Position numbers and translations under genes: made by a program. A DNA stretch of 64,000 nucleotides from a virus. The notes beneath the pieces are model-generated. The model saw nothing but the letters and a program-made list of their open reading frames with translations. It did not search any database and was not told the origin of the DNA. Shown one piece after another: positions 1 to 64,000 of the stretch. Each line of letters begins with the position of its first letter. Position 1 is the stretch's first letter. The DNA lies in IMG/VR virus record IMGVR_UViG_3300028557_000038, positions 1-64,000 of that record; one strand, given 5' to 3'.

Positions 1-152
1 CCTAGGTAAGAACCTTCTGAGTCACGAGCCTCCATAGTATGAAGGCTAGGGTGCTGCTGAGTTGCGCCTGGATGAATATACTTAAACTGAACGCCCGATA
101 GATTTCTTGGCTCTTTAGGATCGTGATCTGGTTCTCTAGGTGTCTGCTTCAT
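1..152 (-). CDS. Tagged small protein, cut by left window edge
   Basis: Only the first 50 codons are present; the gene runs off the left edge. It starts at the ATG at 152, inside the stop of the upstream gene (ATGA overlap), so it is translationally coupled to it. The visible part is charged and Pro-rich, with N-L-S-G-V-Q-F at residues 17-23. That is the N-terminal motif shared by many neighbours. The function cannot be told from this fragment. Confidence 0.6.
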   Translation of the reverse strand, partial: MKQTPREPDHDPKEPRNLSGVQFKYIHPGATQQHPSLHTMEARDSEGSYL

Positions 153-565
153 GCCTTCATCTCCCGTGGTGGGTTGTAGGTACGTGTGCGAGACTTGGTC
201 TTGATCATGTTGCCATCTCGTCCTTGTCCGTAAACCTCTTTAAACTTAGAGATGCCAGTGACAAATACGGGTGCGTTGTCCTTTACAGGGATCTCTTTCT
301 CAAAGTGATCGACAGATGTAACGTCACGCTCTTTGAGACGTGCACTGTCAGTCTCTACAGATGACATAGGAATCTTGGCGTGAACAACACGTGTGTCTTC
401 AGGGATGTAGTTAATTCCACCAAACTGCTTTGCGATAGCCTGATCAGCAGACCAGTGCATACCCAAGTTCTCCTTGTTGATCTTAAAGTTGTTCCAAGAC
501 TTCATGCGTATGCCTCGATGTGCATCAAAGAACAGTTCACGAGACAAGTTATCTTCTGCAGCCAT
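149..565 (-). CDS. ADP-ribosyltransferase-like tagged protein
   Basis: A 138-residue protein that begins with the shared tag (N-L-S-R-E-L-F, residues 6-12). The rest reads like a small ADP-ribosyltransferase fold. An early HRG gives the NAD-binding basic residue, a central W-S-A-D-x-A-x-x-F gives the serine strand, and a late E-K-E-I resembles the ExE/ExQ catalytic loop. Transferases of this kind (for example T4 Alt and ModA) move ADP-ribose from NAD onto host proteins. The family assignment rests on these motifs only and is tentative. The start overlaps the upstream stop by one base. Confidence 0.55.
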   Translation of the reverse strand: MAAEDNLSRELFFDAHRGIRMKSWNNFKINKENLGMHWSADQAIAKQFGGINYIPEDTRVVHAKIPMSSVETDSARLKERDVTSVDHFEKEIPVKDNAPVFVTGISKFKEVYGQGRDGNMIKTKSRTRTYNPPREMKA

Positions 566-831
566 TACTTGCCCTTCTTAGGTGTGAAATGCTCATGCTC
601 GTGCCCGACCTCAAATTTTCCGTCCTCATGCATACGCATATGCATCTTGTGGTGCTGATCGTAATCGTACGACCCCACGCCATCGCCGCCGAATGATTTT
701 GCGTTTGCGTCCCCGCGACCTTTTGTGTGCCACTTGAGTATGTGCCATCCGATTGAGTGGCCCTCTTGATCAGGTACCCAGCGCTTCTTAGGTGTATCAC
801 CAAACTGTGCATTGTTAAGATTGTCTGGCAT
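565..831 (-). CDS. Tagged His-rich protein of unknown function
   Basis: An 88-residue protein starting M-P-D-N-L-N-N-A-Q-F, so the shared tag sits at the extreme N-terminus. The remainder is rich in His, Gly and Asp with several H-x-H and HH runs (HHKMHMRMH, HEHEHF), which suggests metal binding. I recognise no family. It lies four bases after a 31-residue Cys-rich gene in the same coupled run. Confidence 0.6.
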   Translation of the reverse strand: MPDNLNNAQFGDTPKKRWVPDQEGHSIGWHILKWHTKGRGDANAKSFGGDGVGSYDYDQHHKMHMRMHEDGKFEVGHEHEHFTPKKGK

Positions 832-834
832 GAC

Positions 835-930
835 TCACCTCGCTTCGCAGATACACTTGCAGGTGTTTATTGTACAGCAGCCGAACATAATTTCATGGTC
901 ACATAGACGACATTGCTGTTTGTCGCTCAT
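835..930 (-). CDS. Cys-rich microprotein (31 aa)
   Basis: A 31-residue reading frame with an ATG at 930 that overlaps the TGA of the upstream gene (ATGA), which supports it as a real coupled gene. It has seven cysteines arranged as CxxC, CC and CxCxC, so a small zinc- or iron-sulphur-binding knuckle is likely. No family is recognised. Confidence 0.5.
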   Translation of the reverse strand: MSDKQQCRLCDHEIMFGCCTINTCKCICEAR

Positions 931-1178
931 TCGTAAGTGCCTTTTTTACCGTAGATAGTTCTACCGCATCCACCGCTGCAGGTTGCTAAGTCACCTGTCT
1001 CGTAATCAGTGTTGTACTTAATCTTAGGGCTTTCATCTTGAACGTTTCGTTTGACAAACTCTTTGTTTTTATGACAAGAGGTACAGAAAGTCACACCAGC
1101 GTCTTCATATTGGTAAGCCAGGGTACGCTTTTGCTTTGGTTTATTAAACTGACGTCCTAAGTTATTTTGATCGCTCAA
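927..1178 (-). CDS. Tagged zinc-ribbon protein
   Basis: An 83-residue protein. A short form of the tag (N-L-G-R-Q-F) is at residues 6-11, followed by a CxxC at about residue 32 and C-S-G-G-C near the C-terminus, a four-cysteine zinc-ribbon layout. The specific role is unknown. Its start lies inside the end of the upstream basic microprotein gene, so the two overlap by 17 bases. Confidence 0.6.
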   Translation of the reverse strand: MSDQNNLGRQFNKPKQKRTLAYQYEDAGVTFCTSCHKNKEFVKRNVQDESPKIKYNTDYETGDLATCSGGCGRTIYGKKGTYE

Positions 1179-1296
1179 GTTTCACCTTCTTTACTTTTTT
1201 GCGGTCATAGACCTTCTTAGATGGTATTGGACCTGCAGCGTTGCTACGTCGTAGTTCTTGTACCTTGATGACCTTCTTTGGTGTTGGGGCGCTCAT
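1162..1296 (-). CDS. Basic microprotein (44 aa)
   Basis: A short Lys/Arg-rich reading frame starting at the ATG at 1296, which overlaps the TGA of the upstream Arr-like gene. The product has no Cys and no membrane segment, and is rich in KK/KV pairs, suggesting nucleic-acid or capsid-interior association. It is supported mainly by the gap-free tiling of this operon. Confidence 0.45.
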   Translation of the reverse strand: MSAPTPKKVIKVQELRRSNAAGPIPSKKVYDRKKVKKVKLERSK

Positions 1297-1682
1297 CAGA
1301 TACCTCGATGATAGGCGCTGTTGGTAATTGGGTCACGACCTGCTCTTGCCTCGATGTAAGGGTTTAATACAGAGGCAACATGGCGCTTTACTATAAATCC
1401 ACGAGTACTAGACTTTGCTCCAGGGAAATCAGGAGTTGATGCATCTTCACTTGAGATGAGTGGCTCTACCTCGTAGATATTGCCGTGATGTGGATTCTTA
1501 CTTGCAGACTCAAATCCCAATCCAGAACTAATGCGATCTTGAGTATGCTTCTCCGCATCTTGTAGGTTAGGAGTTGCCCATGCGTGAGCGCCACTGTGGC
1601 GGGGCTTTACAAGGTCTCCTGGTTTTAGTGTCTCTATAGTTCCGTGGAATAGTGCATGAGAGAGATTATCTTGGGCGCTCAC
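1296..1682 (-). CDS. Arr-like ADP-ribosyltransferase, tagged
   Basis: I choose the GTG at 1682 because it overlaps the upstream stop (GTGA) and gives M-S-A-Q-D-N-L-S-H-A-L-F, matching the M-S-A-Q start of another tagged gene nearby. An ATG at 1700 is the alternative. After the tag comes L-F-H-G-T, L-K-P-G-D-L and later G-N-I-Y-E-V-E-P. These features are typical of Arr, the enzyme that ADP-ribosylates rifamycins, and of related small transferases. A rifamycin target should not be assumed; a host protein or nucleic acid is as likely. Confidence 0.65.
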   Translation of the reverse strand: MSAQDNLSHALFHGTIETLKPGDLVKPRHSGAHAWATPNLQDAEKHTQDRISSGLGFESASKNPHHGNIYEVEPLISSEDASTPDFPGAKSSTRGFIVKRHVASVLNPYIEARAGRDPITNSAYHRGI

Positions 1683-1897
1683 TTCTTCTTCTTCCGCCAA
1701 ACTTTGACTATCTGATCTGGTTTGTAATCTGTGATACCTGGAGACTTTGAGCCACGTAACTTATGAGCCACGGTGAAGTTAGAGCCGATCATACGTGCAG
1801 CGTGTACACGCACCTTTACTGATGGATCGAGATAATCACCTGGGGCGATTTCACGAGCAGCGATGTGAGATGACTCAAACTCTTCTTGTCGACTCAA
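1679..1897 (-). CDS. Small unknown basic protein
   Basis: A 72-residue protein with a Lys-rich tail (RKKKK). It lacks the tag of its neighbours and matches no family I recognise. Both ends overlap neighbours by four bases (ATGA and GTGA types), so it belongs to the coupled operon. Confidence 0.55.
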   Translation of the reverse strand: MSRQEEFESSHIAAREIAPGDYLDPSVKVRVHAARMIGSNFTVAHKLRGSKSPGITDYKPDQIVKVWRKKKK

Positions 1898-2265
1898 TGT
1901 AACTCCTCTGGTGGGAAGTAGTGTGACTTCCCTGTTGACTTAGCCCAGGCTTCACCTTGATGAGTTCGATGTGCAGAGTGTTCCACATGAGGAATGTATG
2001 ACCCTGATGCTTTATCTGTAGTTCCTCCTAGAGATAGAGCGTGGTTCCACATACCTGTGGCTACACCTTTACGTTGGTGGTTAACATCTACACCAATATC
2101 AATCACTCCACCAGAGTGTCCAAAGGTCATGAACCCAACTCGTTCACCTTTGTGATGAGCCTCTATGGTGTGCTCAGTCCAAGGTTCTTCTCCTTCATTG
2201 CTGTAGGAGTGTGTATACGGAAATTGTTTAGGATTGAGGTTGCTCATATGCTCTTGGGCGCTCAT
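1894..2265 (-). CDS. GNAT-like acetyltransferase, tagged
   Basis: A 123-residue protein. The tag N-L-N-P-K-Q-F is at residues 9-15. The body has the GNAT acetyl-CoA-binding signature: a strand ending in D-I-G-V-D-V followed by H-Q-R-K-G-V-A-T-G-M, the pyrophosphate-binding loop and helix. GNAT enzymes acetylate amines on proteins or small molecules; the substrate is unknown. It is short for the family, and the C-terminal strand region is reduced. Confidence 0.6.
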   Translation of the reverse strand: MSAQEHMSNLNPKQFPYTHSYSNEGEEPWTEHTIEAHHKGERVGFMTFGHSGGVIDIGVDVNHQRKGVATGMWNHALSLGGTTDKASGSYIPHVEHSAHRTHQGEAWAKSTGKSHYFPPEELH

Positions 2266-2660
2266 CCGTGCTCCACAGGTATTAACATGTTAGGGTCGAT
2301 ATCGTGGGCGGCTGCAATTCTGTGGTGTCCATCCATGACGATATTGCCTGATGGCGGTATGTATGCTGGATTAACATCCTTGATGACACTTGTTAACGAA
2401 GACTTCTCGTAAGCCGAAGGCTTTACATTTGAGATGTAGACAGGCTTTGATACGCCGTGGGCTGCAATTGAGTCGTAGAGTCCAGACTTACGTGACTCAC
2501 CTAACTTCTGGTCCATGACTGTCTTTTCAATCTCATGGGCAGGAGTTCTTCCTGCATCCCAGATCTTTGCAGACTCGACATCACCTAATCTTGTAGCACG
2601 TAACTCTTTGGCGGTCTTGTACATGTCCAACTGCTTCCATTGACGACCTAAGTTGCTCAT
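2262..2660 (-). CDS. ParB/sulfiredoxin-fold protein, tagged
   Basis: I start at the ATG at 2660 (TGATG overlap with the upstream stop), giving M-S-N-L-G-R-Q-W, a short tag variant with W for F. The C-terminal half contains V-M-D-G-H-H-R-I-A-A-A, the hallmark GxHR loop of the ParB/Srx nuclease-like fold that binds nucleotides. Phage members are often annotated as ParB-like nucleases, but activity here is unproven. A GTG at 2669 is an alternative start. Confidence 0.6.
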   Translation of the reverse strand: MSNLGRQWKQLDMYKTAKELRATRLGDVESAKIWDAGRTPAHEIEKTVMDQKLGESRKSGLYDSIAAHGVSKPVYISNVKPSAYEKSSLTSVIKDVNPAYIPPSGNIVMDGHHRIAAAHDIDPNMLIPVEHG

Positions 2661-3130
2661 CAGTACCACGGAGTCCCTTGAACAGTGATGTCAGGGTTAC
2701 TGCTCTGAGTTTTTTGCATAATCTTTGCACTGCCTTCATTCATTAACTTTCCAAAGTCAACACTTCTTGGAGTCTTAGAGGTCACTAGTTGCTCTATTGC
2801 TTTTTGTGCAACACCGCTCTTTTGTAAGTGCTCCGCTGTCTTCATGTAATGAACCTTTAAGTGATCTCCGTTTTGTTCATAGTCAACAAACCCAGCGGCG
2901 TTCTCTCCTGCACCTGGTACTTTTTCTACTCTAGGTTTTTTTAGACTTCTTCCACTAGGTCCACGCCAAACTTTTTGCTCTGTGTCTGCAATGTATGTGT
3001 CGTACTTATTGGGAGTGCCTGCATCAGGGTGGCGGAGGGTAAGTCTTTGAACAGGGCCTCGTGCACTATCGTACGGCAGAGGGCTTGGAGACTCTTCAAA
3101 TGTGAATTGACCAGGGTTCAGGTTGCTCAT
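2660..3130 (-). CDS. GNAT-like acetyltransferase, tagged
   Basis: A 156-residue protein with the tag at the very N-terminus (M-S-N-L-N-P-G-Q-F). The centre has a strand-turn-helix reading L-K-V-H-Y-M-K-T then Q-K-S-G-V-A-Q-K-A-I, which resembles the GNAT cofactor loop in weakened form. The call is less certain than for the gene at 1894. Start and stop both overlap neighbours. Confidence 0.45.
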   Translation of the reverse strand: MSNLNPGQFTFEESPSPLPYDSARGPVQRLTLRHPDAGTPNKYDTYIADTEQKVWRGPSGRSLKKPRVEKVPGAGENAAGFVDYEQNGDHLKVHYMKTAEHLQKSGVAQKAIEQLVTSKTPRSVDFGKLMNEGSAKIMQKTQSSNPDITVQGTPWY

Positions 3131-3636
3131 CGGTACCCTGGATCTGCTTTAGCCTCATTAAGATTTCTGTGATACTTAACAGGGAAGATGTGATCTTTGA
3201 ACTGCTCTGCAGATAATGCCACTCTGTGGTGACCACCTAGTATCTGGCCTTGAGTTTCTGCGTTGCCAATCTGCACCGCGATGTGACCAGGCATGCCAGA
3301 TTGATTGGCTCTATCTGCCAGTGTGCTCTTACGTGAGATGCCGTACTTCTGAGGTGTTCCCATTGCAAAATTTATTTCTCCGAAGCGCTCTTCACCCGTC
3401 TGCTTGGATTCTTTTAGTTTGCGATCCCATAGTTCGCTATCGCTCTCTTTGCGCTCACCGTGGTCGTAGCGATTGGCTCTCTCGTTAGGTGGAAGCCGAA
3501 CTGTCCTCTTGTCACCTTCAAGAGGTGGGAAGTGCTCTTTGATCTCTGGGCCAGTCATGAACATAGGCTGATAGCCAGCCTTCATCGCCTTACCTAAGTC
3601 TTTGGGAGGCGTCATCTTCTTCATGTTCTTGCTCAT
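3127..3636 (-). CDS. ParB-like protein
   Basis: A 169-residue protein whose C-terminal part has I-L-G-G-H-H-R-V-A-L, the same ParB/Srx nucleotide-binding loop seen in the gene at 2262. The N-terminus is Lys/Pro-rich and lacks the tag. An L-S-A-E-Q-F string occurs late in the protein, directly after the ParB loop, and is probably coincidental. It is translationally coupled at both ends. Confidence 0.6.
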   Translation of the reverse strand: MSKNMKKMTPPKDLGKAMKAGYQPMFMTGPEIKEHFPPLEGDKRTVRLPPNERANRYDHGERKESDSELWDRKLKESKQTGEERFGEINFAMGTPQKYGISRKSTLADRANQSGMPGHIAVQIGNAETQGQILGGHHRVALSAEQFKDHIFPVKYHRNLNEAKADPGYR

Positions 3637-4025
3637 CGTCCACGTCCTTTGTCTGCTTGCTTTTGTATGCCGCGATTCTTTTCAACCTTGCGCTGCTTAG
3701 CACCGATCGCTGTCTTTCTTGCGAGGCCTACTAGATCGTGGAACTGTGCATTGTTAGAATCGATAAGCCCTGCAATGTGGGCTAAGTTCTTATTGTTGGT
3801 AGAGACTCCCATGTGGCCTAATCCAGCCAAGAACATGTTGGTGCCGATCTTCTTAGGATGGTTACCTAACTCAGCGGCAATGGCTGCACGATGATCACCT
3901 GGTGTCTTTGGTAATCCTTCACCCTTGCGCTCAGGTGTGTTCACACCCGCTGCTGCTGGTGTAAGGAAGCCCTGGAACTGAGCACCAGATACTAGCGTGG
4001 TATGTGGCTTTGGTCTGCTCGTCAT
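3633..4025 (-). CDS. Tagged unknown protein, first gene of left operon
   Basis: I start at the ATG at 4025, giving 130 residues; the longer upstream extension crosses AT-rich spacer and reads as non-coding. The tag variant L-V-S-G-A-Q-F is at residues 11-17. The body is Gly/Ala/Lys-rich, with a second N-N-A-Q-F near the middle and a basic tail. No family is recognised. It diverges from the HNH gene at 4107, so promoters for both probably lie in 4026-4106. Confidence 0.55.
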   Translation of the reverse strand: MTSRPKPHTTLVSGAQFQGFLTPAAAGVNTPERKGEGLPKTPGDHRAAIAAELGNHPKKIGTNMFLAGLGHMGVSTNNKNLAHIAGLIDSNNAQFHDLVGLARKTAIGAKQRKVEKNRGIQKQADKGRGR

Positions 4026-4106
4026 GTGGCTATTTTTGCACCTTTTGGCTACTGTGTCAGAACATAGAGGTGAAATCTTGTGATTTAGGGGAGGTACACT
4101 TCTTCT

Positions 4107-4766
4107 GTGGAAAAACAGACTCAAGACCTCACTAAGTTTATCAATGCTGGAATAAAGAATTTTCAAGAGGCTAATGAGAAGAAGAGGGCAGCGGCTGCTC
4201 AACGCAAGGAACTAGAGCAAAAACAACGAGAAGAACGTCAACGGGCTGCTTTAATTCGTAAATTAACAAAATTAATCAAAAAATACATACGAGAACAAGA
4301 AAAGATACGTTTAAGTGCTCAACACGGAACAGTAATTGGCGATTACGATCGCTGTCGTAGAAACAATCGAGTGGCTTGTGCGCCTTGCAAGGCTGTGGCT
4401 GCTGAGTACGTCCGTGTCAAATGGGCTAGTGACCCCACGTACAAGGCTAAAGAGAAAGAGTACTACAAGAAGAATCCTCATAAAAGAGGGATAAGCAGCA
4501 ACAAGAACCGTGTAAAGGGCGGAAAACACCGATCATATACACGAAGTCAAGTTATTGAGCGTGATGGTCTTAATTGCTACCTCTGCAATATCCCAGTTGA
4601 CTTCACCGCCCCTCACAGTCAAGGGCAACCTGGCTGGGAAACATACCCACATCTTGACCATGTGGTGCCCTTAGCCCTTGGTGGGGACGATACCCTCGAA
4701 AATGTCAAGTTAGCCCACGCAAAATGCAACATTGACAAGGGCGTTCGGCTACTGCCTTCATCCTGA
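4107..4766 (+). CDS. HNH endonuclease with Cys-knuckle domain
   Basis: A 219-residue protein starting at a GTG with GGGGAGG about 12 bases upstream. Residues 1-65 form a Lys/Glu coiled coil. From residue 73 comes H-G-T-x6-D-R-C followed by C-A-P-C-K, a small Cys knuckle also found in the integrase of this window. The C-terminus is a classic HNH nuclease: C-Y-L-C, L-D-H-V-V-P-L, then N-V-K-L-A-H-A-K-C-N. It could be a homing-type or phage DNA nuclease. Confidence 0.8.
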   Translation: MEKQTQDLTKFINAGIKNFQEANEKKRAAAAQRKELEQKQREERQRAALIRKLTKLIKKYIREQEKIRLSAQHGTVIGDYDRCRRNNRVACAPCKAVAAEYVRVKWASDPTYKAKEKEYYKKNPHKRGISSNKNRVKGGKHRSYTRSQVIERDGLNCYLCNIPVDFTAPHSQGQPGWETYPHLDHVVPLALGGDDTLENVKLAHAKCNIDKGVRLLPSS

Positions 4767-4857
4767 CCTCTCAACCGTGGCTGACACTTGGCCGAGCCAT
4801 GCGGGTGAGCGCGTTAATGATGGGGGGGTCAACTTATTTTCATCATGTTTACATCAT

Positions 4858-4878
4858 CACCTGACTACTAATCAGGTG
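4858..4878. repeat. Inverted repeat CACCTGA/TCAGGTG
   Basis: Perfect 7-bp arms around a 7-bp spacer, immediately followed by a second inverted repeat at 4882-4895. The pair could be an operator or a weak terminator for the HNH gene at 4107. Confidence 0.5.
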
Positions 4879-4905
4879 TGAATGTGTAAACACATGCGTT
4901 GTTAT

Positions 4906-4918
4906 CAGGTTGTACCAA
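4906..4918 (+). repeat. Direct repeat CAGGTTGTACCAA, copy 1
   Basis: A 13-bp sequence repeated exactly at 5122-5134 and with one change at 5923-5935. Same orientation in all three. Confidence 0.5.
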
Positions 4919-5121
4919 TGATCTGATGACAATCTTGGTGACGATGCAACGATGCAACTTCGGCTACTGCATTCTGAATCAGATTGCCTGTGTGCATACC
5001 ACCAGCCTGTCAGCAACTCCAGCCACTTGTTATCAGGTAGCAACTAACTATTGATCTGTTGTCATCTCATCTACATACTTACTACCTGTTGCTATGTGTA
5101 TCAGTTAGTTATCTCTATTAA

Positions 5122-5134
5122 CAGGTTGTACCAA
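5122..5134 (+). repeat. Direct repeat CAGGTTGTACCAA, copy 2
   Basis: Identical to the copy at 4906-4918; an ACTAGT site follows at 5143. Confidence 0.5.
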
Positions 5135-5203
5135 CAATCAGTACTAGTAACCAATCTAGTAACCGATTGATCTATCTATCTCTCTATCTCTATCTAGTCA
5201 TCA

Positions 5204-5623
5204 CTATCGTTGTTCTGTATCAGGGGTGCTATCGCCCCCCTGTGACCCCCCATACTGAAAATGAGTGCGCTCTAAATAATCAATCGCTCTCTTCATCACT
5301 TCAACATCATCTTTCAATAAACCAATTCCACGATTACAGTTATTGCACAGATACCCACGAACTCGATTCGTTTTGTGATCGTGATCTACCGCTAATTTTT
5401 TTGTGGTGTTCTCTTCATGTATTCCACAGATCGCACACTTGTAATCTTGATCTTCTTTTATCACTAATAATTCTTGGTAACTAATTCCAAACACTCTCGG
5501 CAATCTCTTCATTCGCTTTCGTGACGATCTACAACTCATGCAAATCTTTCGGTGATAGCCATGACCTGTTTTCTCATAACGATCGAGTGGCTTTTCTACT
5601 TGGCACTCTCGGCATTCACGCAT
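5204..5623 (-). CDS. Recombination endonuclease VII-like HNH nuclease
   Basis: A 139-residue protein of the T4 endonuclease VII type. It has two N-terminal CxxC pairs (C-R-E-C, C-M-S-C), then C-A-I-C-G-I, the nuclease core L-A-V-D-H-D-H-K-T-N, and V-R-G-Y-L-C-N-N-C-N-R-G-I-G. The last is nearly diagnostic for the family, which resolves branched DNA or acts as a nicking HNH enzyme. It stands alone on the minus strand between two non-coding regions, as a mobile nuclease gene might. Confidence 0.85.
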   Translation of the reverse strand: MRECRECQVEKPLDRYEKTGHGYHRKICMSCRSSRKRMKRLPRVFGISYQELLVIKEDQDYKCAICGIHEENTTKKLAVDHDHKTNRVRGYLCNNCNRGIGLLKDDVEVMKRAIDYLERTHFQYGGSQGGDSTPDTEQR

Positions 5624-5922
5624 CGAACTAATGTAATTGAACTTTCAACTATTCGCTCGGACTTACTTTCAGCACTAGCGATCTTGGCAGTTACTTCGGG
5701 CTATGTGACCCCGATCACATCTCACGCTCAAACTGCCCCGATCAGCCTCACGCTCAATCCCTCTCACAAGCCTTCTATGGGCTCTCTAACGGCTTTACCC
5801 CCAATACTGGAATAAGAACCCTATTCAGGGGGCGTTCGTGTCTCTGTGGCTGATCTGAAAGGGGCGATTTATCTCGATCAGGATTAACAGGATTCTCGCC
5901 ACGCCTGAGTAACCCCTATGAA

Positions 5923-5935
5923 CAGGGTGTACCAA
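5923..5935 (+). repeat. Variant repeat CAGGGTGTACCAA, copy 3
   Basis: Differs by one base from the copies at 4906 and 5122. Confidence 0.4.
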
Positions 5936-6218
5936 CTTGTCGTACAGGTATGCCATACTTCTCTCAGTAGCGCACTCGATGTGTGACTTCCGATTTCAGA
6001 ATCCTCTAGGGGCAAATCGGAAAATCATTCAAAGTGAAAAAAGCGAATCGTTAAAACTGGCAACAGGCTTTAACAATAATTTAATAATAAATAAACATCG
6101 GTGTAGCAACCTGCGAAAGATTTCCCTTAGTGGAAAGTACTTGTGTGACGATCACTTTATTTATTTATTATTCATAGTGACTAAGAAACTGCGATTTATT
6201 TATTCGGTATTGATTACT

Positions 6219-6631
6219 ACTAGTGATCAGTTACTAAGGCAGAAGGTGTGCGGTCGGACTATACGATGCAATAACACCGAATTAAATAATCGATTCGATC
6301 ATGCTTGCTACGGCGATGCGAATGTAACTAGTAATTACATTCAAGCGGTATTTCAAGGGCGCGGATTAACGATTACGAAAGTGATTGTGAATAGCAGTAG
6401 GGCTTAGGGAACGAAGTGTGGAGATCGTCATGTAATTAGTGACGGAATGTTTCTACTAGTGAATGCAGGTGGTAACCAATCCAACCGATTGCACATTGAA
6501 ACTAATTACAACAACAACGATCAGCACTTCTGCTTATGTGTTAATAGTGATCGATCATCGTAAACAATCAGCGAATTGTCTCGGTGATCGATCGCTATGG
6601 ATACATAATCGAATGTATTCAATCCACTAGT
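6219..6631. promoter_or_regulatory. Cluster of four ACTAGT sites
   Basis: ACTAGT palindromes occur at 6219, 6327, 6455 and 6626, with a fifth outlier at 5143. Flanks are similar (often GTA or CTA before, GA or AA after). Spacings are 108, 128 and 171 bases. Four copies of a six-base palindrome in about 400 bases just before an operon suggest an operator array. Confidence 0.4.
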
Positions 6632-6658
6632 AACTACAAAAGGAAACGGAAAACAAAA

Positions 6659-6901
6659 ATGACAAACAAAACAGTAATTGGAACAACAGGTGTGTGGGAT
6701 TTCTACGACACCAACACACAGAAGTATCTTTATTCATTCAAAGGATTTCTAAGTAAGAAAACACGAATTAAGTTTCATAAAAACGGATTCGTTCATGTCA
6801 ATCTTTCAACAAACTTCACTCCATGTGGAGTAGCACCCACAAAACGAGTATTCAACAGAGAATTGCAAAAGGCTCTAACTACAAAATTGGAAAACAACTA
6901 A
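6659..6901 (+). CDS. Small unknown protein, first of plus operon
   Basis: An 80-residue basic protein. The ATG at 6659 is preceded by AAAGGAAACGG. The sequence is beta-rich and aromatic (W-D-F-Y, Y-L-Y-S-F-K-G-F) with no Cys pairs or membrane segment. No family is recognised. It heads a close-packed run of small genes. Confidence 0.55.
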   Translation: MTNKTVIGTTGVWDFYDTNTQKYLYSFKGFLSKKTRIKFHKNGFVHVNLSTNFTPCGVAPTKRVFNRELQKALTTKLENN

Positions 6902-6903
6902 AA

Positions 6904-7077
6904 ATGAGACAACAAACATTCATCGATGCAAAGGGCAACATCGTTGCTCGTGGTCGTATTACAGAGATCGCTATCGATCTATTACTAAATGACGGAACTC
7001 GCTTCTACTCAACAAAGTCAGACAACTACACACTCGACTTCATCAAGAAACTAGACATTGTAAAGGTTGCTAAATAA
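6904..7077 (+). CDS. Small unknown protein
   Basis: A 57-residue protein starting at the ATG at 6904, two bases after the previous stop. It alternates polar and hydrophobic residues, consistent with a small beta fold. No recognisable motif. Confidence 0.5.
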   Translation: MRQQTFIDAKGNIVARGRITEIAIDLLLNDGTRFYSTKSDNYTLDFIKKLDIVKVAK

Positions 7078-7194
7078 ATGACAATCATTCTTGATTGCGC
7101 GATCTGCGCTAAACCTTCAACCGATCTGTGGTTCGTAAAACTAAATGACAAACCTGCACTTATCTGCCGACTATGTAATGGAGAAACTAAATGA
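7078..7194 (+). CDS. Zinc-ribbon microprotein (38 aa)
   Basis: Starts at the ATG directly after the previous stop and ends in an ATGA overlap with the next gene. It has two CxxC pairs (C-A-I-C and C-R-L-C) 20 residues apart, a minimal zinc ribbon. Confidence 0.55.
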   Translation: MTIILDCAICAKPSTDLWFVKLNDKPALICRLCNGETK

Positions 7195-7487
7195 CAACAA
7201 CACGAACATCAAACACAAAGGCTGGCGATTACATCGCAAACCGAATTGCATTCACAGGTAACAACCTCTACGGCGTTGTTCAATCTTTTGATTCTGTTGT
7301 TTATCAAACAGGCAGACTCCCACAAGATTTTGAAACTCAACTGCGACTTGATCGACCTTCCTACATCGTCTATTCATACGGAACACCAATCGCTTGGCAT
7401 TCTAATAGCGGTTGGTTTATGCCTAACTGCAAATACTCAGTTACAACATCAAAACATCAAAACTATGTACGAAGGGCGGTTGCATAA
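7191..7487 (+). CDS. DUF8033-like protein, paralogue 1
   Basis: A 98-residue protein with S-Y-G-T-P-I-A-W-H, a Gly-Trp, T-T-S-K-H-Q and V-R-R-A-V in its C-terminal half. The same series occurs in the minus-strand gene at 24644. The pattern resembles the phage DUF8033 family, of unknown function. The two copies are diverged by protein sequence and lie in different operons, so this is an old duplication or independent acquisition. Confidence 0.65.
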   Translation: MTTTRTSNTKAGDYIANRIAFTGNNLYGVVQSFDSVVYQTGRLPQDFETQLRLDRPSYIVYSYGTPIAWHSNSGWFMPNCKYSVTTSKHQNYVRRAVA

Positions 7488-7488
7488 C

Positions 7489-7770
7489 ATGGGTCGTTTA
7501 CACGCAGAGGAATTAGCAAGCGGTGAGTTTGTTATTGATCTCGAACAACAATTAGCAATTCACTTTCAATCTAATTGCTATCCACCTGTACCTCACTTCA
7601 TGATCGCCGTTGCTAAAGAAGCGATCGATGCGGTTAACAACGAACAATACGATCTCGAAATTGAATTACCTGCTGGTGTTCAATTTCGTAACTCAACAAC
7701 TGTTACTGCTATCAACGCCGTTGACGGCTTGTTTCTTGGTGCTTGGATTAACAGAGATGAGGATTACTAA
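7489..7770 (+). CDS. Small unknown protein
   Basis: I choose the ATG at 7489, one base after the previous stop, giving 93 residues; an ATG at 7465 is possible. It is acidic and mixed alpha/beta with no metal or nucleotide motif. Unknown function. Confidence 0.5.
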   Translation: MGRLHAEELASGEFVIDLEQQLAIHFQSNCYPPVPHFMIAVAKEAIDAVNNEQYDLEIELPAGVQFRNSTTVTAINAVDGLFLGAWINRDEDY

Positions 7771-7866
7771 ATGACGATCTTTCTTATTGCGATCATCGCT
7801 GGCGTTGTCGGTGTACTGATTGAAAACCTGTTTCACGAACTCTCACAAAAGAATCGGGGTATCTAG
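7771..7866 (+). CDS. Single-pass membrane microprotein (31 aa)
   Basis: An ATG directly after the previous stop. Residues 2-17 are strongly hydrophobic (I-F-L-I-A-I-I-A-G-V-V-G-V-L-I), followed by a charged tail. The TAG stop overlaps the GTG start of the next gene. Confidence 0.5.
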   Translation: MTIFLIAIIAGVVGVLIENLFHELSQKNRGI

Positions 7867-8132
7867 TGAGTCACTTCAATCTCGATGAACTCGGATTACT
7901 TCACACTATGGTTGAGGTGTCCTTAGAAAACGGATTAGAAAACGATGCACCTGCAAAGATCATCGATGTACTGCGATCTGTACTTTCAAAACTACAACCG
8001 CTTATTGAAGAAGAGTGCAACATCTTCAATGAGTTTCAAGAACTAACTACACAACTCGATGATCTGCACCTTGCATCAAAGATCATTGTGCAAAACCCTG
8101 ATGCAGTTACAACCGACTACCAAAACAACTAA
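7866..8132 (+). CDS. Small acidic helical protein
   Basis: An 88-residue protein starting at a GTG overlapping the previous stop. It is acidic and Leu-rich with predicted long helices and no recognised domain. It directly precedes the AAA+ ATPase gene, so an accessory role there is conceivable but unsupported. Confidence 0.5.
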   Translation: MSHFNLDELGLLHTMVEVSLENGLENDAPAKIIDVLRSVLSKLQPLIEEECNIFNEFQELTTQLDDLHLASKIIVQNPDAVTTDYQNN

Positions 8133-8154
8133 TCACCTAGAGAAACGGAATACC

Positions 8155-9039
8155 ATGTCAACAATCGAAACTAAGTCCTTGTTCATTCCTTCATTGGAAA
8201 AGACTTCACACTACATACCACGCACCTTTACTGGTGGCGTTACAGAAGATGCCATGTACGACTTCGCACTTGCTAACAACATGAACATCTTGATTGAAGG
8301 CGATGCTGGAACTGGTAAAACTACTTCGGCACTTGCTTACGCATCAAAACGCCACATGAACTTCTTCGCCGTTCCATGTAACTCAGCGATCGACTTCACA
8401 CAGTTAATCGGTGGCTTGTTCCCTGATGCTGACGGCAAACTAAAGTGGATTGACGGCGCGATCACGAAGATCGTTCGTGAGGGTGGCGTGTTGTTGATCA
8501 ACGAACTCAACAACGCCCCTAAGAACCTCTCTCAGTACCTCATGTCACTACTCGATGATCGCCGTTCAATTACATTGATGTCACATGACAACGAAGTAAT
8601 CAACGCACACCCTGATCTTCTAGTCGTTGCAGATCAGAATCCAAACTATCGTGGAACTCAATTACTTAATGAGGCGTGGAAAGATCGCTTCGAGATTAAA
8701 TTGCGATTCGATTACGACACCACGATTGAAAAGAAGATCATCACATCTTCATCACTCTTGGAACTTGCTAACGGAATGCGTTCAACATCTCGTAGAGATG
8801 AACACGCATCAGATCGTGGCACTATCTTCGAGACACCTGTATCACCACGAATCCTAAAAACATTCGAGAAGTTAGCAAAGGGCTTGTCATTCGATTTCGC
8901 TTGCGATGTGTTCGTAAACAATTTCACCGATGAAGAGCGACCTGCGGTCAAGATGCTTCTCGAAGGTACTTCATACAACATCAGAGAAGAACTCGGACTC
9001 GATGTCGATGCGATCACAACTGAATACGCACAGGCTTAA
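8155..9039 (+). CDS. MoxR/CobS-type AAA+ ATPase
   Basis: A 294-residue AAA+ protein with start at the ATG at 8155, after GAGAAACGGA. It has Walker A G-D-A-G-T-G-K-T-T near residue 50 and a Walker B-like strand reading L-L-I-N-E-L-N. The usual Asp is Asn and the catalytic Glu is kept. An F-x-Q-L-I-G-G substrate-loop region and D-Q-N-P sensor region follow. This matches the MoxR/CbbQ/NorQ/CobS clade, whose members act with a VWA partner to insert metals or remodel enzymes. The partner is encoded two bases downstream. Confidence 0.85.
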   Translation: MSTIETKSLFIPSLEKTSHYIPRTFTGGVTEDAMYDFALANNMNILIEGDAGTGKTTSALAYASKRHMNFFAVPCNSAIDFTQLIGGLFPDADGKLKWIDGAITKIVREGGVLLINELNNAPKNLSQYLMSLLDDRRSITLMSHDNEVINAHPDLLVVADQNPNYRGTQLLNEAWKDRFEIKLRFDYDTTIEKKIITSSSLLELANGMRSTSRRDEHASDRGTIFETPVSPRILKTFEKLAKGLSFDFACDVFVNNFTDEERPAVKMLLEGTSYNIREELGLDVDAITTEYAQA

Positions 9040-9041
9040 CA

Positions 9042-11015
9042 ATGTGTGCTTGCGGTAAATGTCCGTCATGCAAACGACAGAATGGAGTAAGTGTGAGTTA
9101 TCACGATGCCGTTAAACAATGGGAACTAGACATACTTGGTGAAACTCGTGAGTCACTTCGATCACAAGCGATTAAGGCAGAAGAGAAGAAACAACGACTA
9201 GAGCGATTCACACAATTCTTCGGTCGTGTTAATTCTGCATTCACTTTCCGCAAGGTAACTGTCAATGTCGAGAACTCAACAATGGAAGCACCTGCTTGGT
9301 CAGGTTCATCAACTGTCACATTCAACTCTCGTGTCATTGGTGACCTTAACGATGCTAAATCAATCGCTGGTGTTAAGGGGCTTGATCTCCACGAGATCAG
9401 CCACATTCTCTATACATCTCGTGAAGGTTCTGAAATCTTCGACTTCGTTAGCGATAACAATTACTTCATGGCATACAACGCACTTGAAGATCAGAGAATC
9501 GAAACTCTCTTTACGGCAAAGTATCCTTCAACGATCGATTGGTTTACTGCCACGATCTTGATTCACTTCGTTGATAACAAAGAGTCATTCACTAACTCTT
9601 ATCCGCTATTGCGTGGTCGTAGATACCTGCCTGTCGAGTTAAGAGCGCAATCTCGTAACGCTTACCCTGAACAAGATCAGATCGATGAAATCTGTTCAAT
9701 CGTTGATCAATACCGCACTCTTATCTTTCCTGCTGATACTGAAATAGGAAAAGATTTAATTGCGCGATTTAACGATCTATTGCCAAAGGGTGACGGCTCA
9801 GGCAACGGCACAGGTAGTGGCAACACCGCCTCTCTGAGCCCTGCTGGTGCTGGTCAAGAGGGCGATGTAGTCCTTCGCATCAATGACCCATTCGGTCATG
9901 GCAAGCGACCACAAGAGGGCTTGGAATCCTCTGCCACTTCACGACCTGTTGCACCAAAGAAACAAGAGAAAGATCGTGATCGCTCACAACAACTCGACAA
10001 AGAAGATGATGCACAACTATCTGAACAACTGAAATCAAAACCTGTTATCGATGTTGACATCAACGACATTGATTTCGATTTCGATGATCAAGATTCAGAT
10101 CAGGATTCATCTTCTAGTGAGGCTGGCGATTCTGCTGGTGATCTTGTTTATACATTGATCGAAGATTTATTAGAAAACATTCTTGATTCTAATGAAACTG
10201 AAATCAATGACATCTTGCGACAGATTGGTGGCTTACCTTCTCTTGCTACTAACAACTCCAAAGAACCTGAACTCGATCAGTTTCGTGTTCTGCAACCTGA
10301 TGCAAATACTTTCCAAGCATCGCTTTCATTCGGTCGTGAACTCGAAAGATTGAAGGCATCGTTCGACCCTGCATGGGATAAGTACGAGTCACAAGGTCGC
10401 TTGTCTGCACATCGCTACTTGCGTGGTGATGAACTCGACACAGTATTCGATCAATGGAACGAAGGTCGTGAAGATGCGACCGAGATCGAATGCGTGATCA
10501 TTCTCGACAACTCAGGTTCAATGAATGGACACAAAGCCTCTTCTGCTTACAAAGCCATGTACGCAATTAAGAAGGCACTCGATCGTGTTAATGCAAACAC
10601 AACTGTTATCACTTTCAACGATCATGCTAATACTCTCTATCGTGCAACTGATCGTGCTAATAACACAATTCGTGATGCTGGTTGTGGTGGTGGAACTGAT
10701 GCAACTGAGGCGATCACTTACGCAACAAAGTTACTTGCTGAAACTGAAAAGCCTGTACGAATCTTCTTCGCAATTACTGACGGAGAGTGGTCAGGCAATC
10801 AAGATGCTAATCACGACACGATCAAGCGCATGGCTCGTGCTGGTGTGCTAACTGCATTCGCTTACATTCCCGAAAGCGATCAGCAGGTTGAACTAACAAC
10901 AGAGAAGGCTCACTATTGCGAGATCGCTTCTGTTGTTCGTAATCCATTCGATCTTGTTTACATGGCGAAATCAATCGTGAAGTACGCGATCTCTCGCCGT
11001 CTCGTAAACAACTAA
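9042..11015 (+). CDS. VWA-domain protein with HEXXH motif, CobT/CbbO-like
   Basis: A 657-residue partner of the AAA+ gene. The N-terminus is a Cys cluster (CxCxxCxxC). At residues 117-121 is H-E-I-S-H, a zinc-metallopeptidase signature, with N-A-L-E-D-Q-R-I-E some 30 residues later that could give the third ligand. A long acidic low-complexity linker follows (about 245-370). The C-terminal VWA domain has an intact MIDAS: D-N-S-G-S near 489, G-G-T-D, then T-D-G-E. AAA+/VWA pairs include cobaltochelatase CobS/CobT and CbbQ/CbbO. The HEXXH part is not standard in CobT. Confidence 0.8.
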   Translation: MCACGKCPSCKRQNGVSVSYHDAVKQWELDILGETRESLRSQAIKAEEKKQRLERFTQFFGRVNSAFTFRKVTVNVENSTMEAPAWSGSSTVTFNSRVIGDLNDAKSIAGVKGLDLHEISHILYTSREGSEIFDFVSDNNYFMAYNALEDQRIETLFTAKYPSTIDWFTATILIHFVDNKESFTNSYPLLRGRRYLPVELRAQSRNAYPEQDQIDEICSIVDQYRTLIFPADTEIGKDLIARFNDLLPKGDGSGNGTGSGNTASLSPAGAGQEGDVVLRINDPFGHGKRPQEGLESSATSRPVAPKKQEKDRDRSQQLDKEDDAQLSEQLKSKPVIDVDINDIDFDFDDQDSDQDSSSSEAGDSAGDLVYTLIEDLLENILDSNETEINDILRQIGGLPSLATNNSKEPELDQFRVLQPDANTFQASLSFGRELERLKASFDPAWDKYESQGRLSAHRYLRGDELDTVFDQWNEGREDATEIECVIILDNSGSMNGHKASSAYKAMYAIKKALDRVNANTTVITFNDHANTLYRATDRANNTIRDAGCGGGTDATEAITYATKLLAETEKPVRIFFAITDGEWSGNQDANHDTIKRMARAGVLTAFAYIPESDQQVELTTEKAHYCEIASVVRNPFDLVYMAKSIVKYAISRRLVNN

Positions 11016-11036
11016 CTGTCACTCTCTAGGTGACTC

Positions 11037-11076
11037 GGTGAAGTGCGTTACTCGTGGAAGGCTGGCGCACTTCACC
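11037..11076 (+). terminator. 11-bp hairpin after VWA gene
   Basis: GGTGAAGTGCG and CGCACTTCACC are perfect complements around an 18-base loop in the 97-base gap after the VWA gene. No strong U tract follows, so this may be an RNA-processing or attenuation hairpin rather than a full terminator. Confidence 0.55.
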
Positions 11077-11112
11077 ACTTAACTTTCAATTACAACTAAG
11101 GAGAATAAATAA

Positions 11113-11733
11113 ATGAAATCAGCAGAACTTCAAGTCGGTGTTAGGTACGGAGTTATTCCTTCATGGGATTATTCATCAGCAGATAAGAAAGACCCGACAA
11201 AGGTGCAACGCCGTAATGTTGCTAACTCAGCGTTAGTGTCGTTAGAAAAGTACGAATACAAGGTGTATCGATCAGACAATCCTGATGATGCACAATTCAC
11301 TCCTGCACCAAAGGGAAGTCGATCTGTCGGTTACTTGGTTCGATCTTCTGATTGGGCTGGTAACGGCTCAACTGGTGACATCTACTGGCTCGCAAGGGCT
11401 CAGGACATCGTTGCTGAGTACGCCACTCTCGAAACTCGTTGGGTTACCGAAGAGGCAGAAGAGAAGGCTCGTGAGGCTCAATGGAAGGCAGAGCGTGAAG
11501 CCAAAGAGCAACAAGAGCGACTCGAAAGAGAGAAGGCTCAGCGCACCATTGATGCGGTTAAAGAATCTCTTCGATCACTAATCGGCAATCGCGTTGACAA
11601 GATCGACTTCGACATTCGCAATCGCAGATTAGAAAACGGAAACTATGGACTTAGTGCATCGGCACAGATCGATGTACGAGTACTGCAATCACTTATTGAA
11701 AAGGTACTAGAGGCACAGGACAGGGTGGCGTAA
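11113..11733 (+). CDS. Unknown protein with coiled coil
   Basis: A 206-residue protein with AAGGAG about 10 bases before the ATG. The N-terminal 100 residues form a mixed domain; about 108-155 is a Glu/Lys/Ala/Arg coiled coil, and the C-terminus ends in amphipathic helices. It lies after the AAA+/VWA pair in the same direction but behind a hairpin. No family is recognised. Confidence 0.6.
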   Translation: MKSAELQVGVRYGVIPSWDYSSADKKDPTKVQRRNVANSALVSLEKYEYKVYRSDNPDDAQFTPAPKGSRSVGYLVRSSDWAGNGSTGDIYWLARAQDIVAEYATLETRWVTEEAEEKAREAQWKAEREAKEQQERLEREKAQRTIDAVKESLRSLIGNRVDKIDFDIRNRRLENGNYGLSASAQIDVRVLQSLIEKVLEAQDRVA

Positions 11734-12437
11734 TGAGTTACTTCTTAGATCGATTCGTAGCAATTCAAGATAAGTATTACAACAACTATCAAGGCGGTAC
11801 TCACTACTCACTATGGTGGCGAACTAAACGATTCGATCGCATGGTCGAGTTAAAACAGATGCCTAACACTTATCAAGAGATTGAATACAAAGGGCATTCA
11901 ATCATTGTGCAAGGCATTCACTACGAGTGGTGTCACATCTTCGATGTAAATGGAAACTCATTCACCCACACACCAAAGCCAACAGAGATCGCAACTCGTG
12001 GTGAACTGCAATTCAACACGATCTTTCTTGCATGGGCTTGGCGCATTGACGGAGTAAATACAGATAAGCCGTTGAACTGGAATAGTGAGTATGCAGTTAT
12101 TTGCGGTAGTCACACATCAGACAAGATCGAGAAAACAATTAAACTCGCAAAGAAGCGCATTGATCTTGAAGCAAAGATCGTTGCGGTTCAAGATCAACTG
12201 ATTGCTATGTCTAATGATCGAATGACTTACGCATCAAACATGAGTGACTTCACTCCATACAATTCTGTAATTGGTGATGAAGTGTTTATTCAGGCGTTCG
12301 GTCGATTGCGTAAAGGGTTAATCGTTGAGACAACTGGTTCACGATTCATCGTTGCCTATGTAACGCCGTCTAATCATGACGATCTGAAATACAAAACACT
12401 TCCACTTAGTCGCTTATACCAAAAGGAGATTGCGTGA
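11733..12437 (+). CDS. Unknown 234-aa protein
   Basis: Starts at an ATG overlapping the previous stop (TAATG). Aromatic-rich N-terminal region (Y-Y-N-N-Y, W-W-R), a central Lys-rich helix around 130-165, and a beta-rich C-terminus that could be an SH3-like fold. I see no catalytic motif. Confidence 0.55.
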   Translation: MSYFLDRFVAIQDKYYNNYQGGTHYSLWWRTKRFDRMVELKQMPNTYQEIEYKGHSIIVQGIHYEWCHIFDVNGNSFTHTPKPTEIATRGELQFNTIFLAWAWRIDGVNTDKPLNWNSEYAVICGSHTSDKIEKTIKLAKKRIDLEAKIVAVQDQLIAMSNDRMTYASNMSDFTPYNSVIGDEVFIQAFGRLRKGLIVETTGSRFIVAYVTPSNHDDLKYKTLPLSRLYQKEIA

Positions 12438-12910
12438 CAACTAAGAGCAGAAAGTCTGCTAAAACTTTACAAAGAGAAGCAGACTTAGCACTTGGCGTAC
12501 AACAATGCGCTAAGTGTGATCATGTGTTTCCACTAAGTAACTTTCGATCTGCAAAAACTAAATCAGGAGTTACTTCGTACTGCAAACCTTGCGAAGAGCA
12601 ATACAAGTTTGAATGGCACTTGAAGCGCAGATTAGAGATCAAGAACTGGATTTATCACCACTTGAAAACTAATCCTTGCGTTGATTGTGGCGAGAGCGAT
12701 GTACTCGCACTCGACTTCGACCATGTAAAGAGCGCAAGAAAGCGTTACAACATCGCTCATGCTTTCATGATAAGTGGCATGACGATCAAGCGATTACAAA
12801 CTGAGATCGCAAAATGCGATGTCCGTTGCGGTAAGTGCCACAGAATCCGTACACACATGGCGAGTAAGTCATGGAAATACCGAATGGCTATTGAGAAGGG
12901 AGATGCTTAA
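12434..12910 (+). CDS. HNH endonuclease
   Basis: A 158-residue protein that overlaps the previous gene by four bases. N-terminal zinc pairs C-A-K-C and C-K-P-C are followed by an HNH core: C-V-D-C-G-E, then L-D-F-D-H-V, then V-R-C-G-K-C-H-R-I. The L-D-F-D-H-V string is typical of small phage and actinobacterial HNH nucleases. It is the third HNH-type gene in the left 13 kb. Confidence 0.8.
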   Translation: MTTKSRKSAKTLQREADLALGVQQCAKCDHVFPLSNFRSAKTKSGVTSYCKPCEEQYKFEWHLKRRLEIKNWIYHHLKTNPCVDCGESDVLALDFDHVKSARKRYNIAHAFMISGMTIKRLQTEIAKCDVRCGKCHRIRTHMASKSWKYRMAIEKGDA

Positions 12911-13081
12911 TTGTTAACTCGTAGAGGTTGGATAGTGCTGGTAATTGTTCCTGCATTGATCTTGGTATCGCTATTTACTTATGCAACTCGTGATGTCTGC
13001 TATGTGGGCAAGGGTGGCAACTGGTTGGGCTATGGCTCATGTACAAAGATGATCGATGAAGTGATTGGAGAAAATAAATGA
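12911..13081 (+). CDS. Small membrane protein (56 aa)
   Basis: A TTG start abuts the HNH stop, and the TGA overlaps the ATG of the next gene. Residues 6-24 form one hydrophobic segment (W-I-V-L-V-I-V-P-A-L-I-L-V-S-L-F), then a short external-like tail with two Cys. A phage inner-membrane peptide of unknown role. Confidence 0.5.
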   Translation: MLTRRGWIVLVIVPALILVSLFTYATRDVCYVGKGGNWLGYGSCTKMIDEVIGENK

Positions 13082-13296
13082 TCGCAACAGTTAAAGAGAC
13101 GATCGAGATTCTGCAAAGAAACTACGGCAACGCACTTGATGAAACGCTGGTAGTTACTTGGTGGGATTCGAAAGATTTCGAAGAAATGACAGATGATGCA
13201 ATTAACATCTGTGATGATGCACTTGATGTCTGTGTTGGTCATGTCAACGACACAGTATGGCAAAACGCAAAGATGTTAAATGAAGGAGAAGAATAA
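13078..13296 (+). CDS. Small acidic protein
   Basis: A 72-residue acidic protein (many Asp/Glu, C-terminal G-E-E) with W-W-D near the centre. It is coupled to the preceding membrane protein by ATGA. Unknown function; such acidic proteins often mimic DNA, but nothing specific shows that here. Confidence 0.5.
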   Translation: MIATVKETIEILQRNYGNALDETLVVTWWDSKDFEEMTDDAINICDDALDVCVGHVNDTVWQNAKMLNEGEE

Positions 13297-13461
13297 ATGG
13301 GATACGCACAGATCATTCGTAGGGTAGAAGCCCACGAACTAACTAATTGCGATGATTGCGGAAATGACGAACTTACTTCATCAGGTAAGTACATAACTGA
13401 TTCAAGCGGTGAACCTGCTTTGTGGTTCTGCTTTAACTGCATTCATAAAACAACAAGATAG
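13297..13461 (+). CDS. Zinc-ribbon microprotein (54 aa)
   Basis: ATG directly after the previous stop with GGAGAAG upstream. C-D-D-C-G near residue 18 and C-F-N-C near residue 45 form a zinc ribbon. It is the last gene before the structured non-coding gap. Confidence 0.55.
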   Translation: MGYAQIIRRVEAHELTNCDDCGNDELTSSGKYITDSSGEPALWFCFNCIHKTTR

Positions 13462-13465
13462 ATTT

Positions 13466-13586
13466 ATCGAGCAGGGGTCAACATAGGGTTCAATCGGGTT
13501 AATTCATTTCCCGACTCCTTACCTGTGAAGGGCGATCATGATCGCATTCGATAGTTACGGCGTAGTCGTACCTGCCCCTGCTTGAT
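13466..13586 (+). ncRNA. Candidate structured RNA 1
   Basis: The two ends pair as a 12-bp closing stem (ATCGAGCAGGGG with CCCCTGCTTGAT, one G-U). Inside are three local hairpins: TCGGG/CCCGA (13494-13514), the 14-bp perfect palindrome GCGATCATGATCGC (13532-13545), and TACG/CGTA (13556-13570). It lies in a 290-base gap in an otherwise gap-free operon. The layout is cloverleaf-like but is not a tRNA by length or arm sizes. Confidence 0.5.
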
Positions 13587-13593
13587 TCCACTA

Positions 13594-13720
13594 TTGATAG
13601 AGATCATCGACACCTAGCAGATCGGCGATCTGTAAAGATGTTATGAAAATCTTGCAAGATCGCTGGTGCAACGAAAGATCAGCGCACGACATCGTCCTAC
13701 TTCTCGATGATCTCTATCAA
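13594..13720 (+). ncRNA. Candidate structured RNA 2
   Basis: A perfect 17-bp closing stem (13594-13610 with 13704-13720) encloses three hairpins in a row: CAGATC/GATCTG (13618-13632), AAGAT/ATCTT (13635-13653) and CGCTG/CAGCG (13661-13684). It begins eight bases after candidate 1 and shares its layout (closing stem plus three hairpins) without sharing sequence. A long DNA-level recombination or attachment structure is an alternative. Confidence 0.55.
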
Positions 13721-13748
13721 CTATTTAATTACCTAGAGAGGATTACAC

Positions 13749-13922
13749 ATGGAAACTGCACGACTATTTACAGTAGAAGAAAAGAATCTGATACTTCTTG
13801 CACGATTTGCACATGGTGAATCGTTGCAGAGCGTTGCTGATCGATTCGGTACAACTCGTAAACTAATTCGTCAATTAGAAAGCAATTACATGAAAATAAT
13901 GAAAGGGGAAGTAAATGAGTGA
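13749..13922 (+). CDS. Small helix-turn-helix protein (57 aa)
   Basis: GAGAGG lies upstream of the ATG. Residues 18-45 read as an HTH of the sigma-region-4 or resolvase type (L-Q-S-V-A-D-R-F-G-T-T-R-K-L-I-R-Q-L). Its stop overlaps the next gene. It sits directly after the structured RNAs and before the WhiB gene, suggesting a regulatory role. Confidence 0.55.
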   Translation: METARLFTVEEKNLILLARFAHGESLQSVADRFGTTRKLIRQLESNYMKIMKGEVNE

Positions 13923-14256
13923 ACTATCATCACACCAAACTGATCTGATTAAATCGATCACGATCGCTAATGAGTTTCTAAAGATTGTTCGTGGATTTAA
14001 GGTTGATTCAGATCGCAAAGATTCTCTTCCGCAAGAGATAAAGGAGTATCTAGCCAACGAATACTTGAACTCTGTTATGGAAGATCAGGAGATTGAACCC
14101 GAAATGCTTATTTGGGGATTCCTGCACATGATCGAGATTCTCTTGAAGTATGCAGACCTAGACCCCGAAGATTTAACGAATGTCATGGATTCATTTGTTA
14201 AGTATGTGATTGAAAATCCTGATCAGTATTCAGATCGGAGTACAGATGAAAACTGA
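13915..14256 (+). CDS. Acidic helical protein
   Basis: A 113-residue, Glu/Asp-rich, mostly helical protein overlapping the HTH gene by eight bases and the WhiB gene by eleven. No motif is recognised; the tight coupling suggests co-regulation with both. Confidence 0.55.
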   Translation: MSELSSHQTDLIKSITIANEFLKIVRGFKVDSDRKDSLPQEIKEYLANEYLNSVMEDQEIEPEMLIWGFLHMIEILLKYADLDPEDLTNVMDSFVKYVIENPDQYSDRSTDEN

Positions 14257-14521
14257 GATCAAGAATGCACCATGTCAATCAGCAGGTGTTGACCCTGAAT
14301 TATTCTTTCCTGACCCAACAGAGTACGAAAAGATTCAACAAGCAAAGTCAATCTGTGGTCAATGTCCTGAGATCACAAAGAATAAGTGTCTGACATTCGC
14401 ACTTGAAAACGGAGTGCAGTACGGAATCTTCGGTGGATTAACAGATCACGATAGAGCCCTGCTACGCCGTAGAGAGAACCGAAAGTATCGTCAGTATGTA
14501 TCGGTAGTAGGTGAGTACTAA
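14246..14521 (+). CDS. WhiB-like transcription factor
   Basis: A 91-residue protein from the ATG at 14246. It has the four-Cys iron-sulphur pattern (Cys near residue 9, then C-G-Q-C, then a Cys seven residues later) followed by G-I-F-G-G-L and an Arg-rich tail (L-L-R-R-R) for DNA contact. WhiB proteins bind a 4Fe-4S cluster and partner with the primary sigma factor. In phages they can repress host whiB genes or control lysogeny. The usual GVWGG/GIWGG turn has F in place of W. Confidence 0.8.
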   Translation: MKTEIKNAPCQSAGVDPELFFPDPTEYEKIQQAKSICGQCPEITKNKCLTFALENGVQYGIFGGLTDHDRALLRRRENRKYRQYVSVVGEY

Positions 14522-14643
14522 TGGAGTACGCAAAAAATCAAGTAGTGATAGAAGTCAATGGTGGCGTTGCAGAAGTTACTTGTTGCCCTAGTGACATTGA
14601 AGTAGTAATTATTGATTACGACAACGACATGAATGGAGATTAA
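14521..14643 (+). CDS. Small acidic microprotein (40 aa)
   Basis: The ATG shares its A with the WhiB stop (TAATG). The 40-residue product has a CC pair and an Asp-rich tail. Supported by coupling and lack of gaps; unknown function. Confidence 0.4.
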   Translation: MEYAKNQVVIEVNGGVAEVTCCPSDIEVVIIDYDNDMNGD

Positions 14644-14645
14644 GA

Positions 14646-14855
14646 ATGATGAATCCAAATGACATAGTGCTATTCACTCGTGAAGAAGCAGATCAATTAG
14701 TTAGGAGAGTTCTTACTGATGATGAGTGGTTAAAGATCAGAGAGTGGATTACTTCTGACGATAATCTGTGGGAAGTGATCGATGAATGTATTCAGAACAC
14801 AATTAGTGAGGTGATTACCGATGAAGATCAACAAGAAACTGGTGAATCGAATTGA
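14646..14855 (+). CDS. Small acidic protein
   Basis: A 69-residue acidic protein; a second ATG three bases later is equally likely. It ends in a four-base overlap with the excisionase-like gene. No recognised fold. Confidence 0.5.
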   Translation: MMNPNDIVLFTREEADQLVRRVLTDDEWLKIREWITSDDNLWEVIDECIQNTISEVITDEDQQETGESN

Positions 14856-15043
14856 AGGACTGGCTCACTACTACCGACATCGCACAACAAACAGGGCTAA
14901 AGATCAACACGATCTACACCTATCGAAAGCGCAACACCCTTCCCGAACCCGATCACATGATCGGCAATCGACCACTATGGAAGCAAGAAACAATCGATGA
15001 GTGGAACACTTATCGAACAACTCAAATCGAAATGGAGAAATAA
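14852..15043 (+). CDS. xis: Excisionase/AlpA-like HTH protein
   Basis: A 63-residue protein with a TTG start. The sequence W-L-T-T-T-D-I-A-Q-Q-T-G, I-N-T-I-Y-T-Y-R-K-R, then P-L-W-K-Q-E-T-I-D-E-W is the winged-helix MerR/AlpA-type (HTH_17) pattern used by recombination directionality factors. It lies about 400 bases before the integrase, so an excisionase role is a good inference. A small transcription regulator is the alternative. Confidence 0.65.
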   Translation: MKDWLTTTDIAQQTGLKINTIYTYRKRNTLPEPDHMIGNRPLWKQETIDEWNTYRTTQIEMEK

Positions 15044-15046
15044 TCT

Positions 15047-15274
15047 ATGGTTGCAAATGTAATCAGTAGCGAAACATCATCAACAACTCATGTGATCGAG
15101 TTTCCAATGAATGGAAACACTTTCACCGCCAAAGTATTTATTGGTGAGTGGGGCGTTGATGTCGATTGGTTTATTGGTGAGGACTTTATTGCGATCGATG
15201 ATCGCTGGAAGGTTCTGCCAACTGAACTCTATGATCTCGATGATTCAGATTGGGAAGAGATTCTCTATCCATAA
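15047..15274 (+). CDS. Small acidic protein
   Basis: A 75-residue acidic protein with Trp/Asp-rich C-terminal half (D-D-S-D-W-E-E-I-L). Three bases after the excisionase-like gene and before a strong terminator, so it ends the operon. Unknown function. Confidence 0.5.
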   Translation: MVANVISSETSSTTHVIEFPMNGNTFTAKVFIGEWGVDVDWFIGEDFIAIDDRWKVLPTELYDLDDSDWEEILYP

Positions 15275-15357
15275 CTAACTCTTAGCCCTGATCTGGGGCG
15301 ATTAGGAGTTACTTCAAGCGCACATAAGCAGATTCCCTAAGCCCATAGTCACTATTC

Positions 15358-15392
15358 GCCCCTAGCCCCCGATCGGGCTAGGGGCTTTTTTT
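15358..15392 (+). terminator. Rho-independent terminator
   Basis: GCCCCTAGCCC pairs perfectly with GGGCTAGGGGC around a six-base loop and is followed by seven T. It ends the 6.6-15.3 kb plus-strand operon before the integrase. Confidence 0.9.
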
Positions 15393-15401
15393 GCATTCGA
15401 A

Positions 15402-15417
15402 GTTACTGGCGAGTAAC
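15402..15417. promoter_or_regulatory. Inverted repeat before integrase
   Basis: GTTACT and AGTAAC flank a four-base spacer, with two further GTAAC/ATTACT-like half-sites up to 15433. A likely operator or integrase arm-type site between the terminator and the integrase start. Confidence 0.4.
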
Positions 15418-15448
15418 ATTACTCATCAGTAACATGAAAGGGGGAATC

Positions 15449-16711
15449 ATGGCTTATGTCGTAAAGCGTGGAGATAGGTTTACAGGCTATTACAGAAAGG
15501 GCGGAAAACGCCTCTCAGCAGGTACATGGGGCTCGGAGATCGATGCCATGTATCACGCCTCAAAAGCAGAGGTATCGGGTGTCAGCGAGCCTTCTAGGGC
15601 TGTATTTACCCTATCGACCTACATCGATTCATGGTTACCGACCGCCGATCTCATGCCGATCACTCGCAAGGGCTATCGGTCAGTACTCGATCGCTATGTG
15701 ATTCCGACTCTTGGAACTCGCAAAGTAACTTCGATCGATAGACGGGCGATTCAAGAGTTACTTCAAGCCCTCAGGGGTCAGGGGGTGGGGTCTGCCACCC
15801 TCAATCAGATCAAGGCATCGCTAGGGTCTGCCCTGTCTCAGTTAGTCGATACAGGAGAATTGACCGAGAACCCCACTCATGGAATTAAGATCAAGGCGAA
15901 ACATTCTGACATCTCGAATGTCGTAGAGCCCGAAGAGTTTAAGGCGATTATTCAGCACCTACCGACCGAAGGGGCTCAGTTATTCGCCCGATTCTTAGTC
16001 GCATCAGGTTGCCGATTCGGGGAAGCCACCGAGATCAGGGTCAAGGACATCAACCTAAAGACAGGGGAAGTCTATGTCCAAAGGCGAGTCAGCGATCTAG
16101 GTACAAGCCATACCAGCAGGTTTCTAGTCGTAGAAGCCACAAAGTCAGGGCAAAAGCGAAGCCTTATGTTAAGCAAAGCCCTACTACAAGAGATTCAGGG
16201 CTATGTCATAGCAAAAGCCCTATCAAAAGATGACCTGTTGTTCCCAAGAACGATCATCTTAACAACAGGTAAACTAAAGACTTCTCGTGGAGAAATGTCT
16301 AAGCGACCATTCGCCCAAGACGGAAAACTGTTCCAGCATGGAACTCTGTACGCCTATACACATGGGCGTTGCCGATGTGAGGCTTGTCGAGAGTCGGTGC
16401 GAAAGCACAGGCAAAAGACAAAGCCATACCAAAAGCAACAGAGATTCATCGACCATACGAGTCACCTACCACGAGATGTATGGAGAACTACATGGAACAA
16501 GGCAATAGCCAAGTCAGGCATCGGTTGGAGTCCTAGAACCCATGATCTCAGACACGCTAACGCTACCCAACTTCTAAAAAGTGGGGTAGATGTGCATGAG
16601 GTCAAGGAACGCTTAGGGCATCAGTCGATAAAGACGACAGAGCGATACCTACATCGCCTTCGTCACAACCAGTCAAAGGCATCAGAAAGTGTCAATGACT
16701 TTTTGGAGTGA
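15449..16711 (+). CDS. int: Tyrosine recombinase (integrase)
   Basis: A 420-residue integrase. The ATG at 15449 has AAAGGGGG upstream. An N-terminal arm-binding region, a SAM-like core-binding domain (about 55-145), and a catalytic domain follow. Catalytic residues seen are Arg in S-G-C-R-F-G-E, H-D-L-R-H, L-G-H-Q-S, and the Tyr in T-T-E-R-Y. An insertion at about 297-325 holds H-G-T-L-Y-A-Y then C-R-C-E-A-C-R, a Cys knuckle, followed by K-P-Y-Q-K-Q-Q from a DNA micro-repeat. It integrates and, with Xis, excises the phage. Confidence 0.9.
   Translation: MAYVVKRGDRFTGYYRKGGKRLSAGTWGSEIDAMYHASKAEVSGVSEPSRAVFTLSTYIDSWLPTADLMPITRKGYRSVLDRYVIPTLGTRKVTSIDRRAIQELLQALRGQGVGSATLNQIKASLGSALSQLVDTGELTENPTHGIKIKAKHSDISNVVEPEEFKAIIQHLPTEGAQLFARFLVASGCRFGEATEIRVKDINLKTGEVYVQRRVSDLGTSHTSRFLVVEATKSGQKRSLMLSKALLQEIQGYVIAKALSKDDLLFPRTIILTTGKLKTSRGEMSKRPFAQDGKLFQHGTLYAYTHGRCRCEACRESVRKHRQKTKPYQKQQRFIDHTSHLPRDVWRTTWNKAIAKSGIGWSPRTHDLRHANATQLLKSGVDVHEVKERLGHQSIKTTERYLHRLRHNQSKASESVNDFLE
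16421..16440 (+). repeat. 20-bp micro-repeat, integrase copy
   Basis: AAGCCATACCAAAAGCAACA, encoding K-P-Y-Q-K-Q-Q in the integrase insertion. Near-identical copies at 16840, 17462 and 17504 encode similar peptides in the next two genes. Confidence 0.65.
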
Positions 16712-16713
16712 TG

Positions 16714-17307
16714 ATGAAACTAACAAGAAGAGGCAAGATCGTATTCGGATCGCTATTTACGGCGATCTTCGTAGCAAGTGGGATAGTGGTACTGCCACCA
16801 GCCTTCAGCCCTACGCAAGCCGAAGCACAGATCAAGCAGAAGCAATACCAAAAGCAATACCAAGAGAGAGCCCTAGCCAAGTACGAGAACGCAGATAGTC
16901 TGACCAAGACAGAGTTAGTCGATCTGCTTCACGCAGTTGGATTCAAGGGAGAAGCCTTACGCCATGCGTGGGCAATCGTCATGAAAGAATCTCGTGGCAA
17001 CCCTCTCTCCCATAATGGCAACCGAGATACAGGAGACAACTCATTCGGGTTGTTCCAGATCAACATGGTTGACTCATTAGGGCAAGATCGTAGGGAAAAG
17101 TTCAGTTTGGAGTACAACGCCCAACTGTTGAACCCTGTGGTTAATGCCAAGATTGCTTATCACATGAGCAAGCAAGGCGATAACTGGGTAGCGTGGAAAG
17201 GTGTTAACAATCCTGTAGTCAGGAAGTGGTTAGCACAGTTTCCCGAAGCCCAAGCAAAAGCAATAGCAAAAGCGAAAGCCAAAGCAATAGGACAAGCAAC
17301 AGAGTAA
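16714..17307 (+). CDS. Membrane-anchored lysozyme-like transglycosylase
   Basis: I place the start at the ATG at 16714, six bases after GGAG; GTG 16708 and ATG 16711 are alternatives. Basic residues then a hydrophobic segment (about 8-28) form a signal anchor. A Gln/Lys stretch follows. The lysozyme-like domain has K-E-S-R-G-N-P with the catalytic Glu, then S-F-G-L-F-Q-I-N, typical of the SLT/lysozyme superfamily. The C-terminus is an A-K-A-K-A repeat. It cleaves peptidoglycan. Placement next to the integrase, not the tail or lysis genes, is unusual. Confidence 0.75.
   Translation: MKLTRRGKIVFGSLFTAIFVASGIVVLPPAFSPTQAEAQIKQKQYQKQYQERALAKYENADSLTKTELVDLLHAVGFKGEALRHAWAIVMKESRGNPLSHNGNRDTGDNSFGLFQINMVDSLGQDRREKFSLEYNAQLLNPVVNAKIAYHMSKQGDNWVAWKGVNNPVVRKWLAQFPEAQAKAIAKAKAKAIGQATE
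16840..16859 (+). repeat. 20-bp micro-repeat, lysozyme copy
   Basis: AAGCAATACCAAAAGCAATA, continuing as CCAAGAG. It encodes the K-Q-Y-Q-K-Q-Y-Q stretch after the signal anchor. Confidence 0.6.
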
Positions 17308-17318
17308 GCAATAGGAGA

Positions 17319-17342
17319 AGCCCCGTCAGAAATGGCGGGGCT
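17319..17342 (+). terminator. Hairpin after lysozyme-like gene
   Basis: AGCCCCG and CGGGGCT around a 10-base loop, eleven bases after the stop. The U tract is weak. Confidence 0.55.
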
Positions 17343-17359
17343 ATCTTCGAAGTAACTCT

Positions 17360-17374
17360 ACCTGGCGGCCAGGT
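17360..17374. repeat. Inverted repeat plus GTTA tandem repeat
   Basis: ACCTGG/CCAGGT with a three-base spacer, immediately followed by tandem TTAG units (17374-17390). It lies in the intergenic stretch before the gene at 17405 and may be an operator. Confidence 0.45.
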
Positions 17375-17404
17375 TAGTTAGTTAGTTACTCAAAGGGGAG
17401 CAAG

Positions 17405-17893
17405 ATGGCAGCAGGTTATCCAGTTCCACATGAGCGTGATCATGTGATGAGCAGTACAGCAAAGCCATACCAGAAGCCACACCAGAAGCAAGGGCAGTTC
17501 CCAAAGCCATACCAGAAGCAACACCAACAAGGTTGGCAACAACCTGAGTTACCTTTTGATGACAAGCCTTGGCGTGAACACCCTCTTACTGATACTGAGA
17601 TAGAAGAACTCTTTTGGCGCAAATTAGTTCAGTTGGGTTGGAGAATCCATACCTACCCTAGTGGCGGTCAAGATAGAAAGAACATCGTGTTACCTTGTCC
17701 TGATTGTAATAGGAAGATAGACATGTATCCATGGGACTGGGTCTCCAAGGCAGATGCAAGCAAGATGTCAAGTGCAGAGTATGTCAAGAAAAGAATTAAA
17801 GACCATGAGGCTGATTGCAAAGCCTCACTAGAAGCATGTTACAAGTGCCAAGGTCAAGGCATCCTGCAATCAGGAGAAGAGTGCGATTGCTAA
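17405..17893 (+). CDS. Zinc-binding protein with KPYQK repeats
   Basis: A 162-residue protein with AAAGGGGAG before the ATG. Residues 20-48 are low-complexity Lys/Pro/Tyr/Gln repeats encoded by two copies of the 20-bp micro-repeat. Two zinc sites follow: C-P-D-C near 99 and C-Y-K-C-Q-G-Q-G near 147 (a DnaJ-like CxxCxGxG half), ending C-D-C. Unknown role. It ends the plus-strand arm, converging on the ribonucleotide reductase gene. Confidence 0.6.
   Translation: MAAGYPVPHERDHVMSSTAKPYQKPHQKQGQFPKPYQKQHQQGWQQPELPFDDKPWREHPLTDTEIEELFWRKLVQLGWRIHTYPSGGQDRKNIVLPCPDCNRKIDMYPWDWVSKADASKMSSAEYVKKRIKDHEADCKASLEACYKCQGQGILQSGEECDC
17462..17481 (+). repeat. 20-bp micro-repeat, zinc-gene copy 1
   Basis: AAGCCATACCAGAAGCCACA, encoding K-P-Y-Q-K-P-H. 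Confidence 0.65.
17504..17523 (+). repeat. 20-bp micro-repeat, zinc-gene copy 2
   Basis: AAGCCATACCAGAAGCAACA, encoding K-P-Y-Q-K-Q-H. It differs from the integrase copy by one base. Confidence 0.65.
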
Positions 17894-17943
17894 AGCAATA
17901 GCAAAAGCCCTACCAAAAGGCAGGGCTTCCGCTTTGTATTGCT
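17894..17943. terminator. Bidirectional terminator between convergent genes
   Basis: Nested inverted repeats: outer AGCAATA/TATTGCT and inner AAGCCCT/AGGGCTT. It fills the gap between the plus-strand gene ending at 17893 and the minus-strand reductase ending at 17947. Its core (AAGCCCTACCAAAAGG) is itself a relative of the micro-repeat. Confidence 0.65.
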
Positions 17944-17946
17944 AGA

Positions 17947-19971
17947 TTATTTAGGTTGATTATCAGTAATCAGTTTCACTTCGCAAGCATCAGTGGTGCA
18001 GTAAGCCTCACCAATAGCATCAGCAGCCATACCAGCATAGACACCAGAGAAGTCGATTGGGAACAATCTCATAACTCCATCGTTCTCGTACTCTTCTGCT
18101 GTGATCTGTGTGTAAGGCATCTGAGGATAGACATGGTTACCACTAGGCAAGAACGAGACAGTCTTAAGTTGACCATCATACATATGCAAAGCCGTACCAA
18201 TAGCCGATGACTCTGTCTCTGGATCAAATGAGATAGTTACTGAGACTGAGTTGTCTGACCAGTAGCGTTGTGCAGTAGCAGCAAGTGCCATCTTCTCGTA
18301 GATACTTACATCTTTCTCACTTCGTTTTGCAGCAGATTTGATAGGGAAGAAGACAACCGAAGTCGTATCAGGAGACTCACTTGCTGGTTCTACTCGATAG
18401 TTTGCTAACTTAAACAAGGGAAGCATTGGGTCTGAGTTAGAGAAACGAATAGCACGATTAAAGTACTGACCACCAACAGTCCAGTGAACTCCTGGAGATT
18501 CTCCAGCCAAGATACTTACTGTTCCTGATGGCTTGACTGTGGTCATTTTGATTGACTCACGGATACCAAGCCACTCTGAGTAGTTGGTGTCGTATGACTT
18601 GATGGTTTTGTAGCCTTCATCCATCCATTGACGCAGTACAGGAAGTCCCTTGTTGTCTGCAAAGTTTGCTACTCCCGATACAGATGTACCGATACGGCGA
18701 TTACGCTGCATGATTGCGTTGGTCTCTTCCCAGTGCGTTGGAAGGAGAGTCACAGTCTTTGCATACAGGTATGCAAACTTTAATGTGCGCTTGAAGTCAT
18801 CGAGGTCTGTGTGGCGATTCAAGTAGGTCTCTACCAGTGTGCAGCACTCGTATGACTCTAGTGACTGCTCGGCACATGGGTTGTACCCTGCAATACGCCA
18901 GTCCTTGTTGTTGATTGGATCTGCGAGGCGACCATACTGCTTAGAGATGTCCATCCAGATAACTCCTGGCTCACCATTACGGGCGATGCCTTCGATGATG
19001 TTATCTAGGTTATCTCCTACATTAACTGCCACTGAGTTGTTTGACATCCAGCCATGTGTCATACGCTCTGGATACTTCTCGTAGTTCTTCAGGTTTAGAA
19101 ACTCTTCATCTTCAATGCGACCGATGAGTAGTTCTGCAGAGCGACGGACGTTGCCAGAGACAACGCACACACCGATCATGTTGCCGATGTCTGCGATGTC
19201 ACGACGAGTTAACTTCTGACCAGCACGATCTTTGAATAGTTCACCGATGTACTGATGCAGTTTGATTAGCGGTTCTGCTCCTGCTGCGGTTCCACCAAAG
19301 GTGCGGATTGGTTCACCCGCTGGACGGATTGCTTCGTAATTAAATACTGGAGCCTTCGTATCTGGTTTGAGGTAGGCATTGATGAGGGCGGCTGTTGCTT
19401 CGACCCAACCTTCTCTGGTGTCTGGGATGGCATAAGTAGTTTCTCCTTGTGGTGCATAGATAGCAAAGTCTTTGTCAGCGCCCTTGTCATCGAAGCCAAC
19501 TCCCACTCCTAGCATTGATGCCTCCATCAAGAATGCAAAAGGCTTTGCTGGGTCTGTCTTGACCATCGATCCAGTTGAAACGAAGGCGCAGTTCTGTAAT
19601 GCCGCTGAGTTGCGTTGCTCATTGACTAGTGGAGTTCCCATGACCCAAAGACCTCGTCCTGGTGGTGTCCACTTCAAGTTCCATAAGCGATCGAATGCCT
19701 CCTTGGCTGATGCTGCTGCCTTTGCATCTGACCATGGCAATCGGTTTGTCTTTGCGTGATCTTTCTGTAATGAGTACATGCCATTGATGACTCGCTCACA
19801 CACATCAACCCACGTCTCCTTCGTACCATCTGCCTTGAGGCGAGAATAGGTACGTAAAAAAGTTATCTCTCCAACCGAGTTTCCTGCTGCATCTTGATAA
19901 CCAAACGGCGCCTTCTTTGGGCGGTACGGTCCAATAAAGTCCTCAGTAAGTTTGAAAGATAATGTTGTCAT
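17947..19971 (-). CDS. nrdJ: Class II (adenosylcobalamin-dependent) ribonucleotide reductase
   Basis: A 674-residue monomeric reductase of the Lactobacillus leichmannii RTPR type; ATG 19971 has AGGGG upstream. It reduces ribonucleoside triphosphates to deoxy forms, using coenzyme B12 to make the thiyl radical. Key residues are present: L-Q-N-C (first redox Cys), N-P-C-A-E-Q near 365 (radical Cys and catalytic Glu), the second redox Cys in E-S-Y-E-C-C, and the C-terminal shuttle pair C-T-T-D-A-C. It supplies dNTPs without oxygen dependence but relies on host cobalamin. Confidence 0.92.
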   Translation of the reverse strand: MTTLSFKLTEDFIGPYRPKKAPFGYQDAAGNSVGEITFLRTYSRLKADGTKETWVDVCERVINGMYSLQKDHAKTNRLPWSDAKAAASAKEAFDRLWNLKWTPPGRGLWVMGTPLVNEQRNSAALQNCAFVSTGSMVKTDPAKPFAFLMEASMLGVGVGFDDKGADKDFAIYAPQGETTYAIPDTREGWVEATAALINAYLKPDTKAPVFNYEAIRPAGEPIRTFGGTAAGAEPLIKLHQYIGELFKDRAGQKLTRRDIADIGNMIGVCVVSGNVRRSAELLIGRIEDEEFLNLKNYEKYPERMTHGWMSNNSVAVNVGDNLDNIIEGIARNGEPGVIWMDISKQYGRLADPINNKDWRIAGYNPCAEQSLESYECCTLVETYLNRHTDLDDFKRTLKFAYLYAKTVTLLPTHWEETNAIMQRNRRIGTSVSGVANFADNKGLPVLRQWMDEGYKTIKSYDTNYSEWLGIRESIKMTTVKPSGTVSILAGESPGVHWTVGGQYFNRAIRFSNSDPMLPLFKLANYRVEPASESPDTTSVVFFPIKSAAKRSEKDVSIYEKMALAATAQRYWSDNSVSVTISFDPETESSAIGTALHMYDGQLKTVSFLPSGNHVYPQMPYTQITAEEYENDGVMRLFPIDFSGVYAGMAADAIGEAYCTTDACEVKLITDNQPK

Positions 19972-20064
19972 AACCCCTACCATTTCTGTAAATGTCTAAA
20001 TACCCCTCAGTGGGTTGCTTAGTATTGCGCTTGAGAACCTATCATGTATATGCTAACTTTGCGA

Positions 20065-20092
20065 AGTATTAATCGAAAAAGAAAATGGTCAA
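20065..20092 (-). promoter_or_regulatory. Possible promoter for nrdJ
   Basis: On the minus strand TTGACC is followed after 16 bases by AATACT, about 95 bases before the nrdJ start, in the only sizeable gap (19972-20142) of this block. No B12 riboswitch is evident by eye. Confidence 0.3.
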
Positions 20093-20142
20093 CTACGGGT
20101 GAGATATGAATCACACCCTGTTAACTGCTGTTATCAGATAAG

Positions 20143-21648
20143 TTAGTCTTCTATTGATTCAGAGATAATTTTAGTAATGGTCTCTTCACGAATTGGATTA
20201 GGGAACTCTTTGAGAGCCTGAGCACGATCTCCAAAGATTGCAGAGAGCACTCCACCAGAAGATTGTCGGCTGGCTGTGATCTGAATGAACTCTTTATTCT
20301 GATCCATCTCGTTGACATTACCCACTAACTTGAGTAGGCGATCGATCTCTTGAGAAAGATTTGGATCTGCGTATCCGCCATTCATTTCCTCTGCAAAACG
20401 CATAAAAGCAACTCTCTGCCCCTGCATTTCGATAATTGCAGTAAGTAATGCCTTTAGTTGCTCCTTAGTTTTTACCTCTACTGGAAGATTAAATGCACAA
20501 GTATTTTGCGGCTTGAACGCTGGACAGTTAGAGGCAACGAAGCAGGTATCGCATTGGCGAAGAGAATTCTGTTGTGTTTTAATGACGGGTACATCTATCA
20601 AAACATCGTTGCCATCATCATCTGTCTCAACTATCGTCTTCATTTTGAAACCAAAAACAGGCAAGTTTGTCATCTCTTCAGGGGCTCTTTCTACTGCTCC
20701 ACTGCGCTCCACTTTCCCCCCATCTGCTCCACTGTTATCAGAAGTGGACAGTTCTAATCCCATCAACCCCGTCATAAACTCATCGCTATTATCAGATAAG
20801 TTCTTGTCTTTACCACCATCAATGATGTGGAAGTTGGGGGTCTTCTTGTCCATGGATTCCTCTAGTTTCTTGTATGACCAGACAGCAACTCTAGTTGCTT
20901 CAAGGGTACTATCTTTGACAAACTCTAAATAGTCTAGTCCAGCCTTCTCTACAATGTTCTTGTAGCGAGGTCGTGCCTGATCCTTCATCTTTTTGGGATA
21001 ACGTACTAGACGTGCTCCATCCCAGATGATCGTCTCACCTCTACGCATAGGCGATAGCCATGACAATGTGCTGGCAGTGACAAATGGTATAGATCTTAGG
21101 TTGTCTGGCTTGGCACATCCGAGGGCGTGGTAGTTGACTTTGAACTGGTTGGAGTAAGTCCTTGTTACGGCGGCCAAGTTAGTTACTGACTCGATCTCGT
21201 CATGGGGAATAGCCACATTGTGAAAGTTGCGTGACATCTCTGCCAACTTACTCTGGCCATACTCTTCATGCCATATGACCCATAGTTTAGGGTCGTTACT
21301 GAAGAAGGGACGCTGCGCTTCTATCCATTCAAGGCCGAGTATTTGTGAGTCGAACTCTAAGAACCCTTCAGCACGATCTGCATTGTTGACAAGGAACTCT
21401 TGATAGTCAGCGGCCAAGTCAATGAGTTCCTCACGAGATAGCCCAGCCTTGTCAGCCTGTGATGCCCCTGATTCAATGTAGACCTTGGTCTCTGGGTCAA
21501 AGTGCTCGCTTATAAGCCAGATTTTAGTCTTAGGTAGACCACGCTTACGAAGACCCCAAAAGTTGAGTCCCATCGACTCAACTTTCATGCCTTCTAGCAG
21601 GGTGCGATTGGAACCAACCTCTACACCTGAAAAGATAAGTTTAGTCAT
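20143..21648 (-). CDS. TIM-barrel queuine-transferase/DpdA-like protein with Cys cluster
   Basis: A 501-residue protein. The N-terminal half reads like the phage branch of the tRNA-guanine transglycosylase barrel: Y-I-E-S-G-A (usual D-S-G-A), G-F-L-E-F-D, then Y-H-A-L-G-C and S-T-L-S-W. Such proteins include DpdA, which inserts 7-deazaguanine into DNA. A low-complexity linker (about 270-340) precedes a Cys cluster C-D-T-C-x5-C-x7-C that could bind zinc or iron-sulphur, then a helical tail. No preQ0 biosynthesis gene is in the window. The assignment is tentative. Confidence 0.45.
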   Translation of the reverse strand: MTKLIFSGVEVGSNRTLLEGMKVESMGLNFWGLRKRGLPKTKIWLISEHFDPETKVYIESGASQADKAGLSREELIDLAADYQEFLVNNADRAEGFLEFDSQILGLEWIEAQRPFFSNDPKLWVIWHEEYGQSKLAEMSRNFHNVAIPHDEIESVTNLAAVTRTYSNQFKVNYHALGCAKPDNLRSIPFVTASTLSWLSPMRRGETIIWDGARLVRYPKKMKDQARPRYKNIVEKAGLDYLEFVKDSTLEATRVAVWSYKKLEESMDKKTPNFHIIDGGKDKNLSDNSDEFMTGLMGLELSTSDNSGADGGKVERSGAVERAPEEMTNLPVFGFKMKTIVETDDDGNDVLIDVPVIKTQQNSLRQCDTCFVASNCPAFKPQNTCAFNLPVEVKTKEQLKALLTAIIEMQGQRVAFMRFAEEMNGGYADPNLSQEIDRLLKLVGNVNEMDQNKEFIQITASRQSSGGVLSAIFGDRAQALKEFPNPIREETITKIISESIED

Positions 21649-22129
21649 CCCAGAACTCTAGTTCCTTGGGGTTAGCAGCATCTCTGGACTTAGCCACGTT
21701 GACTCGATTGATGGAGTTTTCAATATCAGACCATTGACGAACTTTCTTAGGTGCGTCTGGACGACGTTCTACGGCAAGAAACCCTGGGTTCATAAACATA
21801 ATTGCAGGAATACCTTGCTCTTCAAAGACCCATGCACACATAGAAGGATCAGAGTCCACATACATCTCAATCGGTGCACGAGAACGACTTAGAATAAACT
21901 GGCGCTTCTTTAAGTCTTCGCCCTCTAAATGGTAAGAGTAATCAATCAGATCATCGTAGTTGATAATTCCGTGCGAATTAAGCCAATGCTCTGCATCTTC
22001 TTTCTTGCGAGAGGTTCTAATAGCCACTCGATTATTGATGTTTAAAGCATAGTAGAGCATGACTCCTGCTCGGATTGGATCGCCTGAGTCCGAACTTAGT
22101 ACGCCGTCTAGTGATAGTAGTACGTTCAA
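21641..22129 (-). CDS. HAD-like protein with altered motif I
   Basis: A 162-residue protein starting M-N-V-L-L-S-L-D-G-V-L, the place where HAD phosphatases have DxDGT/V. The first Asp (nucleophile) is Ser here and the second Asp is kept. I-R-T-S gives motif II and V-D-S-D-P a late acidic motif. It may be an inactive or repurposed HAD domain. It overlaps the TIM-barrel gene by eight bases, so they probably act together. Confidence 0.6.
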   Translation of the reverse strand: MNVLLSLDGVLSSDSGDPIRAGVMLYYALNINNRVAIRTSRKKEDAEHWLNSHGIINYDDLIDYSYHLEGEDLKKRQFILSRSRAPIEMYVDSDPSMCAWVFEEQGIPAIMFMNPGFLAVERRPDAPKKVRQWSDIENSINRVNVAKSRDAANPKELEFWDD

Positions 22130-22137
22130 TTTAGTCC

Positions 22138-22647
22138 TTAGTTGTTAGTTTTTGCCCTTAAGTTTACGTGAGTTATATTTTTTTCTTTATAGGTATCTCT
22201 TACTTCAAATGAGCCAGAAACTATGTGCTCAGACTCATCACCAAAATGGTCTACTCCCATCTTAGCCACATCAAGGGCTCTAACATCATGGGGGTAGTGA
22301 AAAACAACGGGTTTTCCTTTTCCTTGTAAAGCAAACCCTTCAGCAACAGAGTCCTTGGACGTAGCAGAACTTAAAGGATGGTGTACATACTCCCCTTTTT
22401 TAGGGATTTTGTTTCCTTTTGGTAAGTTAACTCCAGAGACAAGCAATTTAGAGTGAGTTGGTCTTTCAGAAGAGGAATGTTGATTTACTGCGGAAATAAG
22501 GTTACTGACGGCTTGTACCTTAGAGTGTTCTTCGTTTGGAGTTGTACCTTCACTTAAAGATTGTGCAATATTTTTCCAAGAAGTTTTATTCCCTAAACTG
22601 GTGTAACCAGTAAGAGCAGAAAATTGAGCAGCACTTAAGTTACTCAT
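22138..22647 (-). CDS. ADP-ribosyltransferase-like protein, tagged
   Basis: A 169-residue protein beginning M-S-N-L-S-A-A-Q-F, the shared tag. The rest resembles an ADP-ribosyltransferase: a strand with L-L-V-S-G-V, a serine region S-S-A-T-S-K-D-S-V-A-E-G-F, and a late E-S-E-H-I-V that may be the ExE loop. Same architecture (tag plus transferase) as genes at 149 and 1296, 20 kb away. The substrate is unknown. Confidence 0.55.
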   Translation of the reverse strand: MSNLSAAQFSALTGYTSLGNKTSWKNIAQSLSEGTTPNEEHSKVQAVSNLISAVNQHSSSERPTHSKLLVSGVNLPKGNKIPKKGEYVHHPLSSATSKDSVAEGFALQGKGKPVVFHYPHDVRALDVAKMGVDHFGDESEHIVSGSFEVRDTYKEKNITHVNLRAKTNN

Positions 22648-23582
22648 TGAGGATTCCTGTACGTTGCTGCTCGTCGGATTAGTGTCTGTGTATCGGGTAG
22701 ATCAATTCCGTAAGTCTCTTGTGCTTGTTTGTTCTTGTACTCACTCCAGTAGTCGTGCATCTGACGAAGCGCTGGTACTGTGCCGTACTTCTTACCAGCC
22801 TGCCAGCGATAGTTGTATACATCTGCATACCCACCACCACTAGGGCTGAAAGCATAGCGACGACTGTGATGAATGTCCTCAAATAACATAGAGCCATGCA
22901 TCAATAACTGTTGCACTTTAAACTCTGCGTTACGACGTGCTGCATCATTTTGAGCACCCTTCAAGTCTGTTAATGCTTGTGAATAACGCATTACTACATC
23001 GGATGCACTCTGTAAATCACGTTGTGCAGCCTTCTCACCCACTGGATTAATAGGTGCAGATTGCTTCTCTGGAAAGACTGTCCAGTCGTTATGAGTTAAG
23101 TCGTATGCTGCATAAGGATTGATAGTACGAATATCTGTAGCGCCAGGATTGACATAGAAAGTTACTTCAAATCCATTCCAGTCTTTTGTATCTGGCTGCA
23201 GTTGCTCACGGAAATCTTCGTTGAGCATCTTGCTGATCTCTGTATCACCGAGTCCGTTGTACTCTGGGTGAGCCTTACGGAATTGGATATAGTCAACGCC
23301 GATTAAGACATCTAAGTCTCCTGGCTCACGAGCAGCAGACCACTGGTAAGATACTGCAGAACCTGCAAGCCATACATGTGTCCAGAGATCAGGATGACGA
23401 TAGGTCTCATTAAGGAAACCAAATAACTCTTGAAGAAGCCCATTACGAACCCAGCCCTTGAGCATTGTTCCAGAGAACAACTCAGGATCTAGAGTGTTTT
23501 CTGGTTGGGAGAAGTACGATGTCGGTAGAGCCTGTATAGACACAGGTCCAACATAGCGGTCTAATCCATCAGGGCGATTCAT
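22644..23582 (-). CDS. Nucleotidyltransferase-fold protein
   Basis: A 312-residue protein. L-A-G-S-A-V-S then G-D-L-D-V-L-I is the Pol-beta-type nucleotidyltransferase signature (GS followed by DxD metal ligands). The C-terminal half is helical. Such proteins transfer nucleotides to RNA, protein or small molecules. It overlaps the tagged transferase by four bases, suggesting co-translation. Confidence 0.65.
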   Translation of the reverse strand: MNRPDGLDRYVGPVSIQALPTSYFSQPENTLDPELFSGTMLKGWVRNGLLQELFGFLNETYRHPDLWTHVWLAGSAVSYQWSAAREPGDLDVLIGVDYIQFRKAHPEYNGLGDTEISKMLNEDFREQLQPDTKDWNGFEVTFYVNPGATDIRTINPYAAYDLTHNDWTVFPEKQSAPINPVGEKAAQRDLQSASDVVMRYSQALTDLKGAQNDAARRNAEFKVQQLLMHGSMLFEDIHHSRRYAFSPSGGGYADVYNYRWQAGKKYGTVPALRQMHDYWSEYKNKQAQETYGIDLPDTQTLIRRAATYRNPQ

Positions 23583-23599
23583 ACCCTTAGTTTAGGTGG

Positions 23600-23875
23600 T
23601 TATTCTGCTTGGCGGTTTGCTAAAGCCTCAGCAATGCGTACTTTTGCCATCTCTTCTGGAGTTGGCGGCATTAACTTAGCAAGGACAGCCTTGGAGACAC
23701 GATCAGCCAGTAGTTGTGACTCAATGTCACCCACTAACTCCTTGCAGCATCCAAAGATGTCGTAGGTAGTTGCTTGTCGTGCGACTGTATCGCTGGCAGG
23801 AAACACATGTGTAGACAGTGTTCCATCCTCATTGATAACTACACTGAAGCCTGCTTGAATTTTATCTTCTTCCAT
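23600..23875 (-). CDS. Small unknown protein
   Basis: A 91-residue protein from the ATG at 23875 (one-base overlap with the upstream stop). Beta-strand N-terminus then helical C-terminus with P-P-T-P-E-E. A longer start at 23932 would lie within the upstream gene and is less likely. No family is recognised. Confidence 0.55.
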   Translation of the reverse strand: MEEDKIQAGFSVVINEDGTLSTHVFPASDTVARQATTYDIFGCCKELVGDIESQLLADRVSKAVLAKLMPPTPEEMAKVRIAEALANRQAE

Positions 23876-24423
23876 TATTTCATTCCTAACAGTTTTTGTT
23901 TGCGCTCTGCAACTCCGATTGCTACTGGACAAAAATCACAAAGGTAAGTCTTTTGACCTGGAGTGTCTTTGTACTTACCCATACCTTCTTTGATGCGGTC
24001 TTTTTCTGTCTTTGGGATAAGCATAAGATTGTTATCGTGCCAATCTGGACATCCGTCTTTTGGTTGATTATGGCGCTTGTAACACGACATAGCATCTTCC
24101 ATAAAAGTAGAACGGGAATCATAGAAGGTCTCATCAATTGCTGCAAGTCCTGCTGATCCACCGCATTTGATCTGGCTGATGATCTCTCGCTTTGATTCGT
24201 TGTGTGCCCATGCACGAAGTGGCAGGACAAATAATTTGCCTTTGTGTGGCTCTCCTGAGGGAAATACATGTGCCTCACATGCAACAGCAAGGAGGTGATC
24301 TAACTCTGGCTCACCATCGTATGGTGGCAATTCATCTAAAGATTGGCAGACAAGACAGTAAAGCAACCGAAACATCGGTTCTTGGTCTTTAGGTTTTTCA
24401 CCCAGGATTGGTACGTTACTCAT
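23875..24423 (-). CDS. Cys-rich protein, possible metal binding
   Basis: A 182-residue protein. C-L-V-C near residue 23 and C-D-F-C near 162, with further Cys and His between (C-Y-K-R-H, C-P-D-W-H). This could be a zinc or iron-sulphur fold bringing the two ends together. I recognise no named family. Confidence 0.55.
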   Translation of the reverse strand: MSNVPILGEKPKDQEPMFRLLYCLVCQSLDELPPYDGEPELDHLLAVACEAHVFPSGEPHKGKLFVLPLRAWAHNESKREIISQIKCGGSAGLAAIDETFYDSRSTFMEDAMSCYKRHNQPKDGCPDWHDNNLMLIPKTEKDRIKEGMGKYKDTPGQKTYLCDFCPVAIGVAERKQKLLGMK

Positions 24424-24461
24424 TGTGCTCCTTGTAGTAGTCCGATTATCCTAACAGATTA

Positions 24462-24644
24462 TTAATCGAATTGTTTAGGCTTTCTTGGCGCTTGATACTG
24501 CATCTTTTGTTCTTTATTTACTTTTTGAGACTCACCATAAGCACGATTCTTAGACTTTCCGCCTATGCGACGATCGTTAAATAGGTTGTGTGGTTGCCTA
24601 CGCTCAAACTCACCAGGATCTGGTGCGCCAAGTGCTGTCCTCAT
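24462..24644 (-). CDS. Small basic protein
   Basis: A 60-residue Arg/Lys/Gln-rich protein, coupled (TAATG) to the DUF8033-like gene upstream. Low-complexity composition, no motif. Confidence 0.5.
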   Translation of the reverse strand: MRTALGAPDPGEFERRQPHNLFNDRRIGGKSKNRAYGESQKVNKEQKMQYQAPRKPKQFD

Positions 24645-24961
24645 TATTGACGGGCTCCGTTATGTCCTTCATCAAATACAGCACGACGAACGATGCCTTG
24701 ATGACGAGAGGTGGTTGCGCTGTGCTTAGCCTTTGACATATCCCAGCCCTGATCACCATGCCAGGCGATCGGCGTTCCGTATGACATAACTGTGTAGGAA
24801 GGATTTGCTCCCTTGTAACGCTCTGCCTCACCTTGTGGCATCATTCCCGTATCTTGGCGAGAACCTTCTAGCCCTGACAATGCTGATGCCTTGAAAGGAA
24901 CTTTGCTTGCAATAAAGTCTGGTGCTTTTGCTCTATTAGTTTTTGCGACTCTATCTGCCAT
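24644..24961 (-). CDS. DUF8033-like protein, paralogue 2
   Basis: A 105-residue protein sharing M-S-Y-G-T-P-I-A-W-H, the following Gly-Trp, T-T-S-R-H-Q and V-R-R-A-V with the plus-strand gene at 7191. The N-terminal halves differ. Function unknown; the C-terminal half is the conserved module. Confidence 0.65.
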   Translation of the reverse strand: MADRVAKTNRAKAPDFIASKVPFKASALSGLEGSRQDTGMMPQGEAERYKGANPSYTVMSYGTPIAWHGDQGWDMSKAKHSATTSRHQGIVRRAVFDEGHNGARQ

Positions 24962-24963
24962 GA

Positions 24964-25188
24964 TTACTTGTCCTTAGGTGCTTTTGGGTTGTTGTCGTAC
25001 TCAGGTAATGCCCATCCACCCATTTGTGGCATGTGCTTCTTTAACTCAGAGCCATGAGGACGACCTGATCGGTATCCCTTAGGACTTAACCAACGAATGT
25101 CTGCACTGTGACTAAAGTTTTCTTTAGCATCGTAGAAGTTTACTTTACGACGTGGATTGTCTCCACGATCAGGAACCATAGTTGACAT
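24964..25188 (-). CDS. Small unknown protein
   Basis: A 74-residue Lys/Pro/Gly-rich protein in a gap-free run of structural-like small genes. Nothing diagnostic. Confidence 0.5.
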   Translation of the reverse strand: MSTMVPDRGDNPRRKVNFYDAKENFSHSADIRWLSPKGYRSGRPHGSELKKHMPQMGGWALPEYDNNPKAPKDK

Positions 25189-25190
25189 GA

Positions 25191-25391
25191 TTACTTACCT
25201 GGGTTTACTTTTCCTGGGTATTCAGATGTTGCAAATCCATAGCCATAGAAGGGGTGTAGTGACTGGCGATTCGCAATAGTTGCTGATGACTCAGTTCCTA
25301 CTTCGGTATCTGGGCGAACCTTGCGGTACTTGCCATCTGTTGCGCCTTCATCTAGTGAGGCGTTCATTGATCGTGATGAGTTAACTGTCAT
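25191..25391 (-). CDS. Small unknown protein
   Basis: A 66-residue Ser/Gly/Thr-rich protein with an aromatic C-terminal patch (F-Y-G-Y-G-F). Overlaps its upstream gene by one base. Confidence 0.5.
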   Translation of the reverse strand: MTVNSSRSMNASLDEGATDGKYRKVRPDTEVGTESSATIANRQSLHPFYGYGFATSEYPGKVNPGK

Positions 25392-25591
25392 TATGCCATC
25401 TTACCTTTCACTCGTTGTGCATTGCGTTGTGTGACGCATGAGAGGCAGTGACCTCTATTTGTCATAAATTCTACAGGGTTCATAACTACTCCACAGGTTG
25501 GACATGGAGCAGATCCGTTGTAACGGGTTGCGTTCTCAGCGATCTGGCGAGCCTGCAACTCCATTGACATCATGCCGTCTCCATCGCTCAT
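25391..25591 (-). CDS. Zinc-ribbon protein (66 aa)
   Basis: C-P-T-C-G near residue 30 and C-L-S-C near 49 form a zinc ribbon in a small basic protein. Coupled at both ends. Confidence 0.6.
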   Translation of the reverse strand: MSDGDGMMSMELQARQIAENATRYNGSAPCPTCGVVMNPVEFMTNRGHCLSCVTQRNAQRVKGKMA

Positions 25592-25830
25592 TTAGGTCTC
25601 TTTCCTAACATCTCGTGAACTGCAGGTCCTGTGATGTTTACACTAGGACTAGTCCCAGAAAATTGAGAAGAAGACAGGCTGTTGTTAATGGCAGCGTTGG
25701 CTGCCATTCCTGATGCACCTTTACCGCCCTTGAGACCAAAACGAGCAGTTGTCATAGCGCCTCTTGCTGCTGCGCCTGCTGCTCCACGGAGTACTCCGCC
25801 GATTGCTACTGCTGCTACTGGAAATGGCAT
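25588..25830 (-). CDS. Ala/Gly-rich tagged protein
   Basis: An 80-residue protein. The first 45 residues are Ala/Gly-rich and hydrophobic, resembling a membrane-active or virion-interior peptide. An internal tag N-S-L-S-S-S-Q-F lies near 50-57. Unknown role. Confidence 0.5.
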   Translation of the reverse strand: MPFPVAAVAIGGVLRGAAGAAARGAMTTARFGLKGGKGASGMAANAAINNSLSSSQFSGTSPSVNITGPAVHEMLGKRPK

Positions 25831-26189
25831 TATGTGCTCCCCAATCCGTTACGTTCTGCTGCTTGGTAACCAGCCACTCCACCAGAGAACCAAGAAATAC
25901 GAGGTTCAGTATAGTTTCTATCTACCGTTACGATGTCATCAATTCCAGGTTGTTTTCTCTCGTATCCATAGCGTTCTGGAAAGAGTTGAATCTGTGGCAG
26001 AGGTGGTCGAACCATAGCCTGGATGTCTGCTCCAGGAATGTTCATCACCATAAGAGCCTGTGAGGTGAGGCGTTCTGCATTTGTTGACCATGGGCCATTG
26101 TATTGATAACGCTTTGCTACCTGATCAGGTTTGATCGGTGCACGCCAAGGCTTGGTGTGGTCGTATACTCCATCAACATGTTGTGTCAT
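25830..26189 (-). CDS. Unknown structural-like protein
   Basis: A 119-residue Pro/aromatic-rich protein (R-Y-Q-Y-N-G-P-W, P-R-I-S-W-F) with no enzyme motif. It overlaps neighbours by one base at both ends. Placement suggests a virion or accessory role. Confidence 0.5.
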   Translation of the reverse strand: MTQHVDGVYDHTKPWRAPIKPDQVAKRYQYNGPWSTNAERLTSQALMVMNIPGADIQAMVRPPLPQIQLFPERYGYERKQPGIDDIVTVDRNYTEPRISWFSGGVAGYQAAERNGLGST

Positions 26190-27538
26190 TAGAATAACTC
26201 CATTTGAGATGCTCTGTGAGAGTTACGTTTTTCTTGTTCTTTAAGTGCAGCACCGTGAGCAGCATCTGCTTCTTTTTTGGCTGGATTTGGATCGTTACCA
26301 GTCATTACACGGGTGCTTGCCCATGCTGCTTCGTTTACCATACGAGATGGAACTGAATACTGGAGGTTGTGTTTTTCTTGTAATCTTTTTGCTGTTTCAT
26401 GCACCACATCTTGCAACACAGCGTGTTCTACAGTGTCTCCTGAAATTTTGGTATCACCTTTTGCAACGTTTCCTTTAACACTCATGGTTAAGTCACCAGC
26501 GGCTGCGTAAGGTGCTCCTGCAGGTTGATTGTAACTGAGACGACGATGATGAAGATCGTTTGCTGTTGGAGCAACGTTTGATAGGTGACCTTCATTTTTA
26601 TCACGCAAACCATGATAATCAAGCATAAGTTGAGATCCAGAAACTTTTCCAGTTAACACATCATGTATGTTTGCAGCACGCATGTTGTACTCCTGATGTT
26701 CTGGCGTTCCAGGAAGAGGTGCTTCTGCATGAGACATTGAGTAACTAGCAAACTTTGGATTTGTGTAAGGATCGTTTCCTTTACCAGTTTGCAGGGTAGC
26801 ATGTGCAGCCGAAATGTTTTGTCGCATTCCGCCTTTACCTATTCCAGCAAGATCTACATTGTGAAGTGCATGTGACACTCCTTCACGAACACCTGGAACA
26901 GTCATTGCAGCAACAATGTCGGGATGTACTTGAGAAAATGGAACAGTCTTTCCTATTTCTTCAGGTGAAATACGGTGTGAACCAGCAGTTGCTTCGTGAA
27001 CTTTACTCACAAATTCAGGTGTGTAGGTAACGCTTCCCTTTTCATGAGCATTTAAAAGCGCTGTCAATGAAGACTTCTCATTTCCTGGGCGGTTTTTGTT
27101 GCTTAACTTTGCTGTTGCTTCAAATGCAGTCTGTGGGGAGATGTTTCGTCCTGCAACTAAGTCGTGGATTGGTGCAGCATTACGTGAGTAGAAGTTCACT
27201 CCGTGAACAGACTCTCCTGCACGAGGATTTTTTGCAGAGTTTTCAAAGTGCTGCATGGTGTTAGCAATAGCGTCTTCATGGTTATAAGGCCTGTTAACAG
27301 CGCCTTCATCCAATGCTCGTTGAGCACGCTTTGCTTTTCCAGCAATCTCTTTGTTTGGGTGATCTACCTTGGCAGCAAACTTTGCTAAGTTTTCACGAGT
27401 TTTGCTAGTGTGAGCGCTAACTGCTGCAAATGCACCAGTACGTTCTTCTGAAGTTAAATCGCTAAGTAATAAAGGACGTTGACCAGATAAAAACTCTGTG
27501 GAACGAGTTGATGGTTCTACAATTTCTTTTTTAGCCAT
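26189..27538 (-). CDS. Large unknown protein (449 aa)
   Basis: A soluble, Ala/His/Asn-rich, probably helical protein with a basic N-terminus and Q-M-E-L-F C-terminus. I see no catalytic motif or membrane segment. It is the largest gene of the 24-29 kb accessory block and is flanked by tagged proteins, so a virion-associated role is possible. Confidence 0.55.
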   Translation of the reverse strand: MAKKEIVEPSTRSTEFLSGQRPLLLSDLTSEERTGAFAAVSAHTSKTRENLAKFAAKVDHPNKEIAGKAKRAQRALDEGAVNRPYNHEDAIANTMQHFENSAKNPRAGESVHGVNFYSRNAAPIHDLVAGRNISPQTAFEATAKLSNKNRPGNEKSSLTALLNAHEKGSVTYTPEFVSKVHEATAGSHRISPEEIGKTVPFSQVHPDIVAAMTVPGVREGVSHALHNVDLAGIGKGGMRQNISAAHATLQTGKGNDPYTNPKFASYSMSHAEAPLPGTPEHQEYNMRAANIHDVLTGKVSGSQLMLDYHGLRDKNEGHLSNVAPTANDLHHRRLSYNQPAGAPYAAAGDLTMSVKGNVAKGDTKISGDTVEHAVLQDVVHETAKRLQEKHNLQYSVPSRMVNEAAWASTRVMTGNDPNPAKKEADAAHGAALKEQEKRNSHRASQMELF

Positions 27539-27539
27539 G

Positions 27540-28073
27540 TTAGTTCCACGTTGGTCTCAAGTAGGCAAGCATCGCCTGACGACGTGCATTGATTTCTCCT
27601 GGCTGATTAGCCTGTGTATTGGCCTTACCATCGTTAACGAGGTGAGGAGCAGGAGTAAGATGAGTTTGCGGTGCACTACGAGGGACCATGTATGACACAG
27701 CGCCATCACGATTTACAGGTACTGCTTTCATCTGACGGGCTAGACCCATGTCAGGGTTGAACTCTTCAGGCCAGTAGTACATAGATGGCTCAATGCGCTC
27801 ACCTTTGTGTACACCACGTTGATAGGCTTTCTGGTTGACACGAGTCTTGATGCTATCCAGTAAACGGTCATCACGACGTGAACGGATAGTACCAAGGTAG
27901 CCATCTGGGTATTCCGCAGATGGAACTCTACCAACACCAATACGGAGTGAATCCATGGTGTCACGGGCTACAGGAGTACCTGCACCACCTTGATTGTTGT
28001 ATCCAGCAAGACCACCGCCACCTAGAGATTGCCAGTTCTGGGAAGGAGAGAAGTTGTTATATCCGCCAGCCAT
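27540..28073 (-). CDS. Unknown protein, Gly/Asn-rich start
   Basis: A 177-residue protein. The N-terminus is M-A-G-G-Y-N-N-F-S-P-S-Q-N-W, possibly a degenerate version of the shared tag. The rest has many Arg/Pro/Tyr residues. No family is recognised. Confidence 0.5.
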   Translation of the reverse strand: MAGGYNNFSPSQNWQSLGGGGLAGYNNQGGAGTPVARDTMDSLRIGVGRVPSAEYPDGYLGTIRSRRDDRLLDSIKTRVNQKAYQRGVHKGERIEPSMYYWPEEFNPDMGLARQMKAVPVNRDGAVSYMVPRSAPQTHLTPAPHLVNDGKANTQANQPGEINARRQAMLAYLRPTWN

Positions 28074-28075
28074 AG

Positions 28076-28708
28076 TTACTTCTTCCTAGGGAATGCTTTG
28101 TCAAACGCCTCTAACGCTTCGTTCTTCTCTTTTGCTTTGGCGCCTTTACTCATCTTACGACGACGAGCACTCTCTTCATTCTGCTTATTTAAATACCCAA
28201 GAGTAAGTTCTGCTGCTGGATTTGGAGTCTTTGTTCCAAATTTGTCTTCTGTGTTTGTAGGAAGAACTTTTCCTGATCCTGCAGCATAAATTGCAAGTTG
28301 TTTCTGCTCAATGCCACGAGACAATCCTTCTGCTAGTGACTTGCGAGAAGCACGTCCACCAACACGATCAGATACATCTAGGTATGTCTTCTTGCTTTCT
28401 GTGTCTTGCCAAATTCCTTGATGAACGTTTGCACTCTCTGCAGGAGTTGCTGCACGAGCCTGCATCCAACCAGTTGGTACAACTTTTTCAGCAACACCTT
28501 TTATGTCACTAAAATGTTCACGTACTGTGTGAGTATCTGCTAAACCGCCAACTGTCTCTTTGCTTCCGCCCATGTGAACAGGAACTCGTGGGTCACGGGA
28601 TACGTAGTACCCAGATCCTTTACCTTGTTTTCCTGTCGCAATTTCACGGGAGCCACCTAGAAGGTGCGAGAATTGAGCATCACTTAAAACAGGACGGTTA
28701 TCGCTCAT
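28076..28708 (-). CDS. Tagged unknown protein
   Basis: A 210-residue protein with V-L-S-D-A-Q-F-S-H-L-L-G-G near the N-terminus. The middle has G-Y-Y-V-S-R-D-P and H-M-G-G-S, which could belong to a transferase fold but are not diagnostic. The C-terminus is Lys-rich and helical. Coupled to the next tagged gene by four bases. Confidence 0.55.
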   Translation of the reverse strand: MSDNRPVLSDAQFSHLLGGSREIATGKQGKGSGYYVSRDPRVPVHMGGSKETVGGLADTHTVREHFSDIKGVAEKVVPTGWMQARAATPAESANVHQGIWQDTESKKTYLDVSDRVGGRASRKSLAEGLSRGIEQKQLAIYAAGSGKVLPTNTEDKFGTKTPNPAAELTLGYLNKQNEESARRRKMSKGAKAKEKNEALEAFDKAFPRKK

Positions 28709-28950
28709 TCGTTTCTACCTGCACCCTTATCAGATCGAGGCAAGGCAGAAGATGTTCCAGTATCATCCCAGTTAAAGGTTGTTCCTCTAGTCTTAGATGA
28801 ATACGCTAAAGGTCCGCCCTTACCCAAGGACTGATTACGCCACGCAGTTGCCTGTGCCGCACTTCCAGTTGTTGCTGCACTTAATGACAGCGGAGGTGTG
28901 ATGTCTGGTTGTACTGGCTGGAACTGACTCGCTGATAGTGAGTCACTCAT
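28705..28950 (-). CDS. Tagged small protein
   Basis: An 81-residue protein beginning M-S-D-S-L-S-A-S-Q-F. The rest is Ser/Thr/Ala/Gly-rich and likely disordered, so the tag may be most of its function. Confidence 0.55.
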   Translation of the reverse strand: MSDSLSASQFQPVQPDITPPLSLSAATTGSAAQATAWRNQSLGKGGPLAYSSKTRGTTFNWDDTGTSSALPRSDKGAGRNE

Positions 28951-28951
28951 T

Positions 28952-29368
28952 TTAGTAGGTGCTATCTACGCCACTGTTAAAGTTAGGTGCTTGTCTTCCC
29001 ATAACTGAAGGAACGATTCGAGCATTTGCCATTGTCGCTCCTGCTTCGCTGTTAATGGGTGCAGGCATCTTTGCAGTAATACGGTGCTGTGCACCCTTAC
29101 GCTCAACGTTCTGACGATTTGCTTTGTTCATGATTGTTGGATCGCCAGCCTGTGTGTTCTTCTTAGGCATTAACTTTCCAGCAAGCGGTGTCGCACTTGG
29201 TGCAGTGAACGCACCTGCTGCGCTACCCATGTATGCTCGTGCGCCTGTTGCCACGATCTGCTCTGGTGTTGGGTTAGAATTCATTCGCTTACCTACCGAT
29301 TCATGATGGTTTGAAGGTGCGCCCATGCGACGACGCATTGCGTGACCCATATCTGTCCAATTTGCCAT
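28952..29368 (-). CDS. Unknown Ala/Met-rich protein
   Basis: A 138-residue protein with a basic N-terminus (M-R-R-R-M-G) and low-complexity Ala/Pro/Asn body. The ribosome binding site (AAGGAG) is buried in a hairpin at 29376-29394. Function unknown. Confidence 0.5.
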   Translation of the reverse strand: MANWTDMGHAMRRRMGAPSNHHESVGKRMNSNPTPEQIVATGARAYMGSAAGAFTAPSATPLAGKLMPKKNTQAGDPTIMNKANRQNVERKGAQHRITAKMPAPINSEAGATMANARIVPSVMGRQAPNFNSGVDSTY

Positions 29369-29375
29369 AGTGACT

Positions 29376-29394
29376 CCTTAGTCTTGTTCTAAGG
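29376..29394 (-). promoter_or_regulatory. Hairpin over ribosome binding site
   Basis: CCTTAG and CTAAGG with a seven-base loop. On the minus strand the second arm contains the AAGGAG-type binding site of the gene starting at 29368, so pairing would hide it. Confidence 0.45.
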
Positions 29395-29405
29395 ATAAGG
29401 CTGTT

Positions 29406-29699
29406 TTAGTTGGCTGTAATGGCAAAAACAATTGCTGAGATCTCACCATCACGAGATTCAATAGTGGTAAATCCTGGGATACAGGATAGATCCATGCCAC
29501 GAGGGGCTACATAGCCTCTGGCGATTGCGATTGCTTTAACTGCCTGATTTACCGCTCCTGCGCCTACGGCACGGAGTTTTACTTCCTTCTTGTCGTAAAT
29601 TGCGTGAGCAATTGCTGAGGCAACGCTCTGAGGGTTTGAAGAAGCGCTGACACGTAGGAACGGTTCGTCAGCAGAAATAGGTGAAATTGATTCTGTCAC
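29406..29699 (-). CDS. spoVS: SpoVS-like protein
   Basis: A 97-residue protein; the GTG at 29699 with AAAGGA nine bases upstream gives the standard SpoVS length. The sequence L-R-V-S-A-S-S-N-P-Q-S-V-A, A-V-G-A-G-A-V-N-Q-A-V-K-A and A-R-G-Y-V-A-P-R-G follows Bacillus SpoVS closely. SpoVS is a small Alba-related nucleic-acid-binding protein that affects sporulation and septation. In a phage it may act on DNA or RNA organisation. Its binding site is within a hairpin. Confidence 0.88.
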   Translation of the reverse strand: MTESISPISADEPFLRVSASSNPQSVASAIAHAIYDKKEVKLRAVGAGAVNQAVKAIAIARGYVAPRGMDLSCIPGFTTIESRDGEISAIVFAITAN

Positions 29700-29709
29700 A
29701 GTTATTAGT

Positions 29710-29747
29710 CCTTTGGTTCGAGTTAGTGTGCCGCTCCTAACCAAAGG
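29710..29747 (-). promoter_or_regulatory. Hairpin over spoVS ribosome binding site
   Basis: CCTTTGGTT and AACCAAAGG are perfect complements around a 20-base loop. On the minus strand the second arm carries the AAAGG binding site of spoVS. It fills the ruvC-spoVS gap and could act as attenuator or translational switch. Confidence 0.55.
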
Positions 29748-29753
29748 GTAAGG

Positions 29754-30356
29754 CTAAAGTCGTGGTTGGTCTCGGTATTTAGGGTCCTCAATTTGTTTGG
29801 CTACTGCCTTCTCGATTTCATCATTCGCAGTTTTTCCAGCAAGCCTTCCTAGAGCGTAGGCATCTGCGGCATTGTCATCATTGAACTCGATGCCCCACCT
29901 CTTGTAGATCTGCATCAACATCTCTTGTTTTTTGGCGTTTCCTTTACCTGCTGCATACTTTTTAAGTGTCATTGGTGGAATCTTTAATGGGTAGCGACAA
30001 TTCTCATCCTCTCCAAAGTAATCGTAAATTGCCATCTTAACCACTGCTGCTAGTTCACCTAACACAAGAGCAGAATGACTGGCAAGGACTGACCCTTCCA
30101 TAGCAATGTCTACAATCCCATGGCCCTCTGAAACATAGTCAAAGGTATCTATCAACCACTGACGAATGTCTGCTAGTCGTTCAATACCAAAGTAAGGTGA
30201 CTTGTATACCCATGTGATGTGCTTTTCTGGTTCTGCAATACTTACTGCAGACAAAGCAAACCCCGTTAACGATTGGTCAATACCAATCGCAACGAGGACT
30301 TGCTCTTCTGTTAAACCGCCATCAAATAATTTTGTTGGCACGGAGGTTTCTTTCAT
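29754..30356 (-). CDS. ruvC: RuvC-like Holliday junction resolvase
   Basis: A 200-residue RNase-H-fold resolvase. I-G-I-D-Q-S-L-T-G gives the first catalytic Asp, I-A-M-E-G the Glu, and D-N-A-A-D-A-Y-A-L the last acidic residues. It cuts four-way junctions and so debranches DNA before packaging. It overlaps the upstream DUF6378-like gene by 35 bases; a downstream start (GTG 30341) is possible. Confidence 0.85.
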   Translation of the reverse strand: MKETSVPTKLFDGGLTEEQVLVAIGIDQSLTGFALSAVSIAEPEKHITWVYKSPYFGIERLADIRQWLIDTFDYVSEGHGIVDIAMEGSVLASHSALVLGELAAVVKMAIYDYFGEDENCRYPLKIPPMTLKKYAAGKGNAKKQEMLMQIYKRWGIEFNDDNAADAYALGRLAGKTANDEIEKAVAKQIEDPKYRDQPRL

Positions 30357-30618
30357 CTATGACCATCTCAATGGTCCCAAGATAACCCGCCCCGTCAGTC
30401 AAGTTATCTCTCTTATGCATGTATGACTCTCGTGCAATTTTTACCCATGCCATGGCTAATCCCACTTGTTCTTCAGTAATATCAATATCGAAAATAACTT
30501 CCCAACCCTTTTTAATTCGGTTGAAGTTATCAAGAGGATGATCGTACGTATAGTTACGATCACCAGTGATTAGACTCTGCGCTTCTTCAAGCACAGTAGG
30601 CTTATGGGAGTCGGACAT
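30322..30618 (-). CDS. DUF6378-like protein
   Basis: A 98-residue protein from the ATG at 30618 (AGGAAA upstream). G-D-R-N-Y-T-Y-D-H-P-x-x-N-F, then V-K-I-A-R-E and D-N-L-T-D-G-A-G-Y resemble the phage DUF6378 family, whose helical fold recalls MazG-type nucleotide hydrolases. The biochemical role is unproven. Confidence 0.65.
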   Translation of the reverse strand: MSDSHKPTVLEEAQSLITGDRNYTYDHPLDNFNRIKKGWEVIFDIDITEEQVGLAMAWVKIARESYMHKRDNLTDGAGYLGTIEMVIDERNLRANKII

Positions 30619-31495
30619 ATTTTCCTGTCTGGAATTCGTTCTTAGTATCAACGGTTGTTGCCATCAATCCGTTAAATGTTTCATCAAAGGTTGCTTTTCT
30701 ATTCAGTAACCACCAACCAGCCATTGCTGCGGTTGCTCCTGATGTTCCTGCTGTGAATCTTAATGTTCCATTAAGTTGCATAGCATTCCAACGACCATTC
30801 AAGAAGAAGTCAGTCTGTCCTTGTGCTCCGTTGCTATAACGTGCAATGTAGGGAGATGCATCTTTATCGTATTCAATTGCGCCTCTTCCTGGATTATCTG
30901 TAGCACCTATTGAGACAGTGTCTGTCAAACATGCGGGTGCATGTGTAGCAGTACGGTTACCGTTGTTACCAACAGCAGCAACTACTGGAACGTTGGCTGC
31001 TTTAAGGGCTGCAATATTTTCTGCTAATCCTGCTGGAACTTTGCAGTTTGCAAAAATGGCTCCTTGAGAGATACTGACAACTGCAATGTTGTGCGTAACT
31101 CTATTAGCAACAACCCAATTAAGAGCGTTGTTGACATCTGATAGAGAGTAGAAACCTTGGTTACCCGCAGGAGTCATTCCAACAATACGGATAGGAATAA
31201 CTTTTGCTGATGGATTAACACGAAGAACTAAAGAGACCATCTGTGTTCCATGGCTGAAGTTCCTGTCTTTTGTTGCTGGAAGGTTTGCAGCACCTGATCC
31301 TTCCATCATCTGCTTTCCATTTGGACACTTGTACGAAGACAAGATACAAACCTCGTAAGAGATGCTGTCCTTAAATAGAGAGGTGTTAGTGCCAGTGTCA
31401 ATAACAACAACTGCTGGTGGTACCTCTGCGTGTACTGGTACCGCTGTGGTACCGAGTACCGCAATTGATATAAGTAATGTAAGTAATTTTTTCAT
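30602..31495 (-). CDS. Secreted subtilisin-like serine protease
   Basis: A 297-residue S8-family protease with a clear signal peptide (basic start, hydrophobic core, V-H-A cleavage near residue 23). The catalytic triad is present: Asp33 in V-I-D-T-G, His81 in S-H-G-T, Ser251 in A-G-T-S-G-A-T-A, plus oxyanion Asn176 in V-G-N-N-G. The prodomain appears absent. Secretion implies action on the cell envelope or outside. It is embedded in the DNA metabolism operon and coupled to both neighbours, which is unexpected for a phage. Confidence 0.88.
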   Translation of the reverse strand: MKKLLTLLISIAVLGTTAVPVHAEVPPAVVVIDTGTNTSLFKDSISYEVCILSSYKCPNGKQMMEGSGAANLPATKDRNFSHGTQMVSLVLRVNPSAKVIPIRIVGMTPAGNQGFYSLSDVNNALNWVVANRVTHNIAVVSISQGAIFANCKVPAGLAENIAALKAANVPVVAAVGNNGNRTATHAPACLTDTVSIGATDNPGRGAIEYDKDASPYIARYSNGAQGQTDFFLNGRWNAMQLNGTLRFTAGTSGATAAMAGWWLLNRKATFDETFNGLMATTVDTKNEFQTGKYVRLP

Positions 31496-31983
31496 GTGTT
31501 GAACTTATCCTTTCGTCCCGTTCGTACGTCATTAGTTCGACGAGTGATTTCTCTGGATACCAACGCCACATCACGTTCAAAGTTGTTGTACACAACCTCT
31601 AACATCTTGCGGTACGCATAGGCACTCATATAACGCTCCTCCACGTCCATAAAGTCTGGATCAGCCATCACCTGAGCCTTCATCATGGTCACCCGTTCAC
31701 CCTTAACCTTACTGGTGTCTTTCATAATCAGCAACTTTGCTTCCAGCATGTCCCTACGCTTTTCAAGCACCTTCTCGTCTACCTGTGATGCGGCTAACTG
31801 TCCCGCTACGAAGTTAGACCAGGCTGTTAAGCGTGTGAATAGGGCACTGAGTTCGTCACTCTCTAGCAGGGAGATATCCTTAGGCATAGGCGGCTGCTTG
31901 TCTTGCTCAGGCCACAGGTTGATATTCTGCGCCTTCATCTTCTCTACAGCCTGCTTTGATCCATCACCTAGGTTTAACATCAT
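31492..31983 (-). CDS. Unknown helical protein next to Cas4-like nuclease
   Basis: A 163-residue, charged, mostly helical protein. It overlaps the nuclease gene and the protease gene by four bases each. Likely partner of DNA metabolism by context; no motif is recognised. Confidence 0.55.
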   Translation of the reverse strand: MMLNLGDGSKQAVEKMKAQNINLWPEQDKQPPMPKDISLLESDELSALFTRLTAWSNFVAGQLAASQVDEKVLEKRRDMLEAKLLIMKDTSKVKGERVTMMKAQVMADPDFMDVEERYMSAYAYRKMLEVVYNNFERDVALVSREITRRTNDVRTGRKDKFNT

Positions 31984-32825
31984 TCCTCAATCTGATTGCA
32001 CTGCTTGCAACCGTCTTCGCTCACATTACAGTCAGGCATTACTCCAGCCTCGACTGCCTTAATGATTTTCTCTGCCTTAAAGAAGATCCGATCAACAACT
32101 TCGTAGTCAGCCTTGATAGTGAACTCTTTGTACGCCTGGTTAGACTTCAACTCATACAGAAAGACGATCTCCTTAGGAGCAACATCTCCAAACATACGAC
32201 GAGCCAACTCCAGGTACATCTGTCCCTGCAATAGGTGGCCTCTGAATGGACGACGAATATTCTTCCACGCTTTATTAAGATCACCATCTGCATCATACAA
32301 AATATCTGGTGCTTCAAATCTCAGCGTTCCTTCACCGATTGATTTGATCTCGATCAAGAAGTCATCACCTAGATTCTTTACCCAGCCATCGGTGTGTCCA
32401 GCAATACGTAACTCAGGATCTAGCATCTTTACTTCGTCATACTTTAAAGTCTTGCAGTCACAGTGCTGACACTTCTCAGGAGATAGTCCAGAGGTAATGC
32501 CGTTGCAGTTTACGCACTTGAAGTCTCCCCACAGATTACCCATCTCATAGATGCGGTTCTGCCACTTCTCATGGATGAAGTGACCCTCATCAAAGATGTT
32601 CTGCAGTGTTAGACCAGGGTTCTTTTCCATATTCTTGCCACCAGTAAGTAGGTAGTAAGAGTACCGATGACAGAAGTCTGCCTTGATCATCTCTGAAGGG
32701 TGAAGAACAGTAGTGCTTCGATCTCCTGGAGCCTTCTTCATAAGGTGTCGTTCAATATGACCAGTAAGACGACTGTCTGTCTTCTTAGTGTCTAAGTACT
32801 TTTGAAAGTCTGTCTTGGAAGGCAT
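31980..32825 (-). CDS. Cas4-like PD-(D/E)XK exonuclease
   Basis: A 281-residue nuclease. G-H-T-D-G then L-I-E-I-K-S supply the D...ExK active site. A zinc-like pair (C-V-N-C, C-Q-H-C) lies mid-protein, and the C-terminal Cys (C-N-V-x5-C-K-Q-C) resemble the Cas4/AddB iron-sulphur ligands. Phage members process DNA ends for recombination with RecA, encoded nearby. Confidence 0.8.
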   Translation of the reverse strand: MPSKTDFQKYLDTKKTDSRLTGHIERHLMKKAPGDRSTTVLHPSEMIKADFCHRYSYYLLTGGKNMEKNPGLTLQNIFDEGHFIHEKWQNRIYEMGNLWGDFKCVNCNGITSGLSPEKCQHCDCKTLKYDEVKMLDPELRIAGHTDGWVKNLGDDFLIEIKSIGEGTLRFEAPDILYDADGDLNKAWKNIRRPFRGHLLQGQMYLELARRMFGDVAPKEIVFLYELKSNQAYKEFTIKADYEVVDRIFFKAEKIIKAVEAGVMPDCNVSEDGCKQCNQIEE

Positions 32826-33166
32826 TAGTATTCCTTGTCTATACTGAAAATAAACTCTTCTAGTGTGTGGGTTGTCTTCTTAGTCTTCTTAAGTTTTTGC
32901 CACTTTCTCATTAAGGCGTTTCGTTCTCGGTGGCTGAGTCCTCCCCAAATTCCATGAGGCTCGTCTCGTCTAACTGCATCCCATAGACACTCTGCTCGTA
33001 CTGGACAAGGGTTCTTTCCTGTTTCACCAAAACAGAATGCTTTTGCTGTGTTAGCGATCTCTTTGTACTGCTCCTTGTCACGAGGAGGGTAGAAGATATC
33101 TGTGTCTTGGCCTGAACATCGTGCTTTGTATCGCCATGCGTACTCTGGTTCATCAAAGTCTTCCAT
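32825..33166 (-). CDS. WhiB-like transcription factor
   Basis: A 113-residue protein with four Cys (near 17 and 45, then C-P-V-R-A-E-C) and the canonical G-I-W-G-G-L-S turn before a basic tail. It is the second WhiB in the window, here inside the replication operon. It likely binds a 4Fe-4S cluster and the host sigma factor. Confidence 0.88.
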   Translation of the reverse strand: MEDFDEPEYAWRYKARCSGQDTDIFYPPRDKEQYKEIANTAKAFCFGETGKNPCPVRAECLWDAVRRDEPHGIWGGLSHRERNALMRKWQKLKKTKKTTHTLEEFIFSIDKEY

Positions 33167-33479
33167 GGTTGTCTAGGTTCTCTCTCATCTCTAAGAAGTC
33201 GTCTTCAAGAAGAATCACGTAGTTCACTCCATCAAGGTGAAGACCAAACACTGGCATTCGTCCATCAAGGATTGCTTCTGTAGTTATCTTCTTTAGTTCG
33301 TCTGATTTAATGGTTTTGGTTTTCTTGCCTGTCCACTTGTGCTCAATAAGTAAGTCACTTGAGCGTACATCACCTTTGCGAGACCAGAATGCTCCAGAGG
33401 CAGCGTTAGTAGACCCACCAACTTTCTTAGCGAGTCTCTTCTCATGCTTCTGAGATTGCTTCTGACCTTCAGTCTTCAA
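33153..33479 (-). CDS. PD-(D/E)XK resolvase-like nuclease
   Basis: A 108-residue protein. G-A-F-W-S-R-K-G-D-V then L-L-I-E-H-K-W gives the D...ExK site of small Holliday-junction-resolvase-like phage nucleases. The basic N-terminus fits DNA binding. Overlaps the WhiB gene by 14 bases. Confidence 0.7.
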   Translation of the reverse strand: MKTEGQKQSQKHEKRLAKKVGGSTNAASGAFWSRKGDVRSSDLLIEHKWTGKKTKTIKSDELKKITTEAILDGRMPVFGLHLDGVNYVILLEDDFLEMRENLDNHGRL

Positions 33480-33711
33480 GTTCTATTTTGCCTTCCTCGT
33501 AACCTTCGATCAAACGAGGTACTAAGAAGAACAATGCCTCTCTCCAGAAACAGGTGCCACAACCACAGAATGGTTCCCCTGATAATGTCTCAGGGATTTC
33601 ATCCTCTGTGCCATCCCACACTGCTTCAAACAACATGTCGGTGTAATCCTCGACGCCCTTCTCCAGTACCTGTGCCCAGCCTTCGTCGTTTACAACAAAC
33701 TTCTTAGTCAT
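33469..33711 (-). CDS. Small acidic protein with Cys pair
   Basis: An 80-residue acidic protein from the ATG at 33711, which lies within the end of recA. F-C-G-C-G-T-C-F-W is a compact CxCxxC. Unknown function. Confidence 0.55.
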   Translation of the reverse strand: MTKKFVVNDEGWAQVLEKGVEDYTDMLFEAVWDGTEDEIPETLSGEPFCGCGTCFWREALFFLVPRLIEGYEEGKIELED

Positions 33712-34750
33712 CGCTTTCCTCCGCCATTGGTAGGTCTGATGTTTCAAATACTAACTTTTGAATCTGTTCTTTTAAGTCAACTTCTTCACGAATACTTGCA
33801 ATGACTGGATCAATACCTTGCCACTTGCGCTCACCAAAGTAGTACCATCCGCCCTTACGTTGGATGATCTCCTTTACAACTGCAAGTGATGCAACTTCTT
33901 TTGCAAAGTCGTACTCACCTGCAGCACAGTCGCCACCTTCTGCAAAGTAAAAATCAAAGTATGCAACACGTTGTGGTGGTGCAGTTTTGTTTTTCAGTGT
34001 ACGAACTTTGATGCGTTGTCCAACACGGTTCTTATTACCGCTAGGACCAATCTCAATCCACTCATCACGACGGATCTCACAACGAGTAAAGAATGCATAG
34101 TTCTTTCCCTCACCACCAGGAGTGGTACGAGGATCTCCATGCATCACACCGATCTTCATGCGGTACTGATTGATGATGAGACCGAGCACTGGACGTTCAT
34201 CTTCAACCAGACTGCGCTTGATTGCAGAACCAACTACACGAAAGAACTTGTTGGTTAGGAGTGCTCCCCTTCCAACAGTCATTTCATTCATGTCCTTCTC
34301 CATTTCGGGGGCAGGTGAAAGGGCAGGAAGGGAGTCAATAACAATGGCATCTACTGACTTTGATTCTGCGAACTCTATAACGGCTTGATAAGCCTCTTCC
34401 ATAATGTTTGTTTCAATCACGATTACACGGCTAGTGTCAACGCCGCACATCTCTGCATACTCTGGAACCCACTGCTCTGCAGCAACCCAGACTGTTGTGT
34501 GATCTGCTTTTAACGCTTGGTTTGCTGCGATCGTTTTAAGCGCAACCGCTGTCTTGCCATGTGATGGTTCGCCAATGAGTTCATTCCATTGATTGCCAGG
34601 GAAGCCACCACCCAACACATAGTCAAGAGTGGTAGAACCACTAGTAATACGAGGAATAAGATCAGACCGAATGTCAGATGCAATAACCACCACATTGTTG
34701 CCAAACTTCTTGTTAAGGGTTGCAACAATCTTGCGTGCTTCATCATTCAT
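33704..34750 (-). CDS. recA: RecA-like recombinase
   Basis: A 348-residue RecA/UvsX-type ATPase. Walker A is G-E-P-S-H-G-K-T, Walker B is A-I-V-I-D-S-L, and L-I-I-N-Q-Y-R precedes the loop region. It forms filaments on single-stranded DNA for recombination-dependent replication and repair. Flanked by resolvase, nuclease and polymerase genes. Confidence 0.88.
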   Translation of the reverse strand: MNDEARKIVATLNKKFGNNVVVIASDIRSDLIPRITSGSTTLDYVLGGGFPGNQWNELIGEPSHGKTAVALKTIAANQALKADHTTVWVAAEQWVPEYAEMCGVDTSRVIVIETNIMEEAYQAVIEFAESKSVDAIVIDSLPALSPAPEMEKDMNEMTVGRGALLTNKFFRVVGSAIKRSLVEDERPVLGLIINQYRMKIGVMHGDPRTTPGGEGKNYAFFTRCEIRRDEWIEIGPSGNKNRVGQRIKVRTLKNKTAPPQRVAYFDFYFAEGGDCAAGEYDFAKEVASLAVVKEIIQRKGGWYYFGERKWQGIDPVIASIREEVDLKEQIQKLVFETSDLPMAEESDD

Positions 34751-35155
34751 TTAGTCTACTCTCCCGATAATCCCTTGAGGGTTCCAATTGCTTTGAACAT
34801 CATTTCCGATTGCACCTTTTGCAGCACCTTCAACCTTTGCGCCAGTTAATGACCCGTAACGACTTCCTGATTGACTGATTGGATAACCACAGTCATAGCA
34901 ACGAGGCGTTGCGTTTTGTACAGCCAGATAGTTAGTGCCACCACACTCTGGACACGAAGCAGTCTGTGATGCACTCTGTGCTCGTGAAACAGGTTGCTGC
35001 GGTTGTTGAAACTGAGTCATAGGTTGTTGCGAGGGTGGCATTGGGTTATTCATTTGCCGAGGCGGTGCTACAGGGACCTGTTGTTGTGGTGCCTGTGGTT
35101 GTGCACCTAGTTGCTTTGCCCACCAGTCTGCATTACTCACTTTGCTTCTCCCCAC
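34751..35155 (-). CDS. Zinc-ribbon protein with Gln/Pro-rich linker
   Basis: A 134-residue protein. Residues 18-65 are a Gln/Pro-rich disordered segment; C-P-E-C-G and C-Y-D-C-G form a zinc ribbon at about 70-92. Its start overlaps the polymerase stop region. A nucleic-acid adaptor is a reasonable guess. Confidence 0.6.
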   Translation of the reverse strand: MGRSKVSNADWWAKQLGAQPQAPQQQVPVAPPRQMNNPMPPSQQPMTQFQQPQQPVSRAQSASQTASCPECGGTNYLAVQNATPRCYDCGYPISQSGSRYGSLTGAKVEGAAKGAIGNDVQSNWNPQGIIGRVD

Positions 35156-37140
35156 TTGTTAACGATCTTCACATCTGCAATAAGAGGAACTATAATCTCT
35201 GGTAGGTGAATACCTTCCATCGACACACGGATTGCTTCGGCAACCTCATCTGCTAGATCTTCACGGGCAACAGTAACTAGTTCATCGTGGATAGTCAAAA
35301 CAACATTCGCATTTGGTTCATCCGTAAAACAAGAATGTGCCCTGACAATCGCTAATTTCATTAAATCTGCAGCAGAACCTTGAATAACTGTATTAAATGC
35401 CTGACGATCTGCTCGTGACTTAAGGCCTCGTTCATTGCTTTTTAACTCTGGGATGTAGCGACGTCGACCAAAGATAGTCTCCACGTATGGTATAGGAGCC
35501 TTGCCAGTTGCCTGTCGAATTACTTTAGCCTTGTACTTAGAGATGTCATGGAACTGTGATTCAAATTTAACCAACAAATCTTTAGCATCTGTAACAGAAC
35601 AGCCAATGCTTTGTGCAATCTTCTCTGGACCAACTCCATAAGCAATCGATAGAACCAATACCTTTCCAGCCTTACGATCTACTTTCATGGTGTCACCAAT
35701 AGTGGTATAGATATCTCCACCAGTTCTGTAGTTCTCTACCATGATTGGATCACCTGAGAAGGATGCAATAATGCGTGGTTCAATCTGTGAGTAGTCAGCC
35801 ACAATTAACTTGTGTCCAGGTGGTGCAATGAAGAGATTACGGATTAGTTTTCCATACTCACCACTACTAGGAATGTTTTGTAGATTAGGGTCACTACTGG
35901 AGAAACGCCCTGTCTCTGCTCCATGGGCTTTAAAGTTTGTGTGTACCTTGCCGTTAATCATGAGGCTCTTCTTATCAACAATTTTCTCTTTACCCATAGT
36001 AGTACGAGTAATCTCTCCACCTAGGTAAGGCATTACATACGTTGTCATTAATTTATTTAGGTCTTGATACTCTAAAATTGCATCGACTAGTTCATCTTTC
36101 TTGCGGTAGAACTCCAATGCATCCGAGGATACTGAGTAATGATGAATAGTTAACTTCTCTGGAGTGTTTGCAGCAACTTCCTGTCCCTTCGCAGTCAATG
36201 CAATTCGGATACGAAGGTTAGGCTTAATACCTCGACCGCCCTCTTCCTTAGACGAGAACAACAACTCCTGCTTCTCTTTTACAGAGTTCATAGAGAAAGG
36301 CTTTCCAGTTAACTTCCAGGCTTTTGCTCGTGCAAGATCGATGTCCTTCTCAAGACGTGCCTTTAATAAAACCAGTTCATCTACATCGATGTTGGCTCCT
36401 GCTAACTCCATGTCACAGAGAGCAGCAACAACATCCATCTCTAAAGCCCATACACGCTTAAGACTTCCCTCAAACCGTGGCTCTAATGCCTTGTACAACT
36501 TCCATGTCACCTCTGAGTCAAAGCCAGAGTAGTAGGCAACATCGCTGAAGGAGTGAACCTCAACCATTGCCCCAATGCCTTTTTCAACCTTAACCTTTAG
36601 AGTACGTTCTGCACAAGCAGCAAGGCCTAGCATGTTCTTATTACGGTTATCGATAATAAAGGATGCCATCATGGTGTCAAAGAACGGCTTCTTAGGGACT
36701 TCTCCACGGTAATACTTAGCGATTGACTTCAAGTCAAACTTTACGTTGTGACCAATCTTTAACTTGTCACTAAAAAACAAAGGCTTTAATGCTTTGAATA
36801 CATCCCCAGGGAGTAACTGTGCTGGTGGCGCATCAAACACTGGAACCCACTTCGCTTCGTTCTTTGAGTAGTCTGCATCCTTCAACTCTTTACCTGCAGC
36901 AAGTTTACGTTGACCACTGAGTAGTAGTTCTTTGTCCCAACGAAGGAACTCACCATTCGGGTGTCCCATGGGAATAACATCAGTGCGACCTTCTGTCGCT
37001 AGTGAGATCCACATGACGTCGTTAACTACAGGTTGAATTCTGTTTTCACCAACTGTTTCGCAATCAAATGCAAACGCATCTACCTTGGAGTAAAACTCAA
37101 CAAGATCTTTTAACTGTTCTTTTGTTGTAATGATATTCAT
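35137..37140 (-). CDS. polA: DNA polymerase I (family A)
   Basis: A 667-residue polymerase with an N-terminal 3'-5' exonuclease (F-D-C-E-T near residue 28; H-N-V-K-F-D-L; later Y-Y-S-G-F-D) and a C-terminal polymerase domain: D-Y-S-Q-I-E-P-R motif A, R-Q-A-F-N-T-V-I-Q-G motif B region, and I-H-D-E-L motif C. No 5' nuclease domain. The exonuclease residues look intact, so it should proofread. Confidence 0.93.
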   Translation of the reverse strand: MNIITTKEQLKDLVEFYSKVDAFAFDCETVGENRIQPVVNDVMWISLATEGRTDVIPMGHPNGEFLRWDKELLLSGQRKLAAGKELKDADYSKNEAKWVPVFDAPPAQLLPGDVFKALKPLFFSDKLKIGHNVKFDLKSIAKYYRGEVPKKPFFDTMMASFIIDNRNKNMLGLAACAERTLKVKVEKGIGAMVEVHSFSDVAYYSGFDSEVTWKLYKALEPRFEGSLKRVWALEMDVVAALCDMELAGANIDVDELVLLKARLEKDIDLARAKAWKLTGKPFSMNSVKEKQELLFSSKEEGGRGIKPNLRIRIALTAKGQEVAANTPEKLTIHHYSVSSDALEFYRKKDELVDAILEYQDLNKLMTTYVMPYLGGEITRTTMGKEKIVDKKSLMINGKVHTNFKAHGAETGRFSSSDPNLQNIPSSGEYGKLIRNLFIAPPGHKLIVADYSQIEPRIIASFSGDPIMVENYRTGGDIYTTIGDTMKVDRKAGKVLVLSIAYGVGPEKIAQSIGCSVTDAKDLLVKFESQFHDISKYKAKVIRQATGKAPIPYVETIFGRRRYIPELKSNERGLKSRADRQAFNTVIQGSAADLMKLAIVRAHSCFTDEPNANVVLTIHDELVTVAREDLADEVAEAIRVSMEGIHLPEIIVPLIADVKIVNKWGEAK

Positions 37141-37158
37141 GATCCCTCAATCTGTAAG

Positions 37159-37199
37159 GAGAAGGAGCCTGGAAACGGAAAGTAAACAGGCCCCTTCTC
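37159..37199 (-). promoter_or_regulatory. Hairpin between SSB-like and polA genes
   Basis: GAGAAGG-A-GCCTG pairs with CAGGC-C-CCTTCTC, a 12-bp stem with one mismatch and a 15-base loop, in the 72-base leader of polA. No U tract follows on the minus strand, so it may be an RNA-stability or attenuation element. Confidence 0.5.
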
Positions 37200-37212
37200 T
37201 GTGGAAGTACAG

Positions 37213-37860
37213 TTACGCTACAGAGCGAGCAACCTCAAGCATTTCGGAGCGAGGGGTCTCCCTAATTACTTCTGCTGTGAACGGTACAGCGGCTGCTACA
37301 GTCTCTGCAACAGCGTCACTGCTTAACTTCCATTCCTCTGCTAGATCGCGGCCACGCACAAAATTGAGGGTATACTGTGTCGTTGGTCCCATACCTAACC
37401 GAGAAATTTCCCAGAACTCTTTATCAAGAGGTCCCTTGCGCTCATCATCATGCGCCTTCTTAATCTGGCGAGCAAGTGATGGTGGTGCTGTAAGAATCTG
37501 AACGCCCTGTGTCTCACCACTGAGAACAAGAACATTGAATGCGAACTTTCCACGAGGCTTGTCGCCTAGTACGTCGCATAGTGGGCAGTTGTCGCCCAAG
37601 CAAACAAAGGACTTCTTACCCTTAGGGCGTTCGATCCAGTGTTGTTCGTATGAAGCAAATGGACGATCTTCGAGGAACTTTACAAGTTGTGGTTCTTCGG
37701 AGAATCGGAAGTCAGTTGGAAAATCTCCATCTGTCTTTGTGACGAGAGCATCGATTGCATCCCATCCCTGTTGTACGGTTGTTCCTACTTTAGGAACTGC
37801 AGTTTCGCTATCCTCGTCAAGGTATGCATCTGCATCTACTTGTGGCTTTGTAATTGGCAT
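37213..37860 (-). CDS. Single-stranded DNA-binding protein-like
   Basis: A 215-residue protein from the ATG at 37860. A beta-rich domain includes C-L-G-D-N-C-P-L-C, a zinc site in the manner of T4 gp32-type phage SSBs, and the acidic N-terminus may contact partners. It lies directly upstream of polA, supporting the role. Family membership is inferred from this pattern and context. Confidence 0.65.
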   Translation of the reverse strand: MPITKPQVDADAYLDEDSETAVPKVGTTVQQGWDAIDALVTKTDGDFPTDFRFSEEPQLVKFLEDRPFASYEQHWIERPKGKKSFVCLGDNCPLCDVLGDKPRGKFAFNVLVLSGETQGVQILTAPPSLARQIKKAHDDERKGPLDKEFWEISRLGMGPTTQYTLNFVRGRDLAEEWKLSSDAVAETVAAAVPFTAEVIRETPRSEMLEVARSVA

Positions 37861-37883
37861 TTGTTTCTTTCTGGTAATGAGGC

Positions 37884-38360
37884 CTAACGGCTCTCTGTGG
37901 ATGTAATTTCCTTCCAGCGCTTTACTAAAGCCTCTGTCAGGTCTTCGTGTTGGCTCCACTCTACACGAGCAGAACCGAGTAATCCTCTACGGTTGAATTC
38001 CTCAATCGAGGATTCTATCAGTGCACGAGTGTAAACTCGGTTACCGCCAGTCTTCTCACCTTTGAGTGTCTTAGACCGTAGACGATATGGAGCACGAGGG
38101 ATGTATCCCTTGCGTTCCCATAAGCGGATAGTAACAATCGTCTTCTCCAATGCAAGCGCTAACGCACCGATTGTGAATACTTCTGTCTCTACTCCACCCA
38201 ATGTTTTAATGACTGGGTTTGAATCCCAACCATTACTCTCACCGCTTTTACGGCGAGAAACTTTTGGATCTAACTCACGACGCTTTTTCTTTGAACCAGG
38301 GATGTATTCGAGGTCAGCAAATGCTGCATCGATCTCGTCTTGTCCACGTAAGCCAGCCAT
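37884..38360 (-). CDS. MerR-like HTH regulator
   Basis: A 158-residue protein. F-T-I-G-A-L-A-L-A, T-I-V-T-I-R-L-W-E-R-K-G-Y-I-P gives a MerR-family winged HTH at about 60-95, within a basic N-terminal extension and a helical tail. Possible transcription or replication regulator of the block. Confidence 0.65.
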   Translation of the reverse strand: MAGLRGQDEIDAAFADLEYIPGSKKKRRELDPKVSRRKSGESNGWDSNPVIKTLGGVETEVFTIGALALALEKTIVTIRLWERKGYIPRAPYRLRSKTLKGEKTGGNRVYTRALIESSIEEFNRRGLLGSARVEWSQHEDLTEALVKRWKEITSTESR

Positions 38361-38363
38361 GTG

Positions 38364-38798
38364 TTATCTCTTATTCATAACCAATGCCCACACAATCTTC
38401 TGTGGGTACATTAAGTCAATCTCTGATTCTGTAAGTTCGTCGTTGTAAAGAGCAGCCATTAGTGCATCTTCATCTACAACACGAATTGTTTTGTACAGTT
38501 GATCTTCCATACCTTTTTCAGTAATGATTTCATCTGCAACAAGTTCATCAATCTTGCGTGATACACGGCGCTGCTTTACAACTGCACCAAACCCATTTAC
38601 CTCTTCAGGTAGTTCAACAATGATGTTTCCCTTGTCATCTGTCTCACCCATCTCATCAAGAGTGGTGAATAGACGTTCACGAACTTCCTTCTGTTGCTTC
38701 TCAAGGAATTCGATCTGTTGTTTTAAGAAAGAATATTCTCTCGCATCTTTAATAAGCGGATCTTCTTCTCTTCCTTCTGTTGCTTTTACTCTTGCCAT
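38364..38798 (-). CDS. Unknown coiled-coil protein
   Basis: A 144-residue protein. Residues 20-52 form a Glu/Gln/Lys coiled coil, followed by a small beta domain and a helical end. It lies between the helicase and the MerR-like gene. No family is recognised. Confidence 0.55.
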   Translation of the reverse strand: MARVKATEGREEDPLIKDAREYSFLKQQIEFLEKQQKEVRERLFTTLDEMGETDDKGNIIVELPEEVNGFGAVVKQRRVSRKIDELVADEIITEKGMEDQLYKTIRVVDEDALMAALYNDELTESEIDLMYPQKIVWALVMNKR

Positions 38799-38806
38799 GT
38801 TTCCCC

Positions 38807-40363
38807 CTATGGTCTTGCTTTCTGTAAGAACCCTATCAGACTTCCAACTGTCAGATCGACTCCGCCCTTGGCGTTAATACCCTGGCCATCGATAACCGCA
38901 TCGGCTACTGCGTTCTTCTGCTGGAGCATATCATGTTGGCGCTCCTCTATCGAATCGGCAATCAACATGTCTTGAATAGTGATACTAGGCCAGCGACTTG
39001 AGGCTCTCTTGATTCGTCCGTTGCGTTGGACAGCCAGCCCAGCACTCCAAGGTAGGTCGTAGTTCACCAGTAAGTTAGCGTTAGGTAGATCAACCCCGTA
39101 TCCACCAGCATCTGAGGAGATGAATACTCTACACTCTGGGTCTGTAAGAAACTTGGTCTTGCTTGCTTCTTTCTCCTTGGCGTTCATGTAGCCCGTGTAC
39201 AGAGTCCCACCAACTTCTTTCTGTATGGTTTCTAGCATTCCAACCCATGAAGTAAAGATGACTACCTTTGCATCTGGATCAGTATCTAAGTGATCTTTTA
39301 CATACACCTTGAGTGCATCTAACTTCGGGGTCTTTGTTACCCCATCAAGTAAGTCTCTTGTCTTAAGGCTGTTGACGTAAGCACTGCCTTCACCTAGATG
39401 CTCATCAAACTTATCTGCACTCTTGTGTAATAGGTTGGGATCATCACACAGCATACGCAGTGCAGTGATCTTTGACATGATCGATCCACGCAACTGATCT
39501 GCAGGACTTCCTGGCTTGCTGTCGTGTCCGTAGTGAGCCATCAGTGAGAAGTTAGCACCTAGTAACTGCTGTGCTTCAAAGAGTTCGTTGCTTAGTTCAT
39601 CAGCGATGAAGTTGTAGAGGTAAGACGTCTTCTTATCAAAGGCAATAAACATAGGGTCACGATGAATAGTGTCTGGAAGATATGGAGCAACGTCTGCATC
39701 TGTCTGAACCTTTCTTACTGAGGAACTCTGCATCTTCTGATGAAAGAGCGGTAGGTTTCGGTAGCGTTGTACGCCACCAAAGTGATTGCGAACAATGAAG
39801 GTCTGATCAAATAGATCAAATCGACCCAGAAGAGTTGGGTCTACAAACTGCATAATGCTGTATACCTCTTCGGGTCTGCCGTTCTCAATAGGTGTTCCAG
39901 TCAATGCGAAACGAATAGGTATACCGTTAGATAACTTCTTGACAGCCTTTGATCTCTTCGACTTAAACCCTTTGATAGCGGTGGCTTCGTCACAGACGAT
40001 TGCTCCCCACTCATACTCTGTCAGTAGATCCCAGTCGCCTACTACTGTCTCGTAGTTACAGATGACATAGTCTGTACGCTCCTGCCAGCGCTTAGCACGG
40101 ACTGTCTTAGAGCCATCTACCACAGTGGTGGTGGAGTTAGAGAACTTCTTGATCTCCTTCTCCCACTGGTATTTCAAACTAGATAGGGCAATTACTAATA
40201 CTGGCTTTGTAATTACACCGTTGTCTTTTAACTCCTCTATGGAGGCGATAGTCATGCAGGTCTTACCTAAGCCCATCTCATAAGCAACAAGCATCTTCTT
40301 GCGCTCCACCATACGGTCTACAGCCTCTACCTGGTAGGGCTTCAGGGTTCCCTTAAATGTCAT
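38807..40363 (-). CDS. SNF2-family DNA helicase/translocase
   Basis: A 518-residue superfamily 2 protein. Motif I is M-G-L-G-K-T, motif II is D-E-A-T, motif III is A-L-T-G-T-P-I-E-N, motif V/VI regions are F-I-S-S-D-A-G-G-Y-G-V-D-L and Q-R-N-G-R-I-K-R-A. These are SNF2/RapA-type rather than DEAD-box RNA helicase signatures. Phage members act in replication-fork remodelling. Confidence 0.88.
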   Translation of the reverse strand: MTFKGTLKPYQVEAVDRMVERKKMLVAYEMGLGKTCMTIASIEELKDNGVITKPVLVIALSSLKYQWEKEIKKFSNSTTTVVDGSKTVRAKRWQERTDYVICNYETVVGDWDLLTEYEWGAIVCDEATAIKGFKSKRSKAVKKLSNGIPIRFALTGTPIENGRPEEVYSIMQFVDPTLLGRFDLFDQTFIVRNHFGGVQRYRNLPLFHQKMQSSSVRKVQTDADVAPYLPDTIHRDPMFIAFDKKTSYLYNFIADELSNELFEAQQLLGANFSLMAHYGHDSKPGSPADQLRGSIMSKITALRMLCDDPNLLHKSADKFDEHLGEGSAYVNSLKTRDLLDGVTKTPKLDALKVYVKDHLDTDPDAKVVIFTSWVGMLETIQKEVGGTLYTGYMNAKEKEASKTKFLTDPECRVFISSDAGGYGVDLPNANLLVNYDLPWSAGLAVQRNGRIKRASSRWPSITIQDMLIADSIEERQHDMLQQKNAVADAVIDGQGINAKGGVDLTVGSLIGFLQKARP

Positions 40364-40529
40364 TGTCTATCGGGGTTGGTGCTGTGGCTAGTGTTCCGCA
40401 GAGTGCACATTCCATGTCTAGCATGTACAGGGAAATTTCCCCATCCTCAAACATTGCTTGTACATTCCATAGCATTGATCCGCATACGCAGATATGTAAG
40501 GGGCGATCCTTATCACGCAAATCCATCAT
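40353..40529 (-). CDS. Zinc-binding microprotein (58 aa)
   Basis: The ATG at 40529 overlaps the primase TGA (ATGA) and the end overlaps the helicase start, filling the gap exactly. C-V-C-G near residue 15 and C-A-L-C-G near 43 make a zinc ribbon. Very likely a real coupled gene between primase and SNF2 helicase. Confidence 0.65.
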   Translation of the reverse strand: MMDLRDKDRPLHICVCGSMLWNVQAMFEDGEISLYMLDMECALCGTLATAPTPIDNDI

Positions 40530-41491
40530 AGGTACGCCGCCTTGCCGTAGATCATGTCCCGTGCCTTACTTACTCCGTAGTGAATCTGATCCTCAATCAT
40601 ATCTCCTACATCTTTCACATCTACACCTGTGTAGTTGAAGTAAGAAAGTTCAATACCGTACTTGCGAGCATGACCACGCATCTCTTCTGATGCCTTCTGT
40701 CCTGCGCCATCATTATCGAATGCTGCAATCACCTTTGTTGCACGGCGCATGATCTTAACTTGCTCAACGCTAGGCATCGCACCGTAGGTTGAGATCGAGT
40801 TGTAACCAAGCCCAACTAATCTGACCGCATCAAGTGGAGACTCCACAACAATCAGTGGTGCATCTTCTTTCAGTATCTGCACATTGAAAACAGTCTTGGA
40901 CTTCTTAACGCCCTGAGGTTGATTGCGAAAGAAACGACCACGAGCACCCTTCTCTTGCCAACCCCACAATGAAAAGTCATTGGGGTCTCTGATAGGGAGT
41001 ATCCATGCAGTGTTCTTCTCGTCCCACAGTACGCCACAGGCTTCTACCGCTTCTACTGTTAGGAACCTCTTCTTTAATTCGATTGCTGGCGGTGTGGTGT
41101 ACACAGCCAAACGAGCCTCTGACATTCCAATCGGATGTGCTTCGGCTTGAATGTACTCTGGCAGTTCCTTGATGCGTCTCATCAGTGCATCAATCGGCAT
41201 GTCTTCTTTATCGTTTACATACTCACGAGCCTCGTGGTAGTCGATGCCTTTGATGTCTGCAACTAAGGTGTAGATGTTCCCCTTGTAACCACAGGAGAAA
41301 CAGATGTGTGCACCAGTCTCGGAGTTAATCCACCAAGAAGGATTGTGATCTTCTTTACCTGTGCGCTTCTTGTGCATTGGACACAACCCATTAACCTCAA
41401 TGCCACGCTGTGCATACAGTGGGAGGTCTAATGAAAGGAGAACACGCTCTACATCAATCACATTCGGTTCCAGTTCGAACAGTAAACACAC
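40526..41491 (-). CDS. DNA primase (DnaG-type)
   Basis: A 321-residue primase with an N-terminal zinc finger (C-P-M-H then C-F-S-C-G) and TOPRIM core: V-V-E-S-P-L-D-A and A-F-D-N-D-G-A-G. It lacks the long C-terminal helicase-binding part of bacterial DnaG. Its start overlaps the DnaB gene by 34 bases, typical of phage primase-helicase pairs. Confidence 0.9.
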   Translation of the reverse strand: MCLLFELEPNVIDVERVLLSLDLPLYAQRGIEVNGLCPMHKKRTGKEDHNPSWWINSETGAHICFSCGYKGNIYTLVADIKGIDYHEAREYVNDKEDMPIDALMRRIKELPEYIQAEAHPIGMSEARLAVYTTPPAIELKKRFLTVEAVEACGVLWDEKNTAWILPIRDPNDFSLWGWQEKGARGRFFRNQPQGVKKSKTVFNVQILKEDAPLIVVESPLDAVRLVGLGYNSISTYGAMPSVEQVKIMRRATKVIAAFDNDGAGQKASEEMRGHARKYGIELSYFNYTGVDVKDVGDMIEDQIHYGVSKARDMIYGKAAYL

Positions 41492-42708
41492 TTCAACATC
41501 TCATCTTCATCGTGGAAACAGCCAGTCTCCCAGCGCCATGTAAGCGCTGTCTCGCTAGGTCCACAGTTACGAGATGCAACGATCTTGAGTAAACGGATCT
41601 CTTCATCTTCTTCTACTGGCTCAAGACCAAGGATCACATCTGAGTCCTGAAAGAATGAAGATGAATAACCGATTGAGTCAGCAGTAACTTTTCCAGCACG
41701 CATCTTCCACAGCAGAGTCTGTGTAGTAATAATCACTGGCTTCTGGATTCGTTGCGCTAACCGCTTAAGTCCACGAGTGATGTTAGTAATTGCTTGTGGT
41801 GTATTCATCTCGCCACTTACTTCATCAAGCATCAAATACACACCATCAACAAACACAATGTCTGGCTTGGTCTGTTCGATCTTTGCAGCAAGTGATGAGA
41901 CTGTAATTCCGTTGACTGCATCTACAAGGTGGAAGGAGTGCTCCTTCTCCATCTCGTTGAGTGTGTCAATGTAGCGAGCCTCTTCTGCTGGTAATAACTT
42001 TCCACGACGCAAACGACCATGCGAGATGTGAGCACGCATCGCATCATGACGTTGTTGTTGTTCGTGGTTGTTCATCTCAAAAGATTGGAACATAGGAATC
42101 TTTCCACCCTTGTGCACATTGATCGCCACCTGTAATGCGATCTGTGACTTACCAGTCTTTGGTGGAGCGATGATCGTAATCAACTGACCAGACTGTAGTC
42201 CTGCAGTTGCTTCATCAATCTTTGCAAACCCTGTAGGTATTCCTAAGAAGGTTGAGTTCTGCAGTGATTGGTATTCCTTATAACGTTCTTCGGTGTTCTT
42301 AGTAAGATCGATCTCGTGAGTTCCGAGGACACCCTGCTCGTTGACTTTGGTGATCGTTGCTTCCATAGCAAGCAGAGCAGCATCGTGATCGTTGTCTTGT
42401 AGTTGCTCGATCGCATTCTCAAGACCTTGACGAGTAAGGAGGCGACGACGGAAGTCAACGATAGTGTCAAGAAGATACTCGATGTTGTCTTGAACATCTA
42501 AGACTTTATAATTTGGGTAGTGATCTTTAACAGTTACAGCAGTAGGTACTTCGCTGTACTCGCCGTAATGTTTACGGACAAAATCCCAGACTCTCTTGTT
42601 GTCATCATCTAAGAACCATGCATTGGTAACACCACGTTGTAGTGCTGGAACAATGTCTCGATCTCGAATGACCTTGCTGACTAAGCGATGCTCATTGTCA
42701 GATGCCAT
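41458..42708 (-). CDS. dnaB: Replicative DnaB-like helicase
   Basis: A 416-residue protein. N-terminal helical domain (about 1-120), then RecA core with G-I-P-T-G-F, A-P-P-K-T-G-K-S Walker A, D-I-V-F-V-D-G Walker B, and V-I-I-T-T-Q-T sensor. It ends with a C-V-Y-C pair. It unwinds DNA at the fork together with the primase and the AAA+ loader at 43440. Confidence 0.88.
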   Translation of the reverse strand: MASDNEHRLVSKVIRDRDIVPALQRGVTNAWFLDDDNKRVWDFVRKHYGEYSEVPTAVTVKDHYPNYKVLDVQDNIEYLLDTIVDFRRRLLTRQGLENAIEQLQDNDHDAALLAMEATITKVNEQGVLGTHEIDLTKNTEERYKEYQSLQNSTFLGIPTGFAKIDEATAGLQSGQLITIIAPPKTGKSQIALQVAINVHKGGKIPMFQSFEMNNHEQQQRHDAMRAHISHGRLRRGKLLPAEEARYIDTLNEMEKEHSFHLVDAVNGITVSSLAAKIEQTKPDIVFVDGVYLMLDEVSGEMNTPQAITNITRGLKRLAQRIQKPVIITTQTLLWKMRAGKVTADSIGYSSSFFQDSDVILGLEPVEEDEEIRLLKIVASRNCGPSETALTWRWETGCFHDEDEMLKCVYCSNWNRM

Positions 42709-42721
42709 TTAGTGTCCCCTC

Positions 42722-43138
42722 TTACATATTGTCTATTTGTACTCCTGCTGATCCGTATCGTGCAACTCTTCCAGGGATGTCGATGACGCCCCGTAGATTA
42801 GCACGGTATGGGATGCCAGCGACTAACTCATCTGGACTCTCATAGAGTTGCCAGTAGTTAAATGGATTGACCACACGCTTTTCTAACTTGTCGAATGCTT
42901 TCTCAAGTAACTCTTCTGTCCAGCCATGATCTTCGTAGCCAGCCAACTCAAGTGAGACGCCGTACTTGTTTGCGAGGTTCCACAATTTGTTTGCATTCTG
43001 TAGATCGATGTTGCCAATCTTGTACTCGATCTTCTTTGACAAAAGTTTTCTAGTCTCTTCTTCAATCAATGCAATCACTACATCAGTAAGGCACACTACC
43101 TGGAGAGATGAGACATTTGAAATGTCCCCGCCTTTCAT
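42722..43138 (-). CDS. Unknown replication-block protein
   Basis: A 138-residue, mostly helical protein between DnaB and a SWIM-finger protein, overlapping the latter by four bases. No motif is recognised. Confidence 0.55.
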   Translation of the reverse strand: MKGGDISNVSSLQVVCLTDVVIALIEEETRKLLSKKIEYKIGNIDLQNANKLWNLANKYGVSLELAGYEDHGWTEELLEKAFDKLEKRVVNPFNYWQLYESPDELVAGIPYRANLRGVIDIPGRVARYGSAGVQIDNM

Positions 43139-43443
43139 ATGACTTCTACTTTAGCGTACTTGACCACGAATTCACGAAACTTCTTCGGGTCATCGCTTGC
43201 CTCTACCGCTAGGTCCTCAGAGATATCTGTAGGAACGAGTATTGAGTAGTGACCTCTGTTGTAGCGCATCTTGTTCTGAACAAATAATGCGTGCTTGCAT
43301 GTGGCTGTCTTACGCCACACAGGGCAGTTGCATCGTGTCTTCTTTGTTTCAGTATCGACTTCAACTTCAAAAATACCAGCAGCCTGAGCAGAGATAAAAA
43401 CTTGAACGGTTCTCCAAGGAGACTCCATGCTCTTACCTCTCAT
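43135..43443 (-). CDS. SWIM zinc-finger protein
   Basis: A 102-residue protein with C-N-C-P-V-W-x5-C-K-H, the CxCx(n)CxH SWIM finger that binds DNA or protein. Short and probably an accessory of the replication apparatus. Coupled to both neighbours. Confidence 0.75.
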   Translation of the reverse strand: MRGKSMESPWRTVQVFISAQAAGIFEVEVDTETKKTRCNCPVWRKTATCKHALFVQNKMRYNRGHYSILVPTDISEDLAVEASDDPKKFREFVVKYAKVEVI

Positions 43444-44162
43444 TGTGCTGCTCGCAGGTCAGAACCAATGATAGGGACTCTAATAAATGCTTCGTGTGCG
43501 AAACTTGCCATCGCTTCTTTGTACTCAGATTCCCAATCTTCTAGTCTAACATTTGTAGTCACGATTGTGGGTAGAGCCTTGTCGTATCTTAACCTGAGAA
43601 TTTCATCGAATGAACTGTCGTCATACTTAGATCCGTACTCTTTACCAAGATCATCAATGACAAGTATGCGAACATTAAGCCAGTCAAACTTCGAGCGTCC
43701 GTGAAAGCCATCAAGTTCATAAACCATATTGCGCTTATCATCGTGATCCGCATCGAAGGTTGACTTTTTTCTAGACAAAAATTCTGGGTAGGTCATGTAG
43801 TAGATCGGTCTAGCGCTTAGCCCGTAATCAGATGCTGTCAGACCCAGGATCTTTGCAGCCTCAACATCATCTTCTGGAAGTCTTCGGATGAACTCCATAG
43901 CAGCAACTACTGCGTGAGTCGTCTTACCAATTCCTGGACCTCCATCAAACAATAGCCCGACACCGTTAATGCCGATGTTGCCAATCTGCTTGATCACCTG
44001 ACCGCCAATTGCATCATCAATCCACGTCGATACCTCGCTAGGAAACTCTCCAGCCCTGTCGATTATGTCTTGCTGTTCAAGACCTAGAAAGCGACGTGGG
44101 ATATTTGAGGTACGCAGTAGCCAGTGCTTCTTTAAAGCAGACAGTTGATTGATGTCGTACAT
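43440..44162 (-). CDS. AAA+ helicase loader (DnaC-like)
   Basis: A 240-residue ATPase with G-G-P-G-I-G-K-T Walker A, L-V-I-D-D-L-G Walker B and T-T-N-V sensor. The D-D-L-G form is typical of DnaC/IstB-type loaders. It would place the DnaB-like helicase on DNA. Confidence 0.82.
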   Translation of the reverse strand: MYDINQLSALKKHWLLRTSNIPRRFLGLEQQDIIDRAGEFPSEVSTWIDDAIGGQVIKQIGNIGINGVGLLFDGGPGIGKTTHAVVAAMEFIRRLPEDDVEAAKILGLTASDYGLSARPIYYMTYPEFLSRKKSTFDADHDDKRNMVYELDGFHGRSKFDWLNVRILVIDDLGKEYGSKYDDSSFDEILRLRYDKALPTIVTTNVRLEDWESEYKEAMASFAHEAFIRVPIIGSDLRAAQ

Positions 44163-44170
44163 GGTTCCCG

Positions 44171-44497
44171 TTACTTAGTAAATGTGAAAGTGTTATCAAC
44201 CTTAAAGGTTAGTGATCCAGCAAATGCTGTTGGCTTTCCCTTTGCATCAAGTGCTCCAGTTGCAACCATTTTGACTGACTTGCGAGGTGTGTGCTTGAGG
44301 ACTTGCTCCTTGACCCAGCGCTTTGCGGCAGATGCGTTCTTCCATGCGGTGTACTCGCTGATGCCTTCTGCAGGTTGGATAGAGTTAACAGACTCTCCAG
44401 CAGGTCGCTGTGCGCTAACGATTGCAAGCCATCCGCCAGCCTTCTCGGTGTTCAAAGTAATTGTTGCTACAAATGTTGCTTCGACTTTCTTAGCCAT
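44171..44497 (-). CDS. Unknown small protein
   Basis: A 108-residue beta-rich protein, basic at both ends. GAGGAG precedes its ATG inside the upstream membrane microprotein gene. No family is recognised. Confidence 0.55.
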   Translation of the reverse strand: MAKKVEATFVATITLNTEKAGGWLAIVSAQRPAGESVNSIQPAEGISEYTAWKNASAAKRWVKEQVLKHTPRKSVKMVATGALDAKGKPTAFAGSLTFKVDNTFTFTK

Positions 44498-44630
44498 TGT
44501 TCTTCTCCTCTAGTAGTTGTCTTACTTGCTTTTGTAAAAAGACGTTCTCTCTCCAAAACAAACACATCACAGTTACTGAACCAGCAAGTGCAATAATGAC
44601 TGCAATCATCGTTCCTGTATCTAGAATCAT
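44490..44630 (-). CDS. Membrane microprotein (46 aa)
   Basis: The ATG at 44630 overlaps the upstream stop (ATGA) and the end overlaps the next start. Residues 7-25 form one hydrophobic segment, followed by a Lys/Glu/Gln coiled tail. A spanin-like or membrane-tethering role is possible. Confidence 0.55.
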   Translation of the reverse strand: MILDTGTMIAVIIALAGSVTVMCLFWRENVFLQKQVRQLLEEKNNG

Positions 44631-45604
44631 TTATCTGCTCCTAATCTTTTTTCGTATCGCTCTAGTTGTGCACGACCAGATAATGAATTCTGGAAGACCT
44701 TGCCATCGCTGGCTGTAAGGGTGGAGACCTTAACAGATGTATCGACCTTAGCATTGACTTTGTTTAGCCCCAAATTTTCACGGGCTTGGTTCATCTTCTT
44801 GCCAAAGGATGCAAGGTACAACTTGTAAAGATGGGGTGCCTCATCCCCGATGTTTTGGAAGTTGCGCTCATCTGCCATAAACAACTTGAGCAGTTCCAAC
44901 TCGACTAGGGCTGTGGTCTGGTATTGCTTTCTGAATTTGCTGAGGGCTCCTGATAACTGTCTGACGTTAACGGTGCCTGGGAGGAGCGGGTAGCGTTTAC
45001 CAACTCGATATGAGAATTCAGCAGCGACGTCCATGGGAGTCCATTCATGCTCAGGTCGCTTGCCTCTGGTCTTTGGGTCGGACTTGCGGATCTTCGGTTG
45101 AACAACGTCCCGCTCCTCAACAAGGCCGAAGCCTGCAAGATTGTCTGAATCATCTTCCCATTTTCTCATAGGTACTCGTATCTCTTTCATTGAAACACCT
45201 TCGGTGTTTCTAATATCTTTTAATTGATTACTATCTTTGCTATTAGGTACTAATGACTTATTAGTAATATGGCTACGTGACTTATAGTCATGTGAGGTGT
45301 GGACATTTGCGTCCCCTAGGTTAGGGAACTCTAGCGTCCCGCTTGGGCTTGTAATGTCCAGTAAGTCTATCCCACGGTATCCGTTGGCTCTCTTGGTCCG
45401 AGTTCGCTTGATGAAGCCAGCCTCTTCCAAGGCTGCAAGGCCTCTACGGACGGTCTTCTCATGGACGTTGCCAGTCTCTATACCAAGTTGGGCTGCTGAG
45501 GCCTGCAGACGGCCTCCAGAGCCCGCTAAGTGGCATATGGTAGACAGCAGTCGGAACTGATAATCGGTCAGGTCAGCGGTATAGGCCTCATGTGGGATTC
45601 TCAC
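44627..45604 (-). CDS. Winged-helix replication initiator-like protein
   Basis: A 325-residue protein. Residues 15-75 read as a winged helix (Y-Q-F-R-L-L-S, V-H-E-K-T-V-R-R-G-L, L-E-E-A-G-F-I-K-R). A long polar linker and a C-terminal helical domain like DnaD/replication-protein tails follow. It is upstream of the loader and helicase, fitting an initiator role. Confidence 0.65.
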   Translation of the reverse strand: MRIPHEAYTADLTDYQFRLLSTICHLAGSGGRLQASAAQLGIETGNVHEKTVRRGLAALEEAGFIKRTRTKRANGYRGIDLLDITSPSGTLEFPNLGDANVHTSHDYKSRSHITNKSLVPNSKDSNQLKDIRNTEGVSMKEIRVPMRKWEDDSDNLAGFGLVEERDVVQPKIRKSDPKTRGKRPEHEWTPMDVAAEFSYRVGKRYPLLPGTVNVRQLSGALSKFRKQYQTTALVELELLKLFMADERNFQNIGDEAPHLYKLYLASFGKKMNQARENLGLNKVNAKVDTSVKVSTLTASDGKVFQNSLSGRAQLERYEKRLGADK

Positions 45605-46188
45605 AGGGTGTCGTCATCCTTGAAGGGGTTGATGTCCTTGGTGCCTAACTCCTGCTCCAGCCGCTCTGTGATGGTGTCCATCAGGGTATCCAAGACCGAA
45701 GAGGCTATGTAGGCAGAGAAGATCTCGATGAAGGAGGCGAGGCTCTCCTGCATGGCATCATGCAACTCCTCCGTAGTGTCCTCTGTGTAATCCATCTCGA
45801 TGGGATTGAGTGTGCCCTTGATGTTCCACATCTCAAGGCCAAAATCCTCTAGAGAGTGTAGAGTCATGTGTGCCTCATCAGAGTCATCCCATGCCATGGC
45901 AAGGATGTCATCTGGAGTAATCAAGTTTAGTAACTCTTTGATTGGATTACTGCAGATAGTTATCTGATCTGCTTCTTCCTCTAGTCCATCCATAGTAGTC
46001 TCTACATCTAGGTAGATTTTAAAGTCTATACCCTGCTCTTTAACGGCATTGATTGCAGTTTCTGTAAATACTCCTCTAGTGATTACTGGAATAAGAACTT
46101 CACTCACATATTCTTTGCCGAGTAATTCTACAAGCGGGTAGTACACATCAGCGCTTGGGTCAAAAGTTAATAAGATCATCCGCTTCAT
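45601..46188 (-). CDS. Unknown acidic protein
   Basis: A 195-residue acidic protein with a Rossmann-like beginning (L-L-T-F-D-P-S-A-D-V) and helical C-terminus. It overlaps the initiator-like gene by four bases. Function unknown. Confidence 0.55.
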   Translation of the reverse strand: MKRMILLTFDPSADVYYPLVELLGKEYVSEVLIPVITRGVFTETAINAVKEQGIDFKIYLDVETTMDGLEEEADQITICSNPIKELLNLITPDDILAMAWDDSDEAHMTLHSLEDFGLEMWNIKGTLNPIEMDYTEDTTEELHDAMQESLASFIEIFSAYIASSVLDTLMDTITERLEQELGTKDINPFKDDDTL

Positions 46189-46197
46189 GTTGTTCCC

Positions 46198-46467
46198 CTA
46201 TAGTCGTGGTAGTCGTTGTTGTACAACCCTTGGTTTATTTAAGTACTTGCTAAGTAGAAGTGCAACTGTAGCAATAGCGGGGACTGCAATTATGAATTGC
46301 ATGTCTAAAGAGTTTTGGGAAATTAAAGCGCCAAAACTTAATGGAAGTGTTAAGAATTTATTGAGGAGAGGAACGCCAAACATACCTGTCGTAATAAGTT
46401 CTATGAACTCTATGACGTAGGTAACTGCAACTCCAGCAATGAGGATCGTGATAAGTAGGTCAACCAT
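46198..46467 (-). CDS. Small membrane protein, holin candidate
   Basis: An 89-residue protein with two or three hydrophobic segments (about 3-22, 35-50, 57-75) and a basic tail (K-P-R-V-x3-R-L-P-R). Topology and position at the tail/replication boundary fit a holin, but no endolysin is adjacent, so this is tentative. Confidence 0.5.
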   Translation of the reverse strand: MVDLLITILIAGVAVTYVIEFIELITTGMFGVPLLNKFLTLPLSFGALISQNSLDMQFIIAVPAIATVALLLSKYLNKPRVVQQRLPRL

Positions 46468-46477
46468 GACCTGGAGC

Positions 46478-48658
46478 CTACACCGTCAGGTTGGTAAACT
46501 CCACCCCAGCAAATGAACGGAGACGCCAGAAAGAGTTAGGAGGAACCCAACCATCAAGCGTCTGTGCCAAACGAGGTATCTTAAAAGGCTTGTTAGGGTA
46601 TAGGTGTGTAGGAGATTCGTTAGGAGTGCCTTCCCATACAGCGCCAAATTGTGAGGCAAGGCTGCCGTCGTAGTAGTCAGAGGCAAATGGAGACGCCTCT
46701 AGTTGAACTGCATCAACCCATGCCTCTTCTCCTGAGTCTGCGTCAAACTCGATGGTCGCCGTTGCCGTCAGATCAACAGTGACATCATCTGCATCTACAT
46801 ATGTTGTGACTGTAAATCTTTGCCAATCAGTGCTGAGTGTAAACTCACTACTTACCTCTGCTGCTAATCCAACTCCATCATCTTCTGGTGTCAGAGTGAT
46901 CGTGCCAGTACTTGTTGTCGAGCCCTTAGCGTAGAAGGAAAATGTGTAGTACTTGTCTAGTACTGGTAGAGATCCAGTAGTTGTTTCTATAGTTGCTCCA
47001 GAAGAGATGTCAAGATTAAGTGACTCTGTTCCTCCACTGATGTCGTCTGGAGCAACAGAGACTACTGAACTATCGTCTGCTGTGATGATCCATTGATTTG
47101 TGTTTTCTTCAAATGACGGGTTCTTAATGTAATTAATCTTTGAAGAGTCAAGAAAGATATCGATTGCTCTTGCTTCGTCGTAGTCGACTGTGTCTCCTGA
47201 TTGAACACACACTTGATCTACGTAGTAGGTACCAGCAGCAGAGTATGAGATCCCAAGAGAGGCATACTTTGCTTCTAGAGTCTTTACTGAACCAGTGCCT
47301 GTTGCAGTTCCTGTGTAAGCGTTTGCAACTGTGAAGGTATCTGATGTAACCGCTGTGATAGTGACGTTACTTAAGTTAACGGCAGTTGTAGAAAATCCAG
47401 TGATTGTTACTACTGAACCAACAAGGTAGGTATGAGGATCGTCTGTGGTGTAGACAATAGAGCCTGATGACCCCACTGCTCCTGTCAACACTGCTGTTTG
47501 AGCCGCTGGTGCATCCGTGATAACGCTTGCACTCTTCCAGGTGTTGTTTGCAGCAACTGCTGTTCCTGCTTTGCTAAATAACAAGGTTGTATTCTTATCG
47601 TAGTAGTAGATTTGTGGAGTTATGTTTCCTGCACTTGTAGGAGACTTCAACTTCAAAGACATAATGTACTCGGTACCAGCCGTTACTGGAACGCCTTTAG
47701 TGATGGGCAGTAAGTTTCCAAGACTCATCAAACCTGCACCACTCGCAATGATCTTGCAGGTGTCTGTCCCGTCGATGACGTTGTCGCCAGTGTCTGCAAC
47801 TTGTTCTGTGCTTGATGAGAGAGTGGCGTTAGTTGCTGTCCAATTCCCTACTGAACCGTAGAACGTGCTGTCTTGTACAGATAGTAATAGGTTCTCAGAA
47901 AGAGTAAGTGTGGGTGCATACCCTGTTAGAGATTCTGCGTAAGTCTGGATACCGTCGGATAGACCTTTGTGAGTGTACATAAAAATTGCTTCACGAATAA
48001 GGCGCTTCTGATTTGTTACTGGAAGATTTGGTTCTAGATCTAAACCGAAGTTCAAAGTCTCAATAGGCAATAAAGCAAATGCACCAGACTCAAATGAGTG
48101 GTTAGGTCGTAGCAAGTCAATCTGAGTCAACAGTTGTTCGTAGGTAAATGACATACCTTCCATAAAGGCATACAGTGCTGAGTTCTCATCTGTTACACCT
48201 AATGGGCTTTGGATCTGGCTTGTGAATACTTTTGGAATAATATCCATAATTCTTTTTTGAGCATTATGATCTGAAGGGACAGTGTCTGTAATCTGTCCAG
48301 CCACTACCCAGTAACCAGCATCAATAAACAAAAACATACGATAGTAAACCTGTTGACCAGGAGTAATAGGTGGGATAGCAATTTCAGCATCATCAGAGTC
48401 AACGAAGGTTGATCGAGTCACAGTTCCTTCAGTTGCAGCCTCTTCCCAAACTACAATTCCATCTTCTGCTGTTTCTGGAAATCCTGTTTGATTTCTTACG
48501 AGACGGATCTTTGTAAAGTTTCCTGTTGGGGTTTGCCACTCAACACGTGTCTTGGTGAAGTCTAAGACCACCAAGTCCATCGGTTCAACAGAGAAAGCAA
48601 GTCGTGGTTGTAGTCCATACTTTGCACTTGCATAACTAAAATTACCGTAACGTGCCAC
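46478..48658 (-). CDS. Tail protein I-like baseplate protein with inserted sugar-binding-like domains
   Basis: A 726-residue protein. The first 270 residues include the tail-protein-I (P2 gpI) region: I-I-P-K-V-F, Y-A-F-M-E-G, and R-L-I-R-E-A-I-F-M-Y-T-H-K-G. The rest is Thr/Ser-rich beta sandwich with two repeats like carbohydrate-binding modules (N-P-S-F-E-E, W-x-R-F-T-V). It probably links the baseplate to receptor recognition. Confidence 0.7.
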   Translation of the reverse strand: MARYGNFSYASAKYGLQPRLAFSVEPMDLVVLDFTKTRVEWQTPTGNFTKIRLVRNQTGFPETAEDGIVVWEEAATEGTVTRSTFVDSDDAEIAIPPITPGQQVYYRMFLFIDAGYWVVAGQITDTVPSDHNAQKRIMDIIPKVFTSQIQSPLGVTDENSALYAFMEGMSFTYEQLLTQIDLLRPNHSFESGAFALLPIETLNFGLDLEPNLPVTNQKRLIREAIFMYTHKGLSDGIQTYAESLTGYAPTLTLSENLLLSVQDSTFYGSVGNWTATNATLSSSTEQVADTGDNVIDGTDTCKIIASGAGLMSLGNLLPITKGVPVTAGTEYIMSLKLKSPTSAGNITPQIYYYDKNTTLLFSKAGTAVAANNTWKSASVITDAPAAQTAVLTGAVGSSGSIVYTTDDPHTYLVGSVVTITGFSTTAVNLSNVTITAVTSDTFTVANAYTGTATGTGSVKTLEAKYASLGISYSAAGTYYVDQVCVQSGDTVDYDEARAIDIFLDSSKINYIKNPSFEENTNQWIITADDSSVVSVAPDDISGGTESLNLDISSGATIETTTGSLPVLDKYYTFSFYAKGSTTSTGTITLTPEDDGVGLAAEVSSEFTLSTDWQRFTVTTYVDADDVTVDLTATATIEFDADSGEEAWVDAVQLEASPFASDYYDGSLASQFGAVWEGTPNESPTHLYPNKPFKIPRLAQTLDGWVPPNSFWRLRSFAGVEFTNLTV

Positions 48659-48672
48659 GAGTTAGTTACTCC

Positions 48673-49122
48673 TTAGCAGCCAGCGAGCAGGAAGGCGCTT
48701 AGTGGGTCTGCGCCAGTGACTACTGTAGTCCAAGAGGCTGTAGATCCATCAGTTACTAAGTACTTACCGTTGTTACCTGATTGAGATGGTAGAGCGTCAA
48801 TTGTTGACCACTCGGTCTCGTAGTCATCACTAGAGGTTTTAGTTAGTACTTGACCATCAGTTCCTCCTGTAGGGACAGCGGTGTACATGTCGTACAAGCC
48901 GTACTCGATGTTGGCTAGTCGGTCCTTTAATGTATTCCAGTTGGTTGTTATTACGTCGAATGACCCAACCCATCCAGAACCTGTCTTAATCAGGGTACCT
49001 AAATTTGTTTGAATTGAGTTAATTTCTTCTTGCAGAGTGTTGACATGCTCAGCAAGGACTGTGTCGATGAAGTCTGTCTTGGTGCTAAATGACTTGATCG
49101 AGGCTGGGTATGTGGCTGTCAC
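48673..49122 (-). CDS. Small tail fibre/attachment-like protein
   Basis: A 149-residue protein. A coiled-coil start (T-L-Q-E-E-I-N-S-I-Q) is followed by G-T-D-G-Q-V-L-T-K and G-K-Y-L-V-T-D-G repeats seen in many phage fibre tips. Probably trimeric and surface exposed. Confidence 0.6.
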   Translation of the reverse strand: MTATYPASIKSFSTKTDFIDTVLAEHVNTLQEEINSIQTNLGTLIKTGSGWVGSFDVITTNWNTLKDRLANIEYGLYDMYTAVPTGGTDGQVLTKTSSDDYETEWSTIDALPSQSGNNGKYLVTDGSTASWTTVVTGADPLSAFLLAGC

Positions 49123-49183
49123 GGTCTTCCTTTCAATTCAATGTATCTATTTTCGTTGGTTTGCCGCCTATTTACTGCCTGAA

Positions 49184-49654
49184 CTACGGGTGGGTATGAG
49201 CCTTGCCCTCTAGTGTTGCAACTTTTCCTTCAAGAGTAGTTACTTTAGTTTCAAGAGTCTTTACCTTGTTAGCAATAGCCATCAAGGTTGCTGTTAAATC
49301 TACTTCAGATGTTCCGTCAGATTGGTTAACTACAACTATGTGTGAAGTTAACCCTGTTAATGAGACCGAGTTTTCTAAAGGCTTTATAAAGATCTGTTTA
49401 TTAAGTCCTTGATTTTTTCCAAAAGACCCCAACCAGACAGGGTATTCAGGATCTCCTCCTAGGTAGGTTACCCATACCCCCTGTCCAACTACAGGAACCT
49501 CTGTATGGATACTCGATGGTTCTATAGGCCAAATCCAATCAGTCATCTCAGACCCTGTAGTTTGAACTCGTACCTTGATTCGTCGCAAATTGTCAGGGTC
49601 ATTGCGATCCGCAACAACTCCTCTATAAATTCCGTAAAGTCTTTTGATATCCAT
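49184..49654 (-). CDS. Baseplate spike protein (gp5/gpV OB-fold)
   Basis: A 156-residue protein. The OB-fold part has R-R-I-K-V-R-V, W-I-W-P-I-E-P, V-G-Q-G-V-W-V and P-E-Y-P-V-W-L-G. The C-terminus is a heptad helix (T-L-E-T-K-V-T-T-L-E) ending A-H-T-H-P. It would form the central spike or its base. Confidence 0.82.
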   Translation of the reverse strand: MDIKRLYGIYRGVVADRNDPDNLRRIKVRVQTTGSEMTDWIWPIEPSSIHTEVPVVGQGVWVTYLGGDPEYPVWLGSFGKNQGLNKQIFIKPLENSVSLTGLTSHIVVVNQSDGTSEVDLTATLMAIANKVKTLETKVTTLEGKVATLEGKAHTHP

Positions 49655-51216
49655 TACGCCTCAGTAATGTTTAAGTTCTCTTCCAGTAAACGGAAGATCT
49701 CATCTGCTCCACCGACTAGAGAGTTGTTAAGTGCTGCCGATCCTCCTGTGAGGAACAACTGTGTAACTTTGGCAGTCTTTACTCCAGGAACTTGTTGCAG
49801 AACAAACTCAAGATCTTGTGGATAGATTGTGTCTTGGAAGTTCATTCCTACATATCCAAAGTCAGTGAGGAGTCTGTTCTTAATAGCAGTCTCGACCTCT
49901 GTCGAGGTGTATTGATTTAATCTTGTGTATGTAAAACTGACTGTGATGTCTACATATACAGGTGGGGATACAGTCACTGTTGTTCCCAACAAGATCTTGT
50001 CAGCCAAGTATTCCTCAACATCTGTCGAAACGTTATCCCATTCAACTGTTGTGTCTCCAGCATCATCTAATCCTGGTGCAAGGTCTGAGTCTACTGCTGT
50101 TCTAGTTGGAGCGATGTATACGGTGACGGATGTCCATACAGCCGCTTCCGCATTTGCCTTTCCAACACCAGTGACTGCTAAAGATAGATCAGCGTAATCT
50201 TGCAGTGTTACTGCTCGATTGTTTGCACGAAGAGCAAGGGCTGCTGCAGTACGGATTTGGTCAGTCTCTTCTGGATCTGATCCTCCTAATGCTGGATCAG
50301 GATTTGAAACAGAAACAATACTTTGAAGTGCTGAGGTTTGAATCTCAGATAGCCCTGGAACGTAGTCAATGAAGGTTAAAGTGTCTGAGGAGACGTTACC
50401 AAAAGATCCTCCACCGACTGTGTAGATTGCTCGAATCTCTGAGTACAGTGTCGGTATAACTCCTGACACTCCATCGCCAAATAAGACTGTAACGATGTCG
50501 TCTTCATCTGTAGAGACGGTGAACACCTGATCTGTTGGGCCAAAGTCAAGGAGGTGCTGTACCTGTGTCCACTTAGTGTAGATGTCTCCATCTTGCACAT
50601 AGATCTGTACGGAGTCGTCAACAGCAGGTGTCTCACCTAACTCAAAACGCATGGCTGGAAGACCTGTTGATGTTCCAATAAGTTCACCGTTAGTAGTTGC
50701 ATTGTCTGATACAAGGATAACTGATCGTCCCTCTCCAGCAGTTACTATTTCTGTTCCAGGAGTTGCTCCTACTGCTGCTGGAACAACTGCATCTGCACCA
50801 GTTGTGAAGTAAACAGTTTGAACCGTATCGCCAATAACTACTTCTCCAGTAACGACCGTTCCTTCAGGGATGGTTACAGAAGAGGCAGATGTGTTACTAA
50901 ACTCTAGTGTTACGTAGGCTTGACGGTAACCTGCAGGTGTGTATCCATAAGTCTGTGCAATATTTAGAACGCTGTTACGTTGGGTCGCTGTTGTTAGGAA
51001 CGCCTCATTAGCATTTCGATCGATGTAGTAGGAGAGTATGTCGCCCATGTAAGCAAACGCCTCCACGAGTGCGACACCAAAGTCTGCTGGGTCAGCCGCT
51101 GTCCAGTCAGGTACACGATCTTGAATACGTGCGATTAGTTCTGATCGAATTGCAAAGTAGTCTTTGCTTGTGTAGTCGATCGATACGGGGATAGTGGATG
51201 GTGGGGTTATGGTCAC
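49654..51216 (-). CDS. Baseplate protein J/gp6-like
   Basis: A 520-residue baseplate wedge protein. The N-terminal D-Y-T-S-K-D-Y, Y-I-D-R-N-A-N-E-A-F-L and T-A-T-Q-R-N-S pattern, with central T-V-L-F-G-D-G, matches the gpJ/gp6 family. It overlaps neighbours by four bases or abuts them, as in other contractile tail operons. Confidence 0.85.
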   Translation of the reverse strand: MTITPPSTIPVSIDYTSKDYFAIRSELIARIQDRVPDWTAADPADFGVALVEAFAYMGDILSYYIDRNANEAFLTTATQRNSVLNIAQTYGYTPAGYRQAYVTLEFSNTSASSVTIPEGTVVTGEVVIGDTVQTVYFTTGADAVVPAAVGATPGTEIVTAGEGRSVILVSDNATTNGELIGTSTGLPAMRFELGETPAVDDSVQIYVQDGDIYTKWTQVQHLLDFGPTDQVFTVSTDEDDIVTVLFGDGVSGVIPTLYSEIRAIYTVGGGSFGNVSSDTLTFIDYVPGLSEIQTSALQSIVSVSNPDPALGGSDPEETDQIRTAAALALRANNRAVTLQDYADLSLAVTGVGKANAEAAVWTSVTVYIAPTRTAVDSDLAPGLDDAGDTTVEWDNVSTDVEEYLADKILLGTTVTVSPPVYVDITVSFTYTRLNQYTSTEVETAIKNRLLTDFGYVGMNFQDTIYPQDLEFVLQQVPGVKTAKVTQLFLTGGSAALNNSLVGGADEIFRLLEENLNITEA

Positions 51217-51614
51217 AGGTTCTCCTCAATTGCTATAGCGTTTCCTTCAATTCGAATTAATCCTATTGAGGTGCTAGTTACCTCATCATTTGGCAAAGCG
51301 TAGGTAACATCCACCTGCATAATGCCTGTGTACTCATCAAAGACACTGCTGACAGACTGCAGAGTCAACTTCTGTAACTGGTCGTTAAAGGCTTGGTTGA
51401 CTTCAAACTCAATCTGAGTCTGAGCATCCTCTTGGTTTTCAAAGACTGATAGAGGGATGTCTGTTCCAAACTTTGGACGCATTACTCGTTCTCTCAGTGC
51501 CGTGCCTATAACAGAACGAACTTTGTCAGCCCAAATCTTTGTCTGGTCTGTTGTGGTACCTACACGTCCATAAGGATCTATAGAGAAAGGCAAGGAGATT
51601 GCAACTTCAGCCAT
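51213..51614 (-). CDS. Baseplate protein gp25/W-like
   Basis: A 133-residue protein with L-R-E-R-V-M-R-P-K-F-G and the acidic/hydrophobic pattern of gp25 lysozyme-like baseplate proteins. It joins the wedge to the sheath base. Position directly before gpJ is conserved. Confidence 0.82.
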   Translation of the reverse strand: MAEVAISLPFSIDPYGRVGTTTDQTKIWADKVRSVIGTALRERVMRPKFGTDIPLSVFENQEDAQTQIEFEVNQAFNDQLQKLTLQSVSSVFDEYTGIMQVDVTYALPNDEVTSTSIGLIRIEGNAIAIEENL

Positions 51615-52867
51615 TATCTACCTACCCATCGTCTTGGAGTGATTTTGTAGCCGCTTTGAGTTTCTTTGACCATAGTGGCTGGTGCACTTATTCTAGTAGA
51701 TGTTGGTCGACTAGATACCCCTGTCGTAAGTTCATGAGCAATATTTCTGATAGGAATTGTAGAAGCAGTCAGGGGACGGAAGGCACTGGCTTTATTACGT
51801 CCAGTTCCATCAGTCATGCAGGTAAACTCAACGGAGTAACGACCGTCCCAAGTTATGAAATGATCTACCTTCTTTATAACCCAGTAACCATCAGTGGTGC
51901 TTCCAGTCCCATTTATCTCAACAGTTCGGTAGGGAGCAATGTTGGGATTACCTTGGCCAGTTCCTTCTGCCAGGATTGAGAATCCTGAGAGATTTGCATT
52001 GGCTTCAGCAATCATCTTGGCAACTGCAGGACTAGCCGATACCGAAGAAGAGAGAACCTCTTTGAATAGGGGCTCTTTAGTTGAGGACCTTAGTTTCTTT
52101 CCCACCTGATTAGGGGAAGAGGTAGTCGTATAGGATTTTGCTGTAAGAGGATCAATTCCATGAATGACTTTATCTTTTCGACTGTATGTTCCACCAGAAC
52201 TTAGGTCACCTACTTTAGGTTGGAAGGTGTCTAACGTATGAGAGACAGGGCCGCTGTACTCACGAGTCTCTGCCTCCTCGAAAGAAAGTACGGGAACTAC
52301 AGTCATAAATTGATTTATCATATTGTCAATCGGGTGAAAGTAAAGATCAGTCCCTGAGACTTGTGCTACATACCCAATCTTTCTAGCAAGTTCTTGAATC
52401 TTTTCCCAATACGAATGAGAGGTCATTGTTATCTGACTTAGACGTAATGGGTGCGGAGTAATGTTTGGCTTTAACTTAAACTTCTTAGCAATCTCTTCAA
52501 CCACTTCCGTAACAGTCTTGTTAGTCCAGATCTTTGCTTCTCCCTGCTTTAACCCAAGAGAAGCGCCTATCCCTCTAACAACTACTCGACGGTTCATTCC
52601 TTGTGCTGTTCGAGGAGACGAGTCGTAGACATAGCCGAAGAACTCACCTGATACGGAGTCGTTTCTCCACTTTACATGAAGTGGAACTCCTGTCTTCAAA
52701 ACTTTTGTGTAGAAAGAGTCAGAGTATGGATACGTTATTTCGATGATGTCTTGTTTACCAGCCTCTTGATACAGCCTAAAGTTTTGAGGAACTGTATCAA
52801 ACCCAGGAAAATCTGGGTAAGAAACGGTGAACCCAGAACCTTGACGACTCTGGTACGTACTACTCAT
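51614..52867 (-). CDS. Baseplate hub protein (gpD/gp27-like)
   Basis: A 417-residue protein with beta-rich N-terminal hub domain, G-I-G-A-S-L-G-L-K, V-V-E-E-I-A-K-K-F-K-L, and a middle region like late-control protein D. It would bind the spike protein at 49184. The C-terminus is Ser/Thr-rich. Confidence 0.75.
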   Translation of the reverse strand: MSSTYQSRQGSGFTVSYPDFPGFDTVPQNFRLYQEAGKQDIIEITYPYSDSFYTKVLKTGVPLHVKWRNDSVSGEFFGYVYDSSPRTAQGMNRRVVVRGIGASLGLKQGEAKIWTNKTVTEVVEEIAKKFKLKPNITPHPLRLSQITMTSHSYWEKIQELARKIGYVAQVSGTDLYFHPIDNMINQFMTVVPVLSFEEAETREYSGPVSHTLDTFQPKVGDLSSGGTYSRKDKVIHGIDPLTAKSYTTTSSPNQVGKKLRSSTKEPLFKEVLSSSVSASPAVAKMIAEANANLSGFSILAEGTGQGNPNIAPYRTVEINGTGSTTDGYWVIKKVDHFITWDGRYSVEFTCMTDGTGRNKASAFRPLTASTIPIRNIAHELTTGVSSRPTSTRISAPATMVKETQSGYKITPRRWVGR

Positions 52868-53135
52868 TTGGAATCCTTAGTTGAGTACCAGGAGCAATAG
52901 AGAATGGGTCAAGAATCTCAGGGTTAATATCAAGGATTCTCCACCACAGGTTTGATGCACCAAGGTATCGCAAGGCTAAGTTGTCGAGTCGATCAGTCTC
53001 AATCCAGTTGTACAGAAAGAAGGATGCCGTGTAACTAGGAAACTCACGGTTAACTGTCAATTCGTAGGTGCTAGATCTAGCGTCAAAAGCCTTGTAGACT
53101 TTGCCATCCGCATATCTGCTATCAAGAAAAATCAT
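52860..53135 (-). CDS. Tail protein X/LysM-like baseplate protein
   Basis: A 91-residue protein. R-L-D-N-L-A-L-R-Y-L-G, W-W-R-I-L-D-I-N and P-G-T-Q-L-R-I-P form a LysM-type domain as in tail protein X or gp53. Couples to the hub gene by eight bases overlap. Confidence 0.75.
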   Translation of the reverse strand: MIFLDSRYADGKVYKAFDARSSTYELTVNREFPSYTASFFLYNWIETDRLDNLALRYLGASNLWWRILDINPEILDPFSIAPGTQLRIPNE

Positions 53136-53145
53136 TTAATTAACC

Positions 53146-54435
53146 TCACTCCTTCACCTTATCTTGAATGCTGTAATCAATAAATCGATGACAAGTAAAG
53201 TTAACTGTTGAAAGAATAGGGATCATTCTGTTATTGAACATAGTGTGATTTATACCAAGATCTGAGATACGAACTCTGTAGCGTAAGTTTGCTCCTAAGT
53301 GTAATTCTAGAATTGACATACGCATGTAACCGCGATCGGCAGTTGTTCCGTTTAATTCAGATTTAAAGGTAGCGTGAGGACCATTGATAGTCTTAAATAG
53401 GTATTCAAGATCGTACATCGTTCCTTTATTATAAATCTCTCGTTGATCTTCGATAGAGACGTTTTCTCCATAAGGAGAGTTGCCAATAACGTTTGCAGAA
53501 TAAATTCTGCTTCGTTGAGCAGGGTCTAGTTCAGAGGGTGGGTTAGTAATCTTTTTTTGTTGTGCACTTACATACCCAAGTTTGTCTAGGTAATTCATGT
53601 CTTCAATTCTGTTTAAGATAATTGAAAACTGAATTTGAGAAGAAAATAATCCTGCAGAAATTGGGATGGCTTCGTCTTTACCACTTGCTTGGTACTCAGG
53701 ATTAACTGCTCCTTGAATGCCCCAACCCATAGTTACAGAGGTAGGGTTGTAAAGAAACTTAAAGCCATACAATTGATCATCAACTTGTTTAGAGTTGCTT
53801 CTATTAAGTCCATCTAATTGTTCTACAACAAACTTCTTGTCCATTTGGAAGGTTCCACGTCCAGGAGTAACTCCAGTCCACGCTTGTCTAGCATCTGTGT
53901 AGTTTCCTTGGTTGATAGAGACGTTATCTAGAGAGGATGCTTGTGGTCCGAGAGGGTTGTGTAAAGCATTCTTTAACAGAGGAGCGTTGTATTGATAAGG
54001 TCCTTTAGGGTTTACCTTACCTCCATCTACAACTGTTACAGGGCCACTAGGTTTAGTGTTAGAGGTTGTTCTAGAAGTTGTAGAAGGTGTTGGTTTTTTT
54101 AACACTTTTAACTTGTTAACTCTACTTGTTAAATTCGTGTAACGCGTCCACGAATCATCTCGTCTATTCTTTAATATATTTAAATTATTTCTAGCATTTG
54201 CAAGTTGTGAAGGAAGCAGGAACCCAGTAGCAATTTCTTTTTCAAGTTTTGTAATAGCATTAACGTAAGATTTGTACTCTTTGTAGACAACGTCAGCCTT
54301 TGCTTGATAAGAAGCGATTTCTCGTTTCTTTTCATCAGTAAAGTACGCATTTGCTCGCGCATTTGCAGCAGCAGACTTATTTCTAGAAGATGAGATGGTA
54401 CTTTCAATTTTTGAGTAATCTGCCTGGTTAGTCAC
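53146..54435 (-). CDS. Contractile tail tube-adaptor-like protein
   Basis: A 429-residue protein. The first 150 residues are a Lys/Ala/Asn coiled coil and Thr/Ser linker. The C-terminal part (F-L-Y-N-P-T-S-V-T-M-G-W then Q-F-S-I-I-L-N-R-I-E) resembles tube/baseplate adaptor proteins of contractile systems. It lies between tape measure and LysM protein as in such operons. Confidence 0.6.
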   Translation of the reverse strand: MTNQADYSKIESTISSSRNKSAAANARANAYFTDEKKREIASYQAKADVVYKEYKSYVNAITKLEKEIATGFLLPSQLANARNNLNILKNRRDDSWTRYTNLTSRVNKLKVLKKPTPSTTSRTTSNTKPSGPVTVVDGGKVNPKGPYQYNAPLLKNALHNPLGPQASSLDNVSINQGNYTDARQAWTGVTPGRGTFQMDKKFVVEQLDGLNRSNSKQVDDQLYGFKFLYNPTSVTMGWGIQGAVNPEYQASGKDEAIPISAGLFSSQIQFSIILNRIEDMNYLDKLGYVSAQQKKITNPPSELDPAQRSRIYSANVIGNSPYGENVSIEDQREIYNKGTMYDLEYLFKTINGPHATFKSELNGTTADRGYMRMSILELHLGANLRYRVRISDLGINHTMFNNRMIPILSTVNFTCHRFIDYSIQDKVKE

Positions 54436-56768
54436 TAGGAGTTTCCAATCATTGAGTTTTCATTGTTATGGTTTAAGAACTTCTGCACCTGCTTAGCAAA
54501 CCTCATGGCTGTTAGATCACTTGCTTCATCAAACTTCACAGTTATGTTTACTGTCTTGTCCCCTGAAACAACAGTTCCTTGAGGTATAGATGCTCCGTAA
54601 CCTGAAGTTGCTCCTCCACGAATCTTAGTTCCCCAACTACTCTCGTTGATAAGGTTAAAGACTGTTTGAGGATCAGCGTTGTTCTTCAAAGCACCAACAA
54701 TGGCATCGTAACCACGTTCGGCAGACTTGTTTCCAAGGATGGTTCTGACAGTAGCGTCAAGACCCTCTTCCATAGACTTGTAGCGTCTTACGTTATGGGA
54801 GTTCATGATCTCAGACCCGCCCATGTCCAAGGTTGTATTGAGAGGGTTGTAATGAGCAGAGTTCTTCCAGTGACCGCCTTCAAAGCGCATCCATGTATTA
54901 ACAGACTTAAGATTTGTGTCTGTTATCGGTGCTCCAATTCTACTGAGGAACTGTGTCGCCCATTCTTGCTGATCACCAGTTCCAAGAATTGCTTTTGTAC
55001 CTGCAACGTTAGAGGCAGCAGAGGTAGGAGTGACACTAGAACCTGCAGCGCCAACTGGAGATGCTGCTCCAAAGTAAGTTAATACATCTGGATTAACTGG
55101 GTTGTTCTTTCCTTGTCGTACTTCGTAGTGGAGGTGAGGACCAGTCGTATTACCTGTGTTTCCTGACTTTCCAATTTTTTGTCCCTTTGTTACAAAGTCA
55201 CCGAGGTTCACACTTCGCTCACTTAAGTGTCCATACACTGTCTGGTACCCATTAGGATGATCGATAACGATAGCGGTTCCGTAATCTGGTCCTGGGTTAA
55301 TACTGGAAACATAACCATCAAGACTTGCTGATACAGGTGATCCGATCTTCATTGGGAAATCTTGACCTGTGTGTACGTTGTTTGTTGATGCCCAAATTCC
55401 TGAGTTATCTTTAGCACCAAACCCGTTTCCTGCGGCTCCGCCTCGTGGTCCGATACCAGTATTAAATCCAGCACCAAATCCAGAGGTTGCTCCACCGCCT
55501 GGTACACCCTTAGGAAGTAATGAGATTAAATCTTTTATTCCACTTAACAGCATAGTGATGCCTGTAGATAAAGCCGCTCCTACGTTAGTTCCGCCAACTC
55601 CGCCAATCAATCCCTTTAGGTATCCCATTTGCTCAACGGATTTCCCTAGTACTCGGTTAAATGCTTCTACAGTATCTGCAGCATTTTCAAAACCGCGAAT
55701 CATTGCGGTTTCTGCTTTCATCATTAACTCTGTTTCAGAACCGCTTAAACGACCTGCAGCAGTGAGGGCTGTGTTTGCATTCCCTCCTCCTTGATTACTT
55801 CCACGAACTGCGAGGTCTGGATTTCGTCCTGCTGTAATATCAATCATTGCTTGATACAAGATCTCTTGTTGCCCTGCATCAAATCCCATAGTAGACATGT
55901 TGGCACCAAGGAAACCACGTTGACGTGATTCTTGTAATGCTTCAACACTGCTGAATCCACGACCACCAGTCATAGCACTCATTAACTGCTTTGCAATTTG
56001 CCCTGGTGTTTTTTCTTTTCCAGAAACCGCATCATAGGTACTGATACCGTACTGGTATAGGTTTGCTCCCATAGGACCTGACTGAAGTCCTGCAATTGAA
56101 CTAGCCGCTGCTGCGTTATCCATTCCAAGATATTTAAACGCTCCACCAACTTGAGATACAGTCTGTAGGTAGTTAGCACTTCCTGGGGTATAGCCACGAC
56201 TAGCCAGTAACGCTGCAACTGCAGCATCTGAACCACGACTAGAGAAGCCACCACCCATAGCGCTGAATGTTGCACGCTCTAACTGACCACGGTTAATTCC
56301 TGGAGATGCTAATCCTGCTTGGTAGAATCCAACTGAACGCTGCATTGTAAGAGCGAGATCAGGCATTCCTGCGTAGGCAGCAGCAACTGGTGCTAAACCT
56401 ATCTTAGCCGCTCCTATAGCGCCTTGAACAAACTTGCTACGACCACCGCTACCAGGATCTAGGGGGAATCCACCGCCACCCTGTTGAGAGAACTGTCCAA
56501 GACTGTTGTTGACTTGATTAGTCCCTGGACCTGAGTAAGTCTGCTGTGGGAAACGTGCATTGTCAGCGCCCGTACCTGGCCGTGTAGTTGATGTGCCTAG
56601 GTGAGCACTACCGCCGTTATTCTTTAGAGCGCCAGTAGCGCCCTCCATAGCCGAAGTTGAAACGCTAGATACTTTTTCAAGTGACTCGTAGAGAGCATTA
56701 ACTTTCTTTGTCAGTTCGTCAACACCAGTGGTCAAAGACTTAATGTTGGCAACCATCTTGTTGGCCAT
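54435..56768 (-). CDS. Tape measure protein with M23 and lysozyme-like domains
   Basis: A 777-residue protein. The N-terminus is coiled and Gly-rich, a central stretch is hydrophobic, then an M23 peptidase (V-H-T-G-Q-D-F, G-P-H-L-H-Y-E) and finally a lysozyme-like domain (M-R-F-E-G-G, N-P-L-N-T-T, E-E-G-L-D-A-T-V). It sets tail length and opens peptidoglycan during injection. It is modest in length for a tape measure, implying a short tail. Confidence 0.85.
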   Translation of the reverse strand: MANKMVANIKSLTTGVDELTKKVNALYESLEKVSSVSTSAMEGATGALKNNGGSAHLGTSTTRPGTGADNARFPQQTYSGPGTNQVNNSLGQFSQQGGGGFPLDPGSGGRSKFVQGAIGAAKIGLAPVAAAYAGMPDLALTMQRSVGFYQAGLASPGINRGQLERATFSAMGGGFSSRGSDAAVAALLASRGYTPGSANYLQTVSQVGGAFKYLGMDNAAAASSIAGLQSGPMGANLYQYGISTYDAVSGKEKTPGQIAKQLMSAMTGGRGFSSVEALQESRQRGFLGANMSTMGFDAGQQEILYQAMIDITAGRNPDLAVRGSNQGGGNANTALTAAGRLSGSETELMMKAETAMIRGFENAADTVEAFNRVLGKSVEQMGYLKGLIGGVGGTNVGAALSTGITMLLSGIKDLISLLPKGVPGGGATSGFGAGFNTGIGPRGGAAGNGFGAKDNSGIWASTNNVHTGQDFPMKIGSPVSASLDGYVSSINPGPDYGTAIVIDHPNGYQTVYGHLSERSVNLGDFVTKGQKIGKSGNTGNTTGPHLHYEVRQGKNNPVNPDVLTYFGAASPVGAAGSSVTPTSAASNVAGTKAILGTGDQQEWATQFLSRIGAPITDTNLKSVNTWMRFEGGHWKNSAHYNPLNTTLDMGGSEIMNSHNVRRYKSMEEGLDATVRTILGNKSAERGYDAIVGALKNNADPQTVFNLINESSWGTKIRGGATSGYGASIPQGTVVSGDKTVNITVKFDEASDLTAMRFAKQVQKFLNHNNENSMIGNS

Positions 56769-56769
56769 G

Positions 56770-56951
56770 CTAGTCCTTTCCCTTTACGTATTTGGCTATC
56801 TGTAGCCAGTTCTTTCGTTCTCGTGGTGACAACTGCTTTATCTCTGTCAACGTCCATCCCTTAAAGGATTGAGTTAACGCTGCCCATTCAGCCACTACGT
56901 GACTGTATGGAAGAGTATTAGAATCGAAATAAGGTCCCGAAATTAACGGGA
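56770..56951 (-). CDS. Frameshift extension of tail assembly chaperone
   Basis: This reading frame has no start of its own near the chaperone end but continues in the +1 (or -2) frame past the chaperone stop. It encodes H-V-V-A-E-W-A-A-L, then L-S-P-R-E-R-K-N-W-L, typical of the second half of GT-type chaperones. The shift would occur just before the zero-frame TAA at 56918. The start given marks the approximate overlap, not an initiation codon. Confidence 0.6.
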
Positions 56952-57721
56952 ACTGGTACCTCGCTTCCAGTCTCAGGGTCAGTGACAACGATGCTGTCAA
57001 ACTGCGGTCCTGGTAGTCGCTTGTTGATCTCTTCAACAATCTTTCTACGATCAGCAAGTCCTAGGTTTCGTACCTGTTGCTTGCTAACAACTGGAGAGTT
57101 ATCGATCTTTAACACAGTATTCTCTAGCATGATGGTGGTCAACTCAGCGGAGGATTTATCAGAGTTGATAATCATCTCTTTCTGAGAGACACCTGTCGGT
57201 AGTGTCACTGTGTACTCGTGGTTCTTTCCCGATACTGAGAAAATACGATCATTAACTGGGTCAGTTAAAATCTTCACTTGAATATCTTTATCAAGATCAA
57301 CTTCAATCTGCTTTAGTTCTGATCCAAAGTAGACGGGTACTTCTGTGGTGCGACCAAAGGTAGCCTTGAAGATTGCCAGGATAAGCATGTCTCGATCCCC
57401 TGCAAGGAGTTGATCTAACATCTTCTCATCTGCCTTCTCATTTCCAATCCGAACTGTTCCTCGTTGAAGGATAGTTAAGATTGCTCTACCGACGTTTGCT
57501 GCACGAGCAATTGCTTCTTCGTCATTACCATTGAGTTCTCTTACCTCTGCCTCCGTAATGACTTCCCCAGCGGCGTTTATGTAGCCGCCAGGGAGAGTCA
57601 CCACGTTGTCCAAAGGAGGGAGGACCTTTACATCTATAGCCTCTGGCTTTTCAGCGATGGCTTGGTTAATGAGGTTGTTTGCCAATGCGGGATTAGCCGC
57701 TGCACTAATTGTTTTCGTCAT
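56918..57721 (-). CDS. Tail assembly chaperone
   Basis: A 267-residue protein between tube and tape measure, the standard place for tail chaperones. Helical N-terminal region, a beta-rich middle, and P-V-P-V-N-F-G-T-L-F at the end, with an out-of-frame extension following. It would coat the tape measure before tube assembly. Confidence 0.7.
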   Translation of the reverse strand: MTKTISAAANPALANNLINQAIAEKPEAIDVKVLPPLDNVVTLPGGYINAAGEVITEAEVRELNGNDEEAIARAANVGRAILTILQRGTVRIGNEKADEKMLDQLLAGDRDMLILAIFKATFGRTTEVPVYFGSELKQIEVDLDKDIQVKILTDPVNDRIFSVSGKNHEYTVTLPTGVSQKEMIINSDKSSAELTTIMLENTVLKIDNSPVVSKQQVRNLGLADRRKIVEEINKRLPGPQFDSIVVTDPETGSEVPVPVNFGTLFRF

Positions 57722-57733
57722 GTTAGTCCTTTG

Positions 57734-58336
57734 TTAGTCGAGGAAGTCTGCTGCTTGTGTAGTTAAGTTAGGTGCCCAGTTAACATCAAATCCTTCGTGT
57801 ACGAGTGTCATCTGCTCTACGAATAGGGCGTTGTCACCTGCGTTGAGGTCTGAGTATGCAACTGATGTAGGCCATGCGTTGTAAACTTCAAAACGCATCG
57901 CTACGTGGTCTGTTGCAGAAGAGTTATCCTCTTCACCTGCAGAAGGAATTGGGTGTGATAGGACCTGAACTTCTAGGTTGCAACGGAAGTTCTGTGCGAT
58001 AGATCGTGTTGATCCACCAGCAGCAACAGTTGCAAACATGTTACGCATCCATTCCCAGTTCTGGTTAGTACCAAGAATCACACCACGTTGTAGTGTGATA
58101 GGTGTGAAGGTTGTCTGACCAGGAATCTGGTGGACAGTGGTGTTGTAACCACCTTCACGGTATGGGATAGAGTCTGTGGTGACCGATAGGCCAGACACAG
58201 AAGTGAACCCTAGAGTGACACCCTTGAGTGCATCTAGTGTTGGATTAGTTCCTTGGGGCTTAAACTGCACCAAGAATCTAAAGTTACGAATCGGATCGGT
58301 GATTAATGTCGACCGATTATTAATGATTGTAGGCAT
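57734..58336 (-). CDS. Tail tube protein (gp19-like)
   Basis: A 200-residue protein with N-F-R-F-L-V-Q-F, S-V-S-G-L-S, Y-R-E-G-G and W-E-W-M-R-N, the T4 gp19/phage tube family. It forms the inner tube. It lies directly after the sheath gene. Confidence 0.88.
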   Translation of the reverse strand: MPTIINNRSTLITDPIRNFRFLVQFKPQGTNPTLDALKGVTLGFTSVSGLSVTTDSIPYREGGYNTTVHQIPGQTTFTPITLQRGVILGTNQNWEWMRNMFATVAAGGSTRSIAQNFRCNLEVQVLSHPIPSAGEEDNSSATDHVAMRFEVYNAWPTSVAYSDLNAGDNALFVEQMTLVHEGFDVNWAPNLTTQAADFLD

Positions 58337-58354
58337 TTATATTTCTCCTTCGGA

Positions 58355-59857
58355 TTAGTTCAGCGTCTTTTGGCTGAGGTCGATGACGATGAACTCTGCT
58401 GGATATTGAAGAGCCACACCAACTTGGATGTGAACTTCTCCATTTGCAATCTGCTGTGCGCTGTTGTTCTCTCCATCACACTTGATGAAGAATGCTTGAG
58501 CGTTAGTTGCTCCACGGAGACCGCCTTGGTTCTTGTACTCGTTCAAGAATGAGCCAAGAGTTGTACGAATCTGTGCCCATAGACGTTCGTCATTGTTCTC
58601 GAACAATGCGAACTCTGTAAGGTTCTGTAGATTCTTACGGATGTAGTTAAGTGAGCGGCGCATGTTGACGTACTTGTTAGCAGTGCCGTCTTGCTTGAGT
58701 GTACGAGCACCCATGACAGAAAGACCAGCGCCAGGAATCTGACGGATTGGGTTTACTGGAGATGTGCTTGCGTTGAGTGAATCAAGTTCAGTTGAGGTAA
58801 ATGTCTTTTCTACAGAAACAATTCCTTGAACAGAAGCACCGATACCTGCTGGAGCCTTGAAGACACCACGGCTTGCATCTGTTGATAGGTAGAGTCCTGC
58901 TACCGCACCTGATGGTCCGATCTTGCGTAGTGCACCAGCACCACGTCCAAGAGGATCAGAGATAAATACGTGTGGGTAGTAGACAGCGATTGCTGCTGAG
59001 TCTGTAAGAGATCCAGCAAACGAGATTGCATTTGCGACAGTCTGGCTAGAAGCAGTCTCAGCAACTACGAATGAGTTGTTTGATTCTGACCAACTTGATG
59101 CTGCGTCATACACTTCTGCTTCATCTGCTGACAGGCTGTGGATTCCTGGAAGGAATACGACGAGTGGACGAGCAAGAGGAGAGAAGTCTTCAAATACTGC
59201 AGATCCTGTTCCCTTGTAGTCTGTGTAGTCAGCGGCTACTGGAGTAGTTCCGTTTGATCCACCTGTCAAAGGATAGGTAGTTGATACTGGAACACCTGCA
59301 GCGCTGCTTGAGATTGTGATGTTTGGTGATACTAGGTTGACTACTGTCTCGGCAAAATCGCTAGACGCTGAGTCATCGAATACAACATTCTCATAGCGCT
59401 CAAGAAGGATGTCATCGTTAATATCGTTTGCTACACCAGACTCCTTGTAGACAGTCAATGTGTAGGTTGAAGCAACTGATCCAGCGGTTACAACAACACG
59501 AAGGTTGTTACCATCTGCTCCAGCGTTCTTTGATGTTACAGTAGCAACAACAAGACTTCCTGATGTAAGAAGGTTTACTGTTGCTGAATCTGCATCATCT
59601 GCAAGTAGACGCTTAACAAATAGTTCACGTCCACCGTTGGCAAAGAATGACCCAACACCGAAGGTGGCTGGGTAAGAAGCGTTGTATCCACCAAAGTACT
59701 TAGTGAACTCGTACCAAGATGTAACAAGAGTTACAGTCTCTGGGCCTTGTGCGAAAGGTGCAACAACTGCACCAGCAGAGTCTGCACTTACTCCCGCAGG
59801 GAGTGTTGCTGGTAGTAGGCGTTCACTAATGTAAACACCTGGGCGGCTATATGCCAT
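58355..59857 (-). CDS. Tail sheath protein
   Basis: A 500-residue sheath with P-G-V-Y-I-S-E-R at the N-terminus, F-G-G-Y as in gp18-type sheaths, and the C-terminal R-R-S-L-N-Y-I-R-K-N-L, G-E-V-H-I-Q-V-G-V region. It proves a contractile tail. Confidence 0.92.
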   Translation of the reverse strand: MAYSRPGVYISERLLPATLPAGVSADSAGAVVAPFAQGPETVTLVTSWYEFTKYFGGYNASYPATFGVGSFFANGGRELFVKRLLADDADSATVNLLTSGSLVVATVTSKNAGADGNNLRVVVTAGSVASTYTLTVYKESGVANDINDDILLERYENVVFDDSASSDFAETVVNLVSPNITISSSAAGVPVSTTYPLTGGSNGTTPVAADYTDYKGTGSAVFEDFSPLARPLVVFLPGIHSLSADEAEVYDAASSWSESNNSFVVAETASSQTVANAISFAGSLTDSAAIAVYYPHVFISDPLGRGAGALRKIGPSGAVAGLYLSTDASRGVFKAPAGIGASVQGIVSVEKTFTSTELDSLNASTSPVNPIRQIPGAGLSVMGARTLKQDGTANKYVNMRRSLNYIRKNLQNLTEFALFENNDERLWAQIRTTLGSFLNEYKNQGGLRGATNAQAFFIKCDGENNSAQQIANGEVHIQVGVALQYPAEFIVIDLSQKTLN

Positions 59858-59888
59858 TTTTTCTCCTAACTAGTTGGGTAAGGGTTCC

Positions 59889-60566
59889 TTATGGTGTCGT
59901 TATTGTGATCGGTTCTACAGCAGTAAACTGACCACGACCAATTACTTGGCTGCCAGTTGTGCCTGTAACGTTGAGTTCTTGTACCTTGTAGAGTTTATTG
60001 AATGTGGATGGAGCGATCTCGCTAGAGACACGCACCGTGATTGCGTTTACGAATAAACGTTTTCCTTGCTCTGTAATATCTCGCTTAGAGATATCAAGAA
60101 CATCCAGACGACGTGTAGTTCCGAACTGAGTATTTTCACCCACATTCAAAACTGCAAATCGTAATGGAATCTTTGTGTACAGCAACTGCGCCAAGATCTG
60201 ACGATCATGACGTGGCTGACGTGCATAGGTTGTGATCTGGTAATCAATATTTACTGGAACAGGAAAGTCCATGTCCTTACCATGCAGGTCTGTATCCCAG
60301 TTAACACCTGTTGCCATAGTGTCTGGGTCTGCGTAATAGTTAGGATTGACTTTGCCGCGATGTGCACGATCAAACGCCTCTGCGATATCGATCATGTCAA
60401 TAGTGATGTAAGGGTATGACTGGTTACGGATTTCCTGGTCAGGTTGTCCAAACCATACGCCTACCTTGCGTTGTGGGCCATCTTCAGTAACTGACTTCTG
60501 ATCAGTAACAAACATGTCTTTAAGTAGGTTACGAAGTGCTTCATCTTCATCTAACAAGAAACTCAT
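59889..60566 (-). CDS. Tail terminator/completion-like protein
   Basis: A 225-residue protein upstream of the sheath. Y-P-Y-I-T-I-D-M-I-D and D-Y-Q-I-T-T-Y-A-R fit tail completion proteins (gp15 type or similar). Assigned mainly by context. Confidence 0.55.
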   Translation of the reverse strand: MSFLLDEDEALRNLLKDMFVTDQKSVTEDGPQRKVGVWFGQPDQEIRNQSYPYITIDMIDIAEAFDRAHRGKVNPNYYADPDTMATGVNWDTDLHGKDMDFPVPVNIDYQITTYARQPRHDRQILAQLLYTKIPLRFAVLNVGENTQFGTTRRLDVLDISKRDITEQGKRLFVNAITVRVSSEIAPSTFNKLYKVQELNVTGTTGSQVIGRGQFTAVEPITITTP

Positions 60567-60880
60567 AGGTGATCCTCCAGATGCTGGAAGAGGCGATTGA
60601 CTAGGAAGTTCTCTGACTCAGCGGTGCGATTTGCTGTATGGCGAATGGCTCCACTTGGTTGTCTGCTAGGAGTTCCGTACTCGTAATCGAGTGCCTCGGC
60701 ATGATGCTTCTCACTGACATTAGCAGCAAAGCCGTTCTTGCTGTAGGAGACACTGGTGCTGCTCACGACGTGCGATGGCCATCCATTTGCTTTGGCTTCT
60801 GATCGCAGGTGTGCTCCTACAAGTCGAGAGGTCTCGTGGCTTGCTTTGTGAATGGAGTTAAGGACGTGGTCTTTCTTCAC
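60563..60880 (-). CDS. HK97 gp10-like neck protein
   Basis: A 105-residue protein with H-H-A-E-A-L-D-Y-E-Y-G-T and P-x-G-A-I-R-H, resembling the gp10 neck/head-tail joining family (short acidic-aromatic ending YGT). Overlaps the completion gene by four bases. Confidence 0.6.
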   Translation of the reverse strand: MKKDHVLNSIHKASHETSRLVGAHLRSEAKANGWPSHVVSSTSVSYSKNGFAANVSEKHHAEALDYEYGTPSRQPSGAIRHTANRTAESENFLVNRLFQHLEDHL

Positions 60881-61065
60881 TTCTTTTTCCTGGCCTTCGC
60901 AACGGTTTTGCCAGCAACTTTTCCACCGACGTAGCCTGCGATAAGACCAGTAATAATTGGTTGTTTGTCTTTTGGACGATAGCCGAATGCACCACGCATA
61001 AACTCTTCGACTTCATCTTTGCCGTTCAATTCAGCGGCACGCTCATACCAAGGCTTCCAAGCCAT
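60877..61065 (-). CDS. Small basic protein with Gly-rich segment
   Basis: A 62-residue protein; the last third is G-L-I-A-G-Y-V-G-G-K-V-A-G-K followed by a K-K-K tail. AAAGGGG precedes the ATG. Unknown. Confidence 0.55.
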   Translation of the reverse strand: MAWKPWYERAAELNGKDEVEEFMRGAFGYRPKDKQPIITGLIAGYVGGKVAGKTVAKARKKK

Positions 61066-61104
61066 AATAAACCCCTTTATCGCAAGTAGTGGGAACTACA
61101 CAGG

Positions 61105-61117
61105 CACCGCAGCGGTG
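61105..61117. repeat. Inverted repeat CACCGC/GCGGTG
   Basis: A perfect 6-bp inverted repeat with one-base spacer between the terminator at 61139 and the gene starting at 61065; possible operator or leader hairpin. Confidence 0.35.
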
Positions 61118-61138
61118 GTCTGATATTGCAATGATAAA

Positions 61139-61163
61139 TGAAAAAGCCACCCGTAGGTGGCTT
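61139..61163 (-). terminator. Rho-independent terminator, minus strand
   Basis: AAGCCACC and GGTGGCTT flank a CGTA loop. On the minus strand a T run follows. It separates the microprotein cluster (61169 onward) from the tail operon. Confidence 0.82.
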
Positions 61164-61168
61164 AGTCA

Positions 61169-61342
61169 TTACTTCTTTTTAATCTTTTTAACGATCGCCA
61201 CGTCCATCTTGCGGTCGTCTTCCTGAGACTTAGGCTTGCGGTGCTTCTTGTCCATCTTCTCAAACATAGCCTTCTGCTTTTTGTCTAGACCCTTAGTGGT
61301 CTTGGCATCCTGCCTCTTGTCTGAGTCTTTGGTGTATTTCAC
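61169..61342 (-). CDS. Lys-rich microprotein (57 aa)
   Basis: GTG start at 61342. About a third of residues are Lys, ending K-K-I-K-K-K. Likely to bind nucleic acid, for example within the capsid. The reading frame tiles tightly with its neighbours. Confidence 0.55.
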   Translation of the reverse strand: MKYTKDSDKRQDAKTTKGLDKKQKAMFEKMDKKHRKPKSQEDDRKMDVAIVKKIKKK

Positions 61343-61482
61343 TACATGCCTTTTTTCTTGTTCATAGTCATCTTTGGCGCTTTACCTTTTTTAAGGGCTT
61401 TGAAGTCAGCGCCAGTGATCTTGTCTGTTGGCTTTGCAGCCCCAGCGATCTTCATCTGCTTAGGAGTAAGAGTCTTCTTCAT
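61342..61482 (-). CDS. Lys-rich microprotein (46 aa)
   Basis: ATG at 61482; overlaps neighbours at both ends. Contains L-T-P-K-Q-M-K-I-A-G-A and K-I-T-G-A-D-F-K-A-L, a pattern I associate with small phage proteins encoded near capsid genes. Role unknown. Confidence 0.6.
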   Translation of the reverse strand: MKKTLTPKQMKIAGAAKPTDKITGADFKALKKGKAPKMTMNKKKGM

Positions 61483-61607
61483 CACTTCTTGTCCTTCTTC
61501 TTCTTAGTCGGTTTACTTGTGGCTTTTGCAAACTTCTTATTAGCAGCGGCAAGAGTCTTCATGCCGTGTTTATCCTTAGGCTTCATGCAGCCACAGGTTG
61601 CACACAT
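61482..61607 (-). CDS. Cys/Lys microprotein (41 aa)
   Basis: Starts M-C-A-T-C-G-C-M and ends in a Lys run. The CxxCxC head is shared with the next gene. Possible metal-binding basic peptide. Confidence 0.55.
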   Translation of the reverse strand: MCATCGCMKPKDKHGMKTLAAANKKFAKATSKPTKKKKDKK

Positions 61608-61729
61608 TACTTCTTCTTTGCCTTACATGCTTTACAGGTACCGCAAGTACACTTCTTTGCTTTTGACTTTGGGCCTTTACCAAATCCTGGCTCACCCTTT
61701 TTCTTACCACATCCACATGCTGCACACAT
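61607..61729 (-). CDS. Cys/Lys microprotein (40 aa)
   Basis: Starts M-C-A-A-C-G-C-G and has C-T-C-G-T-C-K-A-C near the end, so seven Cys in 40 residues. Similar head to the gene at 61482, suggesting duplication. Confidence 0.55.
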   Translation of the reverse strand: MCAACGCGKKKGEPGFGKGPKSKAKKCTCGTCKACKAKKK

Positions 61730-61870
61730 TTACTTGCTCACTTTCTTCTTAGGTTTGGATTTTGGAACGCCCTTTGCAGGAACGCAATTAGGAACTTTCT
61801 TGCCATTCTTCATCTTCATACCTACCTGGGTGTAACCATCCCAGCAAGGATCTGTCTTCTTGGTTGCCAT
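61730..61870 (-). CDS. Small phage protein with CWDGY motif
   Basis: A 46-residue protein with C-W-D-G-Y-T-Q-V-G-M-K and K-K-V-P-N-C-V-P. The pair of Cys bracket a basic hairpin. I have a sense of similar short proteins in marine phages but cannot name a family. Confidence 0.6.
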   Translation of the reverse strand: MATKKTDPCWDGYTQVGMKMKNGKKVPNCVPAKGVPKSKPKKKVSK

Positions 61871-62133
61871 TAGCAATCCCACTTTCGTAGTGCCAAGGCT
61901 TTACGGGTTGGCTTGCCGTTCTTTTCCATAGGACCTTCCATGCCTCCCATACGTGCACAGAAGGACTTACGTCGTGCTGCAGACTTTGGTGACTTTTTTG
62001 CTTGCTTAGCAGATACTGGAGGTTTTAAATCTGAACCAGGGTTAGCCTTCTCGTAAGACTTACGTCCCTTTTCGTTAAGGCCGCCTTTGGCGTTCTTACC
62101 TTCTTTGCGTTGCCATGCTTCTGACTTAGCCAT
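61870..62133 (-). CDS. DUF6321-like protein
   Basis: An 87-residue protein from the ATG at 62133. W-Q-R-K-E-G-K-N-A-K-G-G-L-N-E-K-G-R, S-F-C-A-R-M-G-G-M and R-K-A-L-A-L-R-K-W match the phage family I know as DUF6321. Function unknown; strongly basic. Confidence 0.72.
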   Translation of the reverse strand: MAKSEAWQRKEGKNAKGGLNEKGRKSYEKANPGSDLKPPVSAKQAKKSPKSAARRKSFCARMGGMEGPMEKNGKPTRKALALRKWDC

Positions 62134-62356
62134 TCTTCTTGTGCCAATCTTTAGTCGCCTTAACTCCTTGGGCAATTGTCTTTGCCCCTGCCTTCTTTGT
62201 CAGGTTAATCTTGTCGTAGGCTCCACCTCGTTTTGCGTGGTCGACGATTACATCACCCTGCTTGTTCTTTTTGATTGTGTGAACTTCACGGGCTGGCTTA
62301 CCAGGAACTTTAATACCAATCTTTACTGGCTTCTCAACTGGCTTCTTCTCAGCCAT
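62126..62356 (-). CDS. Small basic protein
   Basis: A 76-residue Lys-rich protein with W-H-K-K-N-G end. Overlaps the DUF6321-like gene by eight bases. No recognised family. Confidence 0.55.
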   Translation of the reverse strand: MAEKKPVEKPVKIGIKVPGKPAREVHTIKKNKQGDVIVDHAKRGGAYDKINLTKKAGAKTIAQGVKATKDWHKKNG

Positions 62357-62523
62357 TACTTCTTCTTCTTCTTTGAAAGACCTGCTTCTGAAAGAGAAAT
62401 TGCAAGGGCCTGCTTCTTTGATTTAACTATTGGGCCCTTTTTAGATCCGCTATGAAGTTTACCTTCTGAGTACTCCCGCATCACTTTCTCAACCTTGCCC
62501 TTGTTAACTTTCTTCGCTGCCAT
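62356..62523 (-). CDS. DUF6496-like protein
   Basis: A 55-residue protein from the ATG at 62523. V-E-K-V-M-R-E-Y-S-E-G-K-L-H-S-G-S and K-K-Q-A-L-A-I-S-L-S-E-A resemble the small DUF6496 family found in phages and bacteria. The tail is a Lys run. Confidence 0.7.
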   Translation of the reverse strand: MAAKKVNKGKVEKVMREYSEGKLHSGSKKGPIVKSKKQALAISLSEAGLSKKKKK

Positions 62524-62648
62524 TACGAATCCTCCCAATCATCGAGGTCTTCCTCGTCTAGGGCGTGCTTGTCGTAGTCGAGGTCATCTAATTCTACCTC
62601 TTCGTCCTCAAAGAGCGAAGGGTCTAACTCTGTCTCGAAATCTTCCAT
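62523..62648 (-). CDS. Acidic microprotein (41 aa)
   Basis: ATG at 62648, stop overlapping the next start (TAATG). More than half of the residues are Asp or Glu. It is the only acidic member in a cluster of Lys-rich proteins and could be their partner. Confidence 0.5.
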   Translation of the reverse strand: MEDFETELDPSLFEDEEVELDDLDYDKHALDEEDLDDWEDS

Positions 62649-62665
62649 CACAATCCTTCCTGAAA

Positions 62666-63778
62666 TTAAGACTCAGGATAATAAGGAATTACGTACTGCA
62701 CACTGTTAATGAGGACCTTTAGATATCCAGCAGGTGTTGCTGGTAGAGCACTTGCTGCTCCTGCACTTCCGACAGTCGTCTGTGTGTCACCTGTTGCAAA
62801 AGCGGTTGATCCACTTGTTCCTTGTGAGCCAAGTGTTCCCTGGATACCGACAGTGCCTTGTACTCCTTGTACTCCCTGTGTTCCTTCAGTGCCTTGTGTA
62901 CCTGTACCAGTTGCACCCTGTAAACCAGATGCGCCTTGTGTACCTTCAGTACCTTGGCTACCAACTGTTCCTTGAGTTCCTTGCAATCCTTGTGCGCCAA
63001 GAGTTCCTTGAGCACCTTGCGTGCCAACTGATCCTTGTGTGCCGTCAGCGCCCTGCGCTCCAACTGTGCCTTGCGTTCCTTGAATAGCAGCGCCTTGTGC
63101 TCCCTGCGTTCCAAGAGAGCCCTGTACACCCTGTGCACCAGTTGATCCCTGTGTGCCTTGTATAGATGCGCCTTGAGTTCCTTGCGTACCCTGCGCCTGT
63201 GCAAAACCTGCACCAGCAGTTCCTTGAACACCCTGTACTCCACGGAATCCCTGTACACCCTGTGTACCTTGCGCTCCTAGATCTCCGTCAACACCTTTTG
63301 CGCCTTGCGCTCCTGTTGCACCTTGCACACCGAGGTGTCCTTGTGCACCTTGTGCACCTGCAGTTCCACGAGATCCCTGTACACCTTGAATACCTTGATC
63401 GCCATCATTTGCAGCAGTACCTTGTACACCTTGTACACCTTGTGCACCACTTGCACCAGATGATCCCTGCACACCTTGTGAGCCACGAGTTCCTTGTGTT
63501 CCTTGTGTTCCGTTATCGCCATCAATACCTTGTGCACCAGCACTACCTTGTACACCCTGCGTTCCGTTAGTTCCGTTAGAGCCACCAGTACCTTGTGCAC
63601 CAGTTGCACCACGAGATCCTTGAACACCAGTACGGCCTTGTACACCTTGCGTACCTTGTGTACCTTCAAGACCATTGTCAGTCTCGATAGACTGCACACG
63701 AGTATTAAGGTCTTGAAGAGAGGCGTTGAGAGTTGTATCCCAATTTGCTTGGCCCCTAGTAGGTAGAGTGAATGTCAT
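62666..63778 (-). CDS. Collagen-like tail fibre
   Basis: A 370-residue protein. Residues 40-320 are Gly-x-y triplets rich in G-T-Q and G-V-Q, a collagen-type triple helix. A short N-terminal domain attaches to the particle, and a C-terminal region (L-K-V-L-I-N-S-V-Q-Y-V-I) caps it. Probably a trimeric fibre on tail or head. Confidence 0.85.
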   Translation of the reverse strand: MTFTLPTRGQANWDTTLNASLQDLNTRVQSIETDNGLEGTQGTQGVQGRTGVQGSRGATGAQGTGGSNGTNGTQGVQGSAGAQGIDGDNGTQGTQGTRGSQGVQGSSGASGAQGVQGVQGTAANDGDQGIQGVQGSRGTAGAQGAQGHLGVQGATGAQGAKGVDGDLGAQGTQGVQGFRGVQGVQGTAGAGFAQAQGTQGTQGASIQGTQGSTGAQGVQGSLGTQGAQGAAIQGTQGTVGAQGADGTQGSVGTQGAQGTLGAQGLQGTQGTVGSQGTEGTQGASGLQGATGTGTQGTEGTQGVQGVQGTVGIQGTLGSQGTSGSTAFATGDTQTTVGSAGAASALPATPAGYLKVLINSVQYVIPYYPES

Positions 63779-63793
63779 GAGAGATTACCTTTC

Positions 63794-64000
63794 TTACAAG
63801 CCATACTCGCCAGTGCCGTAACCATCAAGACCATATGCATTATTGGTATTGATAGTTGCAGCGCTCTGGTAAGGAAGTGATTGGAATTGCGGATCATTAA
63901 CAAGTTCTTCAGCATTGACCTGGTTGCAGTCAATAGTGACCACTGAGTAGCGCTCTTTGTAGAGACCACGAGGAAGGACACGGGTAGGAACGAATACGAG
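63794..64000 (-). CDS. C-terminal end of a structural protein, cut by right edge
   Basis: The last 68 codons of a gene that continues beyond the window. Beta-rich with L-P-R-G-L-Y-K-E-R-Y and a Gly/Tyr-rich end. It is upstream of the collagen fibre in the same direction and may be a head or neck protein. Confidence 0.55.
   Translation of the reverse strand, partial: LVFVPTRVLPRGLYKERYSVVTIDCNQVNAEELVNDPQFQSLPYQSAATINTNNAYGLDGYGTGEYGL

What the first reader, a model, noticed from the sequence alone, without database searches (positions are those of the whole stretch)
13594..13720. Structured non-coding element 2 with 17-bp closing stem
A perfect 17-bp stem encloses three hairpins. It follows element 1 after eight bases and has the same overall plan but no obvious sequence identity. 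Two tandem elements with the same architecture suggest a functional pair, and a 17-bp perfect stem is most unlikely by chance.
Basis: seen in the sequence. Interest (0 to 1): 0.65.

Follow-up and report, generated by a model that had tools for sequence, protein, structure and literature searches.

The report
Paired structured RNAs in freshwater actinophages
This 127-base stretch encodes a folded RNA kept by at least nine related phages of actinobacteria; it always sits seven bases after a second, much more widespread folded RNA, and neither matches any RNA family in Rfam, so both look like new phage RNAs whose job is still unknown.

Summary
Window 13594-13720 has a perfect 17-bp closing stem, folds far better than shuffles (z -6.3), and about 0.0006 such stems are expected by chance in this window. 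It is conserved: eight further phage records carry it, and 16 of 39 pairs show changes on both sides that keep the pair. G-U cells outnumber A-C cells 18 to 6, which points to RNA from the + strand. It matches no Rfam family.

The surroundings matter more than the element alone. Element 1 (13466-13586) belongs to a widespread actinophage RNA family of about 79 loci (core GUYAA / AAGGRCNNUCAYGA / NNGUACCUGC). It lies beside varied genes, inside a tRNA array and just before terminators, so it looks like a stand-alone RNA. Element 2 was found only downstream of element 1, with a spacer of exactly 7 nt in all nine cases. It is an optional module: close relatives have element 1 alone. The element 1 model does not detect element 2, so common origin is not shown.

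Best explanation: a two-part phage RNA cut out of an operon transcript, acting in trans by binding a protein or RNA. A cis-acting leader of the adjacent sigma-region-4-like gene is the main rival. No transcript data were available.

The parts
13594..13610 (+). Element 2, P1 5' arm (17 bp closing stem with 13704-13720)
   Evidence: All 17 pairs form in all nine sequences; 6 pairs have double changes
13611..13617 (+). Element 2, invariant unpaired segment CACCUAG
   Evidence: Identical in the eight sequences of alignment A1 and in L126
13618..13632 (+). Element 2, hairpin P2 (13618-13622 with 13628-13632)
   Evidence: Compensatory changes at two pairs; A-A mismatch in five sequences at one pair
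13637..13642 (+). Element 2, P3 5' arm (pairs with 13688-13693)
   Evidence: Three consecutive compensatory changes in L126
13649..13660 (+). Element 2, apical palindromic hairpin AUCUUGCAAGAU
   Evidence: Invariant or nearly so in eight sequences; in L126 the loop UGCA becomes GAUC, again self-complementary
13661..13684 (+). Element 2, hairpin P4 (13661-13667 with 13678-13684)
   Evidence: Five of seven pairs with double changes
13688..13693 (+). Element 2, P3 3' arm
13694..13703 (+). Element 2, conserved unpaired segment GUYCUACUUC
   Evidence: Conserved in all nine; no complement elsewhere in the window beyond chance
13704..13720 (+). Element 2, P1 3' arm
13587..13593 (+). 7-nt spacer between elements 1 and 2
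   Evidence: Exactly 7 nt in all nine loci although its letters vary
13466..13586 (+). Element 1: partner RNA of a widespread family (P1, P2, P3 with bulged A, P4)
   Evidence: 58-sequence alignment, covariation score 0.601 against 0.167 shuffled and at most 0.10 slid; model R1 hits 79 loci; window score 78.7 bits
13749..13922 (+). Downstream 57-aa gene, weak sigma-70 region 4 match (possible cis target under the rival explanation)
   Evidence: PF04545, 24.0 bits against a cut-off of 24.1
13297..13461 (+). Upstream 54-aa gene of the same operon
   Evidence: Homologues precede element 1 in most relatives
15358..15385 (+). Probable intrinsic terminator of the operon that holds both elements
   Evidence: 11-bp stem followed by TTTTTTT

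Best explanation
Element 2 is a structured RNA made from the + strand as part of an operon transcript. It is the optional second module of a tandem pair whose first module, element 1, belongs to a widespread actinophage RNA family. Shown: the fold, its conservation, the + strand signal and the fixed coupling to element 1. Inferred: the long closing stems (13 and 17 bp) protect the two modules and let host nucleases, probably RNase III, free them from the mRNA. Inferred: the released RNA or RNA pair acts in trans, its invariant unpaired segments (CACCUAG and GUYCUACUUC) forming the binding site for a phage or host protein or RNA.
For: Covariation and near-complete pairing in nine sequences; sequence constraint concentrated in unpaired junction segments, as in protein-binding or ligand-binding RNAs. 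G-U cells 18 against A-C cells 6. Element 2 found only 7 nt downstream of element 1, although both elements vary in length. Element 1 behaves like a free RNA: varied gene contexts, inside an 18-tRNA array just before a tRNA-Met in L051, directly after a tRNA-like gene in L083 and L086, and directly before intrinsic terminators in L034, L050, L059, L100 and L102. No + strand promoter-like site just upstream of the pair, so it is probably cut from the operon RNA. A second phage, L048, has element 1 followed about 10 nt later by another stem-closed element and then a terminator, so tandem pairs recur.
Against: No transcript or processing data. Element 2 lies about 27-35 nt upstream of a homologous HTH gene wherever that was examined, as a cis-acting leader would. 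The free-RNA arguments come mainly from element 1. No binding partner is known, and element 2 is absent from several close relatives.
Confidence: 0.5

Rival explanations
1. Element 2 is a cis-acting leader of the next gene (57-aa sigma-region-4-like protein), for example an autoregulatory binding site or a translation-control element.
For: It ends 28 nt before the start codon in the window, and a homologous gene follows in every locus where the downstream gene was examined, including the divergent L126. The P1 5' arm and the Shine-Dalgarno region share UAGAGA (13598-13603 and 13734-13739; sequence).
Against: Relatives with the same gene lack element 2 (L005, L006, L022). A 17-bp perfect stem is too stable to be displaced by the 6-bp alternative pairing with the Shine-Dalgarno region, so a switch is unlikely. 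L012 and L015 lack the UAGAGA Shine-Dalgarno motif.
Confidence: 0.27
2. The pair is an intercistronic mRNA processing or stability element: the stems are RNase III sites or exonuclease blocks that uncouple expression of neighbouring genes, with no function in trans.
For: Same-strand genes on both sides; long perfect stems; element 1 often starts 3-13 nt after a stop codon and before terminators.
Against: Invariant unpaired junctions and conserved internal helices are more than such an element needs; element 1 also sits in a tRNA array.
Confidence: 0.13
3. A DNA-level inverted repeat (replication, recombination or protein site, or the ends of a small mobile element) with no RNA product.
For: Long inverted ends; present in some close relatives and absent in others.
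Against: G-U cells 18 against A-C 6, internal helices covary, three P1 cells are G-U; found in no other place than after element 1.
Confidence: 0.05
4. It is a member of a known RNA class such as a Y RNA, a tRNA-like RNA or a prophage replication RNA.
For: TROVE (Ro60) genes occur in 3 of 33 element 1 records, in one just upstream of element 1; element 1 adjoins tRNAs.
Against: No Rfam match; two of the TROVE phages have separate YrlA-like candidates; no TROVE in the window's record; the element 1 model fails on phage Alma's ori RNA region; ARAGORN finds no tRNA or tmRNA.
Confidence: 0.05

Closest known systems
Element 1 RNA family of actinophages (defined here; not in Rfam 15)
   Same: Tandem neighbour; same plan: closing stem, P2 hairpin, P3 helix with an internal loop leading to P4; same strand and operon
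   Different: No detectable sequence homology by covariance model; different conserved core; element 1 is far more widespread
Y RNAs and YrlA (Rfam RF02553, RF01053)
   Same: Small RNA with paired ends; three element 1 phages also carry TROVE genes
   Different: No Rfam match; two of those phages have separate YrlA-like candidates; no TROVE in the window's phage
Non-coding RNA of extrachromosomal mycobacteriophage prophages (Alma, LadyBird; PMC7157519)
   Same: Non-coding transcript of an actinophage
   Different: It lies upstream of parA in reverse direction and acts in replication; the Alma region does not match the element 1 model
Stable RNAs of unknown function in phage tRNA clusters, such as T4 RNA C and D (from general knowledge)
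   Same: Phage small RNAs next to tRNAs, like element 1 in L051
   Different: No sequence relation was tested
GOLLD and ROOL ornate RNAs (PMC12286853)
   Same: Structured bacterial and phage RNAs with unclear function that form homo-oligomers; the palindromic loop of element 2 hints at dimerisation
   Different: Those are several times larger and form other folds; no Rfam match here

Membership tests
Y RNA / YrlA (Ro60-binding RNA) | Match to a Y RNA covariance model | tested here: not met
   No Y RNA match in window 13440-13760 even at E up to 10
Y RNA / YrlA (Ro60-binding RNA) | Ro60/TROVE protein in the same genome | tested here: not met
   No TROVE in the window's record; 3 of 33 element 1 records have it
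Y RNA / YrlA (Ro60-binding RNA) | Physical binding to Ro60/Rsr | not testable with these tools
   Needs co-purification
tRNA, tmRNA | ARAGORN or Rfam match | tested here: not met
Any Rfam 15 family | Score at or above gathering threshold | tested here: not met
   0 matches in the window; none meaningful at E up to 10
Prophage RNA-based origin (Alma type) | Homology to the ori RNA region | tested here: inconclusive
   Element 1 model on the Alma region: best 7.5 bits, chance level; the element 2 model was not run on it
Element 1 family | Core AAGGRCNNUCAYGA ... NNGUACCUGC with P1 to P4 | tested here: not met
   At most 2.7 bits anywhere in element 2, against 78.7 for element 1
Cis-regulatory leader or riboswitch | Always upstream of the same gene class | tested here: inconclusive
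   HTH gene follows where examined, but the same gene also occurs without element 2
Cis-regulatory leader or riboswitch | Alternative pairing that hides the ribosome site | tested here: inconclusive
   A 6-bp alternative exists in the sequence but competes with a 17-bp stem and is missing in L012 and L015
Retron msr/msd RNA | Adjacent reverse transcriptase gene | not tested
   None among the neighbouring genes scanned with Pfam, but the genome was not searched for one

The most novel reading that the evidence does not exclude
Elements 1 and 2 form one two-domain, phage-encoded RNA machine: element 1 is the conserved core used across actinophages, and element 2 is a plug-in domain held at a fixed 7-nt distance that dimerises through its self-complementary apical loop or recruits a specific host protein during takeover. 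Pyrimidine-rich loops of element 1 that resemble the 16S anti-Shine-Dalgarno tail would aim the RNA at translation.
Probability: 0.12. Interest if true: 0.85.

Novelty: new variant of a known kind. Interest (0 to 1): 0.55.

Why it matters
Structured RNAs of phages infecting the abundant freshwater actinobacteria are largely uncharted. The element 1 family appears in about 70 viral records and in some Microbacterium and Rhodococcus genomes, so it could be studied in culturable hosts. The covariance models give concrete RNAs to probe, and the presence or absence of element 2 among close relatives is a natural experiment on what the second domain adds.

Tried and rejected
Rfam at gathering and permissive thresholds: nothing. 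Homology of element 1 and element 2 by covariance model: none. Element 2 elsewhere in viral contigs: three patterns gave only one new true case, L126; L125 and L134-L136 are chance. Named phages: blastn found no element 1 or 2, although blastn at this sensitivity misses such short cores; Endor and Jace hits are chance; model R1 found nothing in 12 named actinophages, a search without a positive control among them. Y RNA idea: two TROVE phages have separate YrlA-like candidates. Anti-Shine-Dalgarno idea for element 1 loops: CCTTTC in 17 of 42 non-redundant sequences and the top 1-2% of permutations of the motif, but the motif was chosen after seeing the loops; no such loop is evident in element 2. 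Antisense targets of the invariant element 2 segments within the window: only chance level. A 7-residue ORF (MKILQDR) inside element 2 is not conserved in L126, where the palindrome is. Selection caveat: the element 1 sequences in A2 were chosen partly for a closing stem and a fixed core, so P1 pairing there is biased; P2, the last P3 pair and the synteny hits L017-L019, found without the pattern, are not.

Full report
WHAT IS THERE. The window is part of a 66,071-base virus record: a contractile-tailed phage (sheath and baseplate) with WhiB and a B12-dependent ribonucleotide reductase; WhiB marks it as an actinobacterial phage. Its CobT-like protein is nearest to those of Gordonia phages and its sheath to Streptomyces phage BRock, both distant. 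Element 2 lies between small genes that all run on the + strand, in an operon that probably ends at the terminator at 15358-15385. The 17-bp perfect stem is real, far beyond chance (about 0.0006 expected), and the strand folds much better than shuffles (z -6.25).

CONSERVATION. Relatives were fetched through neighbouring proteins and by pattern. Element 2 is in the window and in L002, L003, L007, L012, L015, L020, L026 and the divergent L126. On eight sequences 95.8% of cells pair, with 7 doubly changed pairs; structures slid by 1 to 3 columns give 0 or 1. With L126 added, 95.7% pair and 16 of 39 pairs have double changes, in P1, P2, P3 and P4. In L126 three consecutive P3 pairs and most of P4 are exchanged while pairing stays, and P1 remains fully paired. 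G-U cells (18) exceed A-C cells (6), as expected for RNA of the + strand. The letters that do not change are mostly unpaired: CACCUAG, AAAG, GUYCUACUUC; the apical hairpin AUCUUGCAAGAU stays palindromic (AUCUGAUCAGAU in L126). That pattern is typical of a binding site within a folded RNA (inference).

ELEMENT 1. The neighbour at 13466-13586 belongs to a large family. A pattern from its core gave 73 viral stretches, most of them true, and 14 genome stretches of which those from Microbacterium and Rhodococcus are true. The 58-sequence alignment has 19 of 26 pairs with double changes and a covariation score of 0.60 against 0.17 for shuffles and at most 0.10 for slid structures. The last P3 pair, not fixed by the pattern, pairs in 58 of 58 with five pair types. 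The model hits 79 loci, including L017-L019, which were reached by synteny and not by the pattern. Element 1 stands in varied contexts: after minor capsid genes, before a convergent ribonucleotide reductase, by a DnaB-like helicase, in an 18-tRNA array, abutting a tRNA-like gene, and before intrinsic terminators. It often begins 3-13 nt after a stop codon. It occurs in 8 of 149 Microbacterium genomes, consistent with prophages. Such a context-free, terminator-proximal element is best read as a stand-alone small RNA. WhiB occurs in 26 of 33 records tested, so the carriers are mostly actinophages.

COUPLING. In all nine cases element 2 starts exactly 7 nt after element 1, although spacer letters and the lengths of both elements vary. 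Relatives L004, L005, L006, L008 and L022 have element 1 without element 2 at the same place, and element 2 was not found elsewhere in the whole records that were searched. On a tree of flanking proteins its presence needs five changes, so it is gained or lost as a unit. In the unrelated L048, element 1 is followed about 10 nt later by another stem-closed element of 123-125 nt that scores weakly with the element 1 model (16.7 bits), then a terminator. Tandem pairs therefore recur, and duplication with divergence is a possible origin of second elements; for element 2 this is not shown.

MECHANISM. Committed view: a two-module phage RNA released from operon transcripts and acting in trans through its conserved junctions. 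Shown: the RNA-level fold, its conservation and the fixed coupling. Inferred: excision, trans action, partner. The chief rival is a cis-acting leader of the adjacent sigma-region-4-like gene, since a homologue follows wherever it was examined; against it, that gene also occurs without element 2 and the closing stem is too stable for a switch. A DNA-only repeat is unlikely.

KNOWN FAMILIES. No Rfam family matches. Y RNA was considered because TROVE genes occur in 3 of 33 element 1 records, in one just upstream of element 1, but two of these phages have separate YrlA-like candidates. The region of the RNA-based prophage origin of mycobacteriophage Alma (PMC7157519) does not match the element 1 model. 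Literature searches found no description of either element; the library is incomplete, so prior mention cannot be excluded.

Noticed in passing
L048 2043-2165 (minus strand): A second stem-closed element (14-bp stem, about 125 nt) starts about 10 nt after element 1 and is followed by an intrinsic terminator; it scores 16.7 bits with the element 1 model, perhaps a diverged tandem copy.
   Followed up: partly
L051 2724-2810: Element 1 sits inside an array of 18 tRNA genes, a few nt before tRNA-Met.
   Followed up: partly
L151 1678-3306 and 777-890; L152 5628-5707, 6109-6227: Phage TROVE (Ro60-like) genes with YrlA-like RNA candidates nearby, below the Rfam gathering score, in records that also carry element 1.
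   Followed up: partly
window 13466-13586 and family: Loops P2 and P4 of element 1 are pyrimidine-rich and resemble the 16S anti-Shine-Dalgarno tail (CCTTTC in 17 of 42 non-redundant sequences); post hoc.
   Followed up: partly
L010 and L013 (records G007, G010): Relatives in synteny in which element 1 was not found anywhere in the record; only 27 nt separate the flanking genes.
   Followed up: partly
window 6534-6608: Imperfect 27-bp inverted repeat (81%) with a 21-nt loop, rich in GATCGATC.
   Followed up: no
window 46992-47056: 17-bp inverted repeat (88%) with a 31-nt loop.
   Followed up: no
window 14946-15102: 15-bp inverted repeat (93%) 127 nt apart, overlapping small ORFs, close to elements 1 and 2.
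   Followed up: no
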